From assembly GCF_001701025.1 (NCBI RefSeq), contig NZ_CP016793.1, positions 2,666,001 through 2,730,000 on the forward strand: a DNA stretch of 64,000 nucleotides. The letters run 5' to 3'. The position numbers and the translations under genes were made by a program. This document shows, in pieces, positions 1 to 64,000 of this stretch (the first letter of the stretch is position 1; every line of letters starts with the position of its first letter). The DNA is from Lentzea guizhouensis. GTDB taxonomy: Bacteria; Actinomycetota; Actinomycetes; Mycobacteriales; Pseudonocardiaceae. The notes under the pieces are model-generated. The model was not told the origin of the DNA, ran no database searches, and worked only from the letters and a program-made list of their open reading frames with translations.

Positions 1-1289
1 GGAGCAGCAGCGGCAGCAGGAGCGGCGGCGACAGCACTAGGCGCGGGGGCGGGTTGTTGGGACTTGCGGGTGAAGACCGGGGCGCCTGCTGGAACGGGGG
101 CCGTGGGGTCGCCGGGGGCCGCGATGGTGGCTGGGGGGCGGCGTTCGAGTTGTTCGAGGCGTTGCAGGAGTGCGGCTTCTGACTGGGAGACGGACGGGAG
201 GAGCATGCGGGAGCAGAGGAGCTCCAGCAGGAGGCGGGGGGCGGTGGCGCCGCGCATGTCGACGAGGCCCGTGTGGACGATCTCGGCGTAGCGGGTGAGG
301 GCGGCGGGGCCGATGCGTTCGGCTTGGGCGGACATCGTCGCGAGTTCGTCGTCGGGGGCCGAGACGAGGTTGCGGTCGGCGGCGTCGGGGACGGCGCAGA
401 GCAGGACGAGGTCGCGGAGGCGGTCGAGGAGGTCGGAGGCGAAGCGGCGGGGGTCGTGGCCTGCTTCGACGAGGCGGTCGATGGTGCTGAAGACGGCGGC
501 GCCGTCGCCTGCGGCGAGGCCGTCGACCACGTCGTTGATCAGGGCCGAGTCGGTGACGCCGAGCAGGCTGATGGCGCGGTCGTACCGCACGCCCTCCGGG
601 CCCGCGCCGGCGAGGAGCTGGTCCATCACGGACTGGGTGTCGCGGGCGGAGCCGCCGCCCGCGCGGATCACCAGGGGGAAGACGGCGGGCTCGACGGTGA
701 CGCCCTCGGCGGCGCAGTTGCGTTCGAGCAGGCTGCGCATCACGCCCGGCGGGATCAGGCGGAACGGGTAGTGGTGCGTGCGGGAGCGGATGGTCGGGAG
801 GACCTTGTCCGGCTCGGTGGTGGCGAAGATGAAGATCAGGTGGTCCGGCGGCTCTTCGACGATCTTCAGCAAGGCGTTGAAGCCCTGCGTGGTGACCATG
901 TGCGCCTCGTCGATGATGAAGACGCGGTACTTCGACTCCGCGGGGGCGTAGAAGGCCTTGTCGCGGAGGTCGCGGGCGTCTTCGACACCACCGTGGGAGG
1001 CGGCGTCGAGCTCGACCACGTCGACGCTGCCGGTGCCGTTCGGGGCCAGGCCGATGCACGAGTTGCACTCGCCGCACGGGTCGGGCGTCGGGCCCTGCAC
1101 GCAGTTCAGCGAGCGGGCCAGGATGCGGGCCGACGACGTCTTGCCGCAGCCGCGTGGGCCACTGAACAGGTACGCGTGGTTCACCCGGCCCGCCGACAGA
1201 GCGACACGCAGCGGGTCGGTCACGTGCTCCTGGCCTACGACCTCGGAGAACGTGGCCGGACGGTACTTGCGATACAGAGCGAGCGCCAC
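1..1289 (-). CDS. dnaX: DNA polymerase III subunit gamma/tau (5' part, runs off the window)
   Basis: This is the clamp-loader ATPase that opens the beta sliding clamp and couples the replicative polymerases. The GTG at 1289 begins VALALYRKYRP, the typical DnaX N-terminus. A Walker A motif (GPRGCGKTS) lies at residues 44-52, the zinc-binding cysteines are at 63, 72, 75 and 78, and a DEAH Walker B is at 127-130. About 429 residues are visible. The last ones enter an Ala/Pro-rich linker that normally leads to the tau C-terminal domains, which lie beyond the window. The SRP RNA gene sits directly upstream, a common actinobacterial arrangement. No slippery frameshift heptamer was seen in the visible part. 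Confidence 0.97.
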   Translation of the reverse strand, partial: MALALYRKYRPATFSEVVGQEHVTDPLRVALSAGRVNHAYLFSGPRGCGKTSSARILARSLNCVQGPTPDPCGECNSCIGLAPNGTGSVDVVELDAASHGGVEDARDLRDKAFYAPAESKYRVFIIDEAHMVTTQGFNALLKIVEEPPDHLIFIFATTEPDKVLPTIRSRTHHYPFRLIPPGVMRSLLERNCAAEGVTVEPAVFPLVIRAGGGSARDTQSVMDQLLAGAGPEGVRYDRAISLLGVTDSALINDVVDGLAAGDGAAVFSTIDRLVEAGHDPRRFASDLLDRLRDLVLLCAVPDAADRNLVSAPDDELATMSAQAERIGPAALTRYAEIVHTGLVDMRGATAPRLLLELLCSRMLLPSVSQSEAALLQRLEQLERRPPATIAAPGDPTAPVPAGAPVFTRKSQQPAPAPSAVAAAPAAAAA

Positions 1290-1324
1290 GCCGCAGACAG
1301 TACCGGTGGACCCCGACACAAAAA

Positions 1325-1413
1325 GGGGACCCCGTGCACCCACCAGAGCCCGCTTATCCTTGCTGCCTTCCGGCCCTGGGGAGGTTCGCGAGATGTGTGC
1401 CGCACGAGGTCCG
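1325..1413 (-). ncRNA. ffs: Bacterial small SRP RNA (4.5S type)
   Basis: On the minus strand the RNA begins GGACCTCGTGC and ends GCACGGGGTCC, so the ends pair. The apical part carries the conserved SRP domain IV core (AGGGCCGGAAGGCAGCAAGG, symmetric loop and GGAA tetraloop). It binds Ffh for co-translational targeting of membrane and secreted proteins. It lies between dnaX and the upstream MDMPI-like gene, as in other actinobacteria. A candidate -10 (TACACT, 1424-1419) ends seven bases before the predicted first G. The ends are set by pairing and could be off by a few bases. Confidence 0.93.
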
Positions 1414-1418
1414 ACGCA

Positions 1419-1454
1419 AGTGTAGCGAACGCCTTAGATCGAACGCATGTTCGA
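1419..1454 (-). promoter_or_regulatory. SRP RNA promoter overlapped by a LexA/SOS-box match
   Basis: TACACT at 1424-1419 is well placed as the -10 of the SRP RNA. The 16-bp element at 1439-1454 is TCGAAC-GCAT-GTTCGA, a perfect fit to the mycobacterial LexA consensus TCGAACN4GTTCGA, and it covers the -35 position. It lies inside the last codons of the upstream MDMPI-like ORF. LexA binding is inferred from the motif alone. Confidence 0.6.
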
Positions 1455-2006
1455 GTTGCCCACAGAGTTGTCCCCACCTGTGGACAACTTCCGGCCCGTG
1501 GCCAGCATCAACAGCTCCGGCGCAGGTAGATCGGGTACTCCGATCTCACGGAAACGCTTGCGCGCACCCCAGAACGGGCTCTTCAACACGTGTTCCAGCG
1601 CGGCCTGAGCCGGCTCGAGGGGCATCTCGCGAACGCGGCCCAGCGGGCGGGCGATGTCTTGGCCGTGGACGAGGAAGTCCACCAACGGGTCGATCGGAGC
1701 GGCCATCGGTGCCCGCTTCGGCGACGCCGCCGTCTCGCGGATCTGCGCGATCAGCTCCGAGCGGGTGAACCGTGCGGCGATCTCGCGCGCACGGCGGTCC
1801 TCCATGCGTTCCCAGTCGAATCGCGCCTTGACGATGCCCGACAGCACGTCGCCCCAGCCGGTGCGGGTGGACGTGGTCAGATGGGCGGCCATCTCCTGCA
1901 CGGTCCAGCCGGTGCAGAGGGTCTCCTGGCGCCATTCGGCGTCGGTCAGGTCTTCGAGCAGGCCGGCGACGCCGAGGCGTTCGGCCTCCAGCCACTTCAT
2001 GATCAT
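1434..2006 (-). CDS. Maleylpyruvate isomerase-type mycothiol-dependent (MDMPI N-terminal domain) protein
   Basis: A 190-residue protein of the DinB/MDMPI fold: the N-terminal four-helix bundle with the usual GWTVQEMAAHL and LVDFLVHGQDIARPLGR segments. Family members are metal-dependent thiol-linked isomerases or transferases using mycothiol; the substrate here is unknown. The ATG at 2006 overlaps the stop of the upstream sigma-factor gene (ATGA) and is preceded by GAGGAGC, so translation is probably coupled. Residues after LLMLATGR do not look like the family, and the corresponding DNA carries DnaA-like and LexA-like sites. The ORF therefore probably reads into a control region, and the tail may be a degraded C-terminus. 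Confidence 0.85.
   Translation of the reverse strand: MIMKWLEAERLGVAGLLEDLTDAEWRQETLCTGWTVQEMAAHLTTSTRTGWGDVLSGIVKARFDWERMEDRRAREIAARFTRSELIAQIRETAASPKRAPMAAPIDPLVDFLVHGQDIARPLGRVREMPLEPAQAALEHVLKSPFWGARKRFREIGVPDLPAPELLMLATGRKLSTGGDNSVGNSNMRSI
1456..1487. promoter_or_regulatory. Cluster of three DnaA-box-like 9-mers
   Basis: Within 32 bp there are TTGCCCACA (1456-1464, plus), TTGTCCCCA (1468-1476, plus) and a perfect actinobacterial DnaA box TTGTCCACA on the minus strand (1487-1479). The first two differ from the consensus by one base each. They sit immediately upstream of the LexA-box match and the SRP RNA/dnaX unit. This may be a DnaA-responsive control element; function is inferred. Confidence 0.5.
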
Positions 2007-3181
2007 GCTTGCTCCTCGGTGGCGGTGAGCCTGCGGCGCAGGAAGTCCTGCTCGGAACCTGTGCCCGCGAGTGCGATGGCCTCGCGGTAGGCCTGGGCGG
2101 CCTCGGTCGTGCGGCCCAGGCGGTGCAGCAGGTCGGCCCGCGCGGCGCGGTACGGGTGGTAGTCGCGGAGCTTGGGTTCGGCGGCGAGCTCGTCGAGCAG
2201 CGCCAGCCCCGCCGCCGGACCGTCGCGCATGGCGATCGCGGCGGCCCGGTTCAGCGCGACGACCGGGGACGGGACCAGCTTCAGCAGCACGTCGTAGAGC
2301 GCCACGATCTGCGGCCAGTCCGTCGAGGCGAAGTCGGGTGCCTCGTCGTGCACCGCGTTGATCGCCGCCTGCACGCCGTACGGGCCGTAGCCGCCGGTCA
2401 GCGCTCGTTCGGCCAACGCGCTGCCCTCGGCGATCATGTCCCGGTCCCACAGCGCGCGGTCCTGGTCCTCCAGCAGCTCGGCGCGTGCGTCGCGGCGGGC
2501 GTGGACCAGCAGCATCAACGCCAGCAGGCCCGTGACCTCGCGGTCCGGCAGCAGGCCGTGCAGGATCCGCGCCAGCCGGATCGCTTCCTCGGCGAGGTCG
2601 GCGCGCTGGGCCGCGTAGCCCTCGGTGAAGATCGAGTAGACGGCCTGCAGCACGCCGGGCAGGCGTTCCGGGAGCTCGTGCGGGTCGGGGACGCGGAACG
2701 GGATGCGCGCTTCCCTGATCTTCTTCTTCGCGCGCACGATCCGTTGTTGCATGGTCGCGACCGGCACCAGGTACGCCCGCGCCACCTCGGGCGTCGTGAA
2801 CCCGGCCAGGCACCGCAGGGTCAGCGCGCCGCGGTCCTCCGCGGGCAACGCCGGGTGCGCGCAGGTGAAGAACAGCTCCAGCCGCTCGTCCGGCAGCGCG
2901 TCACCCGCCGGCGGGTCCGCGCGGTCGACCTCCACCTGCAGCAACGCCAGCCGCGCCGCGTGCACCCGGTCGCGCCGCAACCGGTCGACGGCCTTGCGGC
3001 GCGCGGTCGTGAGCAACCACGCGCCGGGCCGGTCCGGCACCCCGTCCACCGGCCAGTGCCGCAGCGCCGCCTCGATCGCGTCGGAGGTGACCTCCTCGGC
3101 GAGGTCGAGGTCGCCGAAGCGCTTGACCAGGGTGGCGAGCAGCCTGCCGCGTTCCTCCCGGAACACCTGCTCGACGTTCAC
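2003..3181 (-). CDS. ECF sigma factor, ECF42 (DGPF-associated) type
   Basis: A 392-residue RNA polymerase sigma factor. Region 2 spans roughly residues 5-75 (FREERGRLLATLVKRFGDLDLAEEV), region 4 roughly 110-165 (CLAGFTTPEVARAYLVPVATMQQRIVRAKK, read in short parts), and a long helical TPR-like C-terminal extension follows. The DERLELFFTCAHPAL segment and the extension are typical of ECF42. That group has no anti-sigma factor and is encoded beside a DGPF/YCII protein, exactly as here. GTG at 3181 was chosen because it starts region 2 correctly and follows the YCII stop by eight bases. The 3' end overlaps the MDMPI gene start. Confidence 0.9.
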   Translation of the reverse strand: MNVEQVFREERGRLLATLVKRFGDLDLAEEVTSDAIEAALRHWPVDGVPDRPGAWLLTTARRKAVDRLRRDRVHAARLALLQVEVDRADPPAGDALPDERLELFFTCAHPALPAEDRGALTLRCLAGFTTPEVARAYLVPVATMQQRIVRAKKKIREARIPFRVPDPHELPERLPGVLQAVYSIFTEGYAAQRADLAEEAIRLARILHGLLPDREVTGLLALMLLVHARRDARAELLEDQDRALWDRDMIAEGSALAERALTGGYGPYGVQAAINAVHDEAPDFASTDWPQIVALYDVLLKLVPSPVVALNRAAAIAMRDGPAAGLALLDELAAEPKLRDYHPYRAARADLLHRLGRTTEAAQAYREAIALAGTGSEQDFLRRRLTATEEQA

Positions 3182-3189
3182 CGCACGGC

Positions 3190-3528
3190 TCAGAAGTCGA
3201 ACTCGGCGATCGGCCGCACCACGACAGCGCCGCCGTCGCGGGAGCCGGGGCACTTGGCGGCCCAGTCCAGCGCCGCGTCGAGGTCGGGCACGTCGATGAC
3301 GTTGTAGCCGCCGAGCACCTCGCGGGTCTCGGCGAATGGCCCGTCGGTCACGGTCCTGCGCCCGTCCGGTCCGACCTGGACGGTGGTCGCGGTGACGAGA
3401 TCGGCCAGCGAGTGACCGGAGACGAGCACGCCCGCGTCCTTCATCTCCTTCTCGTAGGCGATCCAGTCCTGGACGGTGCAGCTCGACTGCTGGTCAGAAG
3501 CCGCGTGGATCAACAGCATGTACTTCAC
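3190..3528 (-). CDS. YCII/DGPF-domain protein
   Basis: A 112-residue single-domain YCII-related protein containing the diagnostic TDGPFAETREVLGGYN segment near residues 68-83. Such proteins are ferredoxin-like-fold small proteins that pair genetically with ECF42 sigma factors; the biochemical role is not established. The start is GTG at 3528, set by AGGAGG six bases upstream. It is the first gene of the three-gene unit YCII - sigma - MDMPI, with short spacing then overlap. Confidence 0.92.
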   Translation of the reverse strand: MKYMLLIHAASDQQSSCTVQDWIAYEKEMKDAGVLVSGHSLADLVTATTVQVGPDGRRTVTDGPFAETREVLGGYNVIDVPDLDAALDWAAKCPGSRDGGAVVVRPIAEFDF

Positions 3529-3670
3529 GAATGTCCTCCTCGGTCCGGTCTTACGGGATCACGACGAGCGACCTGCCGCCAGATCGACACCGGCTTCGAA
3601 GATTTTTTCGGCGAGGTCGTGGGGACCCCCGTTTTGGGTCGCGAGACAGCCGTCCGGTAAGGTTCTCGAC

Positions 3671-3755
3671 GGAGGATTCGCATAGCGGCCTAGTGCGCAC
3701 GACTGGAAATCGTGTTGGGTTCACCCCCTCACGGGTTCAAATCCCGTATCCTCCG
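3671..3755 (+). tRNA. tRNA-Ser(GGA)
   Basis: An 85-nt class II tRNA. The acceptor stem GGAGGAT pairs with ATCCTCC (3748-3754), the discriminator is G3755, and a long variable arm is present. The anticodon loop CTGGAAA sits between CACGA and TCGTG, giving anticodon GGA at 3705-3707. The T-arm is GGGTTCAAATCCC. CCA is not encoded. Confidence 0.96.
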
Positions 3756-3765
3756 CTCGCTGATG

Positions 3766-3797
3766 AAGGGCGCCGAACCTCACCGTTCGGCGCCCTT
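3766..3797 (+). terminator. Rho-independent-type terminator after tRNA-Ser(GGA)
   Basis: A perfect 13-bp stem AAGGGCGCCGAAC / GTTCGGCGCCCTT with a six-base loop, eleven bases after the tRNA. It ends just before the next gene's promoter. Confidence 0.85.
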
Positions 3798-3816
3798 CTG
3801 GCGTTACCGTTGCATG

Positions 3817-4461
3817 ATGTTGCCTGATGACCTGATGGTGTTGTTCATCAACGAGGGGACCGGCAAGCTCCGGGTCGACAGCTCGTCGGCGGAGAACGCG
3901 CTCGCCGGTGCCGTGCTCATCGAGCTGGTCAACTCGGGCCGCGTCGCGTTCGAGCCGAACGGCAAGAAGCTCCAGGTCGTCGATCCGACGCCGTTGAGTG
4001 ACCCGCTGCTGCAGGAGTCCGTGCTGCGGATCGACAAGCCGTTGTCACCGCAGAAGTCCGTGGAGCGCCTGCGCAAGAAGGTGCGCGACAACGTGGCCGC
4101 GCGGCTGGAGGACCGTGGCGTGGTGCGGGTCGAGCCGCGCAAGGTGCTCGGGATCTTCCCGGCGAAGAGCTACCGGATCACCGACGAGCGGGTGGCGGTC
4201 GAGGTGCGCAAGGCCGTGGGCGAGGTCGTGCTCGGGTATCGCGGTGCGGACGCGCGCACCGGGTCGTTGGTCACGTTGCTGCAGTCGGTGAAGGCCGTGC
4301 ACAAGGTGGTCGAGGGCGACAAGCGCGACATGACCAGGCGGGCCAAGGAGATCGCGGCCGGCAACTGGGCTGGCGACGCCGTGCGCAGGGCGGTCGAGGC
4401 GATCCAGGCCGGGGTGGTCGCCGCAACGGCAGCTGCCGCCGCCGCGTCATCCGGTGGATGA
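3817..4461 (+). CDS. GPP34 (GOLPH3-like) phosphoprotein-family protein
   Basis: A 214-residue protein with the GPP34 pattern: N-terminal LPDDLMVLFINEGTGKL, then ALAGAVLIELVNSGRVAF and a helical C-terminus ending in an Ala-rich tail. Eukaryotic GOLPH3 binds phosphatidylinositol 4-phosphate; actinobacterial homologues are widespread but their role is unknown. ATG 3817 (adjacent ATG at 3814 possible) was chosen because TACCGT lies six bases upstream and there is no ribosome-binding site, suggesting a leaderless message. Confidence 0.88.
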   Translation: MLPDDLMVLFINEGTGKLRVDSSSAENALAGAVLIELVNSGRVAFEPNGKKLQVVDPTPLSDPLLQESVLRIDKPLSPQKSVERLRKKVRDNVAARLEDRGVVRVEPRKVLGIFPAKSYRITDERVAVEVRKAVGEVVLGYRGADARTGSLVTLLQSVKAVHKVVEGDKRDMTRRAKEIAAGNWAGDAVRRAVEAIQAGVVAATAAAAAASSGG

Positions 4462-4488
4462 CACGACGACGGCAGCGGTAGAACCGGG

Positions 4489-6930
4489 TTACTTCTTCAG
4501 GCAGTCGATGACGTCCTCGAGAGCGAACACGATCTTGTCGACGCTCGCGTCGCCCGTGGACGGGCGGAGGCGGACGATCTGCGGGTCGTGGTCGCTCGCC
4601 TGGTCGGCGAACTCGGCGTTGATGTGGACCACGTCGTAGCCGAAGCGGGTGATGTTGTTGCTCATCACGATGTGGTCGAGCGTCTGCGAGTTGCCCTCGA
4701 AGACGTAGCTGTACCGCTCGTTCACGGGCAGCGTCTCGATCAGCGCCTTGAGGTTGCCGTCACCGGTCAGCGTCTTGAGCGCGGGCGAGAACTGGTAGTC
4801 GTTCAGGTCGCCTGCGAGGATCACGTTGGCGCCCCGGTCGGCCGCGCGCAGCTGCTCGGTGAATGCCTTGAGCGACGCCGCCTGCTTGCCGCGCTGCACC
4901 TCGGAGGTGCGGTTCGGCGGCTGGTTGCGGCCGTGGATGGCCTCGTCGCCGCCCTTGGAGTTGAAGTGGTTCGCGACGACGAAGACCGTGCGGCCGCGGA
5001 ACTTGAACTCACCGGCGAGCGGCTTGCGGCTGTTGGCCCACGCGTCGTTCAGCGGGTCGATCCGGCCCGGTGACACGGAAAGCGCGGCGCGGCCGTTCTT
5101 CTTCACGACCTGGACGGGCGTCTTGAAGTCGCCGCCCGGACGGTCCACGAAGGACACCCGCTGCGGGTTGAAGAAGAAGCCGACGCGGATGTTGCCGCCG
5201 GGCTCGCCGCCGTCCTTCAGGTTCTCCGGGTCGATCTGCCGCCACTGGTAGCGCGGGCCGCCCTTGGCGACGATCGCGTCGGCGAACTTCTGCAGCGTCT
5301 GGTCGGCAGCCACGACACCGTCGTTCGTCGCGCCGTTGTTGTCCTGGATCTCCTCCAGCACGACGACGTCCGGGCTGCGCAGGTTGGTGGTCACGCCCTC
5401 GGCGAGCCGGTCGAACTTCTCCTGCGGGTCGGACGGGTCGAGGTTCTCGACGTTGTAGGTCGCGACCGAGAGCTCGGACTCCTTCTGCTGCGCGGTGATC
5501 TCGCGCTGCAGGTTGCCCGGCGTGTGGGCGCCGAGCGTCAGCGCCGCCAGCGTGTAGCCGCCGAAGTTGGTGTACTCGATGGCACCGATGGTTGCGCCGG
5601 CGAACACGTCACCGACGTTCGCGGCGGGCAGCGCGCCAGCGGTCTTGATCTTCAGGCGGCCGCTGTTCTGCTGGTCGTAGGCGGTGTAGGTGGTGCCACC
5701 GCGCTGGTTGCGGTTTTGGTCGGGGTTGACGGTCACCCAGACCTCGCCGAACGAGTTGCTCGGGCCGACCACGCGGGCGTCGTCGACCTGCACGAGCGTG
5801 CCTTCGAGGGACTCGAAGTAGTCGAGGCCGTACTTCGCCGGCTCCAGCGGGAGCTGCTCGATGCTGCCGCCGGGGGCGGGCAGGTAGGCGGCCGGGATGT
5901 TCTTCACGACGACCGGCGCCGGGACCGCGTTCCCCTTGGAGAGCGTGAGCGTGGTCGGCGTGGTGATCTCGGTGAGGGTCTGGTTGGATCCCGTCTCACC
6001 ACCCGGCCGGTACTCCGCGATCGTACCGCTGACCAGCACCTCGTCGCCCACCGCGACGGTCGGCGCGGTGCCGCCCGTGTAGACGAACACGCCCTCGCTG
6101 GTGCGCGGGTCGGTGTCCGGGGTCTTGACGTCCTGGATCCAGAAGCCGCGGTCACCCGTGGCGCGCGTGCCGGTGACGACGCCGGGGACGTTGGTGACCT
6201 TCTGGCCGACGAGCGGCGAGGTGCGCGTCACGCCCTGGATGTCGTGGATGCGCTTGTCGCCGGGGGTGGGGTCCGGGTCGGGGTCGGGATCCGGGTTGCC
6301 GCCGCCCGGGGTCTCGCCCTTGGAGTTGGTCGGGGTGGGGCCGCCGACCGTGAAGTCGGCGGAGTTGTTGTCGGTGTCGGGCAGGCCGGTGGTGCGCGAG
6401 GCCGACGTGGTGTTGCTCAGCGCGCCGGTCGCGGTGGTCTCGCGGACGGCGGCCGTGCCGTAGCCGACGAGGTCCTTGATCCGCGGCTCCGCGGCGCAGT
6501 CGGCGGCCGTCTTGCAGGTCAGCGCCGTGGTGCCGGAGACGAGCGCGATGGTGCCGCCGGTGGCGCTCATGGCGAGGGTGCCGGTGGCGTCCGGGGCAGG
6601 CAGCTCGACGGTGCCGCCGGCGCCCTTGGCCTGCGCGACGAGGAACGTCTTGCCGGCCGCGATGCTGCCGGTCAGCGGCGTGACGCCCCACTGCGTGGCG
6701 GCGCCGGGGCTGGCGGAGATGTACTGGACGCTGAAGCCGTCCAGGCTGACGGGGACCGTGCCCTTGTTCGCGAGCTCGACGAAGTCCTGCGTGAGGGTGG
6801 CGCCGGAGTTGCCGCCGCCCCCGTAGACCTCGGAGATCAGCGCGTCGGGGCTGGGCGCGGCGACGGCGGGGACGGCGGCGAACACGAGCGCCGCCACCGC
6901 TGTCCCGACACCGGGCAGGGTGGATCTCAA
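4489..6930 (-). CDS. Secreted nuclease with lamin-tail and endonuclease/exonuclease/phosphatase domains
   Basis: An 813-residue exported enzyme of the ExeM/NucH type. It has a signal peptide (about residues 1-25, ending AVAA), a lamin-tail domain (about 26-200, LISEVYGGGGNSG), a Pro/Asp-rich linker and an OB-fold-like YhcR region. A C-terminal EEP nuclease domain starts near VATYNVENL and carries VVLEEIQD, LAGDLNDY and ASDHDPQ. It should hydrolyse extracellular DNA for nutrition or biofilm/NET escape. No anchor follows the catalytic domain. The TTG start at 6930 is set by GGAGGAAG five bases upstream. The intergenic region on its 5' side holds a LexA-box match shared with a divergent gene. 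Confidence 0.9.
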   Translation of the reverse strand: MRSTLPGVGTAVAALVFAAVPAVAAPSPDALISEVYGGGGNSGATLTQDFVELANKGTVPVSLDGFSVQYISASPGAATQWGVTPLTGSIAAGKTFLVAQAKGAGGTVELPAPDATGTLAMSATGGTIALVSGTTALTCKTAADCAAEPRIKDLVGYGTAAVRETTATGALSNTTSASRTTGLPDTDNNSADFTVGGPTPTNSKGETPGGGNPDPDPDPDPTPGDKRIHDIQGVTRTSPLVGQKVTNVPGVVTGTRATGDRGFWIQDVKTPDTDPRTSEGVFVYTGGTAPTVAVGDEVLVSGTIAEYRPGGETGSNQTLTEITTPTTLTLSKGNAVPAPVVVKNIPAAYLPAPGGSIEQLPLEPAKYGLDYFESLEGTLVQVDDARVVGPSNSFGEVWVTVNPDQNRNQRGGTTYTAYDQQNSGRLKIKTAGALPAANVGDVFAGATIGAIEYTNFGGYTLAALTLGAHTPGNLQREITAQQKESELSVATYNVENLDPSDPQEKFDRLAEGVTTNLRSPDVVVLEEIQDNNGATNDGVVAADQTLQKFADAIVAKGGPRYQWRQIDPENLKDGGEPGGNIRVGFFFNPQRVSFVDRPGGDFKTPVQVVKKNGRAALSVSPGRIDPLNDAWANSRKPLAGEFKFRGRTVFVVANHFNSKGGDEAIHGRNQPPNRTSEVQRGKQAASLKAFTEQLRAADRGANVILAGDLNDYQFSPALKTLTGDGNLKALIETLPVNERYSYVFEGNSQTLDHIVMSNNITRFGYDVVHINAEFADQASDHDPQIVRLRPSTGDASVDKIVFALEDVIDCLKK

Positions 6931-7035
6931 AACTTCCTCCAGGGGATGCGGCGGACCGCCGCATCTTTCCTCGATCGGGTGGTCTTTGGAAGGCGTTGTT
7001 ACTAACGGTTAACCGGTTGGCCCAGCAATGATCAC

Positions 7036-7065
7036 TCGAACAAGTGTTCGATCATGGTGTATGCT
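7036..7065 (+). promoter_or_regulatory. LexA/SOS-box match overlapping a candidate promoter
   Basis: TCGAAC-AAGT-GTTCGA at 7036-7051 is a perfect palindrome and an exact fit to the mycobacterial SOS box. A candidate plus-strand -10, TATGCT, lies at 7060-7065, so the box would cover its -35 region. It lies between the divergent nuclease (start 6930) and MDMPI gene (start 7131), so either could be controlled. A second, leaderless-type -10 (TACTTT, 7118-7123) is closer to the MDMPI start. Confidence 0.6.
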
Positions 7066-7130
7066 CCACATCGGAACGCTGACCGGTGGGCCCCTCCCAG
7101 GCGCCGGTCGGCGTCCCTACTTTGGTGGGC

Positions 7131-7901
7131 ATGGGGATCCTGAGCTACGAGCGCCGCTGCGCCGAGATCATCAACCAGACCGACCTGCTCGTGTCGTCGC
7201 TGAACGACGCTGACCTGCGTGTTTCCGTTCCGGCGACGCCCGACTGGACGCTGAACCAGCTCCTGCGACACGTCGGCCACGCCCACCGCTGGGCCGACGT
7301 GATGCTCCGGGAGAGGCTGCCGGAGATCGACTTCTCCCGCAACGGCGCCCAGCTGCCGGCCTCGTACGAGGGTGAATCCGCCTCGGTGCTGATCCCCTGG
7401 TTGCAGGAAGGCGCGGCGTCGCTGGCGGAGGTGCTGCGGTCGGTCGACCCGGACGAGATGATCGCGCCGGTGAACGGCCACCCCGGCCCGCGCGCGTGGT
7501 CGCGGCGGATGACCCACGAGACCGTGATCCACCGGTTCGACGCGCTCCAGGCGCTCGGACTGCCGTTCGAGGTCGACCCCGAGGTCGCCCAGGACACGCT
7601 GCGCGAGTGGACCGGTCTCGCGCTGCCGTACGCGTTCATGAGGTGGCCTGCCGAGACCGCGCCGCTCGTCGGGTCCGGCACGGTGCACCTGCACGCGACG
7701 GACGTGGAGGCGGAGTTCGTGGTCGATCTCACGGGTGCCGCGCCGGTGGTGCGGGAAGGGCACGAGAAGGCTGACGTGGCGGTGCGCGGACCGGTGGTCG
7801 AGCTGGTGCTGGCGGTGTACCGGCGGCGGTCGGTGGAGGGACTGGAGGTGTTCGGCGATCGCGCGCTGCTGGAGCTGGTGCTGGAGCGCGTACGTTTTTG
7901 A
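7131..7901 (+). CDS. Maleylpyruvate isomerase-family mycothiol-dependent enzyme
   Basis: A 256-residue full-length MDMPI protein. The N-terminal DinB-like bundle contains PDWTLNQLLRHVGHAHRWAD and the metal-site histidines (RHVGHAHRW, HETVIHRFD). The C-terminal MDMPI_C domain ends in SVEGLEVFGDRALLELVLERV. It is expected to act in the cytosol with mycothiol on an unknown electrophile. ATG 7131 follows TACTTT by seven bases, a leaderless-type spacing, and begins the conserved domain at once. A perfect LexA box lies about 80 bp upstream; the DinB fold is named for a damage-inducible gene, so SOS control is plausible. Confidence 0.9.
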   Translation: MGILSYERRCAEIINQTDLLVSSLNDADLRVSVPATPDWTLNQLLRHVGHAHRWADVMLRERLPEIDFSRNGAQLPASYEGESASVLIPWLQEGAASLAEVLRSVDPDEMIAPVNGHPGPRAWSRRMTHETVIHRFDALQALGLPFEVDPEVAQDTLREWTGLALPYAFMRWPAETAPLVGSGTVHLHATDVEAEFVVDLTGAAPVVREGHEKADVAVRGPVVELVLAVYRRRSVEGLEVFGDRALLELVLERVRF

Positions 7902-7903
7902 CC

Positions 7904-8062
7904 ATGGGGTCCGGCTACTCCGGCAAGACGGCGGCGGAACTGGGCCCGTGGCTGTTCGAGGGCGCCCGGCTGCGGTCCGACGAGCGGCGGCCGGTGGACG
8001 GGCTCGAGGTAACCGGCGACCACGCACCGCTGGAAAAGTTCCTCGCCGCAGTCAGATTCTGA
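7904..8062 (+). pseudogene. Duplicated C-terminal fragment of an MDMPI protein
   Basis: Two bases after the previous stop, an ATG opens a 52-codon frame. Its second half (ERRPVDGLEVTGDHAPLEKF and the ending AAVRF) mirrors the tail of the preceding protein (RRSVEGLEVFGDRALLELVL, ending ERVRF). It looks like a remnant of a tandem paralogue that kept only part of the MDMPI_C domain. It could still be translated as a small protein, but no ribosome-binding site is evident. Confidence 0.6.
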
Positions 8063-8094
8063 CCCACAGCCCACCGCCAAGGCTCTGCACCGGG

Positions 8095-8150
8095 GTGGGG
8101 GTCTGGGGGCGAAAGCCTCCCAGGGCGGGGCGTGGGGGCTCCGCCCCCAC
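8095..8150. repeat. GC-rich hairpin element beside a tRNA (copy 1)
   Basis: The stretch contains GGGGTCTGGGGGC and a perfect hairpin GTGGGGGC-TCC-GCCCCCAC (8132-8150). A similar element, also with GGGGTCTGGGGGC and a G/C hairpin, lies at 32138-32190. Both are just beyond the 3' end of a minus-strand tRNA gene and its terminator stem. No coding function is seen. Confidence 0.5.
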
Positions 8151-8168
8151 AAAACACCCGCCAAAGCA

Positions 8169-8203
8169 AAAGGGCGAGCGCTCTTCGCGAGCACTCGCCC
8201 TTC
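8169..8203 (-). terminator. Terminator after tRNA-Ser(CGA)
   Basis: An inverted repeat AAGGGCGAGcGCTC / GAGCaCTCGCCCTT with a short loop, located six bases beyond the 3' end of the minus-strand tRNA. Confidence 0.75.
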
Positions 8204-8208
8204 AGCTT

Positions 8209-8296
8209 TGGCGGTGGCGGTGGGATTTGAACCCACGGAGGCTTTCACCTCACACGCTTTCGAGGCGTGCTCCTTCGGCCGCTCGGACACGCCACC
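8209..8296 (-). tRNA. tRNA-Ser(CGA), CCA encoded
   Basis: A class II tRNA. The 5' GGTGGCG pairs with 3' CGCCACC, the discriminator is G8212, and CCA is encoded at 8211-8209. The anticodon loop CTCGAAA gives CGA, there is a long variable arm, and the T-arm is GGGTTCAAATCCC. Confidence 0.96.
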
Positions 8297-8328
8297 GGTA
8301 AGAACAATACACAGTCGGATCCAGGGGT

Positions 8329-8775
8329 TTAACGCTGGGTCCGGAAGAAGCGTTCGAGCAGGTCAGCGCACTCGTCCTCAAGCACACCGCCGCGCACCTC
8401 GGGCCGGTGGTTGAGCCGGCGGTCCCGCACGACGTCCCACAGGGAGCCGACGGCGCCGGTCTTGGGCTCCCAGGCACCGAAGACGAGACGAGAGACACGG
8501 GCGAGGACGAGGGCGCCCGCGCACATCGTGCAGGGTTCCAACGTCACCGCGAGGGTGCAGCCGTCGAGGCGCCAGCCGTCGCCGTACTTGGTGGCAGCTG
8601 AACGCAGGGCCAGGACCTCGGCGTGGGCGGTGGGGTCGCCGAGGGCCTCGCGGGCGTTGCAGGCCTCGGCCAGCACCGTGCCGTCCGGGGCGAAGACGAC
8701 GGCGCCGATGGGGACGTCCGTGCCGGCTTTCGACGCCGCGCGGAGGGCCGTGCGGATCAGGTCTTCGTCGTTCAC
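8329..8775 (-). CDS. tadA: tRNA(adenine-34) deaminase
   Basis: A 148-residue cytidine/deoxycytidylate-deaminase-fold enzyme that converts A34 to inosine in tRNA-Arg(ACG). The zinc/catalytic motifs are HAEVLAL (His and Glu) and LEPCTMCAGA (two Cys), with normal spacing and length. The GTG at 8775 overlaps the stop of the upstream gene (GTGA), indicating coupling with the tRNA-deaminase-associated protein. Its expected substrate, tRNA-Arg(ACG), is encoded in the same window at 32251-32323. Confidence 0.95.
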   Translation of the reverse strand: MNDEDLIRTALRAASKAGTDVPIGAVVFAPDGTVLAEACNAREALGDPTAHAEVLALRSAATKYGDGWRLDGCTLAVTLEPCTMCAGALVLARVSRLVFGAWEPKTGAVGSLWDVVRDRRLNHRPEVRGGVLEDECADLLERFFRTQR

Positions 8776-9260
8776 GCCTGGATGGTGTCGAGCAGCTTCA
8801 CGAACTCGTCGATGAACCCGATGCGCTGGGCGATCATCTGGAGCTGCTCGTCCGGGTAGAGGTCGACCTCGTCGACGATGATCTGGAGCTCGTGGGAGGG
8901 CATGCCGAGGTCGGCGAGCACGCCGAGGTCGCCCTCCGGCCAGAGCTCGGTGTCCTCCTCGTCGGGTGGGTCGACGCGCAGGAGGTCGAGGACGTCGGCG
9001 GCGATGTCGTAGTCGAGTGCCGCGGCGGCGTCGCTCAGGAGCAGGGCCACGCCGCCGGGGACCGGGCGCAGGATGATGAAGAACTCGTCGTCGACGGCCA
9101 GGAGGCCGAAGGCCGCGCCGGTCGACCTGAGCTGCCGCAGCTGGGTGATCGCCGCGTCCAGCTCCGACAGCGCGGAGCTGTCCATCCTGCTGCACCGCCA
9201 GCGGCCGTCCTCCCGGACGACCGCGACCGCGAAGCCGTTGACCGGCTCCTGCTGTGTCAT
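8772..9260 (-). CDS. tRNA adenosine deaminase-associated protein (Rv3753c-like)
   Basis: A 162-residue acidic protein of the family routinely encoded upstream of actinobacterial tadA. The visible core includes FAVAVVREDGRWRC near the N-terminus, a long acidic middle (DPPDEEDTELWPEGDLG) and a helical end (IGFIDEFVKLLDTI). Function is unknown; a role with TadA is inferred only from conserved pairing. ATG 9260 follows TACGGT (9272-9267) by six bases, consistent with a leaderless message. It ends in a GTGA overlap with tadA. Confidence 0.85.
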   Translation of the reverse strand: MTQQEPVNGFAVAVVREDGRWRCSRMDSSALSELDAAITQLRQLRSTGAAFGLLAVDDEFFIILRPVPGGVALLLSDAAAALDYDIAADVLDLLRVDPPDEEDTELWPEGDLGVLADLGMPSHELQIIVDEVDLYPDEQLQMIAQRIGFIDEFVKLLDTIQA

Positions 9261-9320
9261 GTGCACACCGTAGGGCCCCGACGACCTTCCCGGTAGCTGA
9301 GGTGGTGCGACTATCGGAGG

Positions 9321-10526
9321 ATGAGCACAACCACACCGGAACCCCGTTTCGTCGGATTGCTCGAGGCGGCCCGCGCGCTGCAGCCGCGCACGGTCGCGTT
9401 GCGGCGGCAGGTGCACCGCCAGCCTGAACAGGGCCTTCAGCTGCCGAAGACGCAGGCGGCGATCCTGCACGCGTTGGAGGGGCTGCCGCTGAAGGTCACC
9501 ACGGGCAAGTCGACGACGTCGGTCGTCGCGGTGCTGGAGGGCGAGCAGCCGGGGCCCACGGTGCTGTTGCGCGGCGACATGGACGGCCTCCCGCTGCAGG
9601 AGGACACGGGCCTGCCGTTCGCGTCCGAAGTGGACGGAGCCATGCACGCCTGCGGTCACGACACGCACGTGGCGATGCTGGCCACCTCCGCCCGCCTGCT
9701 CGCCGACCGCCGCGACGCGCTGCGGGGCCGGGTGCTGTTCATGTTCCAGCCGGGCGAGGAGGGCTACCATGGCGCCCGGTACATGATCGAGGAAGGCCTG
9801 CTCGACGACGGCGTGGAGAAGGCCTTCGCGCTGCACATCACCTCGAAGCTGCGCTCGGGCGTCGTCACCTGCCGCTCGGGCCCGATCATGGCGTCGGCCG
9901 ACACGTTCCACATCCACGTCAAGGGCCGCGGTGGCCACGGCGCGATGCCGCACAACGCCCTGGACCCGGTTCCGGCCGCGGCGGCGATGGTGGGCGCGAT
10001 CCAGACGATGCTGGGCAGGCGGATCAGCGTGCACCAGCCGGCGGTGGTGACGGTCGCGCAGATCAAGGCGGGCACGACCACCAACGTCATCCCCGAGACC
10101 GCGACCCTCGACGGCACGATCAGGACGCTGTCCGAGGCCACCCGCAAGCAGGTGCACACCGAGCTCAAGCAGCTCGTGAAGCACACGGCGGCGGCCTACG
10201 GGTGCCACGCGGAGATCAGCATCGTGCCCGGCTACCCGGTGACGGTGAACGACGACGTGATCGGCCAGCACGTGGTGGACCTCGCGGCGACGGCGATGGG
10301 GCCGTCGTGGAGCGAGCCGCTGCCGGACCCGTTGATGGGTGCGGAGGACTTCTCGTACGTGCTGCAGCGGGTGCCGGGGGCGCTGGCGTTCGTCGGGGCG
10401 TGCCCGCGCGGGGTGGACGTGGAGGAGGCGGCGCCGAACCACTCGAACAGGGTGCTGTTCGACGAGGCCTCGATGGAGCACGGGGTGGCGATGTACGCGG
10501 CGTTCGCGCTGGACGCCCTCCGGTAG
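9321..10526 (+). CDS. M20 family amidohydrolase (hippurate hydrolase/IAA-amino-acid hydrolase type)
   Basis: A 401-residue metallo-amidohydrolase. Metal-ligand motifs are visible: GDMDGLPL, HACGHDTHVAML, PGEEGYHGA and the C-terminal MGAEDFSYVL. A dimerisation domain lies between about residues 195 and 305. It should cleave N-acyl amino acids or similar amides in the cytosol; the exact substrate is not predictable. GGAGG abuts the ATG with no spacer, so it is unlikely to be a Shine-Dalgarno site; GACTAT at 9309-9314, six bases upstream, suggests a leaderless start. It is divergent from the tadA unit. Confidence 0.92.
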   Translation: MSTTTPEPRFVGLLEAARALQPRTVALRRQVHRQPEQGLQLPKTQAAILHALEGLPLKVTTGKSTTSVVAVLEGEQPGPTVLLRGDMDGLPLQEDTGLPFASEVDGAMHACGHDTHVAMLATSARLLADRRDALRGRVLFMFQPGEEGYHGARYMIEEGLLDDGVEKAFALHITSKLRSGVVTCRSGPIMASADTFHIHVKGRGGHGAMPHNALDPVPAAAAMVGAIQTMLGRRISVHQPAVVTVAQIKAGTTTNVIPETATLDGTIRTLSEATRKQVHTELKQLVKHTAAAYGCHAEISIVPGYPVTVNDDVIGQHVVDLAATAMGPSWSEPLPDPLMGAEDFSYVLQRVPGALAFVGACPRGVDVEEAAPNHSNRVLFDEASMEHGVAMYAAFALDALR

Positions 10527-10548
10527 TTCCGAAGCCGCCTCGCACGGA

Positions 10549-11499
10549 ATGATGTGGGACGTGCGAGACGTGTGCGTGATCGGACTGGGACTGATCGGCG
10601 GCTCCGTGCTGCGGGGCGCCAAGGCGGCCGGGCGCACGGTGTGGGGTGCCACGGCGAGCAAGGAGGACGCGGACAAGGCGCGGGCGGAGGGCTTCGACGT
10701 CGTGACGGTCGAGGAAGCCCTCCACCGCAGCGCTGAGGCCCTCGTCGTGCTCGCCGTGCCCCTGCCCGCGCTGCCCGACCTGCTCAGGAAGGTTCCCGCG
10801 GGCACCCGGCTCACGGACGTCACCAGCGTCAAGGGGCCCGTTCACGACGCCGTGCACCGGTACGCGCCCGAGGTGCGGTTCGTGGGTGGGCACCCGATGG
10901 CCGGCACGAGCAGGAGCGGGTGGGGCGCGGGGAGCGCGACGCTGTTCGAGGGCGCTGCCTGGGTGGTGACGCCGGAGGAGGCGGACGACCACCTCAACGA
11001 CGTCATGCGGCTGGCGCTCGACCTGAAAGCGCACGTCGTGCCCACCACGCCGGAGGAGCACGACGAGGCGGTGGCGCGGATCAGCCACCTCCCGCACCTC
11101 CTGGCGGCGGTGCTGGCTGCGGTCGGGGCGGGTGGCGGGCCGCTTGCGCTGGCGTTGGCGGCCGGGAGCTTCGGGGACGGGACGCGGGTGGCGGGGAGCC
11201 GGCCGGAGCTCGTGCGGGCGATGTGCGAGGGGAACCGGGACGCGTTGCTCATGGCGGTGGACGACGCCCTCGGCAGGCTGGGAGCGGCCAGGGGGTCGCT
11301 GGCGAGCACGGGTGGGTTGCAGAAGACCATCGACGCGGGGCACGAGGGGCGGAACGCGCTGGTCAGCCAACCACAACGGAGCGCGGTCAGCATCGACCTG
11401 AGCAAGCCGGGGGCGCTGGCGGCGTTGCGCAACCTCGGGTCGCGGGGTGGGCGCGTGGTTGGGCTGAACGGAAGCACTGCCACTGCGGAAACGTCGTAA
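10549..11499 (+). CDS. tyrA: Prephenate dehydrogenase
   Basis: A 316-residue NAD(P)-dependent dehydrogenase converting prephenate to 4-hydroxyphenylpyruvate in tyrosine synthesis. The Rossmann motif VIGLGLIGGS is near residues 9-18. GGHPMAGTSRSGW and ARISHLPHLLAAVLAA match the catalytic helical region of TyrA. No ACT domain is visible. Two ATGs (10549, 10552) are possible and the first was taken. A partner aromatic/histidinol-phosphate aminotransferase is at 38030. The stop codon TAA forms part of the -10 (TAAGGT) of the next gene. Confidence 0.93.
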   Translation: MMWDVRDVCVIGLGLIGGSVLRGAKAAGRTVWGATASKEDADKARAEGFDVVTVEEALHRSAEALVVLAVPLPALPDLLRKVPAGTRLTDVTSVKGPVHDAVHRYAPEVRFVGGHPMAGTSRSGWGAGSATLFEGAAWVVTPEEADDHLNDVMRLALDLKAHVVPTTPEEHDEAVARISHLPHLLAAVLAAVGAGGGPLALALAAGSFGDGTRVAGSRPELVRAMCEGNRDALLMAVDDALGRLGAARGSLASTGGLQKTIDAGHEGRNALVSQPQRSAVSIDLSKPGALAALRNLGSRGGRVVGLNGSTATAETS

Positions 11500-11508
11500 G
11501 GTCGCCGG

Positions 11509-13032
11509 GTGGATCGACGGACGCTCGCCGGCGGGATCGGTGGACTGGCGCTCGTCGCGGCTGCCGTGGTCGCACTGCGGGCGAGTGACGCGCCGGACAA
11601 CCTGAAGCGCGAGATCGACGACCGGGTGCAGGTCGTGCAGCAGCAGGAGCCCGCCAAGCCCGCCAGTCCCAGGGCCAGGGCGCTCGACGCGGACGCGTTG
11701 CAGGTCAGCTGGGCCGGTGGTGCGCCAGCCTACGAGGTGCGCTGGAACGGCAACGAGCAGCTCGTGCCGAACCCCGAGGTGGAGCTCGCCGGGTTGCCGC
11801 CGGACCAGGAGGTCCAGGTCGAGGTCAGGGCGGTCAACGCGATCGGGCGGCGGTCGGAGCCGCTGAAGATCACTGCCACGCCCAAGGACCTCTACGACGA
11901 CCGGTGGGACGACCAGCTCGTCGGGCAGCAGGACCGGTTCGACGGGCCCGAGTCGCTCGACCCGCGCAGGTGGCGGGTGGAGGCGGACGAGAACTGCCTG
12001 GGGCTGCGGCCGTTCGGGCAGAGCAAGCGGGTCGACGTGGACTGCAGCACGGCGATGTTCCAGTCGAACACGCCGATCAGGTTCGGTGTGCCCGGTCAGG
12101 ACGGCGCGACCGGGCGGGCGATCATCAGCGTGGCCGGTGCGGTCGAGTCGAGCCACGTGCGGCTGTCCCTGCTGCCGGACCCGTGGCACTACCTCAAGGA
12201 CCAGGACCAGCAGCCGAAGGGCGCGGTCAGCCTCGACATCACCACCCAGGGCACGCGGATCATCGCCGACCCGGACCTGCCGCGCAGCGACCGGCAGGTC
12301 GAGCTGGGCGACGCTCCGCTGACCGGGCTGGTCGCGGGCGTGCGGCACCGGTGGGAGCTGCGCGTGCTGCCCGACGCCGTGCTCGCGCTGCGCGACGGCG
12401 TGGTCGTCGCGGGTGAGGCGGTCGTGCTCGGGACGCCGCTGGTGCACCCGCGGATCCGGATCGACGGTGGCGGCTTCCTCGACACGTTCGGGGTGGGCGG
12501 TGTCGAGGAACGGGCCGTGCCCACCGAGGTCATCCCCGCGACCGGTGAACCGCCGCACGACGCCATCGCGTTGAAGCTCCTCCAACCCGGCCCGAAGATC
12601 ACCGACATCCCGTTGCGCGGCGAGGTCCCCTCCGATCCCGACGCGCAGCTCGTGGTGTTCCGCAAACCGGAGAGCCGCCCCGGCGCGCTCCCCCGGCTGC
12701 CCGACCGGCCGGGTGGCATGAAGACCGGTCCGCCACGCCTGCAGGTCATGCACGAGGACGGCACCAAGCCACCGCAGCAGTTGCCCAGAACCGGACGCGT
12801 CCTCGTCACCGCCGAGATCAACGCGATCGGCCACCGCGGCATCGAGCTGGAGCTCGACGGCAGGCGCATCGTCACGCTGCCCACGAACGAGCAGGGCGGC
12901 GCCGTTCCCGGCCGGCACGAGTTCTGGCTGGAGGCCGGTGACCTCGGTGCCAGCGCCCGGCTGAAGCTGAGCGTCCTTCCGGCGGATCATGGCGAACCCG
13001 TTACCACCGAAACCGTGTTCGAGCTGCGGTAG
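11509..13032 (+). CDS. Exported FN3 / concanavalin-like domain protein, paralogue 1
   Basis: A 507-residue protein with an N-terminal membrane segment (about residues 6-24) and an outside body. Residues about 50-125 form a fibronectin type III module (YEVRWNGNEQLV, EVQVEVRAVNAIGRRSEPL). A lectin/laminin-G-like region starts at DRFDGPESLDPRRWRVE and a further beta-rich module follows. No catalytic motif or anchor signal is recognised. GTG 11509 follows TAAGGT by six bases, a leaderless-type start that overlaps the tyrA stop. The next gene is a paralogue with the same order. A binding or scaffold role at the cell envelope is inferred. Confidence 0.8.
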   Translation: MDRRTLAGGIGGLALVAAAVVALRASDAPDNLKREIDDRVQVVQQQEPAKPASPRARALDADALQVSWAGGAPAYEVRWNGNEQLVPNPEVELAGLPPDQEVQVEVRAVNAIGRRSEPLKITATPKDLYDDRWDDQLVGQQDRFDGPESLDPRRWRVEADENCLGLRPFGQSKRVDVDCSTAMFQSNTPIRFGVPGQDGATGRAIISVAGAVESSHVRLSLLPDPWHYLKDQDQQPKGAVSLDITTQGTRIIADPDLPRSDRQVELGDAPLTGLVAGVRHRWELRVLPDAVLALRDGVVVAGEAVVLGTPLVHPRIRIDGGGFLDTFGVGGVEERAVPTEVIPATGEPPHDAIALKLLQPGPKITDIPLRGEVPSDPDAQLVVFRKPESRPGALPRLPDRPGGMKTGPPRLQVMHEDGTKPPQQLPRTGRVLVTAEINAIGHRGIELELDGRRIVTLPTNEQGGAVPGRHEFWLEAGDLGASARLKLSVLPADHGEPVTTETVFELR

Positions 13033-13050
13033 ACGCCTTAGCTTGACCAC

Positions 13051-14769
13051 ATGAAGCGGGTCGCCTTCGCCGTTGCGGGCGTCGCCTTGGTGGTCGGTGT
13101 CGTCCTCCTGCGGGACACCGGGGGCGGCGACATGCCCGCGGCTCCCCCGCCGCCGACGAAGCTCAAGCCGTTCGCGGCAGACCAGGTGCTCGTGCCGGGC
13201 CCGCAGGGACGGCCGGCGACACCGGGACTGCTCAAGGTCCGTCCTGGCAACCACCGCGTCCAGCTCACCTGGTCCGGTGACGCGCCCGCCTACGAGGTGC
13301 GCTGGGGTGAGCGCAAGAAGCTCGTCACGCGGCCCGGCGCCCAGCTGAACGGCCTGCGCAACGACCAGGAGCAGCAGATCGAGGTCCGCGCGGTCGACTC
13401 GTTCGGCCAGTACTCGCAGCCCGCGATCACGAAGGCGACGCCGCGCGCGGACGACGCGCCCTACTCGTTCGTCGACCGCTTCGACAGCACCAGCGAGCCC
13501 GACCAGAAGCTCTGGCGGTTCGGCAAACGCACCGACTGCGCCCGCGCGACCGCCGGTGACGAGGACGACCACGACCGGTTGGTGCTCAGCAGCAGCTGCG
13601 GCACGCGCGCAGTGACGTTGCGGGCCCGCACTCCGTTCGTCCGCGGCTCGGACGAGAGCCGGTTCGTCGTCGAGACGGACGCCCCGAGCACCGGCGGGAA
13701 GCTGTTGCTGGACCTCGTTCCCGGCCCGGTGAGCGTCCAGGGCGAACCAGTGCTGCCCGGTGCCGTCCGCGCCACCGTGAGCACCGACGCGACCGGCAAC
13801 TCGATCGTCGAGCTCGTCCCCGGCGGCACCGCGACCAAGCCGATTCCCGCCGCCGTGCCGGGTGTGACCGTGCGCTGGGAGCTGGTCGTCGGCGCCGGTG
13901 GCGTGCAGGTGCACCGGGACGGCGAGGTCGTCGTCACCTCGCCGTACGTGCCGCAGTGGCGTGAGGCGACGGCGTTGGTCGGCGTCGCGGCGCTGGCCGG
14001 CGACCGGGTCAGGGCCGGCATCGACCTGATCGGCTTCCGGGCGGGCTCCGCCGAGGCACCGCCGAACGTGCCCGCCCCGACCGTCCGGGTCAACGCGGGA
14101 CCCGCCATGACCACTCCGATCCCGAACGTCACCGCCGGTCAGCTGCGGCTCGCGCTGATCCCGTCACGGGAGAGCGCACCGGTCGACCGGGTGAAGGTCA
14201 ACGGCGTCGAGCTGCCGCTGCGGCCCGCCGTCGAGGGCCAGCAGTGGAAGCCCGGCGCCGAGTACCCGGCCGTCGCCGAGCTGCCGGAAGAGGCGCTGAC
14301 CGACATCCTGAACGTCCAGCTCGACACCACCGAACGCGTCCAGGTCACGCACACCGACGTCGAGCTCACCGGCCCCACCTCCGGCATCGCGCACCGCGAC
14401 GACGGCACCCCGCTCGTGTCCGCCAAGCCCACGCTGGCCGACCCGCTCGCCGAGGTGCTCGACTCCGGCGGCCAGCCCGTCCCGAACGGCGCCGCGCTGA
14501 CCAAGGGCCGGGTGGTGCTGGAGGTCCGGGTCACCGCGCTGGACGCGGCGGTCGCGGGCCTGGCCGGGTTCGAGGTCCGGCTCGACGGCACCCACATCGC
14601 GACCGTGCCCACGGCGGCGGACGGACCGGCTGGTGCGGGCCGGTGGCGGTTGTCGCTGAACACCGGCTCGATGACGGAAGGTCCGCACGCGATCGAGGTC
14701 AGGGCCTTCAGCACCGATCCAGGCGCCCACCCCGAAACGGGTTACGTCCCCTTCATGCTGAAGCCCTAG
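13051..14769 (+). CDS. Exported FN3 / concanavalin-like domain protein, paralogue 2
   Basis: A 572-residue protein that repeats the layout of its upstream neighbour. It has an N-terminal hydrophobic segment (VAFAVAGVALVVGVVLL), a Pro-rich linker, and an FN3 module with APAYEVRWGERKKLV and QQIEVRAVDSFGQYSQP. A lectin-like region beginning FVDRFDSTSEPDQKLWRF and an extra C-terminal beta module follow. The shared APAYEVRW word and matched order show a tandem duplication followed by divergence. ATG 13051 follows TAGCTT (13039-13044) by six bases, a leaderless start. Function is unknown. Confidence 0.8.
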   Translation: MKRVAFAVAGVALVVGVVLLRDTGGGDMPAAPPPPTKLKPFAADQVLVPGPQGRPATPGLLKVRPGNHRVQLTWSGDAPAYEVRWGERKKLVTRPGAQLNGLRNDQEQQIEVRAVDSFGQYSQPAITKATPRADDAPYSFVDRFDSTSEPDQKLWRFGKRTDCARATAGDEDDHDRLVLSSSCGTRAVTLRARTPFVRGSDESRFVVETDAPSTGGKLLLDLVPGPVSVQGEPVLPGAVRATVSTDATGNSIVELVPGGTATKPIPAAVPGVTVRWELVVGAGGVQVHRDGEVVVTSPYVPQWREATALVGVAALAGDRVRAGIDLIGFRAGSAEAPPNVPAPTVRVNAGPAMTTPIPNVTAGQLRLALIPSRESAPVDRVKVNGVELPLRPAVEGQQWKPGAEYPAVAELPEEALTDILNVQLDTTERVQVTHTDVELTGPTSGIAHRDDGTPLVSAKPTLADPLAEVLDSGGQPVPNGAALTKGRVVLEVRVTALDAAVAGLAGFEVRLDGTHIATVPTAADGPAGAGRWRLSLNTGSMTEGPHAIEVRAFSTDPGAHPETGYVPFMLKP

Positions 14770-14786
14770 TGCCCCAAGATGGACCA

Positions 14787-15971
14787 ATGGCACGTGCACT
14801 GATCCTCGACGCAGCCCGTACGCCGTTCGGCCGGTACCGGGGAGGCCTGTCCGGCATCCGGGTGGACGACCTCGCCGCTCTGCCCATCGTCGACCTGCTG
14901 CGCCGCTATCCCGGTCTCGACCTCGCGCGCATCGACGACGTGCTGCTCGGCGACGCCAACGGCGCGGGTGAGGACAACCGCAACGTGGCGCGGATGGCGG
15001 CGTTGCTGGCCGGGCTGCCGGTGAGCGTGCCGGGGGTGACGGTGAACCGGCTGTGCGCCTCCGGCGGCGAGTCGATCATCCAGGGCGCGCGGGCGTTGAT
15101 CACCGGTGACGCCGACCTGCTGGTCGCGGGCGGGGTCGAGGGCATGAGCCGGGCGCCGTTCGTGACGGCGCGGCCGGACAAGGCGTTCCCGGACCGGCTG
15201 GAGACGGTGTCCACGGCGCTGGGCTGGCGGCTGGTCAACCCGCGCATGCCCAAGCACTACACGGTGCCGCTCGGGCTGGCCGCGGAGACCGTGGCCCACG
15301 AGCTCGGCATCACCCGCGAGCAGATGGACAACTTCGCGCTGCGGTCGCACCGGCGTGCGGCGGCGGCGTGGGACGCGGGCGTGCACGAGGGGTTCGCGTT
15401 CCCCGTGCAACTGCCGGACGGCACGGCGGTGCGGCGGGACGAGAACGTCCGCGCGGACACCAGCGCCGAGAAGCTCGCCAAGCTCAAGCCCGCGTTCTCC
15501 GAGAACGGCTCGGTGACCGCCGGCAACGCCTCGCCGCTCAACGACGGCGCACTGGCCGCGTTGCTCGGCACCGAGGCGGTGGCGGCCGAGCTGGGCGTGG
15601 AGCCGCTGGGCGAGGTGCTCGGCAGCGCCACGACCGGTGAGGAGCCGCACCGGTTCACCGTCGCGCCGGTGTCCGCGATCAGGAAGCTGCTGAAGCGCCT
15701 GCACGTCGACGCCGCCGACGTCGACCTGTGGGAGATCAACGAGGCCTTCGCCGCCATGGCGCTGTCGGTGCTGCACCACCTGCCGGAGATCGACAAGGAG
15801 AAGGTGAACGTGCACGGCGGCGCCATCGCCTACGGGCACCCGCTCGGCGCCTCGATGCCGCGGGTGATCATCGACGTGTGCCGGCACCTGCGGCAACGCG
15901 GCGGCGGCGTGGGCATCGCGGCCGCGTGCGTGGGCGTGGGCCAGGGCGTCGCGGTGGCCGTCAGGGTCTAG
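14787..15971 (+). CDS. Thiolase (acetyl-CoA C-acyltransferase)
   Basis: A 394-residue thiolase that makes or breaks beta-ketoacyl-CoA. The nucleophile Cys90 is in NRLCASGGES, the His motif is NVHGGAIAYGHPLGAS, and the second Cys is in AACVGVGQG. The residue after GHPLGAS is Met, where degradative thiolases usually have Gly, a small oddity. INEAFAAM precedes the His motif as expected. Fatty-acid beta-oxidation or ketone-body metabolism is likely. An acetoacetyl-CoA synthetase at 32610 could share the intermediate, but the genes are not adjacent. Confidence 0.93.
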   Translation: MARALILDAARTPFGRYRGGLSGIRVDDLAALPIVDLLRRYPGLDLARIDDVLLGDANGAGEDNRNVARMAALLAGLPVSVPGVTVNRLCASGGESIIQGARALITGDADLLVAGGVEGMSRAPFVTARPDKAFPDRLETVSTALGWRLVNPRMPKHYTVPLGLAAETVAHELGITREQMDNFALRSHRRAAAAWDAGVHEGFAFPVQLPDGTAVRRDENVRADTSAEKLAKLKPAFSENGSVTAGNASPLNDGALAALLGTEAVAAELGVEPLGEVLGSATTGEEPHRFTVAPVSAIRKLLKRLHVDAADVDLWEINEAFAAMALSVLHHLPEIDKEKVNVHGGAIAYGHPLGASMPRVIIDVCRHLRQRGGGVGIAAACVGVGQGVAVAVRV

Positions 15972-15977
15972 CGGCCG

Positions 15978-16688
15978 TCAGGGTTTGGGCGTCTGCAGGA
16001 TCTCGCGGGCCTGCTCGGCGGCCCGCACGATGCTCTCGCTGACGAAGTCGACGAACCGCGAGATGCCCTCCAGCCGCGCGGCCGCTGGGGTGTCGGTGCC
16101 GAGCACGCCGACCCCCTGCCTGGCCGCCTCGGCGAGCTGGGCGGTGGAACGGGCGCTGGCGATCATCGACTGGTACCAGACGTCGTCGTCCACGACATAA
16201 CGCTCCCGGCGGCGCTCGTCGCGTTCGCGCCGGATCAGGCCCTGGACCTCCAGGAACGCCACGGCCTTCGACACCGACGCCGGGCTGATCCCCAGGTGCC
16301 GCGCGAGCTCGGCGGCGCCCATGCTGCCGTCGTCGGTCGTGTAGAGCGTGGCCAGCAGCCTGCCGGACATCTTCGGCAGGCCGGACTGGATGAAGATCGT
16401 GGAGAACGTCTCCTCGAACTCCCGCACGGCCGTCGTGTCCCGCCCGTCGGCCCTGCCGGGTCCCTGCTTCCCCTTCGCGGCCGGCTTGCGGCGCTGGGCG
16501 CGGCGTTCGGTGGCGAGGTGGGCGAGGTCGGCCTTGTAGGCGGTGGGGCCGCCGTTGCGCAGGACCTCGCGGGTGATCGTCGACGTGGGCCGGTCGAGCG
16601 CCCTGGCGATCTCCGCGTAGGCGAGGCCGTCGGTCAGGCCCAGCGCGATCTGACGGCGTTCCGATTGGGTGAGACGACCTCCTGGCAT
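15978..16688 (-). CDS. Transcriptional regulator: IS30-type HTH fused to a GbsR/MarR-like winged helix
   Basis: A 236-residue regulator. The N-terminus (about residues 4-48, LTQSERRQIALGL then YAEIARALDRPTSTITREV) is the HTH_38-type helix-turn-helix used by IS30 transposases. A basic linker leads to a GbsR/MarR-like winged helix (MGAAELARHLGISPASVSKA, VQGLIRRERDERRRERY). ATG 16688 is preferred because it starts the MPGGRLTQ module behind a GGTGA; in-frame starts exist up to 16715. It is divergent from the DUF4097-like gene, with repeated CTCATTGCAAC sites between them, so autoregulation and control of the neighbour are likely. Confidence 0.82.
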   Translation of the reverse strand: MPGGRLTQSERRQIALGLTDGLAYAEIARALDRPTSTITREVLRNGGPTAYKADLAHLATERRAQRRKPAAKGKQGPGRADGRDTTAVREFEETFSTIFIQSGLPKMSGRLLATLYTTDDGSMGAAELARHLGISPASVSKAVAFLEVQGLIRRERDERRRERYVVDDDVWYQSMIASARSTAQLAEAARQGVGVLGTDTPAAARLEGISRFVDFVSESIVRAAEQAREILQTPKP

Positions 16689-16715
16689 GGGCGTCACCAT
16701 AGCGTTCATCTTCAT

Positions 16716-16769
16716 CTCATTGCAACGATAACGGCCGCATGTTGCGTTAGATCTTACACTCATTGCAAC
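16716..16769. promoter_or_regulatory. Direct repeats CTCATTGCAAC, candidate operator
   Basis: CTCATTGCAAC occurs at 16716-16726 and again at 16759-16769, 43 bp apart (about four helical turns), in the divergent intergenic region between the HTH/MarR regulator and the DUF4097-like gene. A related GTTGCGTTAG lies between them at 16741. Likely binding sites of the adjacent regulator; inferred. Confidence 0.5.
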
Positions 16770-16886
16770 ACTTTTATGGCTTTGAACTGCAGTTACTCCA
16801 TCAACTCGCGACGAACTTGTTGTCCGTATTCGTGAACGCAACGTAGCTTTTCCCACATCGGAAACAACGAGCCACAGGAGCAAGAG

Positions 16887-17486
16887 ATGAAGAGCTTCGC
16901 CACCACCGCCCCGATCGCCGCCGTTCTCGACATCCCCGCCGGGCGCGTCCAGTTCATCGCCGCCGACCGCTCCGACACCGCGGTCGAGGTCCTCCCGGCC
17001 AACGCCGCGAAGGGCCGCGACGTGCAGGCCGCCGAGCGGACCAGCGTCGAGTTCACCGACGGCGTGCTCCGGATCAACGCCGACCAGGGGTCCAAGGTCC
17101 TCGGCTCGTCCGGTGCCGTCGAGGTCACCGTCCAGCTGCCCGCCGGGTCCAGGGTCGAGGTGAAGTCGGCCGCCGTGGAGCTGCGCGGCGTCGGCCGGCT
17201 CGGCGACGTCACGTTCGACGGCGCCCAGAGCGCGGTCAAGCTCGACGAGGCCGCGCAGGTCCGCCTCACCACGCAGGCGGGCGACGTCGAGATCGGCAGG
17301 CTCACGGGCCCCGCCGAGATCAGCACCCAGTCCGGTGACATCACGGTCGGCACCAGCGCCTCCGCGTCCCTCGACGCCGGCACCGCCTTCGGCCGGATCC
17401 ACAACTCGCTCAAGAACACCGGCACGACCGAGCTGCACATCCACGCCACCACGGGCTACGGCGACATCACCGCCCGCTCGCTCTGA
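16887..17486 (+). CDS. DUF4097-type beta-helix protein
   Basis: A 199-residue protein made of short repeated beta strands: IPAGRVQFIAADRSDTAVEV, VTVQLPAGSRVEVKSA, VRLTTQAGDVEIGRLTG, then STQSGDITVG and ATTGYGDITARSL. This is the DUF4097/adhesin-like right-handed beta-helix pattern seen in bactofilin-like or putative adhesin proteins. No signal peptide or membrane segment is seen, so it may act in the cytosol. ATG 16887 follows AGGAGCAAGAG. It is 29 bases upstream of the S9 peptidase gene and probably co-transcribed with it. Confidence 0.82.
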   Translation: MKSFATTAPIAAVLDIPAGRVQFIAADRSDTAVEVLPANAAKGRDVQAAERTSVEFTDGVLRINADQGSKVLGSSGAVEVTVQLPAGSRVEVKSAAVELRGVGRLGDVTFDGAQSAVKLDEAAQVRLTTQAGDVEIGRLTGPAEISTQSGDITVGTSASASLDAGTAFGRIHNSLKNTGTTELHIHATTGYGDITARSL

Positions 17487-17515
17487 CACCACAACTCACA
17501 ACTGGGGAGAAGACG

Positions 17516-19612
17516 TTGACCACCACCGCCTCATACCAAGCCGCAGAACAACTCCTCCGCCGCGTCACCACCCCCGGCGAGCTCGTCGTGGGCGACAAGG
17601 TCAAGCCGCAGTGGATCGACGGTGGCGCCCGCTTCTGGTACCAGGTCCGCGACGGGTCCGACCGGCGGTTCACGCTGGTCGACCCGGCCGCGGGCACCAA
17701 GGAGCCCTGCGACCCCACCCCGTTCCTGCCCGCACCCGGCAACCCGCTGGAGGTGCCCTCGCCCGACGGGAAGACCGCGGTGTCGATCCGCGGGCACGAC
17801 CTGTGGGCCCGCTCCGGCGAACGGGAGTGGGCGCTCACCACCGACGGCGCGCCGGACCACGGTTACGGCCGTGGCCCCGAGGTGACGAGCTACCAGACGT
17901 TGATGACCAAGTTCGGGCTGCCGCACCTGCCGCCGATGGTGGCCTGGTCGCCCGACTCCACCAAGGTGCTCGCGCACCGCACCGACGAGCGCGGCGTCCG
18001 GCTCACCCACCTGCTCGCGTCCGGCCCCGATGCGCCGGAGCTGCGAACCCAGCGCTACGGCTTCGCGGGCGATGAGCACCTGTCGCGCGCCGAGCTGGTC
18101 GTGCTCGACGTGGCGACCGGAACCGTGGTGCGCGCGCAAGCCGAACCGCTGTTCATGCACCAGGTCTCGCCGATCATGCAGCAGTGGGCGTGGTGGGCGC
18201 CTGACGGTTCCGCCGTGTACTACCTGGCGCACTCCCGCGACCAGCGCACCCTGACGCTGAACCGGATGGACCCGGTCACCGGCGAGGTGCGGACCGTCGT
18301 CACCGAGTCGGGACCGACCCGCGTCGAGCCCAACCAGTGGCTGTTCGACGCGCCGATCGTGCGGGTGCTGGCGAACGAGGTGCTGTGGTTCTCGCAGCGC
18401 GACGGCTGGGGCCACCTCTACCGCTACGACCTGCACACCGGTGAGCTGCTCGGCCAGGTCACCTCCGGCGAGTGGCTGGTGCGGCAGATCCTGCACGTCT
18501 CCGGCGACACCGTGCACTTCACCGCGTCCGGGCTCGTCGCCGAGGACCCTTACCGCCGCTCGGTGTGCCGGATCCGCTTGGACGGCACCGGCTTCGCCCT
18601 GGTCACCGACGACGCGCTGGACCACGTCGTGACGGTTCCGGGCAACGGCGCGTACTTCGTCGACTCGGCGTCCACTGTCGACACACCGCCGGTGACGACG
18701 GTCCGCGACTGGACCGGCCGGGTGCTGGTCGAGCTGGAACGCGCCGACGTCTCCCGGCTCGTCGCGGCCGGGTGGAACGCGCCGGAACGGTTCTGCGTCA
18801 AGGCTGCCGACGGTGTCACCGACATCTACGGCGTGCTCTACAAGCCGCACGGCTTCGACCCGGCGCGCAGTTACGCCGTCGTCGACACGATCTACCCCGG
18901 CCCGCAGGTCAACCGGGTCGAGCCCGGCTTCGACCCCGGCGGCATGGGGCTGGACGCGGAACCGTTGGCAGCACTCGGCTTCGTGGTGGTCGCGGTGGAC
19001 GGGCGCGGAACGCTCGGGCGCAGCAAGGCGTTCCACGACGCCTCGTACGGCCGCCTCGCCGACGCCGGCAGCCTCGACGACCACGCGGCCGCGTTGCGGC
19101 AGCTCGCCGAGTCCCGGCCGTGGATGGACCTGGACCGGGTCGCGGCGTTCGGCCACTCCGGCGGCGGTTTCGCGGCGGCACGGGCGGTGCTGACGTTGCC
19201 CGAGGTCTACCGAGCAGCTGTCTCGCTGTCCGGCTGGCACGACGCGCGGTACTTCAACCAGGGCTTCATCGAGACCTACGACGGTGCCGGCAACCCCGAG
19301 GCGTACGCCCGTTCGTCGAACGTCGACATCGCGGATCGGTTGCAGGGCAAGCTGCTGCTGGTCCACGGCGAGCTCGACGACCAGGTGCACGTCGACCACA
19401 CGCTGCGGCTAGCCGACCGGCTCGTCAAGGCGAACAAGGACTTCGAGATGCTCATCGTGCCCGGTGCCGAGCACATGTTCATCGACTCGCTGGCCTACGT
19501 GCGGACGCGCTGCTGGGACTTCCTGGTGCGGTCACTGCTCGGCGAGGAGCCGCCCGCCCACCGGCCGGCCCCCATCGCCATCGACCCGGAACTGCTGTCC
19601 GAGATGTTCTGA
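17516..19612 (+). CDS. S9 family (dipeptidyl peptidase IV-like) peptidase
   Basis: A 698-residue serine peptidase with an N-terminal beta-propeller region (about 1-430) and a C-terminal alpha/beta-hydrolase. Ser548 lies in FGHSGGGFAA, Asp621/622 in HGELDDQVH and His653 in PGAEHMF, the complete triad order for DPP4-type enzymes. No signal peptide is visible, so it is probably cytosolic. It should remove dipeptides or act on short peptides. The TTG start at 17516 is supported by GGGGAGAAG upstream. It forms a likely two-gene unit with the DUF4097-like gene. Confidence 0.9.
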   Translation: MTTTASYQAAEQLLRRVTTPGELVVGDKVKPQWIDGGARFWYQVRDGSDRRFTLVDPAAGTKEPCDPTPFLPAPGNPLEVPSPDGKTAVSIRGHDLWARSGEREWALTTDGAPDHGYGRGPEVTSYQTLMTKFGLPHLPPMVAWSPDSTKVLAHRTDERGVRLTHLLASGPDAPELRTQRYGFAGDEHLSRAELVVLDVATGTVVRAQAEPLFMHQVSPIMQQWAWWAPDGSAVYYLAHSRDQRTLTLNRMDPVTGEVRTVVTESGPTRVEPNQWLFDAPIVRVLANEVLWFSQRDGWGHLYRYDLHTGELLGQVTSGEWLVRQILHVSGDTVHFTASGLVAEDPYRRSVCRIRLDGTGFALVTDDALDHVVTVPGNGAYFVDSASTVDTPPVTTVRDWTGRVLVELERADVSRLVAAGWNAPERFCVKAADGVTDIYGVLYKPHGFDPARSYAVVDTIYPGPQVNRVEPGFDPGGMGLDAEPLAALGFVVVAVDGRGTLGRSKAFHDASYGRLADAGSLDDHAAALRQLAESRPWMDLDRVAAFGHSGGGFAAARAVLTLPEVYRAAVSLSGWHDARYFNQGFIETYDGAGNPEAYARSSNVDIADRLQGKLLLVHGELDDQVHVDHTLRLADRLVKANKDFEMLIVPGAEHMFIDSLAYVRTRCWDFLVRSLLGEEPPAHRPAPIAIDPELLSEMF

Positions 19613-20254
19613 TCAGATGCGCTTCGAGATCAGCGGGTACTCGACGACAAGGCCGTTCTGGTCGACCTTGATGTTCTGCTCGAACCCGCCGCTCTTGAAG
19701 CGCACCACCGAGACGTCGTCGCCGACCGAGATCGTCTTGTACGTCTGGGTGACCGCCCGCACCGTGAGGTCCGGCAGCGACACCCGCACGACGGGCAGGT
19801 TGTGCTCGCCCTCCTGCCGGTGCAGGTCGAGCCGCCGGATCGGGATGGCGTTGAACAGCACGGAGAACTGCACGTCGACGTCGAGCGCGTCGTTGAACGT
19901 GTCGCGCTTGCTGCCCTGGCCGTGGTCGACGAGCCAGGCACCGTCCTCGGTGCGGCTGAGCGAGCACTGCCGCTCCTCCAGCACCGTGGCCGTGCGCAGC
20001 AGCAACCGGTTCACCTGGCCGCTCTCGCCGACGGACACCTCGAAGGAGGCGTTGAACTGCTCGTCGGGCCCGGCGGCGACCAGCCGGCCCGACGCACGCA
20101 GGCGCTGGTCGCTCGACAGCAGCAACCGGACCTGCTCCAGCCGGGGCTCGTGGAGCCCCTGCCAGGTGATCATCTCCGGCCGGCGTGCGGAAGGAGAGCG
20201 GGTCTCCCCGTTGGGAGTGACCGGCCCGGCGTCAGTGGCGTTGAAGGAGTTCAC
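19613..20254 (-). CDS. Putative glycolipid-binding protein (PF06475-like)
   Basis: A 213-residue protein with the features of the putative glycolipid-binding family: ITWQGLHEPRLEQVRLLLS and the beta-rich segments IRRLDLHRQEGEHNLPVVRV and ISVGDDVSVVRFKSGGFEQ. The biochemical role is not established. The GTG at 20254 directly follows the stop of the upstream small antitoxin-like gene, suggesting coupling; a later ATG at MITWQ is the alternative start. Its 3' end abuts the S9 peptidase gene tail to tail. Confidence 0.75.
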   Translation of the reverse strand: MNSFNATDAGPVTPNGETRSPSARRPEMITWQGLHEPRLEQVRLLLSSDQRLRASGRLVAAGPDEQFNASFEVSVGESGQVNRLLLRTATVLEERQCSLSRTEDGAWLVDHGQGSKRDTFNDALDVDVQFSVLFNAIPIRRLDLHRQEGEHNLPVVRVSLPDLTVRAVTQTYKTISVGDDVSVVRFKSGGFEQNIKVDQNGLVVEYPLISKRI

Positions 20255-20425
20255 TCATCCACCTGGAAGGATGTCCTTGATCTTCTCGGCGACCGAGACG
20301 ACCTGCTCTTCGTGACCGAACTTCTGCGCGACGAAGCCAGCCGCCGCGTCGACACCCTTGTCGACCTGCTCGTGGTGCTCCTGAGCCAGGTCGAGGGCCT
20401 TGTTCTTGATCTCGTCGAAGTTCAT
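20255..20425 (-). CDS. Small antitoxin-like protein (Rv0909/MT0933 type)
   Basis: A 56-residue charged helical protein (MNFDEIKNKALDLAQEH, then KFGHEEQVVSVAEKIKDILP) resembling the actinobacterial antitoxin-like family of Rv0909. ATG 20425 is set by GGAGGAGC five bases upstream. The gene next to it looks like a glycolipid-binding protein rather than a classical toxin, so a toxin-antitoxin role is uncertain. Confidence 0.7.
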   Translation of the reverse strand: MNFDEIKNKALDLAQEHHEQVDKGVDAAAGFVAQKFGHEEQVVSVAEKIKDILPGG

Positions 20426-20591
20426 GTGGTGCTCCTCCGCTCCTGACGGCAGGGTACCCGAGAGCCCCCCACGCATCGCTAGGCCGCGATCACGCCAACT
20501 CGACCTGGACAAGTCGGCTCGGCGGCAACGATGATGGCTCCGCCGCCGCCTGGTCGGCCGCCGTCGCGGCCAGAACCAGGAGGAACGCCAC

Positions 20592-21929
20592 ATGACACGG
20601 CTCCTGCGTGGAGTTATGTCCGCAGCACTGCTGTTGCCGCTAGTCGCCACCCCTTCGGCCAACGCCACGGCCGAACCACTGGGGAAGGCGGAGTTCACGG
20701 TGACGACCACGGCCACGAACGTCGCAGCCAGGAGCGACCGCCGCCCGGTCGCGGGCGGGGTGCACGACAAGAAGGCCGGCAAGACGTTCATCTCGTGGGC
20801 GGGCCAGTACGAGGACAGCTACGTCCAGACCTACGACCACCGCAAGTCCACGTGGTCGGCCCCCCACCGCGTCGCCGACGGCGACTCGGACGCCCACAAC
20901 TACCCGACGATGGTCCAGGCCCGCGACGGCCACCTGCTGATCTTCCGCGGCATGCACAACGTCGAGCTGCGGATGTCCCGCTCGCCTCAGCCCCACTCGG
21001 CCGACGGCGTGTGGGAGGAGACCCTGATCTCGAAGAACGCCGCCACGTACCCGATGCCGTTCGTGACCCGCGACGGCACGATCCACGTCTTCTTCCGCGA
21101 GACAACCGGCGACCTCGACCCGAACGTCCCCACCGACACCCGCCCGATGCTCTACGTGGTGTCCAAGGACAACGGCAAGACGTGGAAGACCTCCACTGAG
21201 CTGACCGGCCACCCGTTCGCCATCGGCTCCACCTCGCGCGCCGACAACATGAACGAGATCTACATCGGCCAGCTCCGCCTGGAGGACTCCGGCCGCGTCC
21301 GCATCGCCTACACCCTCGCGGGCGGCGGCTTCGAGGGCCACAAGCACGACCGCTACCACCGCAACATCTACTACACCTGGTTCGACCCCAGGAACCTGCA
21401 CTTCTACTCGGCGTCCGGCCGTGACCTCGGCACCCAGGTCGACGACGCCGACCAGGAATCACACCTGAAGGTCGCGGAGACCCCGCTGACCCTGCCGAAC
21501 AACGTCAAGTCCCCCGACTACATCCAGCAGGTCGGCACGACGCTCGGCCGTCCGTTCGTCCTGTGGTTCGCGGGCGACCCGGACGGGGGCCCGCTCCGCA
21601 ACAACCTGTCGTTCTGGAACGGCCGGGGCTGGGAGACCCGCGAAGTGGCCCGCGGGCTGCGCACCCGTGAGATCGAACCGATCGACCCGCTCACCTGGCG
21701 CGTCTACGCCACCGAGGACGGCAAGCCGAACGTCCTGACCTACCTCGTGCGGTTCGGGCGGACGTGGGAGGCCGAGACGGTGATCCCGACGGCCAAGCCG
21801 GTCCAGCGGGTCGAGGTGGTGGCGAACTTCCGCGACCCGGCACGGGCGATCTTCTCGGGGGCTTCGTCGCAGCGGGACGTGGCGATCGCGGATGGTGACA
21901 TCAGCGTGGCCGGTCTGACCCGCCGCTAG
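20592..21929 (+). CDS. Secreted BNR-repeat (sialidase-fold) protein
   Basis: A 445-residue exported protein with a signal peptide of about 26 residues (LLLPLVATPSANA). It has a propeller of BNR-type elements, including KDNGKTWKTSTE and AGGVHDKKAGKTFISWAGQY, plus YDHRKSTWSAPHRVADGD. It resembles BNR_4-type proteins found among glycan-active enzymes and some polysaccharide lyases; no catalytic set was recognised. The RBS AGGAGG lies eight bases before the ATG. It is followed by a strong terminator. Confidence 0.8.
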   Translation: MTRLLRGVMSAALLLPLVATPSANATAEPLGKAEFTVTTTATNVAARSDRRPVAGGVHDKKAGKTFISWAGQYEDSYVQTYDHRKSTWSAPHRVADGDSDAHNYPTMVQARDGHLLIFRGMHNVELRMSRSPQPHSADGVWEETLISKNAATYPMPFVTRDGTIHVFFRETTGDLDPNVPTDTRPMLYVVSKDNGKTWKTSTELTGHPFAIGSTSRADNMNEIYIGQLRLEDSGRVRIAYTLAGGGFEGHKHDRYHRNIYYTWFDPRNLHFYSASGRDLGTQVDDADQESHLKVAETPLTLPNNVKSPDYIQQVGTTLGRPFVLWFAGDPDGGPLRNNLSFWNGRGWETREVARGLRTREIEPIDPLTWRVYATEDGKPNVLTYLVRFGRTWEAETVIPTAKPVQRVEVVANFRDPARAIFSGASSQRDVAIADGDISVAGLTRR

Positions 21930-22082
21930 TTCGCACGCCCGTGGTCGCGCATCCGCACGCTGCGCGACCGCGGGCAGGCCCGCGCAGGGGTCCCCTTCGG
22001 AGTTGGCTCTCCCGCGACCCACGCTGCTCAGCGGGTCTGACAGATCCGGGTGCATCCCGGCCAGCGCGGGCCACGCACGGCA

Positions 22083-22118
22083 AACGCCCCCTGGACCGGC
22101 GCGGACCCAGGGGGCGTT
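22083..22118. terminator. Bidirectional terminator between convergent genes
   Basis: A perfect 12-bp stem AACGCCCCCTGG / CCAGGGGGCGTT with a 12-base loop, located between the BNR gene (plus) and the thioester-domain protein gene (minus). The 224 bp between these genes holds nothing else recognised. Confidence 0.8.
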
Positions 22119-22153
22119 CGTCTTTCAAGCGCTCACGCGCTCAGGCGCTCAGA

Positions 22154-23401
22154 TCAGGCGCCGGCCTTCTTGCGGCGCACCACGAACAGCGCCGCGATAC
22201 CGCCACCGACGAGCACGAGCCCGCCGATCAGCGGCCACAGGATCGAGGCACCGGTCGAGGCGAGGTCCTCGTCCGTGCCACCACCCGGAGCCGGCGGAAC
22301 CGTGGTCGTCGTGGTCGGCGGGGTCGTCGTCGTGGTCGGCTGGGTGGTGGTCGTCGTGGTGGTGCTCGACGGCGGAACCGTCGTCCCCGCGGTCCACTCG
22401 GCCCGAGCCGGCTTCTCGACCTTCACGTCGGAGGCCTTCGCGATCACGAGCGACTGGGTCTTCTGGTTCTTGTCCTCGGACACGAACAGCCGACCGGCCT
22501 GCAGCGCTGCCTCCGCCTTGACCTTCAGCTCGGCCTGGCCGGCCGCAGCGTCGCCGGGCACGTTGACGTAGAACTCGGTGACCTTCTCAGCCGTGGCCTC
22601 GGCCTTGGCCGTCAGCTCGTCACCCGAGGTCTGGACGGCGAGCGGCTTGCGGTCCTTGTCCGTGATCGTGACGCCCTTGGGGAGCTTCGCGGTCAGCGTG
22701 ATCTCGCCCGCGGTCGTGGTGACCTTGAACGGGCCGAGCAGCTCACCGGCCGCACCCTTGACCTCGGCCGGCTCGACCTGGAGCGTCGGCTTCGGCTGGT
22801 CGTTCTTCAGGTCCTGGGCTTCCGCGAGGAACTTCTTGTAGAGCTTGACGAGGTCCTCGCCGCCGCCCTCAGGGCCATCGGCGAGTTCCCTGGCCTCGTC
22901 GAGCTGGGAACCGTCGGTGAAGTGCCAGATCGCCGCCTGCGTGGCAGCGATGATCTCGCGGTCGTTGTACGGGTCCTTGCCCTCGCCGAACTTCTCGTTG
23001 ACGTCCTCGACAGACTTGGTCGGGTACGAGTTGGTCAGGATCCAGAGGACCTTGCCCGCGTTGTCCTTGAACTTGGTGGCCGGGTTGGGGTGCTTGTCCC
23101 ACGGCACCTCACGGAGGGGCTTGCCGTCCTCGAGGACGGTCGGCAGCTCCACGCAGTACGCCTGGAAGCGGTCCTTCTTGCCGTCCTCCTTGAGCTCGAC
23201 GCCGATCAGGCTGGTGCTGAACTCGTCGTTGTGCCGGGGAGGGGTGTTGCCGACCTTGGGCACGAGGTAGACGTCATGGCCGTACTTCTTGTCGCCCTCG
23301 ATGGGCTTGATGACGACGTCCGCGAACGCCGCGGGGGTCGACAGGGACAGGAGGGCGGCAGCGCCGAGAAGCGCCGCACCGATCCTCAACCGGGAAGCCA
23401 T
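22154..23401 (-). CDS. Thioester-domain surface protein with LASTG sorting signal
   Basis: A 415-residue cell-surface protein. It has a signal peptide of about 27 residues (ending AFA), then a thioester (TQXA) domain in which Cys83 (FQAYCVEL) and Gln155 (AATQAAIWH) should form an internal Cys-Gln thioester. Such bonds let surface proteins attach covalently to host or neighbour molecules. A beta-rich stalk and a Thr/Pro-rich stretch (about 340-372) follow. The end is LASTG at 380-384, a hydrophobic segment and RRKK, the LAXTG signal favoured by class E sortases. ATG 23401 follows AAGGAGA. No sortase gene is in the window. Confidence 0.92.
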   Translation of the reverse strand: MASRLRIGAALLGAAALLSLSTPAAFADVVIKPIEGDKKYGHDVYLVPKVGNTPPRHNDEFSTSLIGVELKEDGKKDRFQAYCVELPTVLEDGKPLREVPWDKHPNPATKFKDNAGKVLWILTNSYPTKSVEDVNEKFGEGKDPYNDREIIAATQAAIWHFTDGSQLDEARELADGPEGGGEDLVKLYKKFLAEAQDLKNDQPKPTLQVEPAEVKGAAGELLGPFKVTTTAGEITLTAKLPKGVTITDKDRKPLAVQTSGDELTAKAEATAEKVTEFYVNVPGDAAAGQAELKVKAEAALQAGRLFVSEDKNQKTQSLVIAKASDVKVEKPARAEWTAGTTVPPSSTTTTTTTQPTTTTTPPTTTTTVPPAPGGGTDEDLASTGASILWPLIGGLVLVGGGIAALFVVRRKKAGA

Positions 23402-23709
23402 GGGTCTCCTTGCTCGCTGAAGTTAGCCCGAACGCAGGAAAAGTCGAGTACTTCGGTCGAGGCGGCGGACTCCGAAGTCGACACCGAAACGACAGGAAGC
23501 GAGCGGGACGTTAGCCGATGGGGGGTCACCCGTTAGAGCGAGGTATGAAGATCACGTCGTACGGCGGGTGAGCTGCAAAAACATCCCAAAACGGTCCACA
23601 GTGGATCCATGATTGATGCATCGGTTTTGTCAGGTGACGATAAATTCGTTGCCCAACAGTTATCTACCGAGCCGTCCTGCTACGTACCCGCAGCCGGGTC
23701 GGTTCAATC
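23402..23709. other. Intergenic region, nothing recognised
   Basis: About 308 bp between the thioester-protein start and the methyltransferase stop. It should contain the promoter of the thioester-domain gene. It includes a more AT-rich stretch (about 23570-23680), but no gene, RNA or clear palindrome was recognised. Confidence 0.5.
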
Positions 23710-24915
23710 TCAAGCCACCAATTCGGCAACGGCGGTGGGACGAATGTCACCCGGACGCAAAGACGTGCCGCGCAGGCACAGGTCACGGGGCTCCGGGCGG
23801 TGGCCGGTGAGAATCCACCTGGTGAGCCCGGCGAGCTGGTAGGCGATGAGCGGCGGAACGGCGTCGCCGACGTGCCGGTAGGCGTTGCCGAGAATGGAGA
23901 CGTCGAACTTGAACTGCCGCGGGAAGCCCTGGAGCAGCGCCATCTCCCTGACCGTGCAGAGGCGGTGCTGTTCCGGGTGGGCGTAGCGGCCGTTGCCGAC
24001 GTGGCCGCATTCGCGCTTGATGGTGCGTGCCGGTTCGTCCCACCACATCCGGCCGTAGACGTCCGGATGTGAGCCCCAGTTCTGCTGCTCGACGATTTTG
24101 CGTTGTGCCGGGTTCAACAACTCCGCGGTTTCCGGCGAGCGCAGCAGGTCCGCCCACGAGCCGCCGTCCGCGGGAATGGCGCGCATCCGCTCCAGGCTGC
24201 GGTCCTGGGAAAAGGTCGGTGACACGTGGATCGGGTCGTCCGGGTGCGCGAGACCGGCCTCGACCGGGGGCAGCTTGCCGATCGCGCGGCGGACCGTGGC
24301 GGCGACCGGGCGCAGCTGCAGGCCCTCCCACAGGTCGTCCAGCGTGCGCAGGGGCAGGCCCGCGTCCACGGCGATCATCAGGGTCCGTTCGCGGAGCTGG
24401 GGCAGGCCGTAGTCGGACAGCACGTGCGTGCCGCCGGTGACGTCGTAGCCGAGCTTGACGAGCGACTCGGCGAGCTGGTCGAAGTGGTGGCGCTGCTTGC
24501 CCTTCACCAGCTCGCGGGCGTTCTCGACCAGGATCGTCCTAGGCCGCAGCTCTTCGGCGTAGACCGCGATCCGGCCCACCAGCGAGTTGCGCGGGTCGTC
24601 GCGCAGGTGGTTCGCGGCGGTGATGCGGCTGAAGCCCGAGCACGGCGGGCACGCCAGCAGCACGTCGAGCTCGCCGCGGCGCAGGCCCCAGACCTCGCGC
24701 AACGCCGAGGGCGAGATGCGGGAGAGGTCGACCTCCAGCGGATCGACGCCGATGTTGGCCCGGTAGGTGTCGTTGCACCGCAACGAACCCAGGCGGGACG
24801 AGGGCTTGCCGATCTGCGCGTCCGCCGCGCCGACGACCCGGAAGTCGCGGTGGGCGTGGAAGCCGAAGCTCATCCCGCCCGCACCGGAGAAGATGTCGGC
24901 CACCGAGAAGGACAC
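23710..24915 (-). CDS. DNA (cytosine-5) methyltransferase, apparently orphan
   Basis: A 401-residue C5-MTase. Motif I is FSGAGG at 9-14, the catalytic Pro-Cys of motif IV is LLACPPCSGFS (Cys92), and motif VI is ENARELV. Motif VIII is PQLRERTLMIAV and motif X is YRHVGDAVPPLIA. The target-recognition region lies between about 230 and 330. No restriction endonuclease or Vsr gene is adjacent, so it may be an orphan regulatory or protective methylase; the recognition site is unknown. GTG 24915 is supported by TACGAT (24927-24922) six bases upstream, a leaderless-type start. Confidence 0.93.
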   Translation of the reverse strand: MSFSVADIFSGAGGMSFGFHAHRDFRVVGAADAQIGKPSSRLGSLRCNDTYRANIGVDPLEVDLSRISPSALREVWGLRRGELDVLLACPPCSGFSRITAANHLRDDPRNSLVGRIAVYAEELRPRTILVENARELVKGKQRHHFDQLAESLVKLGYDVTGGTHVLSDYGLPQLRERTLMIAVDAGLPLRTLDDLWEGLQLRPVAATVRRAIGKLPPVEAGLAHPDDPIHVSPTFSQDRSLERMRAIPADGGSWADLLRSPETAELLNPAQRKIVEQQNWGSHPDVYGRMWWDEPARTIKRECGHVGNGRYAHPEQHRLCTVREMALLQGFPRQFKFDVSILGNAYRHVGDAVPPLIAYQLAGLTRWILTGHRPEPRDLCLRGTSLRPGDIRPTAVAELVA

Positions 24916-24976
24916 GGCGAGATCGTACGGGCGAGGCTTCTCATGGCGGTGCCGGACATCCCGTAGGTTTCCGCGC

Positions 24977-25735
24977 ATGGAACTGCCGCGTGCCTGGCAA
25001 CGGCCAGACCCGTTGCGCGGACTCGACAGGATCTCCTGGGCCGAGGTCTACGACGGCCGGGGCGGTGCCGGTCGTCTCCCCCGCCGCCTGCTGCGCGAGC
25101 TGGTGGACCCGGCTCCGGAGGTCAGGCTGGACGCGTTCACCTCGCTCGCCGACCGGCTGCTGACCGAGGACACGGTGTCGGAGGCGTCGTTCTGCGCGGT
25201 GCCGTTCCTGGTGGAGCTGGGCGCGTCGTACAAGGTGGCCGCCGCGGACGTGCGCGACCGGGTGATCTTCCTGCTGGCCGCGCTCGCGTTGGCGGGCAAG
25301 GGCTTCACCGAGGACGGCCGGCGCACGCACCGGCGGTGGAACGCCCTGGGCCGCGAGCTCCCCCGCACGGCACCGGACTGGCTCACCCAGACCCGCCACG
25401 CCGTCGCCCAGGGCGCGCCGAAGATCTTCGAGGCGCTCGCGTCCGAACGGGTCGGGTGCCTGGTGGCGCTGGCGTGCGCGGTGCCGGAGAAGCTGCCCGC
25501 GTTCGTCGTCGGCCTGATGCAGGACATGCTCGACGACGAGGAGGAACTGCTCGCCGAGGCCGCCGAGATCGCGGTCGCGCTGCTCAAGCGAACACCGGAG
25601 CTGGTCGAGCCGGAACCGAAGGTGCTCGGCGAGGGGCTCGTACGGCCCGCCCACCAGCCGCAGGAGGTCACCGCGGCGTTGATGGGCTACCGGTTCGCCC
25701 TCACCGCCGCGTACGGCGATGAGGGCGCCTGGTAG
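24977..25735 (+). CDS. Helical-repeat hypothetical protein
   Basis: A 252-residue cytosolic protein of HEAT/ARM-like helical repeats (PAPEVRLDAFTSLADRLL, FCAVPFLVELGASYKV, ASERVGCLVALACAVPEKL, LLAEAAEIAVALLKRTPEL). No catalytic motif is recognised. ATG 24977 follows TAGGTT (24964-24969) by seven bases, a leaderless start. It is divergent from the methyltransferase with 61 bp between starts. A partner role for the methylase is possible but not shown. Confidence 0.75.
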   Translation: MELPRAWQRPDPLRGLDRISWAEVYDGRGGAGRLPRRLLRELVDPAPEVRLDAFTSLADRLLTEDTVSEASFCAVPFLVELGASYKVAAADVRDRVIFLLAALALAGKGFTEDGRRTHRRWNALGRELPRTAPDWLTQTRHAVAQGAPKIFEALASERVGCLVALACAVPEKLPAFVVGLMQDMLDDEEELLAEAAEIAVALLKRTPELVEPEPKVLGEGLVRPAHQPQEVTAALMGYRFALTAAYGDEGAW

Positions 25736-25747
25736 CGCTTTTCAGGT

Positions 25748-25798
25748 GCACGCGGGGAGCTTTCGTACTCTTCTGGTGCACGAAAGGCCCCCGCGTGC
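25748..25798. terminator. Long bidirectional terminator hairpin
   Basis: GCACGCGGGG (25748-25757) pairs with CCCCGCGTGC (25789-25798), and inside it CTTTCGT pairs with ACGAAAG, giving about 17 paired bases with a two-base mismatch. It lies between convergent genes. Confidence 0.8.
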
Positions 25799-25807
25799 GG
25801 ACAACGG

Positions 25808-27238
25808 TCAGGCGATGACGGCTTCCTGTTCGAGGGGCTGGTCGAGAGGCTGGGCGTCCTCGACGGCGATCGCGGGCTCCAGGGCGCCGAGACCGGTGCC
25901 CCACTCCTGGTCGGCCAGGGCGAAGGCCGCCACGGTCAGAGCGGCCACCGGCGCGCCGACCGGCATGTTCTCCCGGTGCAGGTCCAGGTCGAGCCGACCG
26001 CCGATCGGCGACGGGCTCAGCCGCAGCGTCGCGTGCGCCGGCTCGTCAAAGTGCGCCAGGCGGCAAGCCCAGCCGGTGAAGACCACCCGGCGCTCGTCGA
26101 CCTCGGTCGGCTGCACCGCGCGGACGTTCGCGCCGACGGCACCGGACCGCGTGCTGTCCGCCGCCGCGAGCACGAGCTCCTCGAACTGCATGGACGAGAC
26201 GCCGAGGTCCCAGCCGGCCACCAGGGCCACCTGGACCAGGGCGAGCGGCAGCGACGGGACGGCGTCCTCGAAGCACACCATCGCGCCGCCGTAGCGGGTG
26301 TTGATCTCGGTCGGCAGGAAGCCGTCCTCGGTCGCGATGCCGTCGAGCGTGAACGTGCCGCGGTAGTCCACGGTGGACCGCAGGTGCTCGCCGACGCGCC
26401 GGGCGAGGTTGCGCATCTGGTCGCGGATCCACACGGGCGGGTCGTAGAACGACGCGCAGCCCGCGTAGAGGAACTTGGCCTGGCCCTGGCGGCGCGGCAC
26501 GACCATCTCGATCGGGCGCAACACCGCGGTGCCATCGGGGAACACGATGCCGTGCACGCTCACCGGGATGCCTTCCAGGAACGGCATCACGCGCACCTGC
26601 TCGCACTTGGGCGCGAGCACGTCGAAGGCCTCCTTGGCCTCCTCGTAGGACCGCACCCGGCGCACGAAGTTCGCGCCGCCGTTGATCGCGGGCCCGTCAC
26701 CGGACCACACGACGCCCGCGCCGCGGTCCAGGATCTCCGAGGCGCCCCACAGACGTTCGAAGTCGAGGTCGAACACCAGCGCGGGCGCACGCGGGGCGGA
26801 GAGCTCGTCCCAGAGCGCGTCGATGGTGGTCTTGTTCTCCAGCTCGACCCACTCGCGGCGGCGCGCGTTGAGGACCGGACGGCCCTGGAAGGTGTCGATC
26901 TCGTTGTAGGGCGTGCTGATCACGACGGCCTCGGCCGCCGGGTCGAAGTCGCCCAGGATCCCGCGCACCTCGGCACTCGGCTTGGTCAGCAGCTTGCCGA
27001 GACGGCGCTGCTCGACCGCGACGAAGCCGCCCTTGATGCCCAGCGACACCCATCGGGCGATCTCGGAATCATGAAGCGGGGCATGATCATCGGTATCCAG
27101 CACGAGCGTATGGCGGGCACCGAGCGCATGGAGCTCATGCGCGCGTTTCGCCAAACGCGTACCACCGGCCAGCACGACCAACCGGTCACCGAACAATCCG
27201 CCCAAGCGCTCGTTGAGCGCTGCGAAGACATGATCCAT
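25808..27238 (-). CDS. ATP-grasp domain protein
   Basis: A 476-residue protein with a pre-ATP-grasp N-terminal domain (LVVLAGGTRLAKRAHEL, LVLDTDDHAPL) and an ATP-grasp ligase core (about 170-390). GPAINGGANFVRRV and GTFTLDGIATEDGFLPTEIN fit the nucleotide/Mg site, and the final Glu-Ile-Asn is typical. Such enzymes join a carboxylate to an amine or thiol; the substrates are unknown. ATG 27238 was chosen; the frame stays open upstream, but those residues do not look coding. No synthetase partner is adjacent. Confidence 0.8.
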   Translation of the reverse strand: MDHVFAALNERLGGLFGDRLVVLAGGTRLAKRAHELHALGARHTLVLDTDDHAPLHDSEIARWVSLGIKGGFVAVEQRRLGKLLTKPSAEVRGILGDFDPAAEAVVISTPYNEIDTFQGRPVLNARRREWVELENKTTIDALWDELSAPRAPALVFDLDFERLWGASEILDRGAGVVWSGDGPAINGGANFVRRVRSYEEAKEAFDVLAPKCEQVRVMPFLEGIPVSVHGIVFPDGTAVLRPIEMVVPRRQGQAKFLYAGCASFYDPPVWIRDQMRNLARRVGEHLRSTVDYRGTFTLDGIATEDGFLPTEINTRYGGAMVCFEDAVPSLPLALVQVALVAGWDLGVSSMQFEELVLAAADSTRSGAVGANVRAVQPTEVDERRVVFTGWACRLAHFDEPAHATLRLSPSPIGGRLDLDLHRENMPVGAPVAALTVAAFALADQEWGTGLGALEPAIAVEDAQPLDQPLEQEAVIA

Positions 27239-27429
27239 CGCCGAGAACCCGCTTTGAGAGAAGCAGAAGGATGCGACCGGCGATCGCCGGGTGACGCGTA
27301 GCGTAGAGCCACCCGGTATGCGTGTCGAAGCACGGTCCGGCAACGGCCGGATGAATGTTGCGGCGGGCCCGTCCGCTGCGGCGTCAGCGCAGGCCCGGCG
27401 ACATGGGGACCAGTGGTGGTGCAGTCGCT

Positions 27430-27660
27430 CTAGAGCGAGCGCGCCGCGTCCCGGAGGACCTGGTCAACGCGGTTGAGGAAGCTGCGCCTCGGGTTGATGG
27501 CGGGAAGCGGAGCGGTGAGCTCTGCGGGGCCGGGCGTGGGTGCGGCTCCCACGATGTCGGCCACGTTGCGCAGGAACTCCTGCCGCTTGAACTCGCGCAC
27601 GGCCACGTCGTGCAGGAGTCCGGCGATGCTTGTGTGCACAGCGCGATGGGGGTAACTCAC
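27430..27660 (-). CDS. Small hypothetical protein
   Basis: A 76-residue protein, if GTG 27660 is used (an ATG at 27702 extends it by 14 residues). It shows a helix-rich, charged segment (SIAGLLHDVAVREFKRQEFL) and an Arg-rich end (RVDQVLRDAARSL). No family was recognised. It is divergent from the epimerase gene; the short size makes it uncertain. Confidence 0.45.
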   Translation of the reverse strand: MSYPHRAVHTSIAGLLHDVAVREFKRQEFLRNVADIVGAAPTPGPAELTAPLPAINPRRSFLNRVDQVLRDAARSL

Positions 27661-27705
27661 TCGTGTGTTATCGGCGCAACTTCGGGGGACCTTTAGGGTC
27701 ATCTT

Positions 27706-28539
27706 GTGCGAGTTCTAGTGACCGGTGCCACTGGGTACGTTGGCCGAGTTGTGGTGCGTGAGCTGCGGATTCACGGACATGAACCAGTTGTGTCCCACCA
27801 ACGCCTCATGGAGCCGTTCCAAGTTCCAGACGCCGACGCCGTCATCCACCTGGCGGGTCTCGCCCGCGTGCGGGAGTCGTTCCAAGATCCACTCGCCTAC
27901 TGGGAGACCAACGTCGCCGGGACGCTGAACCTGCTGAAGGCGTTGCGGGGCCAGCGGTTTCTCTTCGCGTCGACGGCCGGGGTGTACCGGCCGGCGGACG
28001 CCACCCTGACGGAGGAGTCCGTCCGGGAACCCTCCTCCCCCTACGCCGCGACGAAGGCCGCCGCTGAAGATCTTGTGGCGTGGGCGGCGCGGTCCGGCCA
28101 GATCGGGGCAGCCACGCTGCGTTTGTTCAACGTCGCTGGAGGGGGTGACACCGACACCACTCGGGTGATTACGCGCGCGGTCGCCACGGCGGCCGGGCAG
28201 GGGCCGGGGATGGAGGTCTACGGCGACGGGTCGGCGGTGCGCGAGTTCGTCCACGTGCGGGACGTGGCCGCGGCGTTCGTGACCGCACTGGAGACGTGCG
28301 AGGTCGGCGAGTCCACCGTCTACAACGTCGGCGGGACGTCCGCGTCCGTGCGGGAGGTGCTGGAGACCGTCGAGGAGGTCACCGGGCGGCCCGTGGACGT
28401 GACGTGGAGGCCGGCGAACCCCGACGAGGTCAAGGTCCAGCGCGCGGACACCTCACGCCTGCGCGCGCTTGGCTGGGCGCCGGCGCACTCGTCGTTGAAG
28501 GAGATCGTCAGCGACCAGTGGGCCGCTCTGCACCGGTGA
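27706..28539 (+). CDS. NAD-dependent epimerase/dehydratase (extended SDR)
   Basis: A 277-residue nucleotide-sugar-type SDR. The NAD-binding motif VTGATGYVG is near residues 4-12 and the catalytic [12 protein letters not shown] carries Tyr-x3-Lys. [14 protein letters not shown] and [13 protein letters not shown] are typical of GalE/RfbB-like enzymes acting on sugar nucleotides. It is shorter than GalE (about 330). GTG 27706 follows TAGGGT by six bases, a leaderless start. Its 3' end overlaps the opposing rnz gene by 32 bp. Confidence 0.9.
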
Positions 28540-29437
28540 CCCGCTTCGGCACCGGGATCCGGTCGAGGTCCTTCGCCACGACGATCTCGCCGCCGAACTC
28601 CGCCGCCGCCTCGGCGTGGAACTCCGCGGGGTCGTCGTAGCGCTGGGAGAAGTGGGTCAGCACGAGCTTGCGCACCCCGGTCTCCTGGGCGACGCGGGCG
28701 GCCTGCTGGGCGGTGAGGTGGCCGTGGTCGCCGGCGAGCTTCGTGTCGCGGGCGAGGTAGGTCGACTCGATCACCAGCAGGTCGGCCCGGTCGGCGAGCT
28801 CGTAGACGTTGTCGCAGAGCCGGGTGTCCATCACGAACGCGAACCGCTGGCCGGGCCGGGGTTCGCTGACGTCTTCGAGCCGCACGCCGTTGACCACGCC
28901 GTCGCGCTGCAGGTCGCGCACCTGCGGACCGCGGATGCCGTGCTCGGCCAGCTTCTCCGGCAACATCCGGTGGCCGTCCGGTTCGACCAGCCGGTAGCCG
29001 AACGAGTCGATGCCGTGGTCGAGCCGGAACGCCTCCAGCCTGCCGAACCTGCCCTCCGCGACGAGCCCGTCGGCGTCGACCGGCTCCTCCTTGATGTCCG
29101 CGGCGTCGTAGAAGGCGCTCGCGTACCGGAGGCGTTCGAAGAAGTGCGCGCCGGACCGCGGGAAGTGCGCGTGGACGGTGTGCGGCACGCGGTCGAGGCT
29201 CAGCCGCTGCACGATGCCGGGCACGCCCAGGCAGTGGTCGCCGTGGAAGTGGGTGAGGCAGATCCGGGTGATGTCGCTCGCAGCGGCGCCTGACCTGAGC
29301 AGCTGCCGCTGGCTGCCGTCGCCGGGGTCGAAGAGGAGGCCCTCGCCGTCCCACCTGAGCAGATAGCCGTTGTGGTTGCGCTGGCGCGTGGGAACCTGGC
29401 TGGCCGTTCCCAGGACGATCAGTTCCCGGACTGTCAC
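28508..29437 (-). CDS. rnz: Ribonuclease Z
   Basis: A 309-residue metallo-beta-lactamase-fold endonuclease that trims tRNA 3' trailers. The metal motif is HFHGDH at 63-68. [12 protein letters not shown] and VMDTRLCDN fit the family, and [21 protein letters not shown] with LTHFSQRY supplies further ligands. It may process the tRNAs in this window, most of which lack encoded CCA. GTG 29437 follows TAACGT (29449-29444) by six bases, a leaderless promoter overlapping that of the divergent serine hydrolase. Confidence 0.94.
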
Positions 29438-29443
29438 CCCCGA

Positions 29444-29453
29444 ACGTTAACGT
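29444..29453. promoter_or_regulatory. Shared palindrome forming two divergent -10 elements
   Basis: ACGTTAACGT is a perfect palindrome. Read on each strand it supplies TAACGT, placed six bases before the rnz GTG (29437) and seven before the serine-hydrolase ATG (29461). The two candidate -10 elements overlap by two bases, so the promoters should be mutually exclusive. Confidence 0.6.
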
Positions 29454-29460
29454 CTGTCCC

Positions 29461-30279
29461 ATGCAGAGCGTCGAAGTGGCAGCGTCGTGGCCTGCCGAGA
29501 ACGTGGCCGTGGCCGTCGTGTCCGGCGGGTCGGTGGTGGCCTCGCTGGGTGATCAGCAGCGGGTGTTCGGGCTGGCCTCGGTCACGAAGCTGCTGACGTC
29601 GTACGCGGTGCTGGTCGCGGTCGAGGAGGGTGCGGTCGAGTGGGACCAGCCGGCCGGGCCACCGGGGGCCACGGTGCGGCACCTGATCGCGCACACGGCC
29701 GGGTACGCCTTCGACAAGCCGGAGGTGCAGGCAGAGCCCGGCACCCGGCGGATCTACTCGAACGCGGGCTTCGACGTGCTGGCCGCGTTCGTCGGCGAGG
29801 CCTGCGAGATCCCGTTCCCGCAGTACCTGCACGAGGCCGTCTTCGCACCGCTCGGGATGACCTCGTCGGCGCTGACCGGCAGCGCCGGTGCCGGTGCCGA
29901 GTCCTCCGCCGCCGACCTGGCGCTGTTCGCCGCCGAGCTGCTCGCGCCGAAGCTGGTCTCCGCCGAGCTGGTGCGCGAGGCGACCTCCGTGGTGTTCCCC
30001 GGCCTGAACGGCGTGCTGCCCGGCTACGGCATGCAGAAGCCGAACGACTGGGGCCTCGGGTTCGAGATCCGCGACGGCAAATCGCCGCACTGGACCGGGA
30101 CGTCGCACTCGCCGCGCACGTTCGGCCACTTCGGCCAGTCCGGCACGTTCCTGTGGGTCGACCCGGAGCTCTCCGCCGCGTGTGTTGCCCTGACCGACCT
30201 GCGGTTCGGGCCGTGGGCGGTCGAGGCGTGGACGCCGTTCTCCGACGGCGTCCGCGCGGAGCTCAGTCAGCGAGCCTGA
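29461..30279 (+). CDS. Serine hydrolase of the beta-lactamase/PBP fold
   Basis: A 272-residue class C-like serine hydrolase. Ser40-Val-Thr-Lys43 is the catalytic SxxK, YSNAG supplies YxN, and HFGQSG near the end is the HxG/KTG equivalent. No signal peptide is visible, so it is probably a cytosolic esterase or peptidase rather than a secreted beta-lactamase. ATG 29461 follows TAACGT by seven bases (leaderless type). The 3' end overlaps the next, opposing gene by 17 bp. Confidence 0.9.
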   Translation: MQSVEVAASWPAENVAVAVVSGGSVVASLGDQQRVFGLASVTKLLTSYAVLVAVEEGAVEWDQPAGPPGATVRHLIAHTAGYAFDKPEVQAEPGTRRIYSNAGFDVLAAFVGEACEIPFPQYLHEAVFAPLGMTSSALTGSAGAGAESSAADLALFAAELLAPKLVSAELVREATSVVFPGLNGVLPGYGMQKPNDWGLGFEIRDGKSPHWTGTSHSPRTFGHFGQSGTFLWVDPELSAACVALTDLRFGPWAVEAWTPFSDGVRAELSQRA

Positions 30280-30595
30280 GGGCGAGCTGCTTGAGCACGT
30301 CCTGGACGTCGGCCTCCTCGCAGTCGTTCTCGTAGGCCTGCGCGACCCCGTGGAACGCGTAGAGCAGCCCCGCGGTGAACCACCCGAACTGCGACAGCAC
30401 CTGGTCCATCGCCTGCTTGAGGGCCTGGGCACCGGCCTCGTTCAGCTCACCGTCGACCTTGACCTCGTAGCTGAACACGCCCTCCTGCAGTGACTTGAGG
30501 GCCGTGCGCAGGTAGTCGCTCGACTCACCGGCCTCCGCGTCGTAGGTGAGGGTCAGGACGCCGAGCGCCCGCTGCATGATCTCGCGCTGATCCAC
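30263..30595 (-). CDS. Conserved-looking hypothetical protein
   Basis: A 110-residue acidic helical protein (MDQREIMQRALGVLTLTYD, KVDGELNEAGAQALKQAMDQ, ADVQDVLKQLALRLAD). No family is recognised. The GTG start at 30595 has no clear ribosome-binding site. It lies 19 bp downstream of the SDR gene stop on the same strand, so the two may be co-transcribed. Confidence 0.65.
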   Translation of the reverse strand: MDQREIMQRALGVLTLTYDAEAGESSDYLRTALKSLQEGVFSYEVKVDGELNEAGAQALKQAMDQVLSQFGWFTAGLLYAFHGVAQAYENDCEEADVQDVLKQLALRLAD

Positions 30596-30614
30596 GACGT
30601 GAACTCTGCCGCAG

Positions 30615-31436
30615 TCACCGCCCCCAGCGCACCCGCGCGGGGTCCTCCAACCGCAGCCGGTGCTCGAACGCGTCCGCGATCGCCCCGACGTCCCAGTGCT
30701 CCCGCTCGACCACCGGCTCCAGCGGCGAGGCCTGCCCGATCACGTGCAGCCGCCCGTTCGCGAACCTGATCAGCTGCCCGGTGACCCCGCCGGCCAGGTC
30801 GCTCAGCAGGTAGGTGACCAGCGGCGCTATCGCTTCCGGCGGCCCGCTCGGCACGGCCCTGGTGTCGGCGGCGGCCATCCTCGTCCAAGCGACCGGGCAC
30901 ACGGCGTTGACGCGGGTGCCGGTGTCCGCGAGCTCGGCCGCGCACCCCGCCGTGATCGAGGCGATGGCCCCCTTGGACGCCGAGTACGCGACCGCGGTCG
31001 GCTGCCCCACCATCGCGACCGAGCCGAGGTTCACGATCGACCCGCCCCGCATCGACCGGACGGCCGCGCTGGTGCAATAGAGCGTGCCGAGCACGTTGAC
31101 CTCGATCAGCTCGCGGACGGCGGCGGGATCGTCCTCACCGACCCGCGCCTGATGCCTGATCCCCGCGTTGTTGACGAGCCCGTCGATCCGCCCGAACGCC
31201 GCCGTGCAGGTGTCCACGACCGCCTCCGCCGTACCGGGGTCCTGCACCGGCCCGGCACAGACCACCGCTTTCCCACCCATGACCGTGATGAGCTCCGCGA
31301 CCTGCGCCACCAACGGCTCGTCGACGTCGTTGACCACCACCGCCGCCCCGGCCTCCGCGGCGTGCATCGCAAAGGCCCGCCCCAGCCCCTGCGCCGCCCC
31401 GGTCACCACCACGGCCTTGCCGGCCAAAATCCCCAT
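30615..31436 (-). CDS. SDR family oxidoreductase
   Basis: A 273-residue classical short-chain dehydrogenase. VVTGAAQGLGRAF is the nucleotide-binding motif, NNAG is in GLVNNAGIRH, and the active site is Ser...YSASKGA (Tyr-x3-Lys). Asp follows the second strand (VVNDVDE), which favours NAD over NADP. The substrate is not predictable. ATG 31436 begins the protein at MGILAGKAVVVTG. Confidence 0.9.
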   Translation of the reverse strand: MGILAGKAVVVTGAAQGLGRAFAMHAAEAGAAVVVNDVDEPLVAQVAELITVMGGKAVVCAGPVQDPGTAEAVVDTCTAAFGRIDGLVNNAGIRHQARVGEDDPAAVRELIEVNVLGTLYCTSAAVRSMRGGSIVNLGSVAMVGQPTAVAYSASKGAIASITAGCAAELADTGTRVNAVCPVAWTRMAAADTRAVPSGPPEAIAPLVTYLLSDLAGGVTGQLIRFANGRLHVIGQASPLEPVVEREHWDVGAIADAFEHRLRLEDPARVRWGR

Positions 31437-31542
31437 GCCCCTGAGTGTGTCCACCAGTCGCCCTCCGCCGTTGGCCCTCTTCGGCGAGCGACCGCAGACG
31501 GCGCCGAACGGCGTACGAAAAACGGCGGGCTGGTGCCAGCCC

Positions 31543-32019
31543 TCAGCCGAAGTCGTACACGGTCGTCTCGATCCCCTTGGCCACCAACGCCTCCACCACC
31601 ATCGGCTCCACCAGCTCCCACCGCCCACCGGCCAGCCCACACCCGATCCGCGGCATGTGCACACTCGCCCCAAGCCGCTCAGCATGCCCAGCCAGTTCCA
31701 CCAAACAGCTCAGGATCGCCTCGTAGCGGACCGGCGGCCCCTTGCTGCCACTGCGAATGCCGCGCTGCCCGATCATGTTCGCAACCCAGGTGTCCGGCTT
31801 GACCTGCACCAGCTGAACGGCACCAAGACCGAAGTCATTCGTCGCCCGACCCCGATGCCACTCGCGGTAGGCACGCTCCGGCTCAGGCCAACGCTTCGAA
31901 ACGGCCACCACAAATCCCTTGCCCCAGCCCCCGATGTCGTTGCACACATGCGCAACCACCTTCGGCCCCTTGGCCTGCGGACTGGTTGCATCGCCCTTGG
32001 TCACTCGCAGCTCGGCCAC
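31543..32019 (-). CDS. Macro-domain (ADP-ribose binding/hydrolase) protein
   Basis: A 158-residue stand-alone macro domain. AHVCNDIGGWGKGFVVAVS and PRIGCGLAGGRWELVEPMV match the ADP-ribose-binding loops of TARG1/DarG-like macro domains. It may remove ADP-ribose from proteins or nucleic acids or recycle ADP-ribose derivatives. No ADP-ribosyltransferase or DarT-like gene is adjacent. GTG 32019 is used; GTG 32046 would add nine residues. Confidence 0.82.
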   Translation of the reverse strand: MAELRVTKGDATSPQAKGPKVVAHVCNDIGGWGKGFVVAVSKRWPEPERAYREWHRGRATNDFGLGAVQLVQVKPDTWVANMIGQRGIRSGSKGPPVRYEAILSCLVELAGHAERLGASVHMPRIGCGLAGGRWELVEPMVVEALVAKGIETTVYDFG

Positions 32020-32137
32020 AACCGTGATCCTGCTCGCACAAGGCACTCAGGGCGACCAGATTTCCCACACGCGCGGCTCAAGCCGATGGAGCTCGCCTCG
32101 GGGAGGGACTGGGTAGGCGCGTCAGCGCCACGCAGTC

Positions 32138-32190
32138 CGGGGGTTCGGGGGCGGAGCCGCCCGGCTGGGGTCTGGGGGCTTGGCCCCCAG
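32138..32190. repeat. GC-rich hairpin element beside a tRNA (copy 2)
   Basis: It contains GGGGTCTGGGGGC and the perfect hairpin CTGGGGGC-TTG-GCCCCCAG (32172-32190), preceded by another G/C inverted segment. It parallels the element at 8095-8150; both flank the 3' side of a minus-strand tRNA gene. Confidence 0.5.
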
Positions 32191-32198
32191 AAACAACG

Positions 32199-32243
32199 GC
32201 GGGGCGCCTCGGTTTGCGCTTTCCGCAAACACAAGACACCCCG
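32199..32243 (-). terminator. Terminator-like hairpin after tRNA-Arg(ACG)
   Basis: GTTTGCG (32212-32218) pairs with CGCAAAC (32224-32230) around a five-base loop, with CGGGGCG and CACCCCG extending the stem outside. It is just beyond the tRNA 3' end. Confidence 0.65.
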
Positions 32244-32250
32244 CGTTCCG

Positions 32251-32323
32251 CGCGCTCGACAGGATTCGAACCTGTAACCTTCTGATCCGTAGTCAGATGC
32301 TCTATCCGTTGAGCTACGAGCGC
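32251..32323 (-). tRNA. tRNA-Arg(ACG)
   Basis: A 73-nt tRNA. GCGCTCG pairs with CGAGCGC, discriminator G. The anticodon loop CTACGGA is flanked by TCTGA/TCAGA, giving anticodon ACG. The T-arm is AGGTTCGAATCCT. A34 is the expected target of the TadA encoded at 8329-8775. Confidence 0.96.
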
Positions 32324-32364
32324 ATGTATTCAATTATAACCGATCCCCTAGAGGCTCGGCCTTG

Positions 32365-32454
32365 CGGAGGCTCCGGGATTTGAACCCGGGATGGGGGGTT
32401 ACCCCAAACCGCATTAGCAGTGCGGCGCCATAGACCAGACTAGGCGAAGCCTCC
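32365..32454 (-). tRNA. tRNA-Ser(GCT)
   Basis: A 90-nt class II tRNA. GGAGGCT pairs with AGCCTCC, discriminator G. The anticodon loop CTGCTAA gives GCT. The long variable arm (GGTTTGGGGTAACCCCCCAT) and the T-arm GGGTTCAAATCCC are clear. CCA is not encoded. Confidence 0.95.
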
Positions 32455-32609
32455 CGGGACCATCCTTGGCCACGGGACATAGGTTACACAGGTCCTCAAC
32501 CGAGTTGCAAAACGCCCCCCTCCTAACCCGAAACCTGCTGGTCAGAGCACGTTCAGAGGGCCGGAGAGGGGCGTTAAAGCCCTGGTCACCGCAACCGGAG
32601 TGACCTAGA

Positions 32610-34553
32610 TCATTCCGAGGCGAGTTCCAGGAAGGGTTGGAGGGCCTCGGGATTGCGGAGGGCGTCGCGGCTGACGGCGCGGTCGACGTCCACGCCGGCG
32701 AGGATCTTCTTCACCGGGACCTCGCACTTCTTGCCGTTCAACGTGCGCGGGATCTCGGCGACGGCGACGAAGCGGTTGGGGACGTGGCGGGGTGACAAGG
32801 ACGAGCGCAGTTCCTTGCGCAACAACGGTTCCACGTCTGCCAGAGTGACTCCGTCGAGTACGACGAAGCAGAGCAGCTCGCCTTCGGTGACGCCCGAGGT
32901 GTCGATCACCAGGGAGTCGGCGACGCCGTCGATCGACTCGACGACGCGGTAGAACTCGGAGGTGCCCATGCGGACGCCGCCGCGGTTGAGGGTCGAGTCG
33001 GAGCGGCCGTAGATGACGGCGGAGCCGCGCGGGGTGATGCGGATCCAGTCGCCGTGGCGCCAGATCCCGGGGTAGGTGTCGAAGTAGGCGTCGCGCAGGC
33101 GGGAGCCGTCGGCGTCGTCCCAGAAGAAGACCGGCATGGACGGCATCGAGCGGGTGATCACGAGCTCGCCCACGGCGTCCGACAGGGCGTTGCCCGCCTC
33201 GTCGAAGGCCTGCACGGCGGCGCCGAGGGCGCGGCAGGAGAGTTCGCCGAGCCACACCGGGCGGTCGGGGGAGGCGGCGACGAAGGCCGTGCAGAGGTCG
33301 GTGCCGCCGGAGACCGAGGCGATCTGGACGTCCTTGCCGACGGCGGAGGCGATCCAGCGGAAGCCCTCCGGGGTCAGCGGGGCGCCGGTGGAGCCGACCA
33401 CGCGCAGGGCGGTCAGGTCGTAGTGCTCCGCGGGCTCCAGGCCCTCCTTCAGGCACGACTGGACGTACGGGGCCGAGGTGCCGAAGTAGGTGACGCGGTG
33501 CTGTTCGGCCAAGTGCCACAACGTGTTCAGCGACGGGTGGGCCGGGCTGCCGTCGAACAGCACGATCGTGGTGCCCACCAGCAGGCCGGACACCAGGTAG
33601 TTCCACATCATCCAGCCGGTGGTGGTGAACCAGAAGAAGCGGTCGCCGGGGCCGAGGTCGCCGTGCAGGGCCAGCATCTTCAGGTGTTCCAGCACGATGC
33701 CGCCGTGGCCGTGCACGATGCCCTTGGGCAGGCCGGTGGTGCCGGACGAGTAGAGCACCCAGAGCGGGTGGTCGAACGGCACCGGGGTGAACTCCAGCGC
33801 GGCGCCCTCGTGCGTGGCCAGCAGTTCGGAGTAGGACAGGGTGTCCGGCAGGGTGGCGCCGTTGTCCAGGTAGTCGATCAACACGGTGGCGCGCAGCGAC
33901 GGGATCTGCGAGCGGATCTCCTCGACGACCGGGCGGCAGTCGAACGACCGTCCGTTGTAGACGTAGCCGGAGACGGCGACGAACACCACCGGCGAGATCT
34001 GGGTGAAGCGGTCGGCGACGGCGCGGGCGCCGAAGTCCGGGGAGCAGGACGACCACGTGGCGCCGAGCGAGGCGGCCGCCAGGAACGCCACCAGGGCCTC
34101 GGGGGCGTTCGGGACGAGGCCGACCACCCGGTCGCCGGCGGAGACGCCCAGGGACGCCAGGGCGGCCCGGAAAGCGGCCACGCGGGAACGCAGGGCGCCG
34201 AACGTCAGGGAGTACGTCAGGCCGTCCTCGCGGTGGAAGATCACGGCGAGGTCGTCGTCACCGCCGCGGCGCAGCGCGTGCTCGGCGTAGTTCAGCGTGG
34301 CGCCGGGGAACCAGGACGCGCCGGGCATCTGCGCGGAGGCCAGCACGCGTTCGGCCGGCGAGTGGAACGACACGTCGAAGTACGCGGCCACGGCGCCCCA
34401 GAACCCCTCGAGGTCGGAGACTGACCACTCCCACAGCGACTCGTAGTCGGGGAAGTCGTGGCCGCGCTCGCTCAGCCACGACCGGAACGCGGTCATCCCG
34501 TTGTCCCTCGTGGGGTCCGGGCGCCACAGCAGTTCGACGTCGGTGTCGGTCAT
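32610..34553 (-). CDS. Acetoacetate-CoA ligase
   Basis: A 647-residue ANL-superfamily ligase that activates acetoacetate to acetoacetyl-CoA with ATP. The N-terminus carries the AACS pattern (FPGATLNYAEH). The P-loop is VLYSSGTTGLPKGIVHGHGG, then FWFTTTGWMMWN, and the Lys loop is GKKCEVPVKKILAG near the C-terminus. Its length is typical of AACS. ATG 34553 starts MTDTDVELLWRP; upstream in-frame residues look non-coding. The product could feed the thiolase at 14787, which is distant. Confidence 0.94.
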   Translation of the reverse strand: MTDTDVELLWRPDPTRDNGMTAFRSWLSERGHDFPDYESLWEWSVSDLEGFWGAVAAYFDVSFHSPAERVLASAQMPGASWFPGATLNYAEHALRRGGDDDLAVIFHREDGLTYSLTFGALRSRVAAFRAALASLGVSAGDRVVGLVPNAPEALVAFLAAASLGATWSSCSPDFGARAVADRFTQISPVVFVAVSGYVYNGRSFDCRPVVEEIRSQIPSLRATVLIDYLDNGATLPDTLSYSELLATHEGAALEFTPVPFDHPLWVLYSSGTTGLPKGIVHGHGGIVLEHLKMLALHGDLGPGDRFFWFTTTGWMMWNYLVSGLLVGTTIVLFDGSPAHPSLNTLWHLAEQHRVTYFGTSAPYVQSCLKEGLEPAEHYDLTALRVVGSTGAPLTPEGFRWIASAVGKDVQIASVSGGTDLCTAFVAASPDRPVWLGELSCRALGAAVQAFDEAGNALSDAVGELVITRSMPSMPVFFWDDADGSRLRDAYFDTYPGIWRHGDWIRITPRGSAVIYGRSDSTLNRGGVRMGTSEFYRVVESIDGVADSLVIDTSGVTEGELLCFVVLDGVTLADVEPLLRKELRSSLSPRHVPNRFVAVAEIPRTLNGKKCEVPVKKILAGVDVDRAVSRDALRNPEALQPFLELASE

Positions 34554-34629
34554 GCCCCATGTGTAGCTGGTGGAACGCGCCTCGTCCATGTGGTGTTCGC
34601 GGACAAGAACGCACCCGGCTGTGTGGGGG

Positions 34630-35382
34630 TCAGCCGGCCAGGACCTCGTCGACGGCCGAGGTCAGCCGGGCCTGGTCGGCCGGGGCGAGCACGAGCCAGC
34701 CGTCCTGCCTGCGCAGCAGGTAGCGGCCCTCGCGGGTGTCCAGCCAGGACACCGAGCGGCCGGTCGGGCGCGGCACGCCGTCGCGGTTGCGGGCGGTGAG
34801 GCCCAGCTCACCGCCGCCGATGCGGGAGGTGACGATCCGCATCAGCGTGTGCGCCTCCGGCTCGCGGATGCCGGCGTCGCGCAGGACGTCCAGGAACGCC
34901 TGCACGCCTTCGCGTTCACCGGCCTCGCCCGCGCGCAGGTAGTCGTCCCACCGCACGTTGACCGAACGGCCGGTGCCCGGCGCCAGGCCGGGCAGCGACG
35001 AGACCGTGGCGGAGGCCAGCGCGTTGGGGCGGAACTCGCGCAGGTGGACCTGGTCGTTCACCCGCGCGGCGAACGACCCGCTCCAGCCGGCGCACGCGAG
35101 TCCGCGCGCCAGCTCGGTGCCCTTGAAGTACGCGATCTCGAGCGCCCGGTCGAACTCGCCGAGGCCGCTCACGAGCGTCCGCAGGTAGTCGTCAGGGCGG
35201 TCGATCGTGCCGAGCCCCCTGGCGTAGAGCGTCTGGGAGCTCTGCTCGGCGAGACGCCGCCGCGCCGCTCGGGTGGCCCCGACGTGGGGCGTGCCGAGCG
35301 GCACGACGCGGTCCTCGCCGTGCACGGCCTGCCACAGCAGGAAGAACTCCTGCGAGCTGACCGTGAAGCGTCTTTCGCTCAC
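34630..35382 (-). CDS. EspG-family ESX secretion-associated protein
   Basis: A 250-residue protein with the EspG fold pattern (FTVSSQEFFLLWQAV, LGEFDRALEIAYFKGTELA, RYLLRRQDGWLVLAPADQARL). EspG proteins chaperone PE/PPE substrates of type VII secretion. The GTG at 35382 overlaps the stop of the PPE-like gene (GTGA), so the chaperone is coupled to its likely client. No membrane component of an ESX system is in the window. Confidence 0.88.
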   Translation of the reverse strand: MSERRFTVSSQEFFLLWQAVHGEDRVVPLGTPHVGATRAARRRLAEQSSQTLYARGLGTIDRPDDYLRTLVSGLGEFDRALEIAYFKGTELARGLACAGWSGSFAARVNDQVHLREFRPNALASATVSSLPGLAPGTGRSVNVRWDDYLRAGEAGEREGVQAFLDVLRDAGIREPEAHTLMRIVTSRIGGGELGLTARNRDGVPRPTGRSVSWLDTREGRYLLRRQDGWLVLAPADQARLTSAVDEVLAG

Positions 35383-36671
35383 TGACCGATCACCGGCGGG
35401 GCCGCCTTGCGGTCCAGACCGAAGACGTTGTCGTCCTCTTCCAGGTAGCTCGCGCTCTTGTGCTCGCGCTCGTCGTTCTGGCCACCGGCCGCGGGCGCGC
35501 CGGCCGCCATCGGCGCGGCACCCATCGCGAGCGGGTTCTGGAACGCCCTGGTGGTGTTGCCGGTCGCCGCCGACGACGCCGCCGCGGCCGCACCCGCGCC
35601 GGAACGACCTTCGTTCAGCACGCCGGAGCCACCACCGGCGTGCTGGTGGCACCCGCCACCGCCGCCACCACCTGGCCGCCCTGTCCGGCGGCCGGCACGC
35701 GGCCGAAGCCCACGCCTCCGGTGAAGCCACCGCCGCCACCGCCACCACCGCGGCCGCCGGAGCCACCGCCGTAGCCGCCACCGCGAGGCGTTCGTGTTTG
35801 CTCGGTTCTGCGGCGTGGTCGCCGGAACCGGACCGGCCGCGCCACCGCCGGGCGTCGTGCCGTCCGGGCCGGAGGGCGTGCGGGTACCGGTGCCGGAGTC
35901 GACGAGCACCGGGTTGACCGGGTTCACCGGCGGGGTGAACTGCGACGGCACGGTCTGGTCGACCGCGGCCGAGTTGCGCTGGAACGCCGCCATCACGTCC
36001 GCGGCACGCCGGTGCGACGCGTCGTTGGCCGCGAGGGCGTCGACCGCGCTGGTGCCGACGGTGCCGAAGCCCGCGAACGAGCCCTGCTGGGCGATGAGGC
36101 GGTTCTGCTCCGGGGTGTAGCTGTTGGCGTCGACCGCGGAGTGGAGCTCCTGCTGCTCGCGCAGCCGGGAGACGAGCGCGGGACGCGGCTCGACCACCGC
36201 CTCCGTCGGAACCGGGGGCTCCGGCGCCTTCGGCGGTGGCGGCATCGCGGCACGGGCTGCCTCGACGTTGCTGGTCTCGGTGGTGATCGCCGAAGAGACC
36301 TTCTGGGCGTAGGTGGCGGTGTCGTGGACCCAGTTGGTGACCTCGGTCAGGCCGTCGCGGGCCAGTCGCGCCGACTCGCCGTCCCAGCCGACCGTGGAGT
36401 CCTCGACGGCCTTCAGCAGGTTCTCGCGAACGCTCGCGATGTCCTCGCCGATCTTGTTCCAGTTGGTGGCCGCGGCGTTGGCACCTTCTAGGTTCACGCC
36501 GGTGTGCACCATGTTGTAGAGCTGCTCGTGGGTGTAGGTCATCCAGTCGACGGGCTCGTGGATGTCCTCGCGGTTCCACTTGTCCTTGTCGTCGTGCCCG
36601 TGGCCGCCGTTGCCACCGTGGCCGTTGCCACCGCCATGGCCGTTGCCGCCGCCGTGCCCTCTCTGGCTCAC
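35379..36671 (-). CDS. PPE-domain ESX substrate with glycine-rich tail (part read out of frame)
   Basis: A 430-codon frame. After a Gly/His-rich start, residues about 40-150 form a WXG100/PPE-type helical hairpin (VDWMTYTHEQLYNMV, VEDSTVGWDGESARLARDG). The Pro-rich and Gly/Ala-rich tail ends in DDNVFGLDRKAAPPVIG. Between about 35790 and 35660 the frame encodes a Trp/Arg-rich run, while the alternative frame encodes a normal Gly-rich stretch (GGGYGGGSGGRGG, then FTGGVGFGRVPAAGQGG). Two compensating indels, or sequencing errors in the repeats, are likely. GTG 36671 overlaps the stop of the upstream gene. It is a probable client of the downstream EspG. Confidence 0.8.
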   Translation of the reverse strand: MSQRGHGGGNGHGGGNGHGGNGGHGHDDKDKWNREDIHEPVDWMTYTHEQLYNMVHTGVNLEGANAAATNWNKIGEDIASVRENLLKAVEDSTVGWDGESARLARDGLTEVTNWVHDTATYAQKVSSAITTETSNVEAARAAMPPPPKAPEPPVPTEAVVEPRPALVSRLREQQELHSAVDANSYTPEQNRLIAQQGSFAGFGTVGTSAVDALAANDASHRRAADVMAAFQRNSAAVDQTVPSQFTPPVNPVNPVLVDSGTGTRTPSGPDGTTPGGGAAGPVPATTPQNRANTNASRWRLRRWLRRPRWWRWRRWLHRRRGLRPRAGRRTGRPGGGGGGGCHQHAGGGSGVLNEGRSGAGAAAAASSAATGNTTRAFQNPLAMGAAPMAAGAPAAGGQNDEREHKSASYLEEDDNVFGLDRKAAPPVIGQ

Positions 36672-37180
36672 CACGAACCCCCGTGCTTCTGCATCTGGTA
36701 CTCGGCCTCTTCGTCGGCCTTCTGCGTCTCGTCGCGGTTCTTCTTCAGCGCGTTGCTGATGTCACCGAGCACGTCGTAGAGGTCGAGCAGCGCCTTGGCC
36801 GCACCGGAGTCCTCACCGACGGCGATGTCCTGGAACCGCGCGCTGATCGCGTGCGCGACCGGGTTGTCGCCGAACTGCAGCGGCGTCGCCAGCTGGTTCT
36901 TGGTCCGCTCCCACAGGGCCATCACCTGGTCGCGCGCGTCGTCGACAGCCTTGATCAACGCCTCCGCCGCGCCGGCGTCGAGCTGCAGCCGCCCGCTGTC
37001 CGCCGCGTGGTCCAGCTTGGCCGCCGCATGGCTCGCCGCGGCCTTGTCCACCAGCATCTCCGTCTGGAGTGCCGGCTTCGCCGCCGCGAGCTGGTCCGCG
37101 GTGATCGGCGTGGTCGTCGCCGTGCTCACCGCGGGCGTCTCGGTACCCGTCGGAGTTCCTGTCCCAGTGCCTTCAGCCAT
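36668..37180 (-). CDS. Small helical protein of the ESX-type unit
   Basis: A 170-residue protein with a Thr/Gly-rich N-terminus and a long helical body (ALQTEMLVDKAAASHAAAKL, AEALIKAVDDARDQVMALWE, ALLDLYDVLGDISNALKKNR). It is first in a three-gene unit with the PPE-like and EspG-like genes, joined by four-base overlaps. It may be a PE/WXG100-like partner, but no WXG or YxxxD/E motif was identified with certainty. Confidence 0.75.
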   Translation of the reverse strand: MAEGTGTGTPTGTETPAVSTATTTPITADQLAAAKPALQTEMLVDKAAASHAAAKLDHAADSGRLQLDAGAAEALIKAVDDARDQVMALWERTKNQLATPLQFGDNPVAHAISARFQDIAVGEDSGAAKALLDLYDVLGDISNALKKNRDETQKADEEAEYQMQKHGGSW

Positions 37181-37312
37181 CCTCAACCCCCTGCACTGCT
37201 TGGTCGTCACCGCAGCACTGGGCGTTACTCACCGCTACACCCAGTCAGCCGTCCGAAGCACCCCTTAGATGTACCTGGACGACGGTTCGGTTCCAATCCG
37301 CCGTAAAGACTC

Positions 37313-37954
37313 TTACCTCATGTGTGCGTCGAACCAGTTCAACGCACGAGACCACGCTTCGTCACCCGAAGCGTCAAATCGGACCAGATCAGACGCGGAC
37401 TCGGAGCTCGCTACGGCGTCCCGAAGCTTGTTGACCTCTTCGGAGTCGTCGTCGCGGTAGATGCCGAGCCACGGGCAGGAAAGGTCACTCGCCACGTCGA
37501 CGAGGGCGGGCAGCCCGTCGGAGAGCGGTTCGAGGATGCCGGGGCCCTGCACGGTGACGGCCGCCCCGATCGTGCGACTCGCGGCGACCACCATCGCGAC
37601 GGTGCCGCCGATGTCGAACCCGACCACACCCATCCGGTCGGGGCTGACACCCTGCTGCCCCAGCCAGACGAACGCGACGTCGGTGTCCTCCAGCAGCCGG
37701 TCGCCGGAGAGCTTGCTGACCTGTTCCCTGATGTCGTCGCCGTGCACCCGGTCGGCCTCGTACAGGTGCGGTGCGACGGCGAGCCAGCCCTCCGCGGCGA
37801 GGCTGCTGACGAGCGTCCGCACGCCCGCCGTGATGCCTCGGGCCTCGTGCAGCACCACGAGCCCACCCCGCACGGCACCGTCCGGTTCCGCGATCGTGAC
37901 CCGCAGCTCGCGGCCGTCGGTCAGGGCAAGCGTCTCGACACGGGTAGTGGTCAT
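37313..37954 (-). CDS. Dienelactone hydrolase-family protein lacking the usual nucleophile
   Basis: A 213-residue alpha/beta-hydrolase of the DLH type (VVLHEARGITAGVRTLVS, GWLAVAPHLYEADRVHG). The nucleophile elbow reads VVGFDIGGTVAM, so Asp replaces the catalytic Cys/Ser, and the His-containing GHGF-type motif near the C-terminus reads FDASGDEAW. The fold is kept but the triad appears lost, suggesting a non-hydrolytic or altered function. The ATG at 37954 is preceded by GAGGGT at six bases, a weak leaderless-type promoter. Confidence 0.83.
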   Translation of the reverse strand: MTTTRVETLALTDGRELRVTIAEPDGAVRGGLVVLHEARGITAGVRTLVSSLAAEGWLAVAPHLYEADRVHGDDIREQVSKLSGDRLLEDTDVAFVWLGQQGVSPDRMGVVGFDIGGTVAMVVAASRTIGAAVTVQGPGILEPLSDGLPALVDVASDLSCPWLGIYRDDDSEEVNKLRDAVASSESASDLVRFDASGDEAWSRALNWFDAHMR

Positions 37955-38029
37955 GCGCCCACCCTCGCACGGCGGGGTGAACTCCAGTCAACGTGACCAA
38001 TCGGACGGAGCAATGCGAGGATCGGGTGC

Positions 38030-39097
38030 ATGACCGTGCGAACCCGCGCTGACCTGGCGTCCCTGCCCTCCTACGTGCCCGGCAGGACCATCCCCGGCGC
38101 CATCAAGCTCGCGAGCAACGAGGTGTCCGCCGGCCCGCTGCCCAGCGTGGTCAAGGCGATCGCCGACGCCGCCACCGCCATCAACCGCTACCCCGACTCG
38201 GGCAGCGCGGAACTGACGGCCCGGCTGGCCGACAAGCTCGGCGTCCCCGCCGACCACCTGGCACTGGGCTGCGGCTCGGTGACCCTGTGCCAGCAGCTCA
38301 TCCAGGCCACCTGCACCCCGGCCGACGAGGTGCTGTTCGCGTGGCGGTCCTTCGAGGCGTACCCGATCGTCACCCACGTCGCGGGCGCGCAGCAGATCCG
38401 GGTCCCGCTGACCTCCGAACACGTCCACGACCTGGACGCGATGGCGGCGGCGATCACCCCGAACACGCGCATCGTGTTCGTCTGCAACCCCAACAACCCG
38501 ACCGGCACCGCGCTGCGCACCGAGGAGATCGAGGCGTTCATCGACCGCGTGCCCTCGGACGTGCTGGTGGTGATCGACGAGGCCTACAAGGAGTTCGTCG
38601 ACGACGCCCACATCCCCGACGGCGTCGAGCTGGCCAAGCAGCAGTGGGCGCTGGGCCGCGACAACGTGGCGGTGCTGCGGACGTTCTCGAAGGCCTACGG
38701 CCTGGCGGGTCTGCGGATCGGCTACGCGGTCGCCCCGCCGGCCGTCGCCGACGTGCTGCGCAAGGTCTACGTGCCGTTCTCGGTGAACGCCCTGGCCCAG
38801 GTGGCCGCGATGGCGTCGCTGGACGCCGAGGACGAGCTGATGGTCCGGTGCCGGGCGATCGTGGCGGAGCGGGTGCGGGTGCGCGGCGAGCTGCAGGCGA
38901 TGGGGTACGAGGTGCCGGAGTCGCAGGCGAACTTCGTGTGGCTGCCGCTCGGGGAGCGCACGGCGGCGTTCAACGAGCACTGCTTGGCGCACAAGGTCGT
39001 GGTGCGCGCGTTCGTGGGTGAGGGGGCCCGCGTGACGGTTGGAGAGCCGGACGAGAACGACGCGTTCTTGGCGGCGGCGCGCGCGTTCCTGGCGTGA
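38030..39097 (+). CDS. hisC2: Histidinol-phosphate/aromatic aminotransferase
   Basis: A 355-residue class I/II PLP aminotransferase of the HisC/Pat type. [16 protein letters not shown] is the N-terminal substrate region, NPNNPTGT the Asn motif, [10 protein letters not shown] the PLP Asp region, and [15 protein letters not shown] carries the PLP lysine. It can act on histidinol phosphate or on aromatic keto acids; the second would complete tyrosine synthesis after TyrA (10549). It stands alone, not in a his operon, which favours the Pat/HisC2 role. ATG 38030 follows GAGGAT by seven bases. Confidence 0.9.
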
Positions 39098-39148
39098 GCT
39101 GAGGCTGCGGGCTTCTGCCGTCAGGTGGAAGCCCGCGGTCCGTCAGGA

Positions 39149-39901
39149 CTACGACTTCATGAGCAGCTGCACGATCGCGGCCAGCCCCACCACCACGATC
39201 ACGCCCCTCAGCACCGTCGGCGAGAGCTTGCGGCCCACCTTCGCGCCGATCTGCCCGCCCACCACGGACCCGACGGCCAGCAGCAGCACGACCAGCCAGG
39301 CCACGTCGGCGATGAAGATGAACAGCACGCCGGCGACCAGGTTCACGAACGCGGTCAGCACGTTCTTCAGCGCGTTCATGCGTTGCAGGTGCTCGTTGAC
39401 GAGCACGCCCATGATGCCCATGACCAGCACGCCCTGGGCGGCGCCGAAGTAGCCGCCGTAGATGCCCGCCGCGAAGACGCCGAGCCACAGCAGGACGCCG
39501 CCGTCGCCGGTGGTGCGGCGGTGGGAGAGCTTGCGGTTGAGCCAGGGCTGGATGACGACCAGGACCAGGGCGATGACGATCAGCACCGGCACGATGGCGG
39601 TGAAGGCCTTGTCGGGGAGGGTGACCAGCAGGATCGCGCCGACAATGGCGCCCAGGACCGAGGCCGGGAGCAGGCGGACGATGCGCGACTTCTGGCCCTT
39701 GAGCTCCTCGCGGTAGCCCCAGGCACCGGACAGCGAGCCGGGGACGAGGCCGAGGGAGTTCGAGACGTTCGCGACCACCGGCGGGTATCCGACGGCGAGC
39801 AGCACGGGGAACGTCACGAGCGTGCCGCTGCCGACGACGGTGTTGATGCCGCCTGCGAACACACCCGCGATGACCACCGCGATTGCTTCCCAGACCGTCA
39901 T
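39149..39901 (-). CDS. TSUP (TauE/SafE) family membrane transporter
   Basis: A 250-residue integral membrane protein with about eight hydrophobic segments and the repeated TSUP feature. The N-terminus is AIAVVIAGVFAGGINTVVGS with GTLVTFPVLLAVGYPP; the middle has GIYGGYFGAAQGVLVMGIMG. It probably exports sulfite, sulfonates or related anions. ATG 39901 is preceded by GGGGGTG. It stands alone between hisC2 and the surface-protein cluster. Confidence 0.9.
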   Translation of the reverse strand: MTVWEAIAVVIAGVFAGGINTVVGSGTLVTFPVLLAVGYPPVVANVSNSLGLVPGSLSGAWGYREELKGQKSRIVRLLPASVLGAIVGAILLVTLPDKAFTAIVPVLIVIALVLVVIQPWLNRKLSHRRTTGDGGVLLWLGVFAAGIYGGYFGAAQGVLVMGIMGVLVNEHLQRMNALKNVLTAFVNLVAGVLFIFIADVAWLVVLLLAVGSVVGGQIGAKVGRKLSPTVLRGVIVVVGLAAIVQLLMKS

Positions 39902-39977
39902 GTCACCCCCAGGTACCCAATGGTTAGCGACGCTAACACTCCACTCGGGACAGCGAAGTGTGGCGCTGATGACAACA

Positions 39978-40006
39978 GGGCCGGCACTCAGGGTGAGTGC
40001 CGGCCC
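39978..40006 (-). terminator. Terminator of surface-protein gene 1
   Basis: A perfect stem GGGCCGGCACTC / GAGTGCCGGCCC with a five-base loop, 17 bases after the minus-strand stop. Confidence 0.8.
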
Positions 40007-40023
40007 CGTAGGTGGATCTTCAG

Positions 40024-43000
40024 CTATGCGCGCTTGCGGCCGATAACGCTGGCCCCGACGCCGAACGCCACGAGCAACGCGCCCAGCACGCCCAGGCCCA
40101 GGACGCTGGCACCGGTCTTGGCCAGCACCTCACCGCCACCACCGGACGCGACCGGGGTGCGGGCGACCGGCGCCTGGTTCTCGGGCAGCGGGTAGCCGGG
40201 GTCCTCGACCTCGGGACCGGGCACCAGGTAGGCGCGCTGGCGCACCGAGGGCCCGTTGACGACGTGCAGGTACGGGTTCGAGTGGCGGAACTCGACCTGC
40301 CACGGACCGGGCACGACCACGTGGTAGCGGCCGACCGGGAGGTCGCGCAGCAAGAACACGCCGTCGGCGCCGGTGACGGTGCGGGCGACGGGCTCCAGCG
40401 AGATCCTGTCGACCAGCACGACGGGCATGTCGGCCACCGGGGTGGCCTGGCCGCCGTTCGGGTCGTCCCGCACCAGCTCGAGGTGGGCGACACCGCGCTG
40501 ACCCGGCACCCGGAACTCGTCGCCGGCCTGGGTCGCACCGGGGTCGTGCGGGTCGGGGCCGATGCTGCAGCCGATCGTGGCGTACCCGATCGCAGGCGAG
40601 TCCTTCGGCTGCTCACCGGACACCCGGACCGTCTTCGTCTCGCCGTTCGCCACCGGCACACCGGCGCCGTTCCACACCAGGTCGCCCCAGCCGGCACCGC
40701 TGTTGTAGATCTCGCCGGCGTCACCGGGACCGCTGCAGTAGGCCTTCACCGCGGGCAGGTCCGCACCGGTGTTGTTCGTGATCGTCACGTCCGCCTGATA
40801 GTCCTGACCGGCCGCGTACGAACGCTGCACGAACCGCACCGAGGCGGGCAGCTTGTCCGACAACGGCCGCACGCCCCTGATCTCCACCGGCGTCTCGACG
40901 CCCGCGGAGATCGTCGCCTCGACCGGCACGGCGCGCACCCAGCCGTCGCGGAGCTCCGCGTTGACGCGGTAGGTGCCGAGCGGCAGGTCGCGGAACACGA
41001 CCCGGCCGGACGCGTCGGTCCTGCCGTCGCGGTAGCCGTTCGAGCTGGTGCCGCCGGACGTGGACACCGGGGTGTCGCCCTGCTCCTCACCGGCGTCGCG
41101 CCGGCCGTTGCCGTTGCGGTCCGCGTACACGTGGACCGCGAGGTCACCGCTGGGGTAGGTCACGTCGGCGACCGGCTGGACGACGTTGTCGGCCAGGTTC
41201 GGGTCCTGGTGCAGGTAGCCGCTGTCGACGACCAGCCTGAGCGTGACCTGACCGTCGGCGGTCAGGGTGTAGGGCACCTGGCCGACGAGGGTGACCTCAC
41301 GGCTCTCGCCCGGCCACAGCTCGACGCCCCGCGCCGGGTACGCCCCCAGGTCGCCGAACTGCTTGCGGTCGTAGTCCATCTCGCCGGTCACGTACTCGCT
41401 GCGCACCTGCGCGCGCAGGGCGAACCCGGTGCCGACGTGCTTCGCGACGACCTTGAGCTTCAGCGGCTCGCCGACGTCGTAGGAGTCCTTCTCGAACTTC
41501 GCGGTGATCGCGAGGTCGGGCACGTTCGCACCGAGGTCGGGGACCTCGGGACCGGGCACGACCGACAGCGCCACCTCGTTCGACCGGTCCGCGAGCACGT
41601 CCACGACGAACGGCGCCGCGGACTTCCACCTGCCGGCCACGACCAGCTCGACCCGGCCGACCGGCACGTCGTAGGCGAGGAAGGCACCGTTGCGGTCGGT
41701 CTTGATGCTCTTGAGCAGGCGCCGGGTGGTGGCGTCGAGCACCGCGATCGGGGTGTCCGCGATCTTCTGCCCGTTCTCGGAGTTCTCCAGGGTGCCGGAG
41801 AGGTCGCCGAACGTGCCCTTGATCGACGCGTAGATGCCCTGGACCGACTTGTAGCCCTGCGAGTTCCGGCCGTTGTTGCCGAACTTGCAGAAGGCGTAGA
41901 CGGTGCGGTAGCGCATGTTCTGCGGCACCTCGTCGGTCACCTCGACGGTGACCGATCCGCCGGCGGGAACCACGACGCCGGCGCCGTCCGGGTGCAGCGC
42001 ACCCCAGCCGGGACTGGTGCTGCGCAGGTAGTCGGGGCTGTGCTCCTCGCAGACCGCGACCACGCCGGACAACGGCCGGGTGCCGCTGTTGGTCAGCGTG
42101 ACGGTGATGCCGAGCTTCTCGTCGCGGTGGTAGGTGCTCTTGCCGAACGCCATCGTGGCGCCCAGCACGGAGTCGACCGCGGGCACGGCCGGCAGGGTCA
42201 CGGTGGTGTGCTTGCCGTTCTCGACGACGAACGTCGAGTGCGCCGGGTCGATCACGTAGGTGTTGCTGCCGGAGTACAGCTGCGTCACCACGTACTCGCC
42301 GACCGGCAGGTCGCCGAACCGGAGCTCACCGACGGCGCTGCTCAGCACCGAGCGGGTGACCTGCGGCGTCCCACCGCGGACGTACACGTAGGTGTTGTCC
42401 AGGTCCTCGTTGAGGTCGGGGCTGCCGTTGCCGTTCTTGTCGACGTAGAGCAGGCCGCCGGCGGTGCCGACCTCCTGGCGGATCTTGACGCTCCCGGTGA
42501 CGCCGTTGTCCCCCGGCGTCGGGTCGGCGACGCCGTCGACGGTGGCGCGGAACTCGACCCTGACGTCCTTCGACCAGTCCCACTTCGGGCGCAGCTTCAG
42601 GTTGATGACCTTCTGCTCGGCCGGCCGCAGCGACGGCCGCGACCCGAGCTCGTCGGCGCCGGAGACGATCCAGGCGTCCTGGACGTGGTGGCTCAGCCGG
42701 ATCCCGGCCGCGGGCGCGGCACCGGAGTTGCGCACGACCAGGGTCGCGTCGACGTCCTCACCCGGCCGGTACTCGGCGCGGCCGAAGGTCAGCTGGACGG
42801 ACAGGTCCGGTCGCGATGGACCGCCCTCCCACCCGTCCTGCGGCGGCGGGGGCGTCTCCTCCGGCTTGGTGTCCGGAGTGGACGGGAGATCCGGCGTCGT
42901 GCCCGGCGGAACCGGTGCCTGCGACGGCGGAACGGACGGCTCGGTGGCCGGCGTGGACGGCGGCACGGGTTCGGTCGACGGCGCCGGGTCCGGTGTGGAC

Positions 43001-43197
43001 GGTGGCGTCGTCGATGGTGTCGTCGGCGGCGTCGCGGGCTCGCTCGGCTGGTTCGACGGCGTCTGCTCGACGCTGGTGGCCGGCGTCTCCGGCTCCTGCG
43101 CGAACGCACCGGCGCTCGCACCGCCGAACGCGATCAGCGCGGCGGTGGTCATGGCCCCGATCTTGAGCAGGGCACGGCTGACCGATCTCTCGGACAA
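40024..43197 (-). CDS. Giant LAXTG-anchored surface protein 1 (SdrD-B-like/CARDB-like repeats)
   Basis: A 1,057-residue wall-anchored protein. It has a signal peptide of about 34 residues (ending AGAFA), a Pro/Thr/Ser-rich stretch (about 35-110), then two rounds of alternating beta modules. CARDB/DUF11-like units look like PDLSVQLTFGRAEYRPGED; SdrD-B-like units look like YVDKNGNGSPDLNEDLDN and VYADRNGNGRRDAGEEQGD, the calcium-binding EF-like loop. The end is LAKTG, a hydrophobic segment and GRKRA. The TTG at 43197 is chosen because GGGGG lies about six bases upstream. It is the first of three tandem paralogues in map order; adhesion or spore/hyphal surface display is inferred. Confidence 0.88.
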   Translation of the reverse strand: MSERSVSRALLKIGAMTTAALIAFGGASAGAFAQEPETPATSVEQTPSNQPSEPATPPTTPSTTPPSTPDPAPSTEPVPPSTPATEPSVPPSQAPVPPGTTPDLPSTPDTKPEETPPPPQDGWEGGPSRPDLSVQLTFGRAEYRPGEDVDATLVVRNSGAAPAAGIRLSHHVQDAWIVSGADELGSRPSLRPAEQKVINLKLRPKWDWSKDVRVEFRATVDGVADPTPGDNGVTGSVKIRQEVGTAGGLLYVDKNGNGSPDLNEDLDNTYVYVRGGTPQVTRSVLSSAVGELRFGDLPVGEYVVTQLYSGSNTYVIDPAHSTFVVENGKHTTVTLPAVPAVDSVLGATMAFGKSTYHRDEKLGITVTLTNSGTRPLSGVVAVCEEHSPDYLRSTSPGWGALHPDGAGVVVPAGGSVTVEVTDEVPQNMRYRTVYAFCKFGNNGRNSQGYKSVQGIYASIKGTFGDLSGTLENSENGQKIADTPIAVLDATTRRLLKSIKTDRNGAFLAYDVPVGRVELVVAGRWKSAAPFVVDVLADRSNEVALSVVPGPEVPDLGANVPDLAITAKFEKDSYDVGEPLKLKVVAKHVGTGFALRAQVRSEYVTGEMDYDRKQFGDLGAYPARGVELWPGESREVTLVGQVPYTLTADGQVTLRLVVDSGYLHQDPNLADNVVQPVADVTYPSGDLAVHVYADRNGNGRRDAGEEQGDTPVSTSGGTSSNGYRDGRTDASGRVVFRDLPLGTYRVNAELRDGWVRAVPVEATISAGVETPVEIRGVRPLSDKLPASVRFVQRSYAAGQDYQADVTITNNTGADLPAVKAYCSGPGDAGEIYNSGAGWGDLVWNGAGVPVANGETKTVRVSGEQPKDSPAIGYATIGCSIGPDPHDPGATQAGDEFRVPGQRGVAHLELVRDDPNGGQATPVADMPVVLVDRISLEPVARTVTGADGVFLLRDLPVGRYHVVVPGPWQVEFRHSNPYLHVVNGPSVRQRAYLVPGPEVEDPGYPLPENQAPVARTPVASGGGGEVLAKTGASVLGLGVLGALLVAFGVGASVIGRKRA

Positions 43198-43265
43198 TGG
43201 ATCCCCCAAAGACCCTCATGGTGATGGGTCCGCAGACGTCAGAGCCCCCGCACGCGTCCGCAAAC
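43165..43265 (-). repeat. Duplicated leader and signal-peptide start (copy at gene 1)
   Basis: About 100 bp covering the leader, GGGGGATCCATTG start and first codons nearly matches 49741-49843 upstream of surface-protein gene 3. Shared words include GGGTCTTTGGGGGATCCATT and GCGGGGGCTCTGACG on the minus strand. It indicates duplication of the whole expression start or strong constraint on it. Confidence 0.7.
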
Positions 43266-43341
43266 GCCGTCAACCTACCTGACCGGATCCGCAGGTGAGA
43301 AGCGGTTTCAGGTCACACTCCACTTCGGACGCCGACGAACA

Positions 43342-43371
43342 GGGCCGGCACCCGCGGTCGGATGCCGGCCC
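43342..43371 (-). terminator. Terminator of surface-protein gene 2
   Basis: GGGCCGGCA (43342-43350) pairs with TGCCGGCCC (43363-43371), 16 bases past the stop of gene 2. It shares the GGGCCGGCA core with the terminator of gene 1. Confidence 0.75.
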
Positions 43372-43386
43372 CGTCACGTCAGCGGG

Positions 43387-46300
43387 CTACGCCGGTCTGC
43401 GCCTCGCCGCGGCACGAGCGCCGATGCCGAACGCCACCAGCAACACCGCGACCACACCGAGCCCGAGCACGCTCGCACCGGTCTGGGCCAGCGCCGTACC
43501 GCCACCACCGCCGTTCCCGGCGCCACCACCGGACGGCGGCGCCGGCTGACCGGGCTGCGGCTCGTCACCGGGCAGCGGGTGGCCGGGGTCGGTGACCTCG
43601 GGACCCGGTACCAGCCGCACCCGCTGCACCCACTCGTGCGAGGTGGTGGTGACCCACAGGTACGGCAGGTCCGTGCGGATCTCCGGCTTCCACGGACCGA
43701 GCACCACCGGCTCGTACAGGCCGACCGGCAGGTGCGTGACGACGAACTTGCCGTCCCAGCCGGAGATCCCGCGGCTGACGATCTTCTTCGTGAGCGCGTC
43801 CACCAGCACGACGACGGTGTTCGTCACGGGCTGCTCGTCGTGCAGCAGGATGCCGTGCAGGTCGCCGAACTTGCCGACCACGGAGACCCGGTCACGGCCC
43901 ATCGGGTTGCCCTGCTCGCCGAGGTCCGGCCCGAACGTGCAGTAGGCGGAGGCGAAACCGATGTCACCGGCCTCCTCGGGCAGCTGCCCGGAGACGCGCA
44001 GCCGCTTGGTCTCGCCGTCGCGCACGGGCACGCCCGGTCCCTCGTAGGCGAGACCGCCCCAGCCGGGACCGATGTTGGCGATCTCGCCGCGGCCACCGGG
44101 ACCGGAGCAGAACGCGTGCACCGCCGGGATGTCCTCGCCCGTGTTGTTCGTGAGCTCGACGTCCATCTCATACGCGTCGCCCGGCGCATACGTGCGTTGC
44201 GTGAACCGCACGGACGCCTTGAGGAAGTGCGACAACGGCCGCACAGCGCGGATCTCGACCTCGGTGACCGCGTTCTCGTTGATGGTGACCGTCCGCGGGC
44301 CCGCGGAGAGCCAGTCCCCCGGCATGATCGTCGTGGTGTAGGTGCCCACGACCAGATTCGCCAGCACCAACCGGCCGTCCGGACCGGTCTTGCCGGGGTA
44401 CTCGCTCACCGAACCGGACCGGCCCAGCGCGGTCTCGGCACCCGCGACCTCCTCGCCGGCGTCCCGCTTGCCGTTCTCGTTCTCGTCGCCGTAGACCAGG
44501 ACCGACAGCGTGCCGCGCGCGGCCGTGAGCGGGGCCTCGATCTCGACGCCGTTGTTGGCCGGGTTGGCGTCCTGGCTCTCCACGACCGGGTGGAAGCGCA
44601 CGACGCTGTTGGGCGTGTACCAGGGCGCGCGGCCGGTGATGAGGAACTCGCGGCTCTCACCGGGTCGCAGCTCGACACCGCTCCCGAAGTTCCGCGCGTC
44701 GCCCCACTGCTCGGGGGAGAAGTCGAGGTGCGAGCCGGGACCGGGGCTGCGGGAGCCCATCCGCAGTGAGGCCGAGTGCCCCGTACCGATGTTCGTGACC
44801 ACGACCTTGGCCTGGATGTGGTCGTCCAGGTCGTAGCCGGGCCGCAGGAACTCGGCCTTGATCTCGAAGTCCGGCGCGTGCAGCGTCGGGTCGGGCACCT
44901 GCGGTCCCGCGACGAGCCGGAGGTCGGCCCGCACCGACTGGTCGGCCAGCACCTCGGCGGTGACCGGGGCGCCGTCCTCGGTGCGCCACGGACCCACGGC
45001 CACGAGCACGACCGGGCCGGTGCGCACCTCCCGGATCTGCCACGAGCCGTCGAACGCGGTGGTGGTCGCACCCAGCACGCGCCTGGTGGCCGGGTCGAGC
45101 GCGACCACGACCGTGTTCCGCAGCGGGGTGCCGTCCTCGGCGTTCACCGCGGTGCCGGTCAGGTCGCCGACGATGCCGGTGACCAGCGCGGTGGCGGTGT
45201 AGCCGCGGTAGCCGTCGGTGTGCCTGCCGTTGTTGCCGAACGCGCAGGAGGCGTAGAGCCGGTGGTCGGAGGTCGCGGGGACCACGTCCGGGATCGTGAG
45301 CGTCTTCGTCTCCCCCGCCGCCAGTGCGACGCCGGGACCGTCGGGGTGCAGCGGTGCCCAGCCCGGTCCGGTGCCGTCGATCTCACCGGGGTTGGCGTGG
45401 GGGTTGCACACCGCGACGACGTTGCCCATCGGTTCGCTGCCGGTGTTGGTGAGCGTCACGGTGATCGCGACGGCGTCTCCCCTGGCGTAGCTCGCGCGGT
45501 CGAACGTCATCTGCGCGGTCAGCGTGTCGGACGTCGGCTTCACCACCGGGATCTCGAGTGTCGTGGTCCCGCCGGCGTTGACGACGAACTCGCTGTGCCC
45601 CGCCTTGACCGCCAGCACCTCGCCGTGGCTGATCCGCTCGACCACGTACCTGCCGGCCGGCAGCGCGGAGTCGGTGAAGAGGCCGTTGTTCCTGGCGTCC
45701 AGGTACTTGGACGTCGTCGGCCGACCACCCCTGATCTGCAGGTAGGCGCCGCCGAGCCCCTCACCCGCGTCGGCACGGCCGTTGCCGTTGTGGTCGCGGT
45801 AGAGCACCCCGGTCACGGCGCCCTTGTCCTGGCGGACGATCACCTCGTCGGCGTCGTGGTTGTCGGCGGGGGTCGGGTCCGCCGCACCCGCGAACGTGGC
45901 ACGGACGTCGGCCCGCCCCTGGGCGACCTCGGGGTAGTCGGTCCGCAGCACGAGGTCGATCACGTGCGTGGCGCCGGGAGCGATGTCCGGGCGGGCGTTC
46001 AGCCGCTCGTGACCCGTCTTGACCCAGAGGTCGCGCAGGTCGGTGCCGATGCGGACGTCGTCGGCCTGCGCGGTTCCCCTGTTGCGGACGGTGATCCGCA
46101 GCGCGATGTCGGACTCCGGCAGGTACTCGTCCTGCGCGAACTCGGCGTCGATCGTCAGATCCGGCTGTGGGACAACGACCTCGAGGTCTGCCCTGCGCTG
46201 TTCCGGAACCGCCGGTGCCTCCGGTGTGGACGGTGCCGGCTCGGTCGAGGAGGGCGGTGCGGGCTCACTCGGCGGCGTGCTCGGCGGAGTTGTCGGCGGA

Positions 46301-46500
46301 GTGCTCGGCGGGGCAACGGGTTCTGATGACGGCGGCACGGGCTCCGTGCTCGACGGCGGTGCCGTGCTCGACGTGGACGGCGGGGTGGACGGGTCCTGCT
46401 CCTGCGCGAGGGCTGCCGGAGCGAGCGTCCCGAACACCAGCAAAGCGGCTGTGCACGCCCCCAAAGAACGTAAGACGGATCTGGCTGACCTACCTGACAT
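43387..46500 (-). CDS. Giant LAXTG-anchored surface protein 2
   Basis: A 1,037-residue paralogue of gene 1. It has a signal peptide of about 32 residues (LVFGTLAPAALAQ), a Ser/Thr/Pro stretch, and two rounds of CARDB-like (LTIDAEFAQDEYLPESDIAL) and SdrD-B-like modules (YRDHNGNGRADAGEGLGG, YGDENENGKRDAGEEVAG). The end is LAQTG, a hydrophobic stretch and ARRRPA. ATG 46500 follows AGAGGGGGACAC. Unlike its two neighbours it has its own 5' leader, so it may be regulated separately. Confidence 0.88.
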   Translation of the reverse strand: MSGRSARSVLRSLGACTAALLVFGTLAPAALAQEQDPSTPPSTSSTAPPSSTEPVPPSSEPVAPPSTPPTTPPSTPPSEPAPPSSTEPAPSTPEAPAVPEQRRADLEVVVPQPDLTIDAEFAQDEYLPESDIALRITVRNRGTAQADDVRIGTDLRDLWVKTGHERLNARPDIAPGATHVIDLVLRTDYPEVAQGRADVRATFAGAADPTPADNHDADEVIVRQDKGAVTGVLYRDHNGNGRADAGEGLGGAYLQIRGGRPTTSKYLDARNNGLFTDSALPAGRYVVERISHGEVLAVKAGHSEFVVNAGGTTTLEIPVVKPTSDTLTAQMTFDRASYARGDAVAITVTLTNTGSEPMGNVVAVCNPHANPGEIDGTGPGWAPLHPDGPGVALAAGETKTLTIPDVVPATSDHRLYASCAFGNNGRHTDGYRGYTATALVTGIVGDLTGTAVNAEDGTPLRNTVVVALDPATRRVLGATTTAFDGSWQIREVRTGPVVLVAVGPWRTEDGAPVTAEVLADQSVRADLRLVAGPQVPDPTLHAPDFEIKAEFLRPGYDLDDHIQAKVVVTNIGTGHSASLRMGSRSPGPGSHLDFSPEQWGDARNFGSGVELRPGESREFLITGRAPWYTPNSVVRFHPVVESQDANPANNGVEIEAPLTAARGTLSVLVYGDENENGKRDAGEEVAGAETALGRSGSVSEYPGKTGPDGRLVLANLVVGTYTTTIMPGDWLSAGPRTVTINENAVTEVEIRAVRPLSHFLKASVRFTQRTYAPGDAYEMDVELTNNTGEDIPAVHAFCSGPGGRGEIANIGPGWGGLAYEGPGVPVRDGETKRLRVSGQLPEEAGDIGFASAYCTFGPDLGEQGNPMGRDRVSVVGKFGDLHGILLHDEQPVTNTVVVLVDALTKKIVSRGISGWDGKFVVTHLPVGLYEPVVLGPWKPEIRTDLPYLWVTTTSHEWVQRVRLVPGPEVTDPGHPLPGDEPQPGQPAPPSGGGAGNGGGGGTALAQTGASVLGLGVVAVLLVAFGIGARAAARRRPA

Positions 46501-46533
46501 GTGTCCCCCTCTTCGACTTGCGGTGGAACGAGC

Positions 46534-46566
46534 GCGGGGCGGTGTTCGTGGTGAACACCGCCCCGC
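46534..46566 (-). terminator. Terminator of surface-protein gene 3
   Basis: A perfect 14-bp stem GCGGGGCGGTGTTC / GAACACCGCCCCGC with a five-base loop, 22 bases after the stop of gene 3 and upstream of gene 2. Confidence 0.85.
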
Positions 46567-46587
46567 GACGAATCAACTCACCGGTGC

Positions 46588-49500
46588 TCAGGCCGTCCGG
46601 CGCCGTCCTGCCAGGCGTGCGCCGAAGCCGAACGCCATCAGCAACGCGGCGGCCAGGCCGAGACCGAGCACGCTGGCACCGGTCTTGGCGAGCGCCTCCT
46701 GCACGCCGCCGCCGTTGCCGCCGCTCTCACCGGTGCCGGTGGCACCGCCGGGTGCGGGCGAGGCACCGCCGCCGGGACCGGGCTCCGGCTGCGGAGCCGG
46801 CACGACGAAGAAGTTCGCCTCTTCCGCCCTGCCGGCGCTGATCCGCACGAAGTCGTACCCCTGCTCGACGGGCTGGAAGCCGGCGACCTTCAGCGTGTAG
46901 TCACCGGCCGGGACACGGGCGAAGTCCGCCAGGCCGTTGGCGTCGGTGACCGTCGCGAGGGTCTCGACACCCTCCGGGTAGGTGTGCAGCGCGACACGGG
47001 TGTTCGCGACGGCCTCACCGGCGTCGATGGTGCGGTTGCCGTTGAGGTCGTGCACGACGTGCGCCTTCAGCGAGCCGAAGCCGCCCGGCACGCGTGCCGA
47101 GTCGGCCGCCCACGGGCCGTCGGTGTTGTAACCGGGGTTCGGCTCGAAGTCGCAGCCGACGCGCACGACGCCGATCTCGAAAGCCGCTGCCGGCACCTTC
47201 TCGGTGGCGATGAACGTCTTCGTCTCGCCGGCACCGACGGTCACGCCCTTGCCGGGCGGGAGCAGCTCGCCCCAGCCGGAGGTGTCGTTGCCGTACGGCC
47301 CGCCACCGAGCTGGTTCCCGTCACCGATCCGGTTGCATCCGGCCTGGATGCCGCTGATGGCCCGGTCGCTCGAGTTCGTGAGCGTGATGGTGATCTTGGC
47401 TTCCTCGCCGACCTGGTACACGTCCTTGTCGAGCGTCATCGTGGCGCTGAGCGACTCGCTGTACGGCCGCTCGGCGCGCGCGGTGAGCTGCACCGGCTTG
47501 CCGGGCTCGACGCGGACCCGCGTGTCGCCGTCGGCGTGCACGATCCAGCCGTCGGCCAGCGTGTAGCTCAGGTAGTAGTCACCGGACGGGAGGCCGGGGA
47601 ACGAGAACCGGCCCTCTGCGTCCGTGGTGGTCTGGTTGCTGCTGTGCGGCAAACCGCCACCGGCCTGCACGATGACGCCCGCCGCGGCCTCGCCTGCGTC
47701 CTGCTGCCCGTTGCGGTTGCGGTCGACGTAGACGACACCGGAGATGTCGCCCTTCGACTGCGTGACCGGGACCTCACCGGAGATGCCGCAGTTGCAGGGG
47801 TTCGGGCTGCCGATCCACTCGATCATGCTCGACGGGCGCAGCTTGCCGTCGTAGAGGTTGGTGATCGGGCCGGCGAGCTCGAACGTGCGGGTCTCACCAG
47901 GTGCGAGCGCGATGCCGGCCGCGTTCCAGCCGAAGTCGCCCCACTGCTCGTTCGCGATCCCGACGTTCGACAGCGGCCACATCAGCCGGGTGCGCTCGGC
48001 GGTCTTGCCACCCATGTTGGTGACGGTCGCCGTCATCCGGACCGTCTCGTGCGACTCGTAGCTCGGCTTGTCGAACTTCAGCGAGCCGCGGACGTCCGCG
48101 TCGGCCGTGCCGGGAACCATGAAGTACGTGGCACTGGAACCGTTGTCGGTCTCCGGGATCCAGACCGGCATGGAACCGCTGCCGCCGGAGGTCTTCCAGC
48201 CGTTCTTGAACAGGCCGAAGTACCGCCCGGCGGGGACTCCGCCGAACACGATCTTGCCGTCCGGCCCGCTCGTGAACGCGGCCGCCTTGGCGCCGGTGGC
48301 CTCGTTGACCAGGTCGACCTCAAGGCCGATGAGAGTTTCACCGGGGTCGTGCCAGAAGTTGCCGTTCTTGTCGTGGACGAAGGTGACCGGGAACGTGCCG
48401 CCGCTGGTCACCTTGGCCGACGTGGCCACCTGCGGGCCGTCCGCGTTCCAGCCGACGTTCGGCGCGAAGTCGCAGACCAGCCGGACCACGCCGGAGTCGA
48501 GCGCCGCCTGCGGGATGGCCTCGTCGATCACGATCGTGCGGCTCTCACCGGCGGCGAGCGTGACACCGGGATTGTTGAACACGGCCCAGCCGGGGCCCGT
48601 GCCGAGGTGGTTGGCGTCGCCCACGCGGTTGCAGCCCGCCTGGATGCCGCTGATCGGGTGGTCACCCTTGTTGGTGAGCATCACGGTGATCTTGGCGGTG
48701 GCCGGGAAGCGGTAGGTCGCCTGGTCCAGCGAGGCGGTCGCCGTCAGCACCTCGGAGATCGGCCGCTCGGCGCGCCCGGTCAGCTCGGTCGTCTGGTCCG
48801 GCGCGACCTGGAAGTCGGAGCTCGGGCCACCGCGGACGACCCAGCCGCCCGGCAGCTCGAAGTACGGGGAGTAGTAGCTGCCCGTCGCGACGCCGGTGAA
48901 GCTGAACCGGCCGTCGGAGCCGCTGGTCGTGCGGTACTCCTGCGCCGGGACGCCGCCGTAGATGCTGACGACGCCACCGGAGACGGCCTCGCCGGCGTCG
49001 GCCTGGCCGTTGCGGTTGGCGTCGGCGTACACGAAGCCGGACACGTGCCCGGTGGTCCTGACGACCTGCGCGGTGGTGAAGAAGTAGTTGTCCTGCTGGT
49101 CGGCGTCGCCGTCCTGCGGGGTGACGTCACCGCTCACGGACAGCATGCCCATGTGGTCCAGGTACGAGATCGTGCCGGACACGGTGACCGTGCGGGACTC
49201 GCCGGGCGCCAGGCTCACGCCGGGGCGGTGACGGGCGAGCTCACCCAGCTGCGCCGAGTCGTAGTTGAGCCCCCACACGTTCGCGTGCAGCGCGTTCGCC
49301 GTCACCGAACTGTTGTTGGTGTAGGTCAGCGTGAGCGTGACCGACTCGTGCGAGGCGTAGGTGCTCTTGTCGAGCGACGCCGTGGTCTTGACGTTCGGCT
49401 TGACCGGGACGGCGGCCTTCTCGTCGGCCTTCGGCTTCTGCGGCACGGGTGCCTGCGTGCCGGTCGGGACGATCGGCGCGGTCTGCGTCGGCGTCGGGGC

Positions 49501-49773
49501 CGGCGGTTCGACCGGGGTCTGGCTCGGCGTCTCGCTCGACGGCGGAGGCGTGGTGGTCTCGGACGGCGCCGGTGTCTGCGACGGCGTCTCCACCGGCGTC
49601 TCGACCGGCGTCCCGGTCGGTGCCGGCGTCACCGTCTCCGACTGGGTCGGCTCGGTGCTCGTCGGCTCTTCCTGCGCGAACGCGGCGGCGGAGGTCCCTC
49701 CGAACGCGAGCACGGCAGCGGTGGTCAGGGCCGTGAACCTGAGCAGGGCACGGCTGACCGATCTGTCGGACAA
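46588..49773 (-). CDS. Giant LAXTG-anchored surface protein 3
   Basis: A 1,061-residue paralogue. It has a signal peptide of about 34 residues (AFGGTSAAAFAQ), a Thr/Pro-rich stretch of about 80 residues, then CARDB-like modules and three or more SdrD-B-like units (YADANRNGQADAGEAVSG, YVDRNRNGQQDAGEAAAG, HDLNGNRTIDAGEAVAN). The end is LAKTG, a hydrophobic stretch and GRRRTA. TTG 49773 has the same GGGGGATCCA leader as gene 1. The frame stays open upstream, but those residues are not signal-peptide-like. All three proteins share the GASVLGLG word after the sorting signal. Confidence 0.88.
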   Translation of the reverse strand: MSDRSVSRALLRFTALTTAAVLAFGGTSAAAFAQEEPTSTEPTQSETVTPAPTGTPVETPVETPSQTPAPSETTTPPPSSETPSQTPVEPPAPTPTQTAPIVPTGTQAPVPQKPKADEKAAVPVKPNVKTTASLDKSTYASHESVTLTLTYTNNSSVTANALHANVWGLNYDSAQLGELARHRPGVSLAPGESRTVTVSGTISYLDHMGMLSVSGDVTPQDGDADQQDNYFFTTAQVVRTTGHVSGFVYADANRNGQADAGEAVSGGVVSIYGGVPAQEYRTTSGSDGRFSFTGVATGSYYSPYFELPGGWVVRGGPSSDFQVAPDQTTELTGRAERPISEVLTATASLDQATYRFPATAKITVMLTNKGDHPISGIQAGCNRVGDANHLGTGPGWAVFNNPGVTLAAGESRTIVIDEAIPQAALDSGVVRLVCDFAPNVGWNADGPQVATSAKVTSGGTFPVTFVHDKNGNFWHDPGETLIGLEVDLVNEATGAKAAAFTSGPDGKIVFGGVPAGRYFGLFKNGWKTSGGSGSMPVWIPETDNGSSATYFMVPGTADADVRGSLKFDKPSYESHETVRMTATVTNMGGKTAERTRLMWPLSNVGIANEQWGDFGWNAAGIALAPGETRTFELAGPITNLYDGKLRPSSMIEWIGSPNPCNCGISGEVPVTQSKGDISGVVYVDRNRNGQQDAGEAAAGVIVQAGGGLPHSSNQTTTDAEGRFSFPGLPSGDYYLSYTLADGWIVHADGDTRVRVEPGKPVQLTARAERPYSESLSATMTLDKDVYQVGEEAKITITLTNSSDRAISGIQAGCNRIGDGNQLGGGPYGNDTSGWGELLPPGKGVTVGAGETKTFIATEKVPAAAFEIGVVRVGCDFEPNPGYNTDGPWAADSARVPGGFGSLKAHVVHDLNGNRTIDAGEAVANTRVALHTYPEGVETLATVTDANGLADFARVPAGDYTLKVAGFQPVEQGYDFVRISAGRAEEANFFVVPAPQPEPGPGGGASPAPGGATGTGESGGNGGGVQEALAKTGASVLGLGLAAALLMAFGFGARLAGRRRTA

Positions 49774-49843
49774 TGGATCCCCCAAAGACCCTGTGGTGAG
49801 TGGTCCGCCGGCGTCAGAGCCCCCGCACGCGCCCGCAAGACGT
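49741..49843 (-). repeat. Duplicated leader and signal-peptide start (copy at gene 3)
   Basis: Nearly matches 43165-43265, including the SD-TTG start and an upstream GCGGGGGCTCTGACG word. Confidence 0.7.
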
Positions 49844-49981
49844 CCGGAAAGTACCGCAGTGCTCCTCGTCCGGGGAAGTCTCGAATGAGACACAAAAGTG
49901 CGCACGTGCTCCGAATCTCGCATTCCCGACGGTCTTTCGGGGTCGAAAGTCGCGGACCGGGAAATGGCCTCACGAGGTGGC

Positions 49982-50413
49982 ATGCTGGTGGCCGTGACAC
50001 CCGAGGACCTCGCGCACCTGCGGCGGGCTCGCGACCTGATGGACCGCGAGTACGCCAAGCCGCTGGACGTGCCCACGATGGCCCGTGCCGCGCTGATGTC
50101 GCCGTCGCACTTCTCCCGCCGGTTCCGCGCCGCGTACGGGGAAACGCCGTACGGCTACCTGATGACGCGCCGGATCGAACGGGCGAAAGCGTTGCTGCGC
50201 CTGGGAGAGCTGTCCGTGACCGAGGTCTGCGTGGCGGTGGGCTGCACCTCGCTGGGCTCGTTCAGCGCGCGGTTCACCGAGCTGGTCGGCGTGCCGCCGT
50301 CGGCCTACCGCGCGCGGTCCCACGCGGAGTTGGCGGCGGTGCCCGGATGTCAGCTCAAGGGGCTCACCAGACCGAGCAGATTTCGAGAAGCGGCACCGCG
50401 CCGGGCTACCTAA
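49982..50413 (+). CDS. AraC-family transcriptional regulator
   Basis: A 143-residue regulator that is almost only the AraC DNA-binding domain: two helix-turn-helix units (LDVPTMARAALMSPSHFSRR and LSVTEVCVAVGCTSLGSFSA) and the family signature end VGVPPSAYR. There is no ligand-binding domain. ATG 49982 follows GAGGTGG. Its stop overlaps the start of the VOC gene by one base (TAATG), forming a coupled pair typical of AraC plus glyoxalase-like units. Confidence 0.9.
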   Translation: MLVAVTPEDLAHLRRARDLMDREYAKPLDVPTMARAALMSPSHFSRRFRAAYGETPYGYLMTRRIERAKALLRLGELSVTEVCVAVGCTSLGSFSARFTELVGVPPSAYRARSHAELAAVPGCQLKGLTRPSRFREAAPRRAT

Positions 50414-50838
50414 TGTCTGCGGACATGAAGCTCTCGCACACGTTCATGTTCGTCCACGACCAGGACGCCGCGCTGAAGTTCTACCGCGACGTGGTGGGTC
50501 TCGAGGTCCGCACCGACGAGACGGTGGAGAACGAGTACCGCTGGCTCACCGTCGGTCCCGCCGGGCAGCCGGAGCTGGAGATCGGGCTGTCGCTGATCGG
50601 CCCGCCGGTGCCGCCGACCGACCACGAGGCGCTGCACGCGTTGCTGGCCAAGGGATCCCTGCAGGGCATCATCTTCGAGGTCGACGACGTGGACGCGAAG
50701 TTCGAGTCCGTCCGCGCGGCCGGTGCCGAGGTCATGCAGGAGCCGATCGACCAGTTCTACGGCGTGCGGGACTGCGCTTTCCGCGACCCGTCCGGCAACA
50801 TGATCCGTTTCTCGTCCGCGCGTTCCGCTCAGCGGTAA
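50413..50838 (+). CDS. VOC (glyoxalase/bleomycin-resistance fold) protein
   Basis: A 141-residue single-domain VOC protein (LSHTFMFVHDQDAALKFYRD, DCAFRDPSGNMIRFS). Likely metal-dependent enzyme or small-molecule binder of unknown substrate. ATG 50413 overlaps the AraC-gene stop; ATG 50425 is the alternative. Control by the coupled AraC regulator is likely. Confidence 0.9.
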   Translation: MSADMKLSHTFMFVHDQDAALKFYRDVVGLEVRTDETVENEYRWLTVGPAGQPELEIGLSLIGPPVPPTDHEALHALLAKGSLQGIIFEVDDVDAKFESVRAAGAEVMQEPIDQFYGVRDCAFRDPSGNMIRFSSARSAQR

Positions 50839-50996
50839 AACCGCTTGGGAATCCCGCTCGGGCGTGGTTGAGTGAGGTCTCCACCTACGAGACAAGGTCG
50901 ATGCCATGGGCAGCCCCGGACACACCGGGCCGCTCCTCCGCAGTGCCCGGTGACATTCGCTCGCACTTTTCCAAGCGATCACCAGGAGCATCCACC

Positions 50997-51707
50997 TTGA
51001 CGTGGTACACCTCTTTCTTCACCGATCTCGCCAACACCTTCTGGCGCGGTGCCGTTCCTCCTTCGTTCACGACCGCCGAGATCGACTTCGTGGCCGGTCT
51101 CGTGCCGGCCGGGTCACGGGTGCTGGACGCGCCCTGCGGCAGCGGCCGGCACAGCGTCGAGCTGGCCGGACGCGGATTTCAGGTCATCGGCCTCGACATC
51201 TCCGCCGAGGCGGTCGAGCACGCCCGCGCGTCGTCCTCCGCCGTGGACTGGCGGCTGGGCGACGTGCGCGACCTCGCGTCCGAGGGCGTGGTCGCCGACC
51301 TCGCCATCTGCATGGGCAACAGCTTCGGCTACCTGGAACACGAGGAGAACGCGCGGTTCCTCGCCGACCTGGGCCGGGTCGCGCCCGTGCTCGTGGTCGA
51401 CTACGGCTGCACGGCCGAGTCGTTGCTGCCGAACCTGCCCGGCGAGCTGCACATGTCCGCGGGCGGGGTCGACGTCCTCGCCGCCAACACCTACGACGTG
51501 ACCACCGGCCGGATGCTGATCGACTTCACGTTCCGCTCCGGTGAGCGGGTCGAGCGGTCGACCTGCGTCCAGCACGTCTACACCGCGGGCGAGCTGAGCC
51601 GGATGCTCGGCGCGGCCGGGTTCTCGTCGGTCGAGCTGTACGGCGACACCGACGGCAGCGCGTTCCGGGTCGGCAGCGGCAGGCTGCTGGCGGTGGCGCG
51701 CCGCTGA
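50997..51707 (+). CDS. Class I SAM-dependent methyltransferase
   Basis: A 236-residue Rossmann-fold methyltransferase. SAM motif I is VLDAPCGSGRHSVELA, then IGLDISAEAVEHAR and WRLGDVRDL. The substrate is unknown. TTG 50997 is chosen because AGGAG lies eight bases upstream and translation starts at TWYTSFFTD, typical of the family. The 158 bp before it shows no recognised riboswitch. Confidence 0.88.
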   Translation: MTWYTSFFTDLANTFWRGAVPPSFTTAEIDFVAGLVPAGSRVLDAPCGSGRHSVELAGRGFQVIGLDISAEAVEHARASSSAVDWRLGDVRDLASEGVVADLAICMGNSFGYLEHEENARFLADLGRVAPVLVVDYGCTAESLLPNLPGELHMSAGGVDVLAANTYDVTTGRMLIDFTFRSGERVERSTCVQHVYTAGELSRMLGAAGFSSVELYGDTDGSAFRVGSGRLLAVARR

Positions 51708-51724
51708 TGGTCGCGGGGCGGTCC

Positions 51725-52237
51725 TCAGTCCTCGTAGGAGGGGTCGGGGACCGCCCTGCTCCAGGAGTCCTCGAACTCGCGTTCCCCGATCTCCATCGGC
51801 GCGTACTGCGGGTCGTGCAGGTCGATCGGCGGGTTGAACGGCCAGCCCTCCATGGTGGAGCTGAGCAGCGTGCCGTCCGGCTTGAGCTCGACCTGCCGCA
51901 GCTGCCGGCCGTCCTGGCCGATCTCCAGCAGGTACGTGCTGCCGTCGTGGAACCTGCGCAGGTAGACCCGCTCACGGCCGGCCAGCACGCCGAACCCCGG
52001 CAGACCGCGCTGCTGCTCGCGCTCGGCCCGCATCCGGCGGAGCGCCGGGTCGCGGTCGACCTCGCTCAGGTCGAGCTCGTCGAGCCCCCACTCCTGCGCC
52101 TGCGCGAGCGCGTCCGGGTTGGTGATCACCTCGACCTCGGCGAGGGTCAGCACGATCTGCTCGGCCGAGTCGGCCCAGATCCACCAGGACAGCCCGCCCA
52201 TGCCGTAGTCGTGCAGGACGAGGAAGCGGCTCGGCAA
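51725..52237 (-). CDS. Hypothetical protein
   Basis: A 170-residue protein without a recognised domain (FLVLHDYGMGGLSWWIWADS, RFHDGSTYLLEIGQDGRQL). No signal peptide or membrane segment is seen. The apparent TTG start at 52237 lies three bases after the stop of the zinc-peptidase gene, so co-translation is likely. Confidence 0.7.
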   Translation of the reverse strand: MPSRFLVLHDYGMGGLSWWIWADSAEQIVLTLAEVEVITNPDALAQAQEWGLDELDLSEVDRDPALRRMRAEREQQRGLPGFGVLAGRERVYLRRFHDGSTYLLEIGQDGRQLRQVELKPDGTLLSSTMEGWPFNPPIDLHDPQYAPMEIGEREFEDSWSRAVPDPSYED

Positions 52238-52240
52238 AGC

Positions 52241-53143
52241 TCAGCCCAGGTTGTCGGTGTCGAACGTGTTGCAGCGCGCCGGGTCGCCCGTCTGCAGGCC
52301 GGTCGTGAACCACTTCTTGCGCTGCTCGGAGCTGCCGTGGCTGAACTTGGTCGTGTCGACCTGGCCGCCGCCGATCTCGCTCTGGATGAAGTCGTCACCG
52401 ATCCGGCCGGCGGCATCCAGCGCGGCGTCGATGTCCTCCTGCGTGATGTTCGTGATGAGCGGCTGGCCGTTGGCCGTGGGCAGCTTGGTGGCGGCGTTGC
52501 CCCACGCGCCCGCGTAGCAGTCGGCCTGCAGCTCCAGGCGCACCGAGTCCGACGTCGGGCCGGTGCGGGTGCTCACCCGGTCCGAGGTGCCGAGCAGGTT
52601 CTGCACGTGGTGGCCGTACTCGTGGGCCAGGATGTAGGCCTCGACGAACGGGCCGCCCTTGGCGCCGAAGGTCGTGCGCATCTCGTTGAAGAAGTCCAGG
52701 TCGATGTACACCTGGGAGTCCGCGGGGCAGTAGAACGGGCCGACCGCGGAGGTCGCGTTGCCGCAGCGGGTGTTCACGCTGTTGCGGAAGAAGTTGGTCT
52801 TGGTGACCTGGTAGGTGCGGCCGGAGCGCGCGAACTGGTCGGTCCAGAAGGCCTGGATCGAGTTGATCGTGGCCAGGACCCGGCAGTCGCTGTCGCGGTT
52901 CGCGTCGGCGCCCGTCTTGCACTTCTCGGCCAGCTGGCCCGACTCGACCTGCGTGCCGGGGTTCACGCTGCCGCCCTCCAGGCCGCTCGTGGGCAGCTGG
53001 ATGCCGGTGAACTGCTGGATGAGGAAGAAGACGATCAGCCCGACCACGCCGAGGCCACCGCCGACGCCGGCGACGCGCCCGCCCACCCCTCGCTGGTCGG
53101 AAACCTGCGAAGCGTCGAGTTCCGCACCTTCGTTGAACTGCAC
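52241..53143 (-). CDS. Neutral zinc metallopeptidase (YpfJ/KPN_02809 family)
   Basis: A 300-residue membrane-anchored peptidase. A short cytosolic start leads to one membrane segment (about residues 28-45, VVGLIVFFLIQQFTG) and a large outside domain with HEYGHH as the zinc site and ELQADCYAGAW downstream. Substrates are unknown. GTG 53143 is set by AGGAGG upstream. It is followed by the small hypothetical gene at 51725. Confidence 0.9.
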   Translation of the reverse strand: MQFNEGAELDASQVSDQRGVGGRVAGVGGGLGVVGLIVFFLIQQFTGIQLPTSGLEGGSVNPGTQVESGQLAEKCKTGADANRDSDCRVLATINSIQAFWTDQFARSGRTYQVTKTNFFRNSVNTRCGNATSAVGPFYCPADSQVYIDLDFFNEMRTTFGAKGGPFVEAYILAHEYGHHVQNLLGTSDRVSTRTGPTSDSVRLELQADCYAGAWGNAATKLPTANGQPLITNITQEDIDAALDAAGRIGDDFIQSEIGGGQVDTTKFSHGSSEQRKKWFTTGLQTGDPARCNTFDTDNLG

Positions 53144-53690
53144 CGCGCGCCTCCTGACAAGGACCCCGTGACGCGGCAAACGATAGAGCACTGAACGTGC
53201 TCGGGGGTTTTACGCGCCCAGGTGCTGAACGCGCGCCTCGGTGCGGCGCCCGACGTCGGGGCACCGCACCGAGGACTTCCCATTTGGTTGCGGCGACTAC
53301 GGCCTACGGCGGTTGGCGTGGCGCCCGACCGGTGACGCCATGAGACGAAACCGAAGTCGAGCTCAACAGCGTCGAGATGCGCCGAGCGACACCTGACGGT
53401 GCCTGGGCACCCGAAACCCCGTCTGACGTTGCTACGCAGTCGCGACCGGACCGGTTACGGCCGATCCACTCGCGGGGATGCAACAGACCGCGTTTCGCCA
53501 CAGCGAGGAGATACCTGCACAGCACCACCTACCCCTTCTGGGCGTGGCCCCCGGTCCAGGTTTCTTCACCTTCCGGTTGCCAGCTCGTTATCGAGCATGC
53601 GCTTGATCGCCGCATTTCTCAACACCTCACGCGAAACCTGAATTGGTGAAGTCGGACGGGTGACCTGCGGAGATCGACAGTGCGGAACGC
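53144..53690. other. Gene-poor region, nothing recognised
   Basis: About 550 bp between the zinc-peptidase start and the next terminator. Several open frames exist but all look like shadows. No tRNA, repeat or known RNA was seen. It should contain the peptidase promoter. Confidence 0.5.
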
Positions 53691-53725
53691 AATCGCCCGG
53701 CGAGTGCAGCACTCGCCGGGCGATT
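53691..53725 (-). terminator. Strong terminator downstream of the small anchored peptide gene
   Basis: A perfect 16-bp stem AATCGCCCGGCGAGTG / CACTCGCCGGGCGATT with a three-base loop. Confidence 0.85.
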
Positions 53726-53761
53726 TGAGCAGGAATGTTCTGTTGCCGATCAGACAATTGA

Positions 53762-53914
53762 TCAGGACTCGACGCGACGGGCGCCGCGGCGGGCCATCGC
53801 GCCCGCTGCCACCAGGGTCGCGCCGAAGAGCAGGAACTCCATCGGGCCGGCGCCGGTGCGCGGCACGTCGAGCCGGTCGCCGGTGACCGACGCAGCCACG
53901 ACATCGGCCCTCAC
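53762..53914 (-). CDS. Minimal sortase-anchor-like peptide (VPRTG)
   Basis: A 50-codon frame ending in the layout of a cell-wall sorting signal: LDVPRTG (residues 16-22), a hydrophobic stretch (MEFLLFGATLVAAGAM) and an Arg-rich tail (ARRGARR). There is no signal peptide and no preceding domain. GTG 53914 has no clear ribosome-binding site. It lies between two terminators, just downstream of the 5'-nucleotidase. It may be a remnant of a larger anchored protein or a detached anchor. Confidence 0.5.
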   Translation of the reverse strand: MRADVVAASVTGDRLDVPRTGAGPMEFLLFGATLVAAGAMARRGARRVES

Positions 53915-53944
53915 CCCAGGTCAAATGGAGCAACCGGACACGGG

Positions 53945-53985
53945 AAAGGCCCTCCCTGCGACTTTTCGACGCTGGGAGGGCCTTT
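53945..53985 (-). terminator. Terminator of the 5'-nucleotidase gene
   Basis: AAAGGCCCTCCC pairs with GGGAGGGCCTTT around a 17-base loop, nine bases after the stop. Confidence 0.8.
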
Positions 53986-53993
53986 TCAGCGTT

Positions 53994-55709
53994 TTACGGC
54001 AGCTGCGTGATCCGGTCGAGCGCCGGGGCGCTCTGGCCGGGGTGGGCCACCAGGTACGCGGAGAACGCGTCCAGGTCGATGCCACCGCCGGTGATCTCGG
54101 TGCCCTTGGTGAACTCGCTGAAGCCGTCACCACCGCCCTGCAGGAAGCTGTTGATCGTCACGCGGTAGCTCGCGTTCGGGTCGAGCGGAGCGCCGTTCAG
54201 GACGACGTTCGAGACCTTCGAACCGAACGGCGCGCTCGCCGACCAGCTGTACTTCAGGCCGGCGGAGGGCTGCAGCACGAAGGTCCTGGCCGCCGTGAAC
54301 TGCTGCTCCAGCGCGTTCTTCAGCTGCGTGCCGGTCAGCGTGACCGTCTGCAGGATGTTGCCGAACGGCTGGACGGTGAACGCCTCGCCGTAGGTGACCA
54401 CGCCGTCGCCCTCGTTGACCGCAGACGACTTGTAGGTCAGGTCGGCGCGCACGCCACCGGGGTTCATGAGCGCGAGCACAGCCCCGTTGCCCTTGGTGGC
54501 CTCGAGCTGGCCGTCGGCGATCAGGTTGCCCAGCGCCGACTCACCGGCCGCGTTCTGCGCGCGCAGGATGTCCGAACCGATCGTGCCGATCTGCTTGTTC
54601 GCGATCGGACCCGACTTCTGCTTGGCCAGGTCGATGATCGCCTGCACCTCGGGGTCCGCGGGAACCGTGCGGGTGACGATCTTGTTGTCGGCCTTGGTGG
54701 CACCGCGCACGACGTCGCGGGTACGGCGGTCGATCTTCAGGTCGACGACGCTGAGCTCACGACCGAACGCGAGCCCCTCGATGAACGGCCGCGGGTTGCC
54801 GGCCGGGTCCTTGACCACGCAGTTGTAGTGCTGGTGGCTGTGACCGGAGAAGACCGCGTCGATCTTCGGGCTGACGTTCGTGGCGATGTAGCTGCCGGGG
54901 TTGTTGGCCGCCACGTTGCAGGCGTTCGGCCCACCGGTCGGCGCGGTGACCTGGTCGCCCTGGTGCACCAGCAGCACGATCGACTTCACGCCGATCGCGT
55001 CGAGGAGGTTGGCGTACTTGTCGGCCGCCTTCACCTCGTCACCGAACTGCAGGTCCTTGATGCCGTTGGGGTCCACCAGGATCGGCACGTCCTTGAGCGG
55101 CATGCCGATGAAGCCGATCGGCATCCCGTCCCGGAACTCCACCCAGAACGGCGGCAACGCGGGCAGCCCGGTCTTCTTGTGGGTGACGTTCGCCCCGAGG
55201 ATGGGGAAGTCGGCACCCTTGTACTCGTCGCGGAACTGGCACCCGTCCACCGGGTGGCACCCGCCGTGCTGCATGCGCAGCAGCTCCCGGTACCCCTCGT
55301 CGAACTCGTGGTTGCCCGCCGCGGTCGTGTCCATGCCGACCTTGTTGAGCACCTCGACGGTGGGCTCGTCGTGGAACAGCGCCGACACGATCGGACTCGC
55401 GCCGATCAGGTCACCCTGCCCGACGATCACCGAGTTCCGAACCTCCTTCTGGAGGTTCTTGATGTGCGTGGCGTTGAAGGCGGCACCACCGGCGTCGACG
55501 GTCGAACCGTCGGGGAGGATGACGCGCCCCGAACTACCGCTGGGCGGCTCGATGTTGCCGTGCAGGTCGTTGATGCCGATCAGGCGCACGTCAACCGTGC
55601 CCCGACCGCGCAGTGACTCGACATCGGCCTGGGCAGGCCCGGTGGCCGTGATGACAGTGGCCGCGGCGGCGGTGATCGCCAGAACGGAAAGCCGTCTGAA
55701 CGAACTCAT
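53994..55709 (-). CDS. Secreted 5'-nucleotidase / UDP-sugar hydrolase
   Basis: A 571-residue exported metallophosphoesterase. Signal peptide of about 28 residues (ending AQA), then the catalytic domain with GINDLHGNI, GQGDLIGA, GNHEFDEG and VFSGHSHQHY. The C-terminal substrate domain includes ADGQLEATKGNGAVLALMNPGGVR and FLQGGGDGFSEF. It removes phosphate from extracellular nucleotides for salvage. No anchor is encoded in this frame; a short sorting-signal-like ORF follows at 53762. ATG 55709 has GGAGAGG upstream. Confidence 0.93.
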   Translation of the reverse strand: MSSFRRLSVLAITAAAATVITATGPAQADVESLRGRGTVDVRLIGINDLHGNIEPPSGSSGRVILPDGSTVDAGGAAFNATHIKNLQKEVRNSVIVGQGDLIGASPIVSALFHDEPTVEVLNKVGMDTTAAGNHEFDEGYRELLRMQHGGCHPVDGCQFRDEYKGADFPILGANVTHKKTGLPALPPFWVEFRDGMPIGFIGMPLKDVPILVDPNGIKDLQFGDEVKAADKYANLLDAIGVKSIVLLVHQGDQVTAPTGGPNACNVAANNPGSYIATNVSPKIDAVFSGHSHQHYNCVVKDPAGNPRPFIEGLAFGRELSVVDLKIDRRTRDVVRGATKADNKIVTRTVPADPEVQAIIDLAKQKSGPIANKQIGTIGSDILRAQNAAGESALGNLIADGQLEATKGNGAVLALMNPGGVRADLTYKSSAVNEGDGVVTYGEAFTVQPFGNILQTVTLTGTQLKNALEQQFTAARTFVLQPSAGLKYSWSASAPFGSKVSNVVLNGAPLDPNASYRVTINSFLQGGGDGFSEFTKGTEITGGGIDLDAFSAYLVAHPGQSAPALDRITQLP

Positions 55710-55830
55710 GGGTTAGAAGCCTCTCCAAGGCGTGGTTAACGCGCGTGTACGGGCCGGGAGTCTGCCTTCCGACCGCTCTCTTTTCCAGAGGGATGACTGG
55801 ATCGTCATGCGCCGGTTTAGCCTTGTTGGT

Positions 55831-56307
55831 GTGACACCTAGTGAGCAGGAGCCGCGCTGGCTCGACGAGGGCGAGATGCGGGCGTGGCGCACCTACGTGA
55901 ACGGCTCTTCCATGCTCATGGACCGCCTGCACCGCGAACTGCAGGACGCCCACGGAGTGTCACTCGCCGACTACGAGATCCTGGTGCGGTTGTCGGAACA
56001 ACCCAACCACCGCATGCGCATGACCCAACTGGCCGAGGACGTCGCCTCGTCGAAGTCGCGCGTCTCACACCAGGTGGCGCGGATGGAGAAGGCCGGGCTG
56101 GTGCTGCGGCGGGAGTGCACGGAGGACGGGCGGGGAGTGCTGGCCGAGCTGACCCCTGCGGGGCTGGCGCAGCTGGTCGCTGCGGCTCCGACGCACCTCG
56201 CCGGGGTGCGGGCGCACATCGTCGACTTGCTCTCGCCGGAGGAGGGGGAGGTGCTGGCGAAGGTGTTCGACCGGGTCATGACACACCTGCGGGAGTCGAA
56301 CGGCTAG
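55831..56307 (+). CDS. MarR-family transcriptional regulator
   Basis: A 158-residue MarR protein: a dimerisation helix (MRAWRTYVNGSSMLMDRL) and a winged helix (RMTQLAEDVASSKSRVSHQV, KAGLVLRRECTEDGRGVLAE). The ligand and targets are unknown. GTG 55831 is preferred because TAGCCT (55818-55823) lies seven bases upstream, a leaderless promoter; ATG 55807 would add eight residues. Divergent from the 5'-nucleotidase gene. Confidence 0.88.
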   Translation: MTPSEQEPRWLDEGEMRAWRTYVNGSSMLMDRLHRELQDAHGVSLADYEILVRLSEQPNHRMRMTQLAEDVASSKSRVSHQVARMEKAGLVLRRECTEDGRGVLAELTPAGLAQLVAAAPTHLAGVRAHIVDLLSPEEGEVLAKVFDRVMTHLRESNG

Positions 56308-56355
56308 GCTGCTGCGTCGACACCTCTTGGTGTCGCTGATGCCTCCGGGTGTCTG

Positions 56356-56440
56356 GGAAGCGTGGCAGAGCGGCCGAATGCACCCGCCTTGAAAGCGGGA
56401 GACGGGAAACCGTCCGGGGGTTCAAATCCCTCCGCTTCCG
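56356..56440 (+). tRNA. tRNA-Ser(TGA)
   Basis: An 85-nt class II tRNA. GGAAGCG pairs with CGCTTCC, discriminator G56440. The anticodon loop CTTGAAA gives TGA at 56390-56392. The T-arm is GGGTTCAAATCCC. The integrase remnant and island begin right after its 3' end. Confidence 0.95.
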
Positions 56441-57148
56441 CAGTAAGCGTCTCTTTAGAAAACCGGTACGTCCCAAGACGTGCCGGTTTTCTTTCAAGAT
56501 CAAATCCGCAAACGTGCCGGTCAGGACGTCAGACGGCCGCACGATGTCCAACACCGTCAGATGCGCGCTGGGCGTCTCGATCGCTTGTTCGGCGGTGTCG
56601 TCCGCCGGAACCGTGTCCGTCTCGTCTGGGACGCCAGGGGCGTCACCTTCGACACCGCCGCCGAGCAACTGGCGGAACGGGTCTGTCCAGTCGGCCATCT
56701 CTACGCCGCCATCAGGGGCGATGAGCAGCTTCTCGAAGAAGCCTTGGTTCACCAGCCTGCGTACGGCGGGCGGTGCACCGGCGTACTCCTGGGCGCAGCG
56801 ACCGGCAACATCAAGTGCATCGTTTAGTCGTCGGTCGATGTCATCCATTGTGGCTCGTGCGTTCTTGAGCTCACGTTGCGCCGCAGCCAGTTCAACGGTC
56901 AACCGTTCCATCTCAGTTTTAAGCATGTCCTGCGGCATGGCACCGGCGTAATGCGCTTGCAGCAACTTCGTGCGCTGGTCGTCGGTGTCGGCTACGCGCT
57001 TGGATGCCTGTCGGATGGTCAGGTCGGCGTCGTTGCGCTGTGCCTTCAGTTCGAGGTGGACAGTCTCGCGGATGGTGTCAACGTTGTCTGCGTCGATTTG
57101 GAATATTCGGCAATAGTCCTCGACTCCAGTTTCAACCGCTGAGACCAA
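56441..57148 (-). pseudogene. C-terminal remnant of a large serine integrase
   Basis: The minus frame from 57148 encodes the coiled-coil and C-terminal part of a large serine recombinase (LTVELAAAQRELKNARATMD, AVRRLVNQGFFEKLLIAPDG). The catalytic N-terminal domain and the zinc/recombinase domain are missing; an in-frame stop lies just upstream at 57182-57184. The frame has no stop at the natural end: it runs on through the antisense of tRNA-Ser(TGA) to 56276. This marks decay of a mobile element inserted at the tRNA. No second copy of the tRNA 3' end was found in the window. Confidence 0.7.
56458..56491 (+). terminator. Terminator after tRNA-Ser(TGA)
   Basis: A 15-bp stem GAAAACCGGTACGTC / GACGTGCCGGTTTTC (one G-T pair) with a four-base loop and a T-rich tail. 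Confidence 0.85.
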
Positions 57149-57553
57149 TCGGGCAGACGGAGGAAGCGCGAGAGCTGCTGATCACCCTGCACACCGAGCG
57201 AAGGAGCTGGAGGAAGTCGATCTGCTTGTTAGGTCACGACTTGCGCTTCTGTATATCGACTGATCGAGGGGCATTATGATTATCGATTTGTCAAGCGGGC
57301 GTTTCGGTTGAGCTTTGATGCTTTGTTCAGCTGTCAGATGACAGCTCTCTAGGCTGAATTTGTCGGCCTCGCCTACGTGGCAACAGCTATGCTGAGCGAG
57401 CCGGAGGCAGTGGTTGTGCGACGAAGAAAAATGCAAAGAATTTGGCGGAATTGGCTGGTATGCCAAAGAGGTTCGAGTTGCTTGAAATGGCATTGAACGC
57501 GCACGACTTTCGGTCGCTGCTTATGACATAACAAGAGGAATTTCGAGAATGGT
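57149..57553. other. Degraded, more AT-rich junction region
   Basis: About 400 bp between the integrase remnant and the XRE gene. Base use is visibly more AT-rich than the flanks. A short plus frame (about 57415-57531, with NAKNLAELAGMPKRFELLEM) looks protein-like but has no start, so it may be a relic. No other feature is recognised. Confidence 0.45.
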
Positions 57554-58411
57554 TCACATCGTTGTCGCGGCTGCAAGCAACTCCCGCGACGCCTCCACAT
57601 CAAGCGCTATCTCATCCAGCCGCCCAACCGTCTCCCCGTAAGGGCTTACCTTCCGCCTCTCCTCCCTCCACCCCACCCCATGCAACCGCTGCACTGCCAC
57701 CACATCCCCAAACCGCTCCTCATGGAACGTCATATAGCTAAACGCCGTCCCCATGCCCGCATACGCCCCCACCGCATCCGGCACCACCCGGATGCGGATG
57801 CCTGGGTACTCCGACAGCGCCACCAGGTACAGCAGCTGGTCGGCCATGACCCGCTTGCCACCCACAACCCGCCGCAGCGCCGCCTCGGCCAGGTAGACAT
57901 CAATCACGACGGCCGCGCCGGCGGTGGCGAGCGCCAACGTGCTTTGCTGCAACCCCACGTCGTACGGCTGGAAGTAGTCGCACATCACTGGTGCCTGTGC
58001 CAGCCGCACGGCGCTGCCGTAGGCCGGGGTGCGCAGCAGCTCGGGCACAACCTCACCCGCCACAATCTGGATGGTGGCCGCTTCGGCTTCTAGTTCGGCC
58101 AGTGTCCACGTCAGGCACGGCAAATCGGCCTTTGGCGATTGCTCCCAGGCCTTGAGGTCGGCTGCCCGCTGGGCGGTGTGGCAGGCACGTACCTGTTCGT
58201 CGGCGTCTACGCCGTAGTGCAGCGCCAGAGTCAGGACGTCGACCTCGAAGATGCGGCTGCCCGCGTTGTGCATCATGGACAGCTTCGCCGCGCTCCAGCC
58301 CATGGCCTTGGCAACTTCGTTGCCGCTCTGGCCAGAGTCATCACGCCACCTGCGCAGTGTCCGGCCGAGGGCGCGCAGGTGCAGGTTGGCCTTGTTGTTC
58401 GGCAGTGACAT
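57554..58411 (-). CDS. XRE-family regulator with DUF5753-type domain
   Basis: A 285-residue protein. The N-terminal helix-turn-helix (about 12-65, RALGRTLRRWRDDSGQSGNE, VAKAMGWSAAKLSMM) is followed by a DUF5753-like domain (about 95-280, IQIVAGEVVPELLRTPAYGS, ADQLLYLVALSEYPGIRIRV). In streptomycetes such proteins pair with DUF397 partners and control development or secondary metabolism; none was found here. ATG 58411 starts MSLPNNKANLHLRALG. It is the last gene of a four-gene minus-strand set. Confidence 0.85.
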   Translation of the reverse strand: MSLPNNKANLHLRALGRTLRRWRDDSGQSGNEVAKAMGWSAAKLSMMHNAGSRIFEVDVLTLALHYGVDADEQVRACHTAQRAADLKAWEQSPKADLPCLTWTLAELEAEAATIQIVAGEVVPELLRTPAYGSAVRLAQAPVMCDYFQPYDVGLQQSTLALATAGAAVVIDVYLAEAALRRVVGGKRVMADQLLYLVALSEYPGIRIRVVPDAVGAYAGMGTAFSYMTFHEERFGDVVAVQRLHGVGWREERRKVSPYGETVGRLDEIALDVEASRELLAAATTM

Positions 58412-58422
58412 CTCGTAATTTG

Positions 58423-58734
58423 TCAGTCTCGTATCTGCGAAATGAAGCCCGTTGGCAGATCGTCGCGGTAGGCAGGCCGCACCATGCCGCGCTCGTCGAG
58501 GGCTTTGTCTGGCCAGTTGAGCCGTAGCGGGTCCCCGGCTTCGGCCGCCTGCGTCAGGAGCTCGGCAACGGGGATGTCGTGGCCGAGGCCAAGGTGGTGG
58601 CGGCCGGTTGGTAAGTCGATTTCGTCGTCGGTTGCGGGTCCGTCGTCCTCCGGCCACCAGCGCCGGGCCAGAACACCGAGGCCAAGCGCCAACAGTCCGA
58701 GGACGGCCATAACCACGGCCTGGGTCGCGGACAT
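58423..58734 (-). CDS. Small single-span membrane protein
   Basis: A 103-residue protein with one N-terminal membrane segment (AVVMAVLGLLALGLGVLA) and an acidic cytosolic or external tail (PEDDGPATDDEIDLPTG). No family is recognised. It sits 11 bp upstream of the XRE gene and probably belongs to the same unit. Confidence 0.7.
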   Translation of the reverse strand: MSATQAVVMAVLGLLALGLGVLARRWWPEDDGPATDDEIDLPTGRHHLGLGHDIPVAELLTQAAEAGDPLRLNWPDKALDERGMVRPAYRDDLPTGFISQIRD

Positions 58735-58762
58735 CTATAGCGGCGTGCGTGCCATCGCGGCC

Positions 58763-59392
58763 TCACCGCGCCTGGACTGCGTCGTACTGCTCGGTGAGTT
58801 CCGTCAGCGGCACCAACGTGCAGCCCCGGAGTTCACGAATCAGGGCCGAAGCCACCACCCACCGGATGCTCGGGTCGTCGTAGGCCAGGTTCACGTCCTG
58901 GGCGGCGACTGGCCCGAACACGCCCCTCCGGTAAAGCGCCCCGCGGACACCCGCCACCTCGGAGGCACGGACGCGAACCGCCACTGCTCCCCGCCTGAGC
59001 GCCGGGCACAACCGCAGGGAAATGGCAACACACGGCACGCAGACGGGCGGCTCGGTGCAGGCCATGCCCTCCGGCCAGTTCGGCCAGTCCCCTTGGAAGT
59101 CCCGCAGCAACCACAGCACGCCGTCGTCGTTCTGGTTGGCAGGCCCGGCGCAAACCTGGCACAGCAGCTTGCGCATCGCCCGCCGTTGCCGGAGTGGGTG
59201 CACCTTGCCGAACTCCGGCCGGCCAGCTTCGTGGCGTACGGCTGGACGCTGCCAGAGCACGCCGTGCGCGTCCCGGTCGCCCAGCAGCTCGTCCGCGTAG
59301 CCGACGCCGTAGCCGGGACGTTCCACCACACGGGAGGGGATCTCCTGCTCAGCGCTCCAGGTGGTGATGTACGGCGCAATGATCTGGCTCAT
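58763..59392 (-). CDS. Cysteine-pair hypothetical protein
   Basis: A 209-residue protein with CxxC-like pairs (LLCQVCAGPANQ and VCVPCVAISLRLCP) that could bind zinc. No enzyme family is recognised. ATG 59392 is preceded by GAGGAGCG and overlaps the stop of the resolvase-like gene (ATGA). Confidence 0.7.
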   Translation of the reverse strand: MSQIIAPYITTWSAEQEIPSRVVERPGYGVGYADELLGDRDAHGVLWQRPAVRHEAGRPEFGKVHPLRQRRAMRKLLCQVCAGPANQNDDGVLWLLRDFQGDWPNWPEGMACTEPPVCVPCVAISLRLCPALRRGAVAVRVRASEVAGVRGALYRRGVFGPVAAQDVNLAYDDPSIRWVVASALIRELRGCTLVPLTELTEQYDAVQAR

Positions 59393-59757
59393 CGCTCCTC
59401 ATCCCCGTAGACGGCCAATAGCTGCGAGGCGGTGCCACGGATACGGGAGGCGAGCACCCGCCGGACTCCCGGCCGTTCGGACAGGTGCGTGAGGCTCGGC
59501 ACCACCACGGCGTACGAGTCCGGAAAGCACAAGACGTCAACCAAGGCCGTGAACCCCAGGCGGGCCGTCACGTCCCCGTGCACGCGCCGGTCTACGAACA
59601 CCGCACCCAACGTCAGCCCCTGGGCAGCGCAGAACATCCAAATCTCCTTGCGCTGCAGGGCAATCTCGATTTCGTCCGGCTGTTCCATGCGGATGTAGCC
59701 GTAGGCTGTTCTTGCCTGGCCAGGTGCTGGCTCGTTCGTTGCGGTGGATGCGGGCAT
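59389..59757 (-). CDS. Serine-recombinase-like protein lacking the catalytic serine
   Basis: A 122-residue protein resembling a resolvase N-terminal domain (YGYIRMEQPDEIEIALQRK, FTALVDVLCFPDSYAVVVP). The YxRxS start reads YIRMEQ, so the nucleophilic Ser is absent, and there is no DNA-binding domain. Probably not a recombinase; perhaps a repurposed dimerisation module. ATG 59757 has GGGGAG ten bases upstream. It is coupled to the Cys-pair gene. Confidence 0.65.
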   Translation of the reverse strand: MPASTATNEPAPGQARTAYGYIRMEQPDEIEIALQRKEIWMFCAAQGLTLGAVFVDRRVHGDVTARLGFTALVDVLCFPDSYAVVVPSLTHLSERPGVRRVLASRIRGTASQLLAVYGDEER

Positions 59758-60013
59758 CACTGGAGTGCTCCCCAAGGGTCGCTGTCAATGGGTGGCACCC
59801 AGCGCCGGGGAGACAGGCCGCCGATCTGCTTTCGGGGACAGTGCGGACATGGGCCCTTCCAGGTGCCTTTGCCGACGCTGGGTGCCTGTCCACATAAAAG
59901 ACGCTCGCCCAATCGGGCGGAGTCGCCGCAAGGGGTGGCCATTTCCTTGGAGTGGCCAGAAGGAGTGGCCAGAATGGTGCGCACCAGTCCCGACCCCCTT
60001 CAGGATGGACACC

Positions 60014-61282
60014 ATGCGCGAGCCGGTGAGCATCGGACGACTGCTGCGGCAACTTCGGTTGGCCGCTGGCCGTTCGCAGGCAGAACAGGCGGCCGCGCTA
60101 TCCGACCGAGCTGGCCGCGCCGTGACGCGTAACGAAGTCTCGCGCTGGGAAGCCGAATCCCGGTTGCTCACGCCCTACTGGCAGCAGCACTACGCGGCTA
60201 CGTTCGACGTATCGGTTGCAGAGCTGCGGCGTGCAGTCGCCACGGCCAAGGCCAACCGGCGACGGGCCCAAGGCCAGCAGAACCAGCAGCCTGAAGGGGA
60301 AGATGTGCAGCGGCGGGAATTTCTTGGCGCGATGGCCGGGCTGGCAATATCCTTGCCTGCCACCACGCAACCGACGTTAGGGCAACGCCTTGGCATGGGC
60401 GACGTCCACCGGTTGCTGGAGCGCACTGCCCGGCTCCGCCGCCTGGATGATCTGCTTGGTGGCGCGGACACCTACCGCCTGTACCTGAACGAGCTCACGA
60501 CAACTACCGAGCTGGTGCGCGGCGCGGTGTGCCTACCCGGCGTCCGCAAGGCGTGCACGGCCGTCATCGCCGAACAGGCGCAGATGGTGGGGTGGGCGGC
60601 GTTCGACGCCGGGATGCACCAGGAGGCGAAGCAGCACTACGAAGACAGCCTGGCCGCCGCCAAGGAGGCCAAGCACGCGATGCTCGCGGGCAACGCCCTG
60701 GCGTTCGATGCCTATTTGCAGGTCAGCGTCGCCAAGCCGGATGTCAGCACAGCTGTTGCCTCGTATGCGACCGCGGCCAAACAGGCCACCCCCCGCGTGC
60801 GGGCTTTGCTGCTTGAGCGCATGGCCTGGACTCACGCCGTGGCCGGCGACGCCCAGGCCACTGAACGTGCCCTCACGGAGGCGGCAGAGGTGGTGCGACA
60901 GGCCGGCGACCGGCCCGAGCCTGACTGGGTGTTCTGGGTGGATGAAGACGAAATCCGCATCATGGCGGGCAGGTGCTGGACGCAGCTGAAGCGCCCGCTG
61001 CGCGCCGTGCCCATCCTCGAGGACGTGCTTGGGCGCTACGGCGACACCCATGCCCGTGACAAGGCCATATACCTGACGTCGCTTGCCCACGCGTACCTCG
61101 ACGCAGGCGAGATCGAGCAGAGTGCCGCCGTCACCGAGCGCGCCGCTTCCCTGGCAAACGGCATTGGCTCGGTGCGGCCTGCCGAGAAAATTGGCAAGGT
61201 CGTCCAGCGCTTGAAGCCGCACGGCACGTTGCCTGCGGTAGCCAATGCGATTGAGGCGGCTTCGCTGCTGGCTAGTGCGTAG
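60014..61282 (+). CDS. XRE HTH protein with TPR-like region
   Basis: A 422-residue regulator. The N-terminal HTH (about 8-65, SIGRLLRQLRLAAGRSQAEQ, VTRNEVSRWEAESRLLTPYW) precedes a helical TPR-like body (about 150-420, MHQEAKQHYEDSLAAAKEAK, RDKAIYLTSLAHAYLDAGEI). It resembles actinobacterial XRE/TPR regulators often linked to mobile elements. ATG 60014 has AGGATGG upstream; ATG 60005 is in frame too. Its 3' end overlaps the opposing cutA gene by 11 bp. Confidence 0.85.
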   Translation: MREPVSIGRLLRQLRLAAGRSQAEQAAALSDRAGRAVTRNEVSRWEAESRLLTPYWQQHYAATFDVSVAELRRAVATAKANRRRAQGQQNQQPEGEDVQRREFLGAMAGLAISLPATTQPTLGQRLGMGDVHRLLERTARLRRLDDLLGGADTYRLYLNELTTTTELVRGAVCLPGVRKACTAVIAEQAQMVGWAAFDAGMHQEAKQHYEDSLAAAKEAKHAMLAGNALAFDAYLQVSVAKPDVSTAVASYATAAKQATPRVRALLLERMAWTHAVAGDAQATERALTEAAEVVRQAGDRPEPDWVFWVDEDEIRIMAGRCWTQLKRPLRAVPILEDVLGRYGDTHARDKAIYLTSLAHAYLDAGEIEQSAAVTERAASLANGIGSVRPAEKIGKVVQRLKPHGTLPAVANAIEAASLLASA

Positions 61283-61598
61283 GGCTGACCGTCTTACGCA
61301 GCCAGGCCAGGTAGTCATCTGATGCTTCGGTCAGCGCCACGGCTGTCACTTCCGGGTTGACCCAGGGGTGCTCGCGGCGCAGATGCGCTTCCAGCTCGGG
61401 GTATCGCTCAGCGGTGGTCTTGAGGGTTACCTGCCACTCCTCGCCTTCGCCCTGTTCACCAAGGTGCCAGAAGAACGACGTCACGGGACCTGACACCTGT
61501 GCGCCCGCGGCCAAGCGGGCGGCGACAGCGGAGCGTGCCAGGTTGGCGGCGGTGTCGCGGTCGGCGGTCGTGGTGGTTACTTGGAGGGTGTCGGTCAT
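61272..61598 (-). CDS. cutA: CutA-type divalent-ion tolerance protein
   Basis: A 108-residue CutA1-fold protein (SGPVTSFFWHLGEQGEGEEW, PWVNPEVTAVALTEASDDYL). CutA forms trimers and has been linked to copper tolerance; its exact role is debated. ATG 61598 follows TAGGCT (61610-61605) by six bases, a leaderless start. It lies within the accessory region but is a common chromosomal family. Confidence 0.85.
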   Translation of the reverse strand: MTDTLQVTTTTADRDTAANLARSAVAARLAAGAQVSGPVTSFFWHLGEQGEGEEWQVTLKTTAERYPELEAHLRREHPWVNPEVTAVALTEASDDYLAWLRKTVSPTH

Positions 61599-61797
61599 GT
61601 CCGAAGCCTAGAGCTATACGTTTCGACCCCAAAGACTGCAGTAACGCCATGCACATGTTCGAACACGCAGTGCATTTCACCCATTCGTGGCCACGTGTAA
61701 TCGGTAACGTAGATCACACCTTCGCCGATGTGTTTGCCATCGGGAGGCGAGAGCCGGCAGGGAACGTTTTCCGCTTGTGTTGATAGGGGAGAGTGTC

Positions 61798-63735
61798 GTG
61801 CGCCTGATCAAAGCCCGGGTCACCAATTTCAAGTCCGTTCTCGATTCCGGGTGGTTCACTGTTGGCGACCTGACCTGTCTTGTTGGAAAGAACGAGTCGG
61901 GTAAGACTGCGGTACTTGAAGCCCTGGAAAAACTTGACTCTGTGGTCAAGGAGCGCAGCAGCTTTCGTGACACTGAGTACCCCAGAATGAACTGGTCGGA
62001 GTATGAGGAGTCAGACAAAGTCGATATCGGTCTGTCGACTGAATGGAAGCTAGACCAGGAAGAGCTGAAGTACCTACAAGAGCTCTGCGGCGGTGAAGGT
62101 GTCTTCACTTCCGATGTCATTACTGTAGTTAAGAACTACGACAATGAGCTCGTGTGGACCTTGCCGCTGAACGTGCAAGAGGCGGTGCGGCTTGCGGTCG
62201 TGAACTCTGGCCTTGAAAAAACTGAGAAGGCTGAGCTTCAGGGAATCACGACCACGAAGCTGCTTTTTCGGAAGCTCGAAGCGATGGACGAGCGCACGCC
62301 GAGGCAAGAAGCGTTCTTGTCAGAACTGAAGGAAAAATGGTCGGGAAGTCTGCGAGGCAAGGTAGTCGGATACCTGCGGCAGCGTGTGCCGCAGTTTGTA
62401 TATTACTCGCAGTACGATCGACTTCCAGGAAAAGTTTCCTTGAATCAGCTGGTGCAAATGCAGCAAGCGAATCAGCTTGATCAGCTGCAAGGGTCGAGAG
62501 TTTTTCTGGCTCTGTTGTCTATGGTTAATACGACCCCCGTGGCGATCAGTCAGATCAGCACCTCGGAGCAGCTGATTAGCAAGCTTGAAGCTGTAGAGAC
62601 GCGTCTTTCCAAGAAGATTTTCAAATACTGGTCGCAAAATAGGCATCTCAAGGTTAGGTTTCGTTTCGACGAGGCCAGCCCCGGTGACCCTGCGCCCTTC
62701 AATACGGGCAAGGTTTTTCAGACCCGCATCGAGAACATGCGACACGAAGCCACGATCAGGCTCGATGAGCGCAGTACCGGGTTCATCTGGTTCTTCTCGT
62801 TTCTAGTGTGGTTCTCTGAGGTGCAGCGTCTGCATGGTGAAAACCTTGTCGTGCTTCTCGATGAGCCAGGTTTGACACTGCACGCGCGAGCGCAGGCTGA
62901 CTTGCTGCGTTACATGAAGACTGAACTGGTGCCAAACTATCAGGTTCTCTACACCACACACTCGCCTTTCATGATTGATCCGGCTGACCTTCTGTCGTGC
63001 CGCACGGTGGAAGATGCAACTGGTGAAGATGATGAGGTTTTGGGTACCAAGGTTGGCGACCGGGCTCTGAGTGCAGACGGTGACACACTGTTCCCGCTGC
63101 AGGCTGCGCTCGGCTACGAACTCACCCAGACATTGTTCATTGGCAAGGACTGTCTGCTGGTCGAAGGGCCTTCTGATCTGCTTTACCTTCAGTGGGCGTC
63201 AGAGCAGCTACGTGCGCAAGGACGTACCGCACTCGACAAACGATGGACGGTTACGCCCTGCGGTGGCATCACTAAGGTTCCCAGCTTTATGGCCTTGTTC
63301 GGCGGGAATCGGCTCCACGTCGCCGTCCTGACCGATCATGGTCAGGGTGACAAGAGGAAGGTTCGAGAGCTGCGAGAGTCTGAGCTGCTTCAAGACGGAC
63401 ATGTTTTCACCGCGGACATGTACTGCGATGGCGCAGCTGAGGCAGATGTAGAAGACATGCTCGGGCGCGGTTTCTATACGGAGTTGGTGAAGGCAACCTA
63501 CGGGCTGACCGCAAAGCAGGCGATGCCTAAGACCAAGCCTGGTGATGCGCCGGAGCGCGTCACGTCCGAGGTTGAGGACTACTTCCGCACTCTGCCTGCA
63601 AGAGTTCCTGAGTACGACCACTTCGCGCCGTCCCGCTATCTGCTCGAACAGGCGAGCAAACTCACCCTTCCTGGCCAGGATGAGGCGCTCAATCGGTTTG
63701 AGAAGCTCTTTGAAGACTTGAATGGACTGCTCTAA
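61798..63735 (+). CDS. OLD-family ATPase/TOPRIM endonuclease
   Basis: A 645-residue overcoming-lysogenization-defect-type protein. Walker A is GKNESGKT (30-37), Walker B LLDEPGLTLH (Asp355-Glu356), and a switch His is in TTHSPFMI. The C-terminal TOPRIM domain has EGPSD (Glu456-Asp460) and TDHGQGD (512-518), with YCDGAAEADVEDML after it. OLD proteins are nucleases in phage-defence and mobile contexts (P2 Old, GajA). GTG 61798 follows GGGGAG; no UvrD-like helicase partner is visible before the window ends. Base use is more AT-rich than the core genes, a sign of transfer. Confidence 0.9.
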   Translation: MRLIKARVTNFKSVLDSGWFTVGDLTCLVGKNESGKTAVLEALEKLDSVVKERSSFRDTEYPRMNWSEYEESDKVDIGLSTEWKLDQEELKYLQELCGGEGVFTSDVITVVKNYDNELVWTLPLNVQEAVRLAVVNSGLEKTEKAELQGITTTKLLFRKLEAMDERTPRQEAFLSELKEKWSGSLRGKVVGYLRQRVPQFVYYSQYDRLPGKVSLNQLVQMQQANQLDQLQGSRVFLALLSMVNTTPVAISQISTSEQLISKLEAVETRLSKKIFKYWSQNRHLKVRFRFDEASPGDPAPFNTGKVFQTRIENMRHEATIRLDERSTGFIWFFSFLVWFSEVQRLHGENLVVLLDEPGLTLHARAQADLLRYMKTELVPNYQVLYTTHSPFMIDPADLLSCRTVEDATGEDDEVLGTKVGDRALSADGDTLFPLQAALGYELTQTLFIGKDCLLVEGPSDLLYLQWASEQLRAQGRTALDKRWTVTPCGGITKVPSFMALFGGNRLHVAVLTDHGQGDKRKVRELRESELLQDGHVFTADMYCDGAAEADVEDMLGRGFYTELVKATYGLTAKQAMPKTKPGDAPERVTSEVEDYFRTLPARVPEYDHFAPSRYLLEQASKLTLPGQDEALNRFEKLFEDLNGLL

Positions 63736-63826
63736 GCATTGCTCGCTTTGTCGATCATAGAAATGACCTTGACCGGTTCCAGAGGATCTGGGCAGCGGTT
63801 CGAGTAGACGAGCTTTAGCCGAATGA

Positions 63827-63864
63827 CGAAGCGCCCTACCGAGATCACTCGGCAGGGTGCTTCG
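63827..63864. terminator. Terminator-like hairpin downstream of the OLD gene
   Basis: CGAAGC pairs with GCTTCG, and CCCT with AGGG and CCGAG with CTCGG inside, with one G-T pair, one mismatch and a four-base loop. It lies about 90 bp past the OLD stop. Confidence 0.65.
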
Positions 63865-64000
63865 TGTGTCCGAGCTAGGCGCGACGCTTCCGAACCTTCT
63901 CGGGTTGGCTTGCTCGCTATCGCCACTCAGACGCTAGGTCAAGCAGCCGCTTCACTTGTGGGGTTGGGTTCAAAAGCCCTTTCGTTAGCGCAGCCATGAG

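Follow-up and report, generated by a model that had tools for sequence, protein, structure and literature searches.

In Escherichia coli, LexA and DnaA act at the same promoters, those of uvrB, recN and dinJ, where LexA and DnaA boxes lie close together or overlap and both proteins work as repressors on one promoter (PMC6015884). Short DnaA-box clusters away from oriC are also known. Chromosomal clusters repress untimely initiation in Bacillus subtilis and Streptomyces coelicolor (PMC5742627), and datA of E. coli is a DnaA-box cluster with the same effect (PMC5742627, PMC10380432). The core of DARS consists of three boxes; datA works with IHF, DARS2 with both IHF and Fis, and the passages on these clusters mention no LexA box (PMC5742627, PMC10380432). 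In actinobacteria, ChIP-seq in Streptomyces venezuelae has given the LexA consensus tCGAAC-N4-GNNCGa (PMC9380542), and TTGTCCACA is the high-affinity DnaA box of Mycobacterium tuberculosis and S. coelicolor (PMC4285127). The main in vivo targets of E. coli DnaA are two boxes in tandem with 2 or 3 bp between them, one of which may be imperfect (PMC11317965).

Here we describe a 49-bp element upstream of ffs, the gene for the bacterial small SRP RNA, in Lentzea guizhouensis. It lies in a stretch of 64,000 nucleotides (the window), which was analyzed as a whole and belongs to a genome of 9,997,872 bp in one contig (G000). Like the uvrB, recN and dinJ promoters, the element brings LexA and DnaA boxes together; unlike uvrB, in which several boxes are spread over three promoters of an SOS gene (PMC6015884), it is one rigid unit with a 1-bp gap between LexA and DnaA boxes, located outside Lentzea mostly between convergent gene ends. 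As in the B. subtilis and S. coelicolor clusters and in datA and DARS, its DnaA boxes form a short group away from oriC, three in number as in the DARS core; those clusters act on initiation (PMC5742627, PMC10380432), whereas the element is a candidate for such an effect and is origin-proximal where this was measured. Neither dnaX nor ffs is mentioned in the main texts of the S. venezuelae ChIP-seq study (PMC9380542) and of an M. tuberculosis mitomycin C study (PMC8151990), and the main text of the former does not mention DnaA. Among the matches listed in title and abstract searches of the open-access literature, none describes a LexA box coupled to a non-promoter DnaA-box cluster or, supplements aside, LexA at ffs or dnaX.

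The composite element and the likely ffs promoter

The features of the locus are given in Table 1. Read along the plus strand, the element consists of the LexA box, 1 bp, D3 (>), 3 bp, D2 (>), 2 bp and D1 (<), with D1 appearing as TGTGGACAA. A preliminary description of this DNA had named a perfect LexA box and three DnaA-like 9-mers, one of them perfect; pattern matching returned the same box, position and motif included, and 9-mers with 1, 1 and 0 mismatches.

Table 1. Features of the ffs-dnaX locus (positions in the window)
Feature	Position	Strand	Remarks
dnaX, 5' part (clamp loader)	1..1289	-	ORF; putative GTG start at 1289; gene runs past the window (L104)
ffs, bacterial small SRP RNA	1320..1416	-	RF00169, 64.6 bits
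Putative -10 hexamer of the ffs promoter, TACACT	1419..1424	-	14 bp from the LexA box
MDMPI/DinB-superfamily ORF	1434..2006	-	PF11716, E 2.8e-12; final codons are the element
LexA-DnaA composite element, 49 bp	1439..1487	.	LexA box and three DnaA-type boxes
LexA (SOS) box, TCGAAC-N4-GTTCGA	1439..1454	.	exact match, TCGAACGCATGTTCGA
DnaA-type box D3, TTGCCCACA	1456..1464	+	1 mismatch; 1 bp from the LexA box
DnaA-type box D2, TTGTCCCCA	1468..1476	+	1 mismatch; tandem with D3, 3 bp between
DnaA box D1, TTGTCCACA	1479..1487	-	0 mismatches; inverted to D2, 2 bp between

The LexA box fits the S. venezuelae consensus (PMC9380542), as in the actinobacterial LexA regulon. By themselves, DnaA 9-mers are unremarkable in the window (11 found against 7.5 expected, with 11 reached in 10 of 100 shuffles); what is unusual is the cluster and its conservation rather than the single 9-mers. 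The three boxes are spaced by 2 and 3 bp as a DnaA-box cluster would be, D3 being the exception to the consensus, and D3 and D2 form a tandem pair of the type that E. coli DnaA prefers. Across G000, inverted pairs of DnaA boxes with 2-bp spacing (up to 2 mismatches) occur in four places and tandem pairs with 3-bp spacing in six, the element included in both counts. At L106 (G000:C1:3311317-3311358), two perfect DnaA boxes belong to a further inverted array, near the end of a gene that looks aminotransferase-like by eye.

As a comparison with oriC, the 800 bases behind dnaA (the dnaA-dnaN region) were read in 24 Lentzea genomes. The D2 form, TTGTCCCCA, is conserved there, with 25 copies over the 24 genomes, and neither D3 (TTGCCCACA) nor the perfect TTGTCCACA was found in these stretches; D1 is therefore nearer to the published box than the oriC boxes are. 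D3 by itself is doubtful as a DnaA box. The same variant adjoins LexA boxes in Pseudonocardia (L284, L285 and L288) and also at L290.

On the ffs side, TACACT (read from 1424 to 1419) would place the start of ffs at 1412 and the LexA box at about -42 to -27, and thus over the -35 region, in agreement with the preliminary description. The case for this -10 is made by its position and its invariance in all 24 Lentzea genomes, since a consensus scan of 1200-1600 calls neither a sigma-70-type promoter nor a terminator. The ffs RNA has a predicted closing stem followed by UUUUU, and its fold does not exceed shuffles in stability (z -0.44). The putative dnaX start lies about 30 nt past this U tract, which leaves little space for a dnaX promoter of its own, and the consensus scan calls no terminator between ffs and dnaX; dnaX is probably transcribed by read-through or from a promoter within ffs. 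The genes dnaX, ebfC (PF02575) and recR (RecR domains) follow ffs in the same orientation, and because 617 bp separate dnaX from ebfC, a single transcription unit as far as recR is uncertain.

Two further observations concern this region. In G000 the N-terminal and C-terminal parts of DnaX are in different frames on either side of the linker (L104, G000:C1:2661001-2667600), presumably as a result of an indel in the low-complexity linker, either real or from sequencing; the C-terminal motif is in frame in 10 of 11 other Lentzea genomes checked, among them that of L158, where the gene finishes in another frame further along, and was not found in the remaining one (L156). In the most divergent Lentzea genome, G023 (L117, L156), the ffs-dnaX interval is about 180 bp longer than in the others checked.

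LexA boxes are more frequent in G000 than expected by chance, since 107 matches with at most 1 mismatch, 12 of them exact, stand against 27 for the reversed pattern. In front of the lexA gene (C1:376911; PF01726, PF00717) lie boxes at 376651 (exact), 376667 and 376732 (1 mismatch each), and boxes were also found at a Y-family polymerase gene (IMS domains, L059) and at a DprA-family gene (L056). Among the 15 LexA-box loci that were read (the 12 exact ones and 3 with one mismatch), ffs is the only one where DnaA boxes with at most 1 mismatch lie within 150 bp. A repeat dispersed in G000 was rejected as an explanation, since the 49-bp pattern with up to 3 mismatches was found once. The window holds a second exact LexA box at 7036-7051, between divergently starting nuclease-like and MDMPI-family genes; this box and its flank are nearly identical in G004, G009 and G011.

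Conservation in Lentzea and changing neighbors

Up to 220 nt upstream of ffs were read in 51 genomes, comprising 24 Lentzea and 27 others of the family or order (six further ffs matches lie outside the set). Lack of conservation in close relatives had been named in the preliminary description as an outcome that would speak against the sites; the element is present in all 24 Lentzea genomes with the same spacing, and the exact LexA box lies at an equal distance from ffs in each. The 27 non-Lentzea regions contain no LexA box with up to 2 mismatches and no DnaA box with up to 1. Within Lentzea, the LexA half-sites are invariant in 12 of 12 columns and the N4 between them is variable (1.12 bits); D1, D2 and D3 have mean information of 1.92, 1.90 and 1.87 bits per column, against 0.72 bits for the 38 columns upstream of the element, and conservation falls sharply one base beyond D1. 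All six columns of TACACT are invariant, and the 14-bp spacer between it and the LexA box has 1.08 bits. The three DnaA boxes all have at most 1 mismatch in 21 of the 24 genomes and at most 2 in all 24, the three that exceed 1 mismatch in some box being G007, G009 and G012. Pieces of dnaA and dnaX diverge by up to 11 percent among these genomes, so the contrast between conserved element and variable flank is informative. On this comparative evidence, both types of box are real, adjacent and conserved under selection in Lentzea.

The position at ffs appears to be confined to the genus. An exact LexA box 55 to 85 nt before the SRP core GGAAGGCAGCA was found in 24 of 390 family genomes, all of them Lentzea, and at ffs in 0 of the 366 others, a search that variant cores or boxes escape. 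A scan of the genome contigs for a LexA box, 9 to 19 nt and TACACT gave 89 stretches, and among the 80 listed, 21 are Lentzea ffs loci (20 flagged by script and 1 read directly); the script flagged none of the other 59 as ffs. Among the stretches listed (L121-L200), a LexA box with TACACT also precedes recurring gene starts in Bifidobacterium, where the gene is RarA-like by eye, and in Nesterenkonia.

In most Lentzea genomes the element overlaps the end of an MDMPI-type ORF. The preliminary description had explained the non-family tail of this ORF by the sites, and this explanation holds: MDMPI-type ORFs enter the element in frame in 15 of 24 genomes (counted by regular expression), and in G006, where another gene separates MDMPI from the element, MDMPI lacks the tail. 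The MDMPI-type frame stays open past the element in G015 and G021. Neighbors change while the element is kept: a sigma-factor-like ORF is fused to it in place of MDMPI in G007, a GH84-like gene lies between MDMPI and ffs in G012, and a TetR-like gene (G013) and a ketosynthase-like gene (G023) adjoin it elsewhere, all of these being names given by eye from translations. The possibility that the element is mere MDMPI coding sequence was rejected, since it persists where MDMPI is absent or distant. Second copies lie near the first in G001, G004, G009 and G012 (L110, L111, L112 and L115); the distal copies sit at the MDMPI end, and in G012 a gene lies between the two. Local duplication and loss would be compatible with the tree, in which many nodes are poorly supported; an att-like site was also considered.

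Recurrence outside Lentzea

The 390 family genomes were searched for exact LexA boxes that have TGTGGACAA in the next 30 bp, with the reversed pattern as a control. Matches were found in 68 genomes, and in none for the control. Three genera account for 65 of the 68: Lentzea (23 of 24), genus g42 (21 of 25) and Pseudonocardia (g5; 21 of 62). The Lentzea genome missed, G018, has the boxes with a variant D1. The remaining matches come from one genome each in g40, g66 and g9; the g40 match has only one DnaA box and the g9 match looks alike, and both may be due to chance. Genus g44 has no match to the same pattern in 80 genomes. Of 298 genomes sampled evenly across the order, 244 lie outside the family, and one of these matches (G041), with all boxes present and one spacing longer. 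Viral contigs gave no match to the pattern, and a phage origin was rejected on that account.

The 47 loci give 45 sequences that are distinct over 50 bases (G309, G031 and one G115 site are left out). DnaA boxes with up to 2 mismatches occur in these 45 non-Lentzea sequences at +17 (>) in 33, at +28 (<) in 26, at +29 (>) in 6 and at +40 (<) in 34, against a flank background of 25 in 10,980 positions. The counts at +40 and +28 are partly built in, because the search required one TGTGGACAA; the count at +17 is independent. With at most 2 mismatches allowed per box, 26 of the 45 have all three boxes in the fixed geometry (20 as > < < and 6 as > > <) and 19 lack a full trio; with at most 3, the number with a trio rises to 40 (32 as > < < and 8 as > > <), among which five trios are shifted by 4 bp and one by 1 bp in the direction of the LexA box. 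The count of windows that hold a full trio, 73 of 60,951, includes the elements themselves and hence is no clean null. The Lentzea trio is > > <, and the > < < form is the same trio turned round, which we take as evidence that the trio may work in either orientation. G115 has three element sites, and G133 and G138 have two apiece.

Mechanical gene calls at 46 non-Lentzea sites (those of g40 and G041 included) place 37 between convergent genes, 3 in +|+, 3 in -|- and 3 in divergent arrangement; one of the +|+ calls, L256, is convergent by sequence, owing to an AhpC-like gene on the minus strand. Sites within one genus share ancestry and were therefore also counted as loci: of about 13 distinct loci (by eye, g40 omitted), 8 are convergent, 3 divergent (L281, L282 and L286) and 2 co-directional (L287 and L312). 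In most g42 genomes an AhpC/TSA_2-like gene lies at the element, in Pseudonocardia a POT transporter or a GFO/IDH oxidoreductase gene faces a small gene, and in G133 and G138 (L259 and L292) an extra copy lies between glutamine amidotransferase and PASTA kinase genes. Thus the element overlaps an ORF end in most Lentzea and elsewhere is mostly convergent and intergenic. A -10 (TANNNT, 8 to 18 nt from the LexA box on the side equivalent to ffs) was found at 0 of the 46 sites and in 24 of 24 Lentzea, a weak test because the background is only 3 of 1,150. The joint control of SRP RNA and clamp loader by damage and initiation status, proposed in the preliminary description, is partly supported: the boxes are real, adjacent and conserved, lexA is likewise boxed, and ebfC and recR follow dnaX in the same orientation. 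Promoter control as the whole story is not supported, given the mostly convergent sites, the missing -10 outside Lentzea and the lack of an exact LexA box at ffs in the 366 other family genomes searched. Such joint control may be a consequence specific to Lentzea and not the basic role of the element.

In all 8 Lentzea genomes that carry the element and dnaA on a single contig, the two are 210 to 252 kb apart. In G138 the distance is 20 kb for the extra copy beside the PASTA kinase gene and 634 kb for the other site, and in G121 and G135 it is 637 kb and 635 kb, measured on contigs that begin with dnaA (3 of 18 contig starts read held dnaA). The directly measured distances thus span 20 to 637 kb in 11 genomes, a small and partly related sample; G301 would add 386 kb on condition that its contig is closed.

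Possible roles of the element

At the level of sequence, the comparison establishes a fixed geometry, conservation, reuse at mostly non-promoter loci and an origin-proximal place where measured. This raises the possibility, which we tentatively favor, that the element is a composite docking site at which a LexA dimer and a short DnaA array lie side by side, the latter gated by LexA. A LexA-gated DnaA-binding site would resemble the DnaA-box clusters near oriC (of the datA type), with an SOS input added, and the element suggests that chromosome replication may be coupled directly to DNA damage. In undamaged cells, LexA would occupy its box 1 bp from the first DnaA box and would either permit or block DnaA assembly on the trio. 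Cleavage of LexA after damage would change the state of the DnaA array, which would shift the amount or the nucleotide state of free DnaA, and initiation at oriC would be damped (or reset) during the SOS response. A brake on initiation would be the expected outcome. That an origin-proximal trio switched by LexA is a direct SOS checkpoint on initiation, bypassing transcription of a regulator gene, is a more doubtful proposal. It would be no general checkpoint, because the exact searches give no match in most family genomes or in 243 of the 244 genomes sampled from the rest of the order. In Lentzea, where the element lies over the -35 region of ffs, loss of LexA would also raise ffs and, by read-through, dnaX; a transcriptional effect at ffs is likely besides the docking role.

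Some features do not favor a docking site. In Lentzea the element is not convergent and sits on a likely promoter with unchanged spacing, as a transcriptional operator would; usually only one of its three boxes is perfect there, and D3 is not an oriC form. A purely transcriptional dual operator, with LexA repressing and DnaA activating or repressing ffs-dnaX (perhaps as far as ebfC and recR), would account for the LexA box over the -35, for the invariant TACACT and the 14-bp spacer in 24 of 24 Lentzea and for the scant space for a separate dnaX promoter. The layout at ffs allows dual LexA-DnaA repression of the type seen at uvrB, which E. coli LexA and DnaA exert also at recN and dinJ (PMC6015884). 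We nevertheless regard this as somewhat unlikely to be the full explanation, as two other genera have the LexA-DnaA unit at convergent sites, no exact LexA box lies at ffs in the other 366 family genomes and a 617-bp gap precedes ebfC. Strong repression of an essential RNA would also be costly, which counts against a purely transcriptional operator.

If the LexA part is real and the 9-mers are read by another protein, or if the whole unit is the site of one other protein, the constant departure of D2 and D3 from the DnaA consensus in most Lentzea and the absence of D3 and of the perfect TTGTCCACA from the oriC region would be explained. Such a protein is improbable, however, since D2 is conserved in the oriC region, D1 and the +40 box have the sequence published for actinobacteria (PMC4285127) and the 2-bp and 3-bp gaps fit DnaA pairs (PMC11317965). 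A small repeat or recombination site that spreads without a regulatory role would fit the second copies in four Lentzea genomes and the multiple sites in G115, G133 and G138, but what copies from different loci share is mainly the boxes, with the N4 and the linkers differing, the half-sites are invariant in Lentzea and the viral contigs are without a match; we consider this reading very improbable. That boxes overlapping by chance were passed on by descent would agree with the near-chance number of DnaA 9-mers in the window and is rejected as scarcely credible in view of box invariance against a variable flank and of recurrence in other genera with a control of zero.

To our knowledge, little is understood of how further rounds of replication are restrained after DNA damage in bacteria that are not of the E. 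coli type. With a rigid LexA-DnaA site present at several distinct loci, a direct link between repressor and initiator would become testable. At ffs, the element would, if this is true, bring SRP RNA and the clamp loader under that signal as well, and LexA-gated control of the initiator would amount to an SOS checkpoint on chromosome initiation in these actinobacteria.
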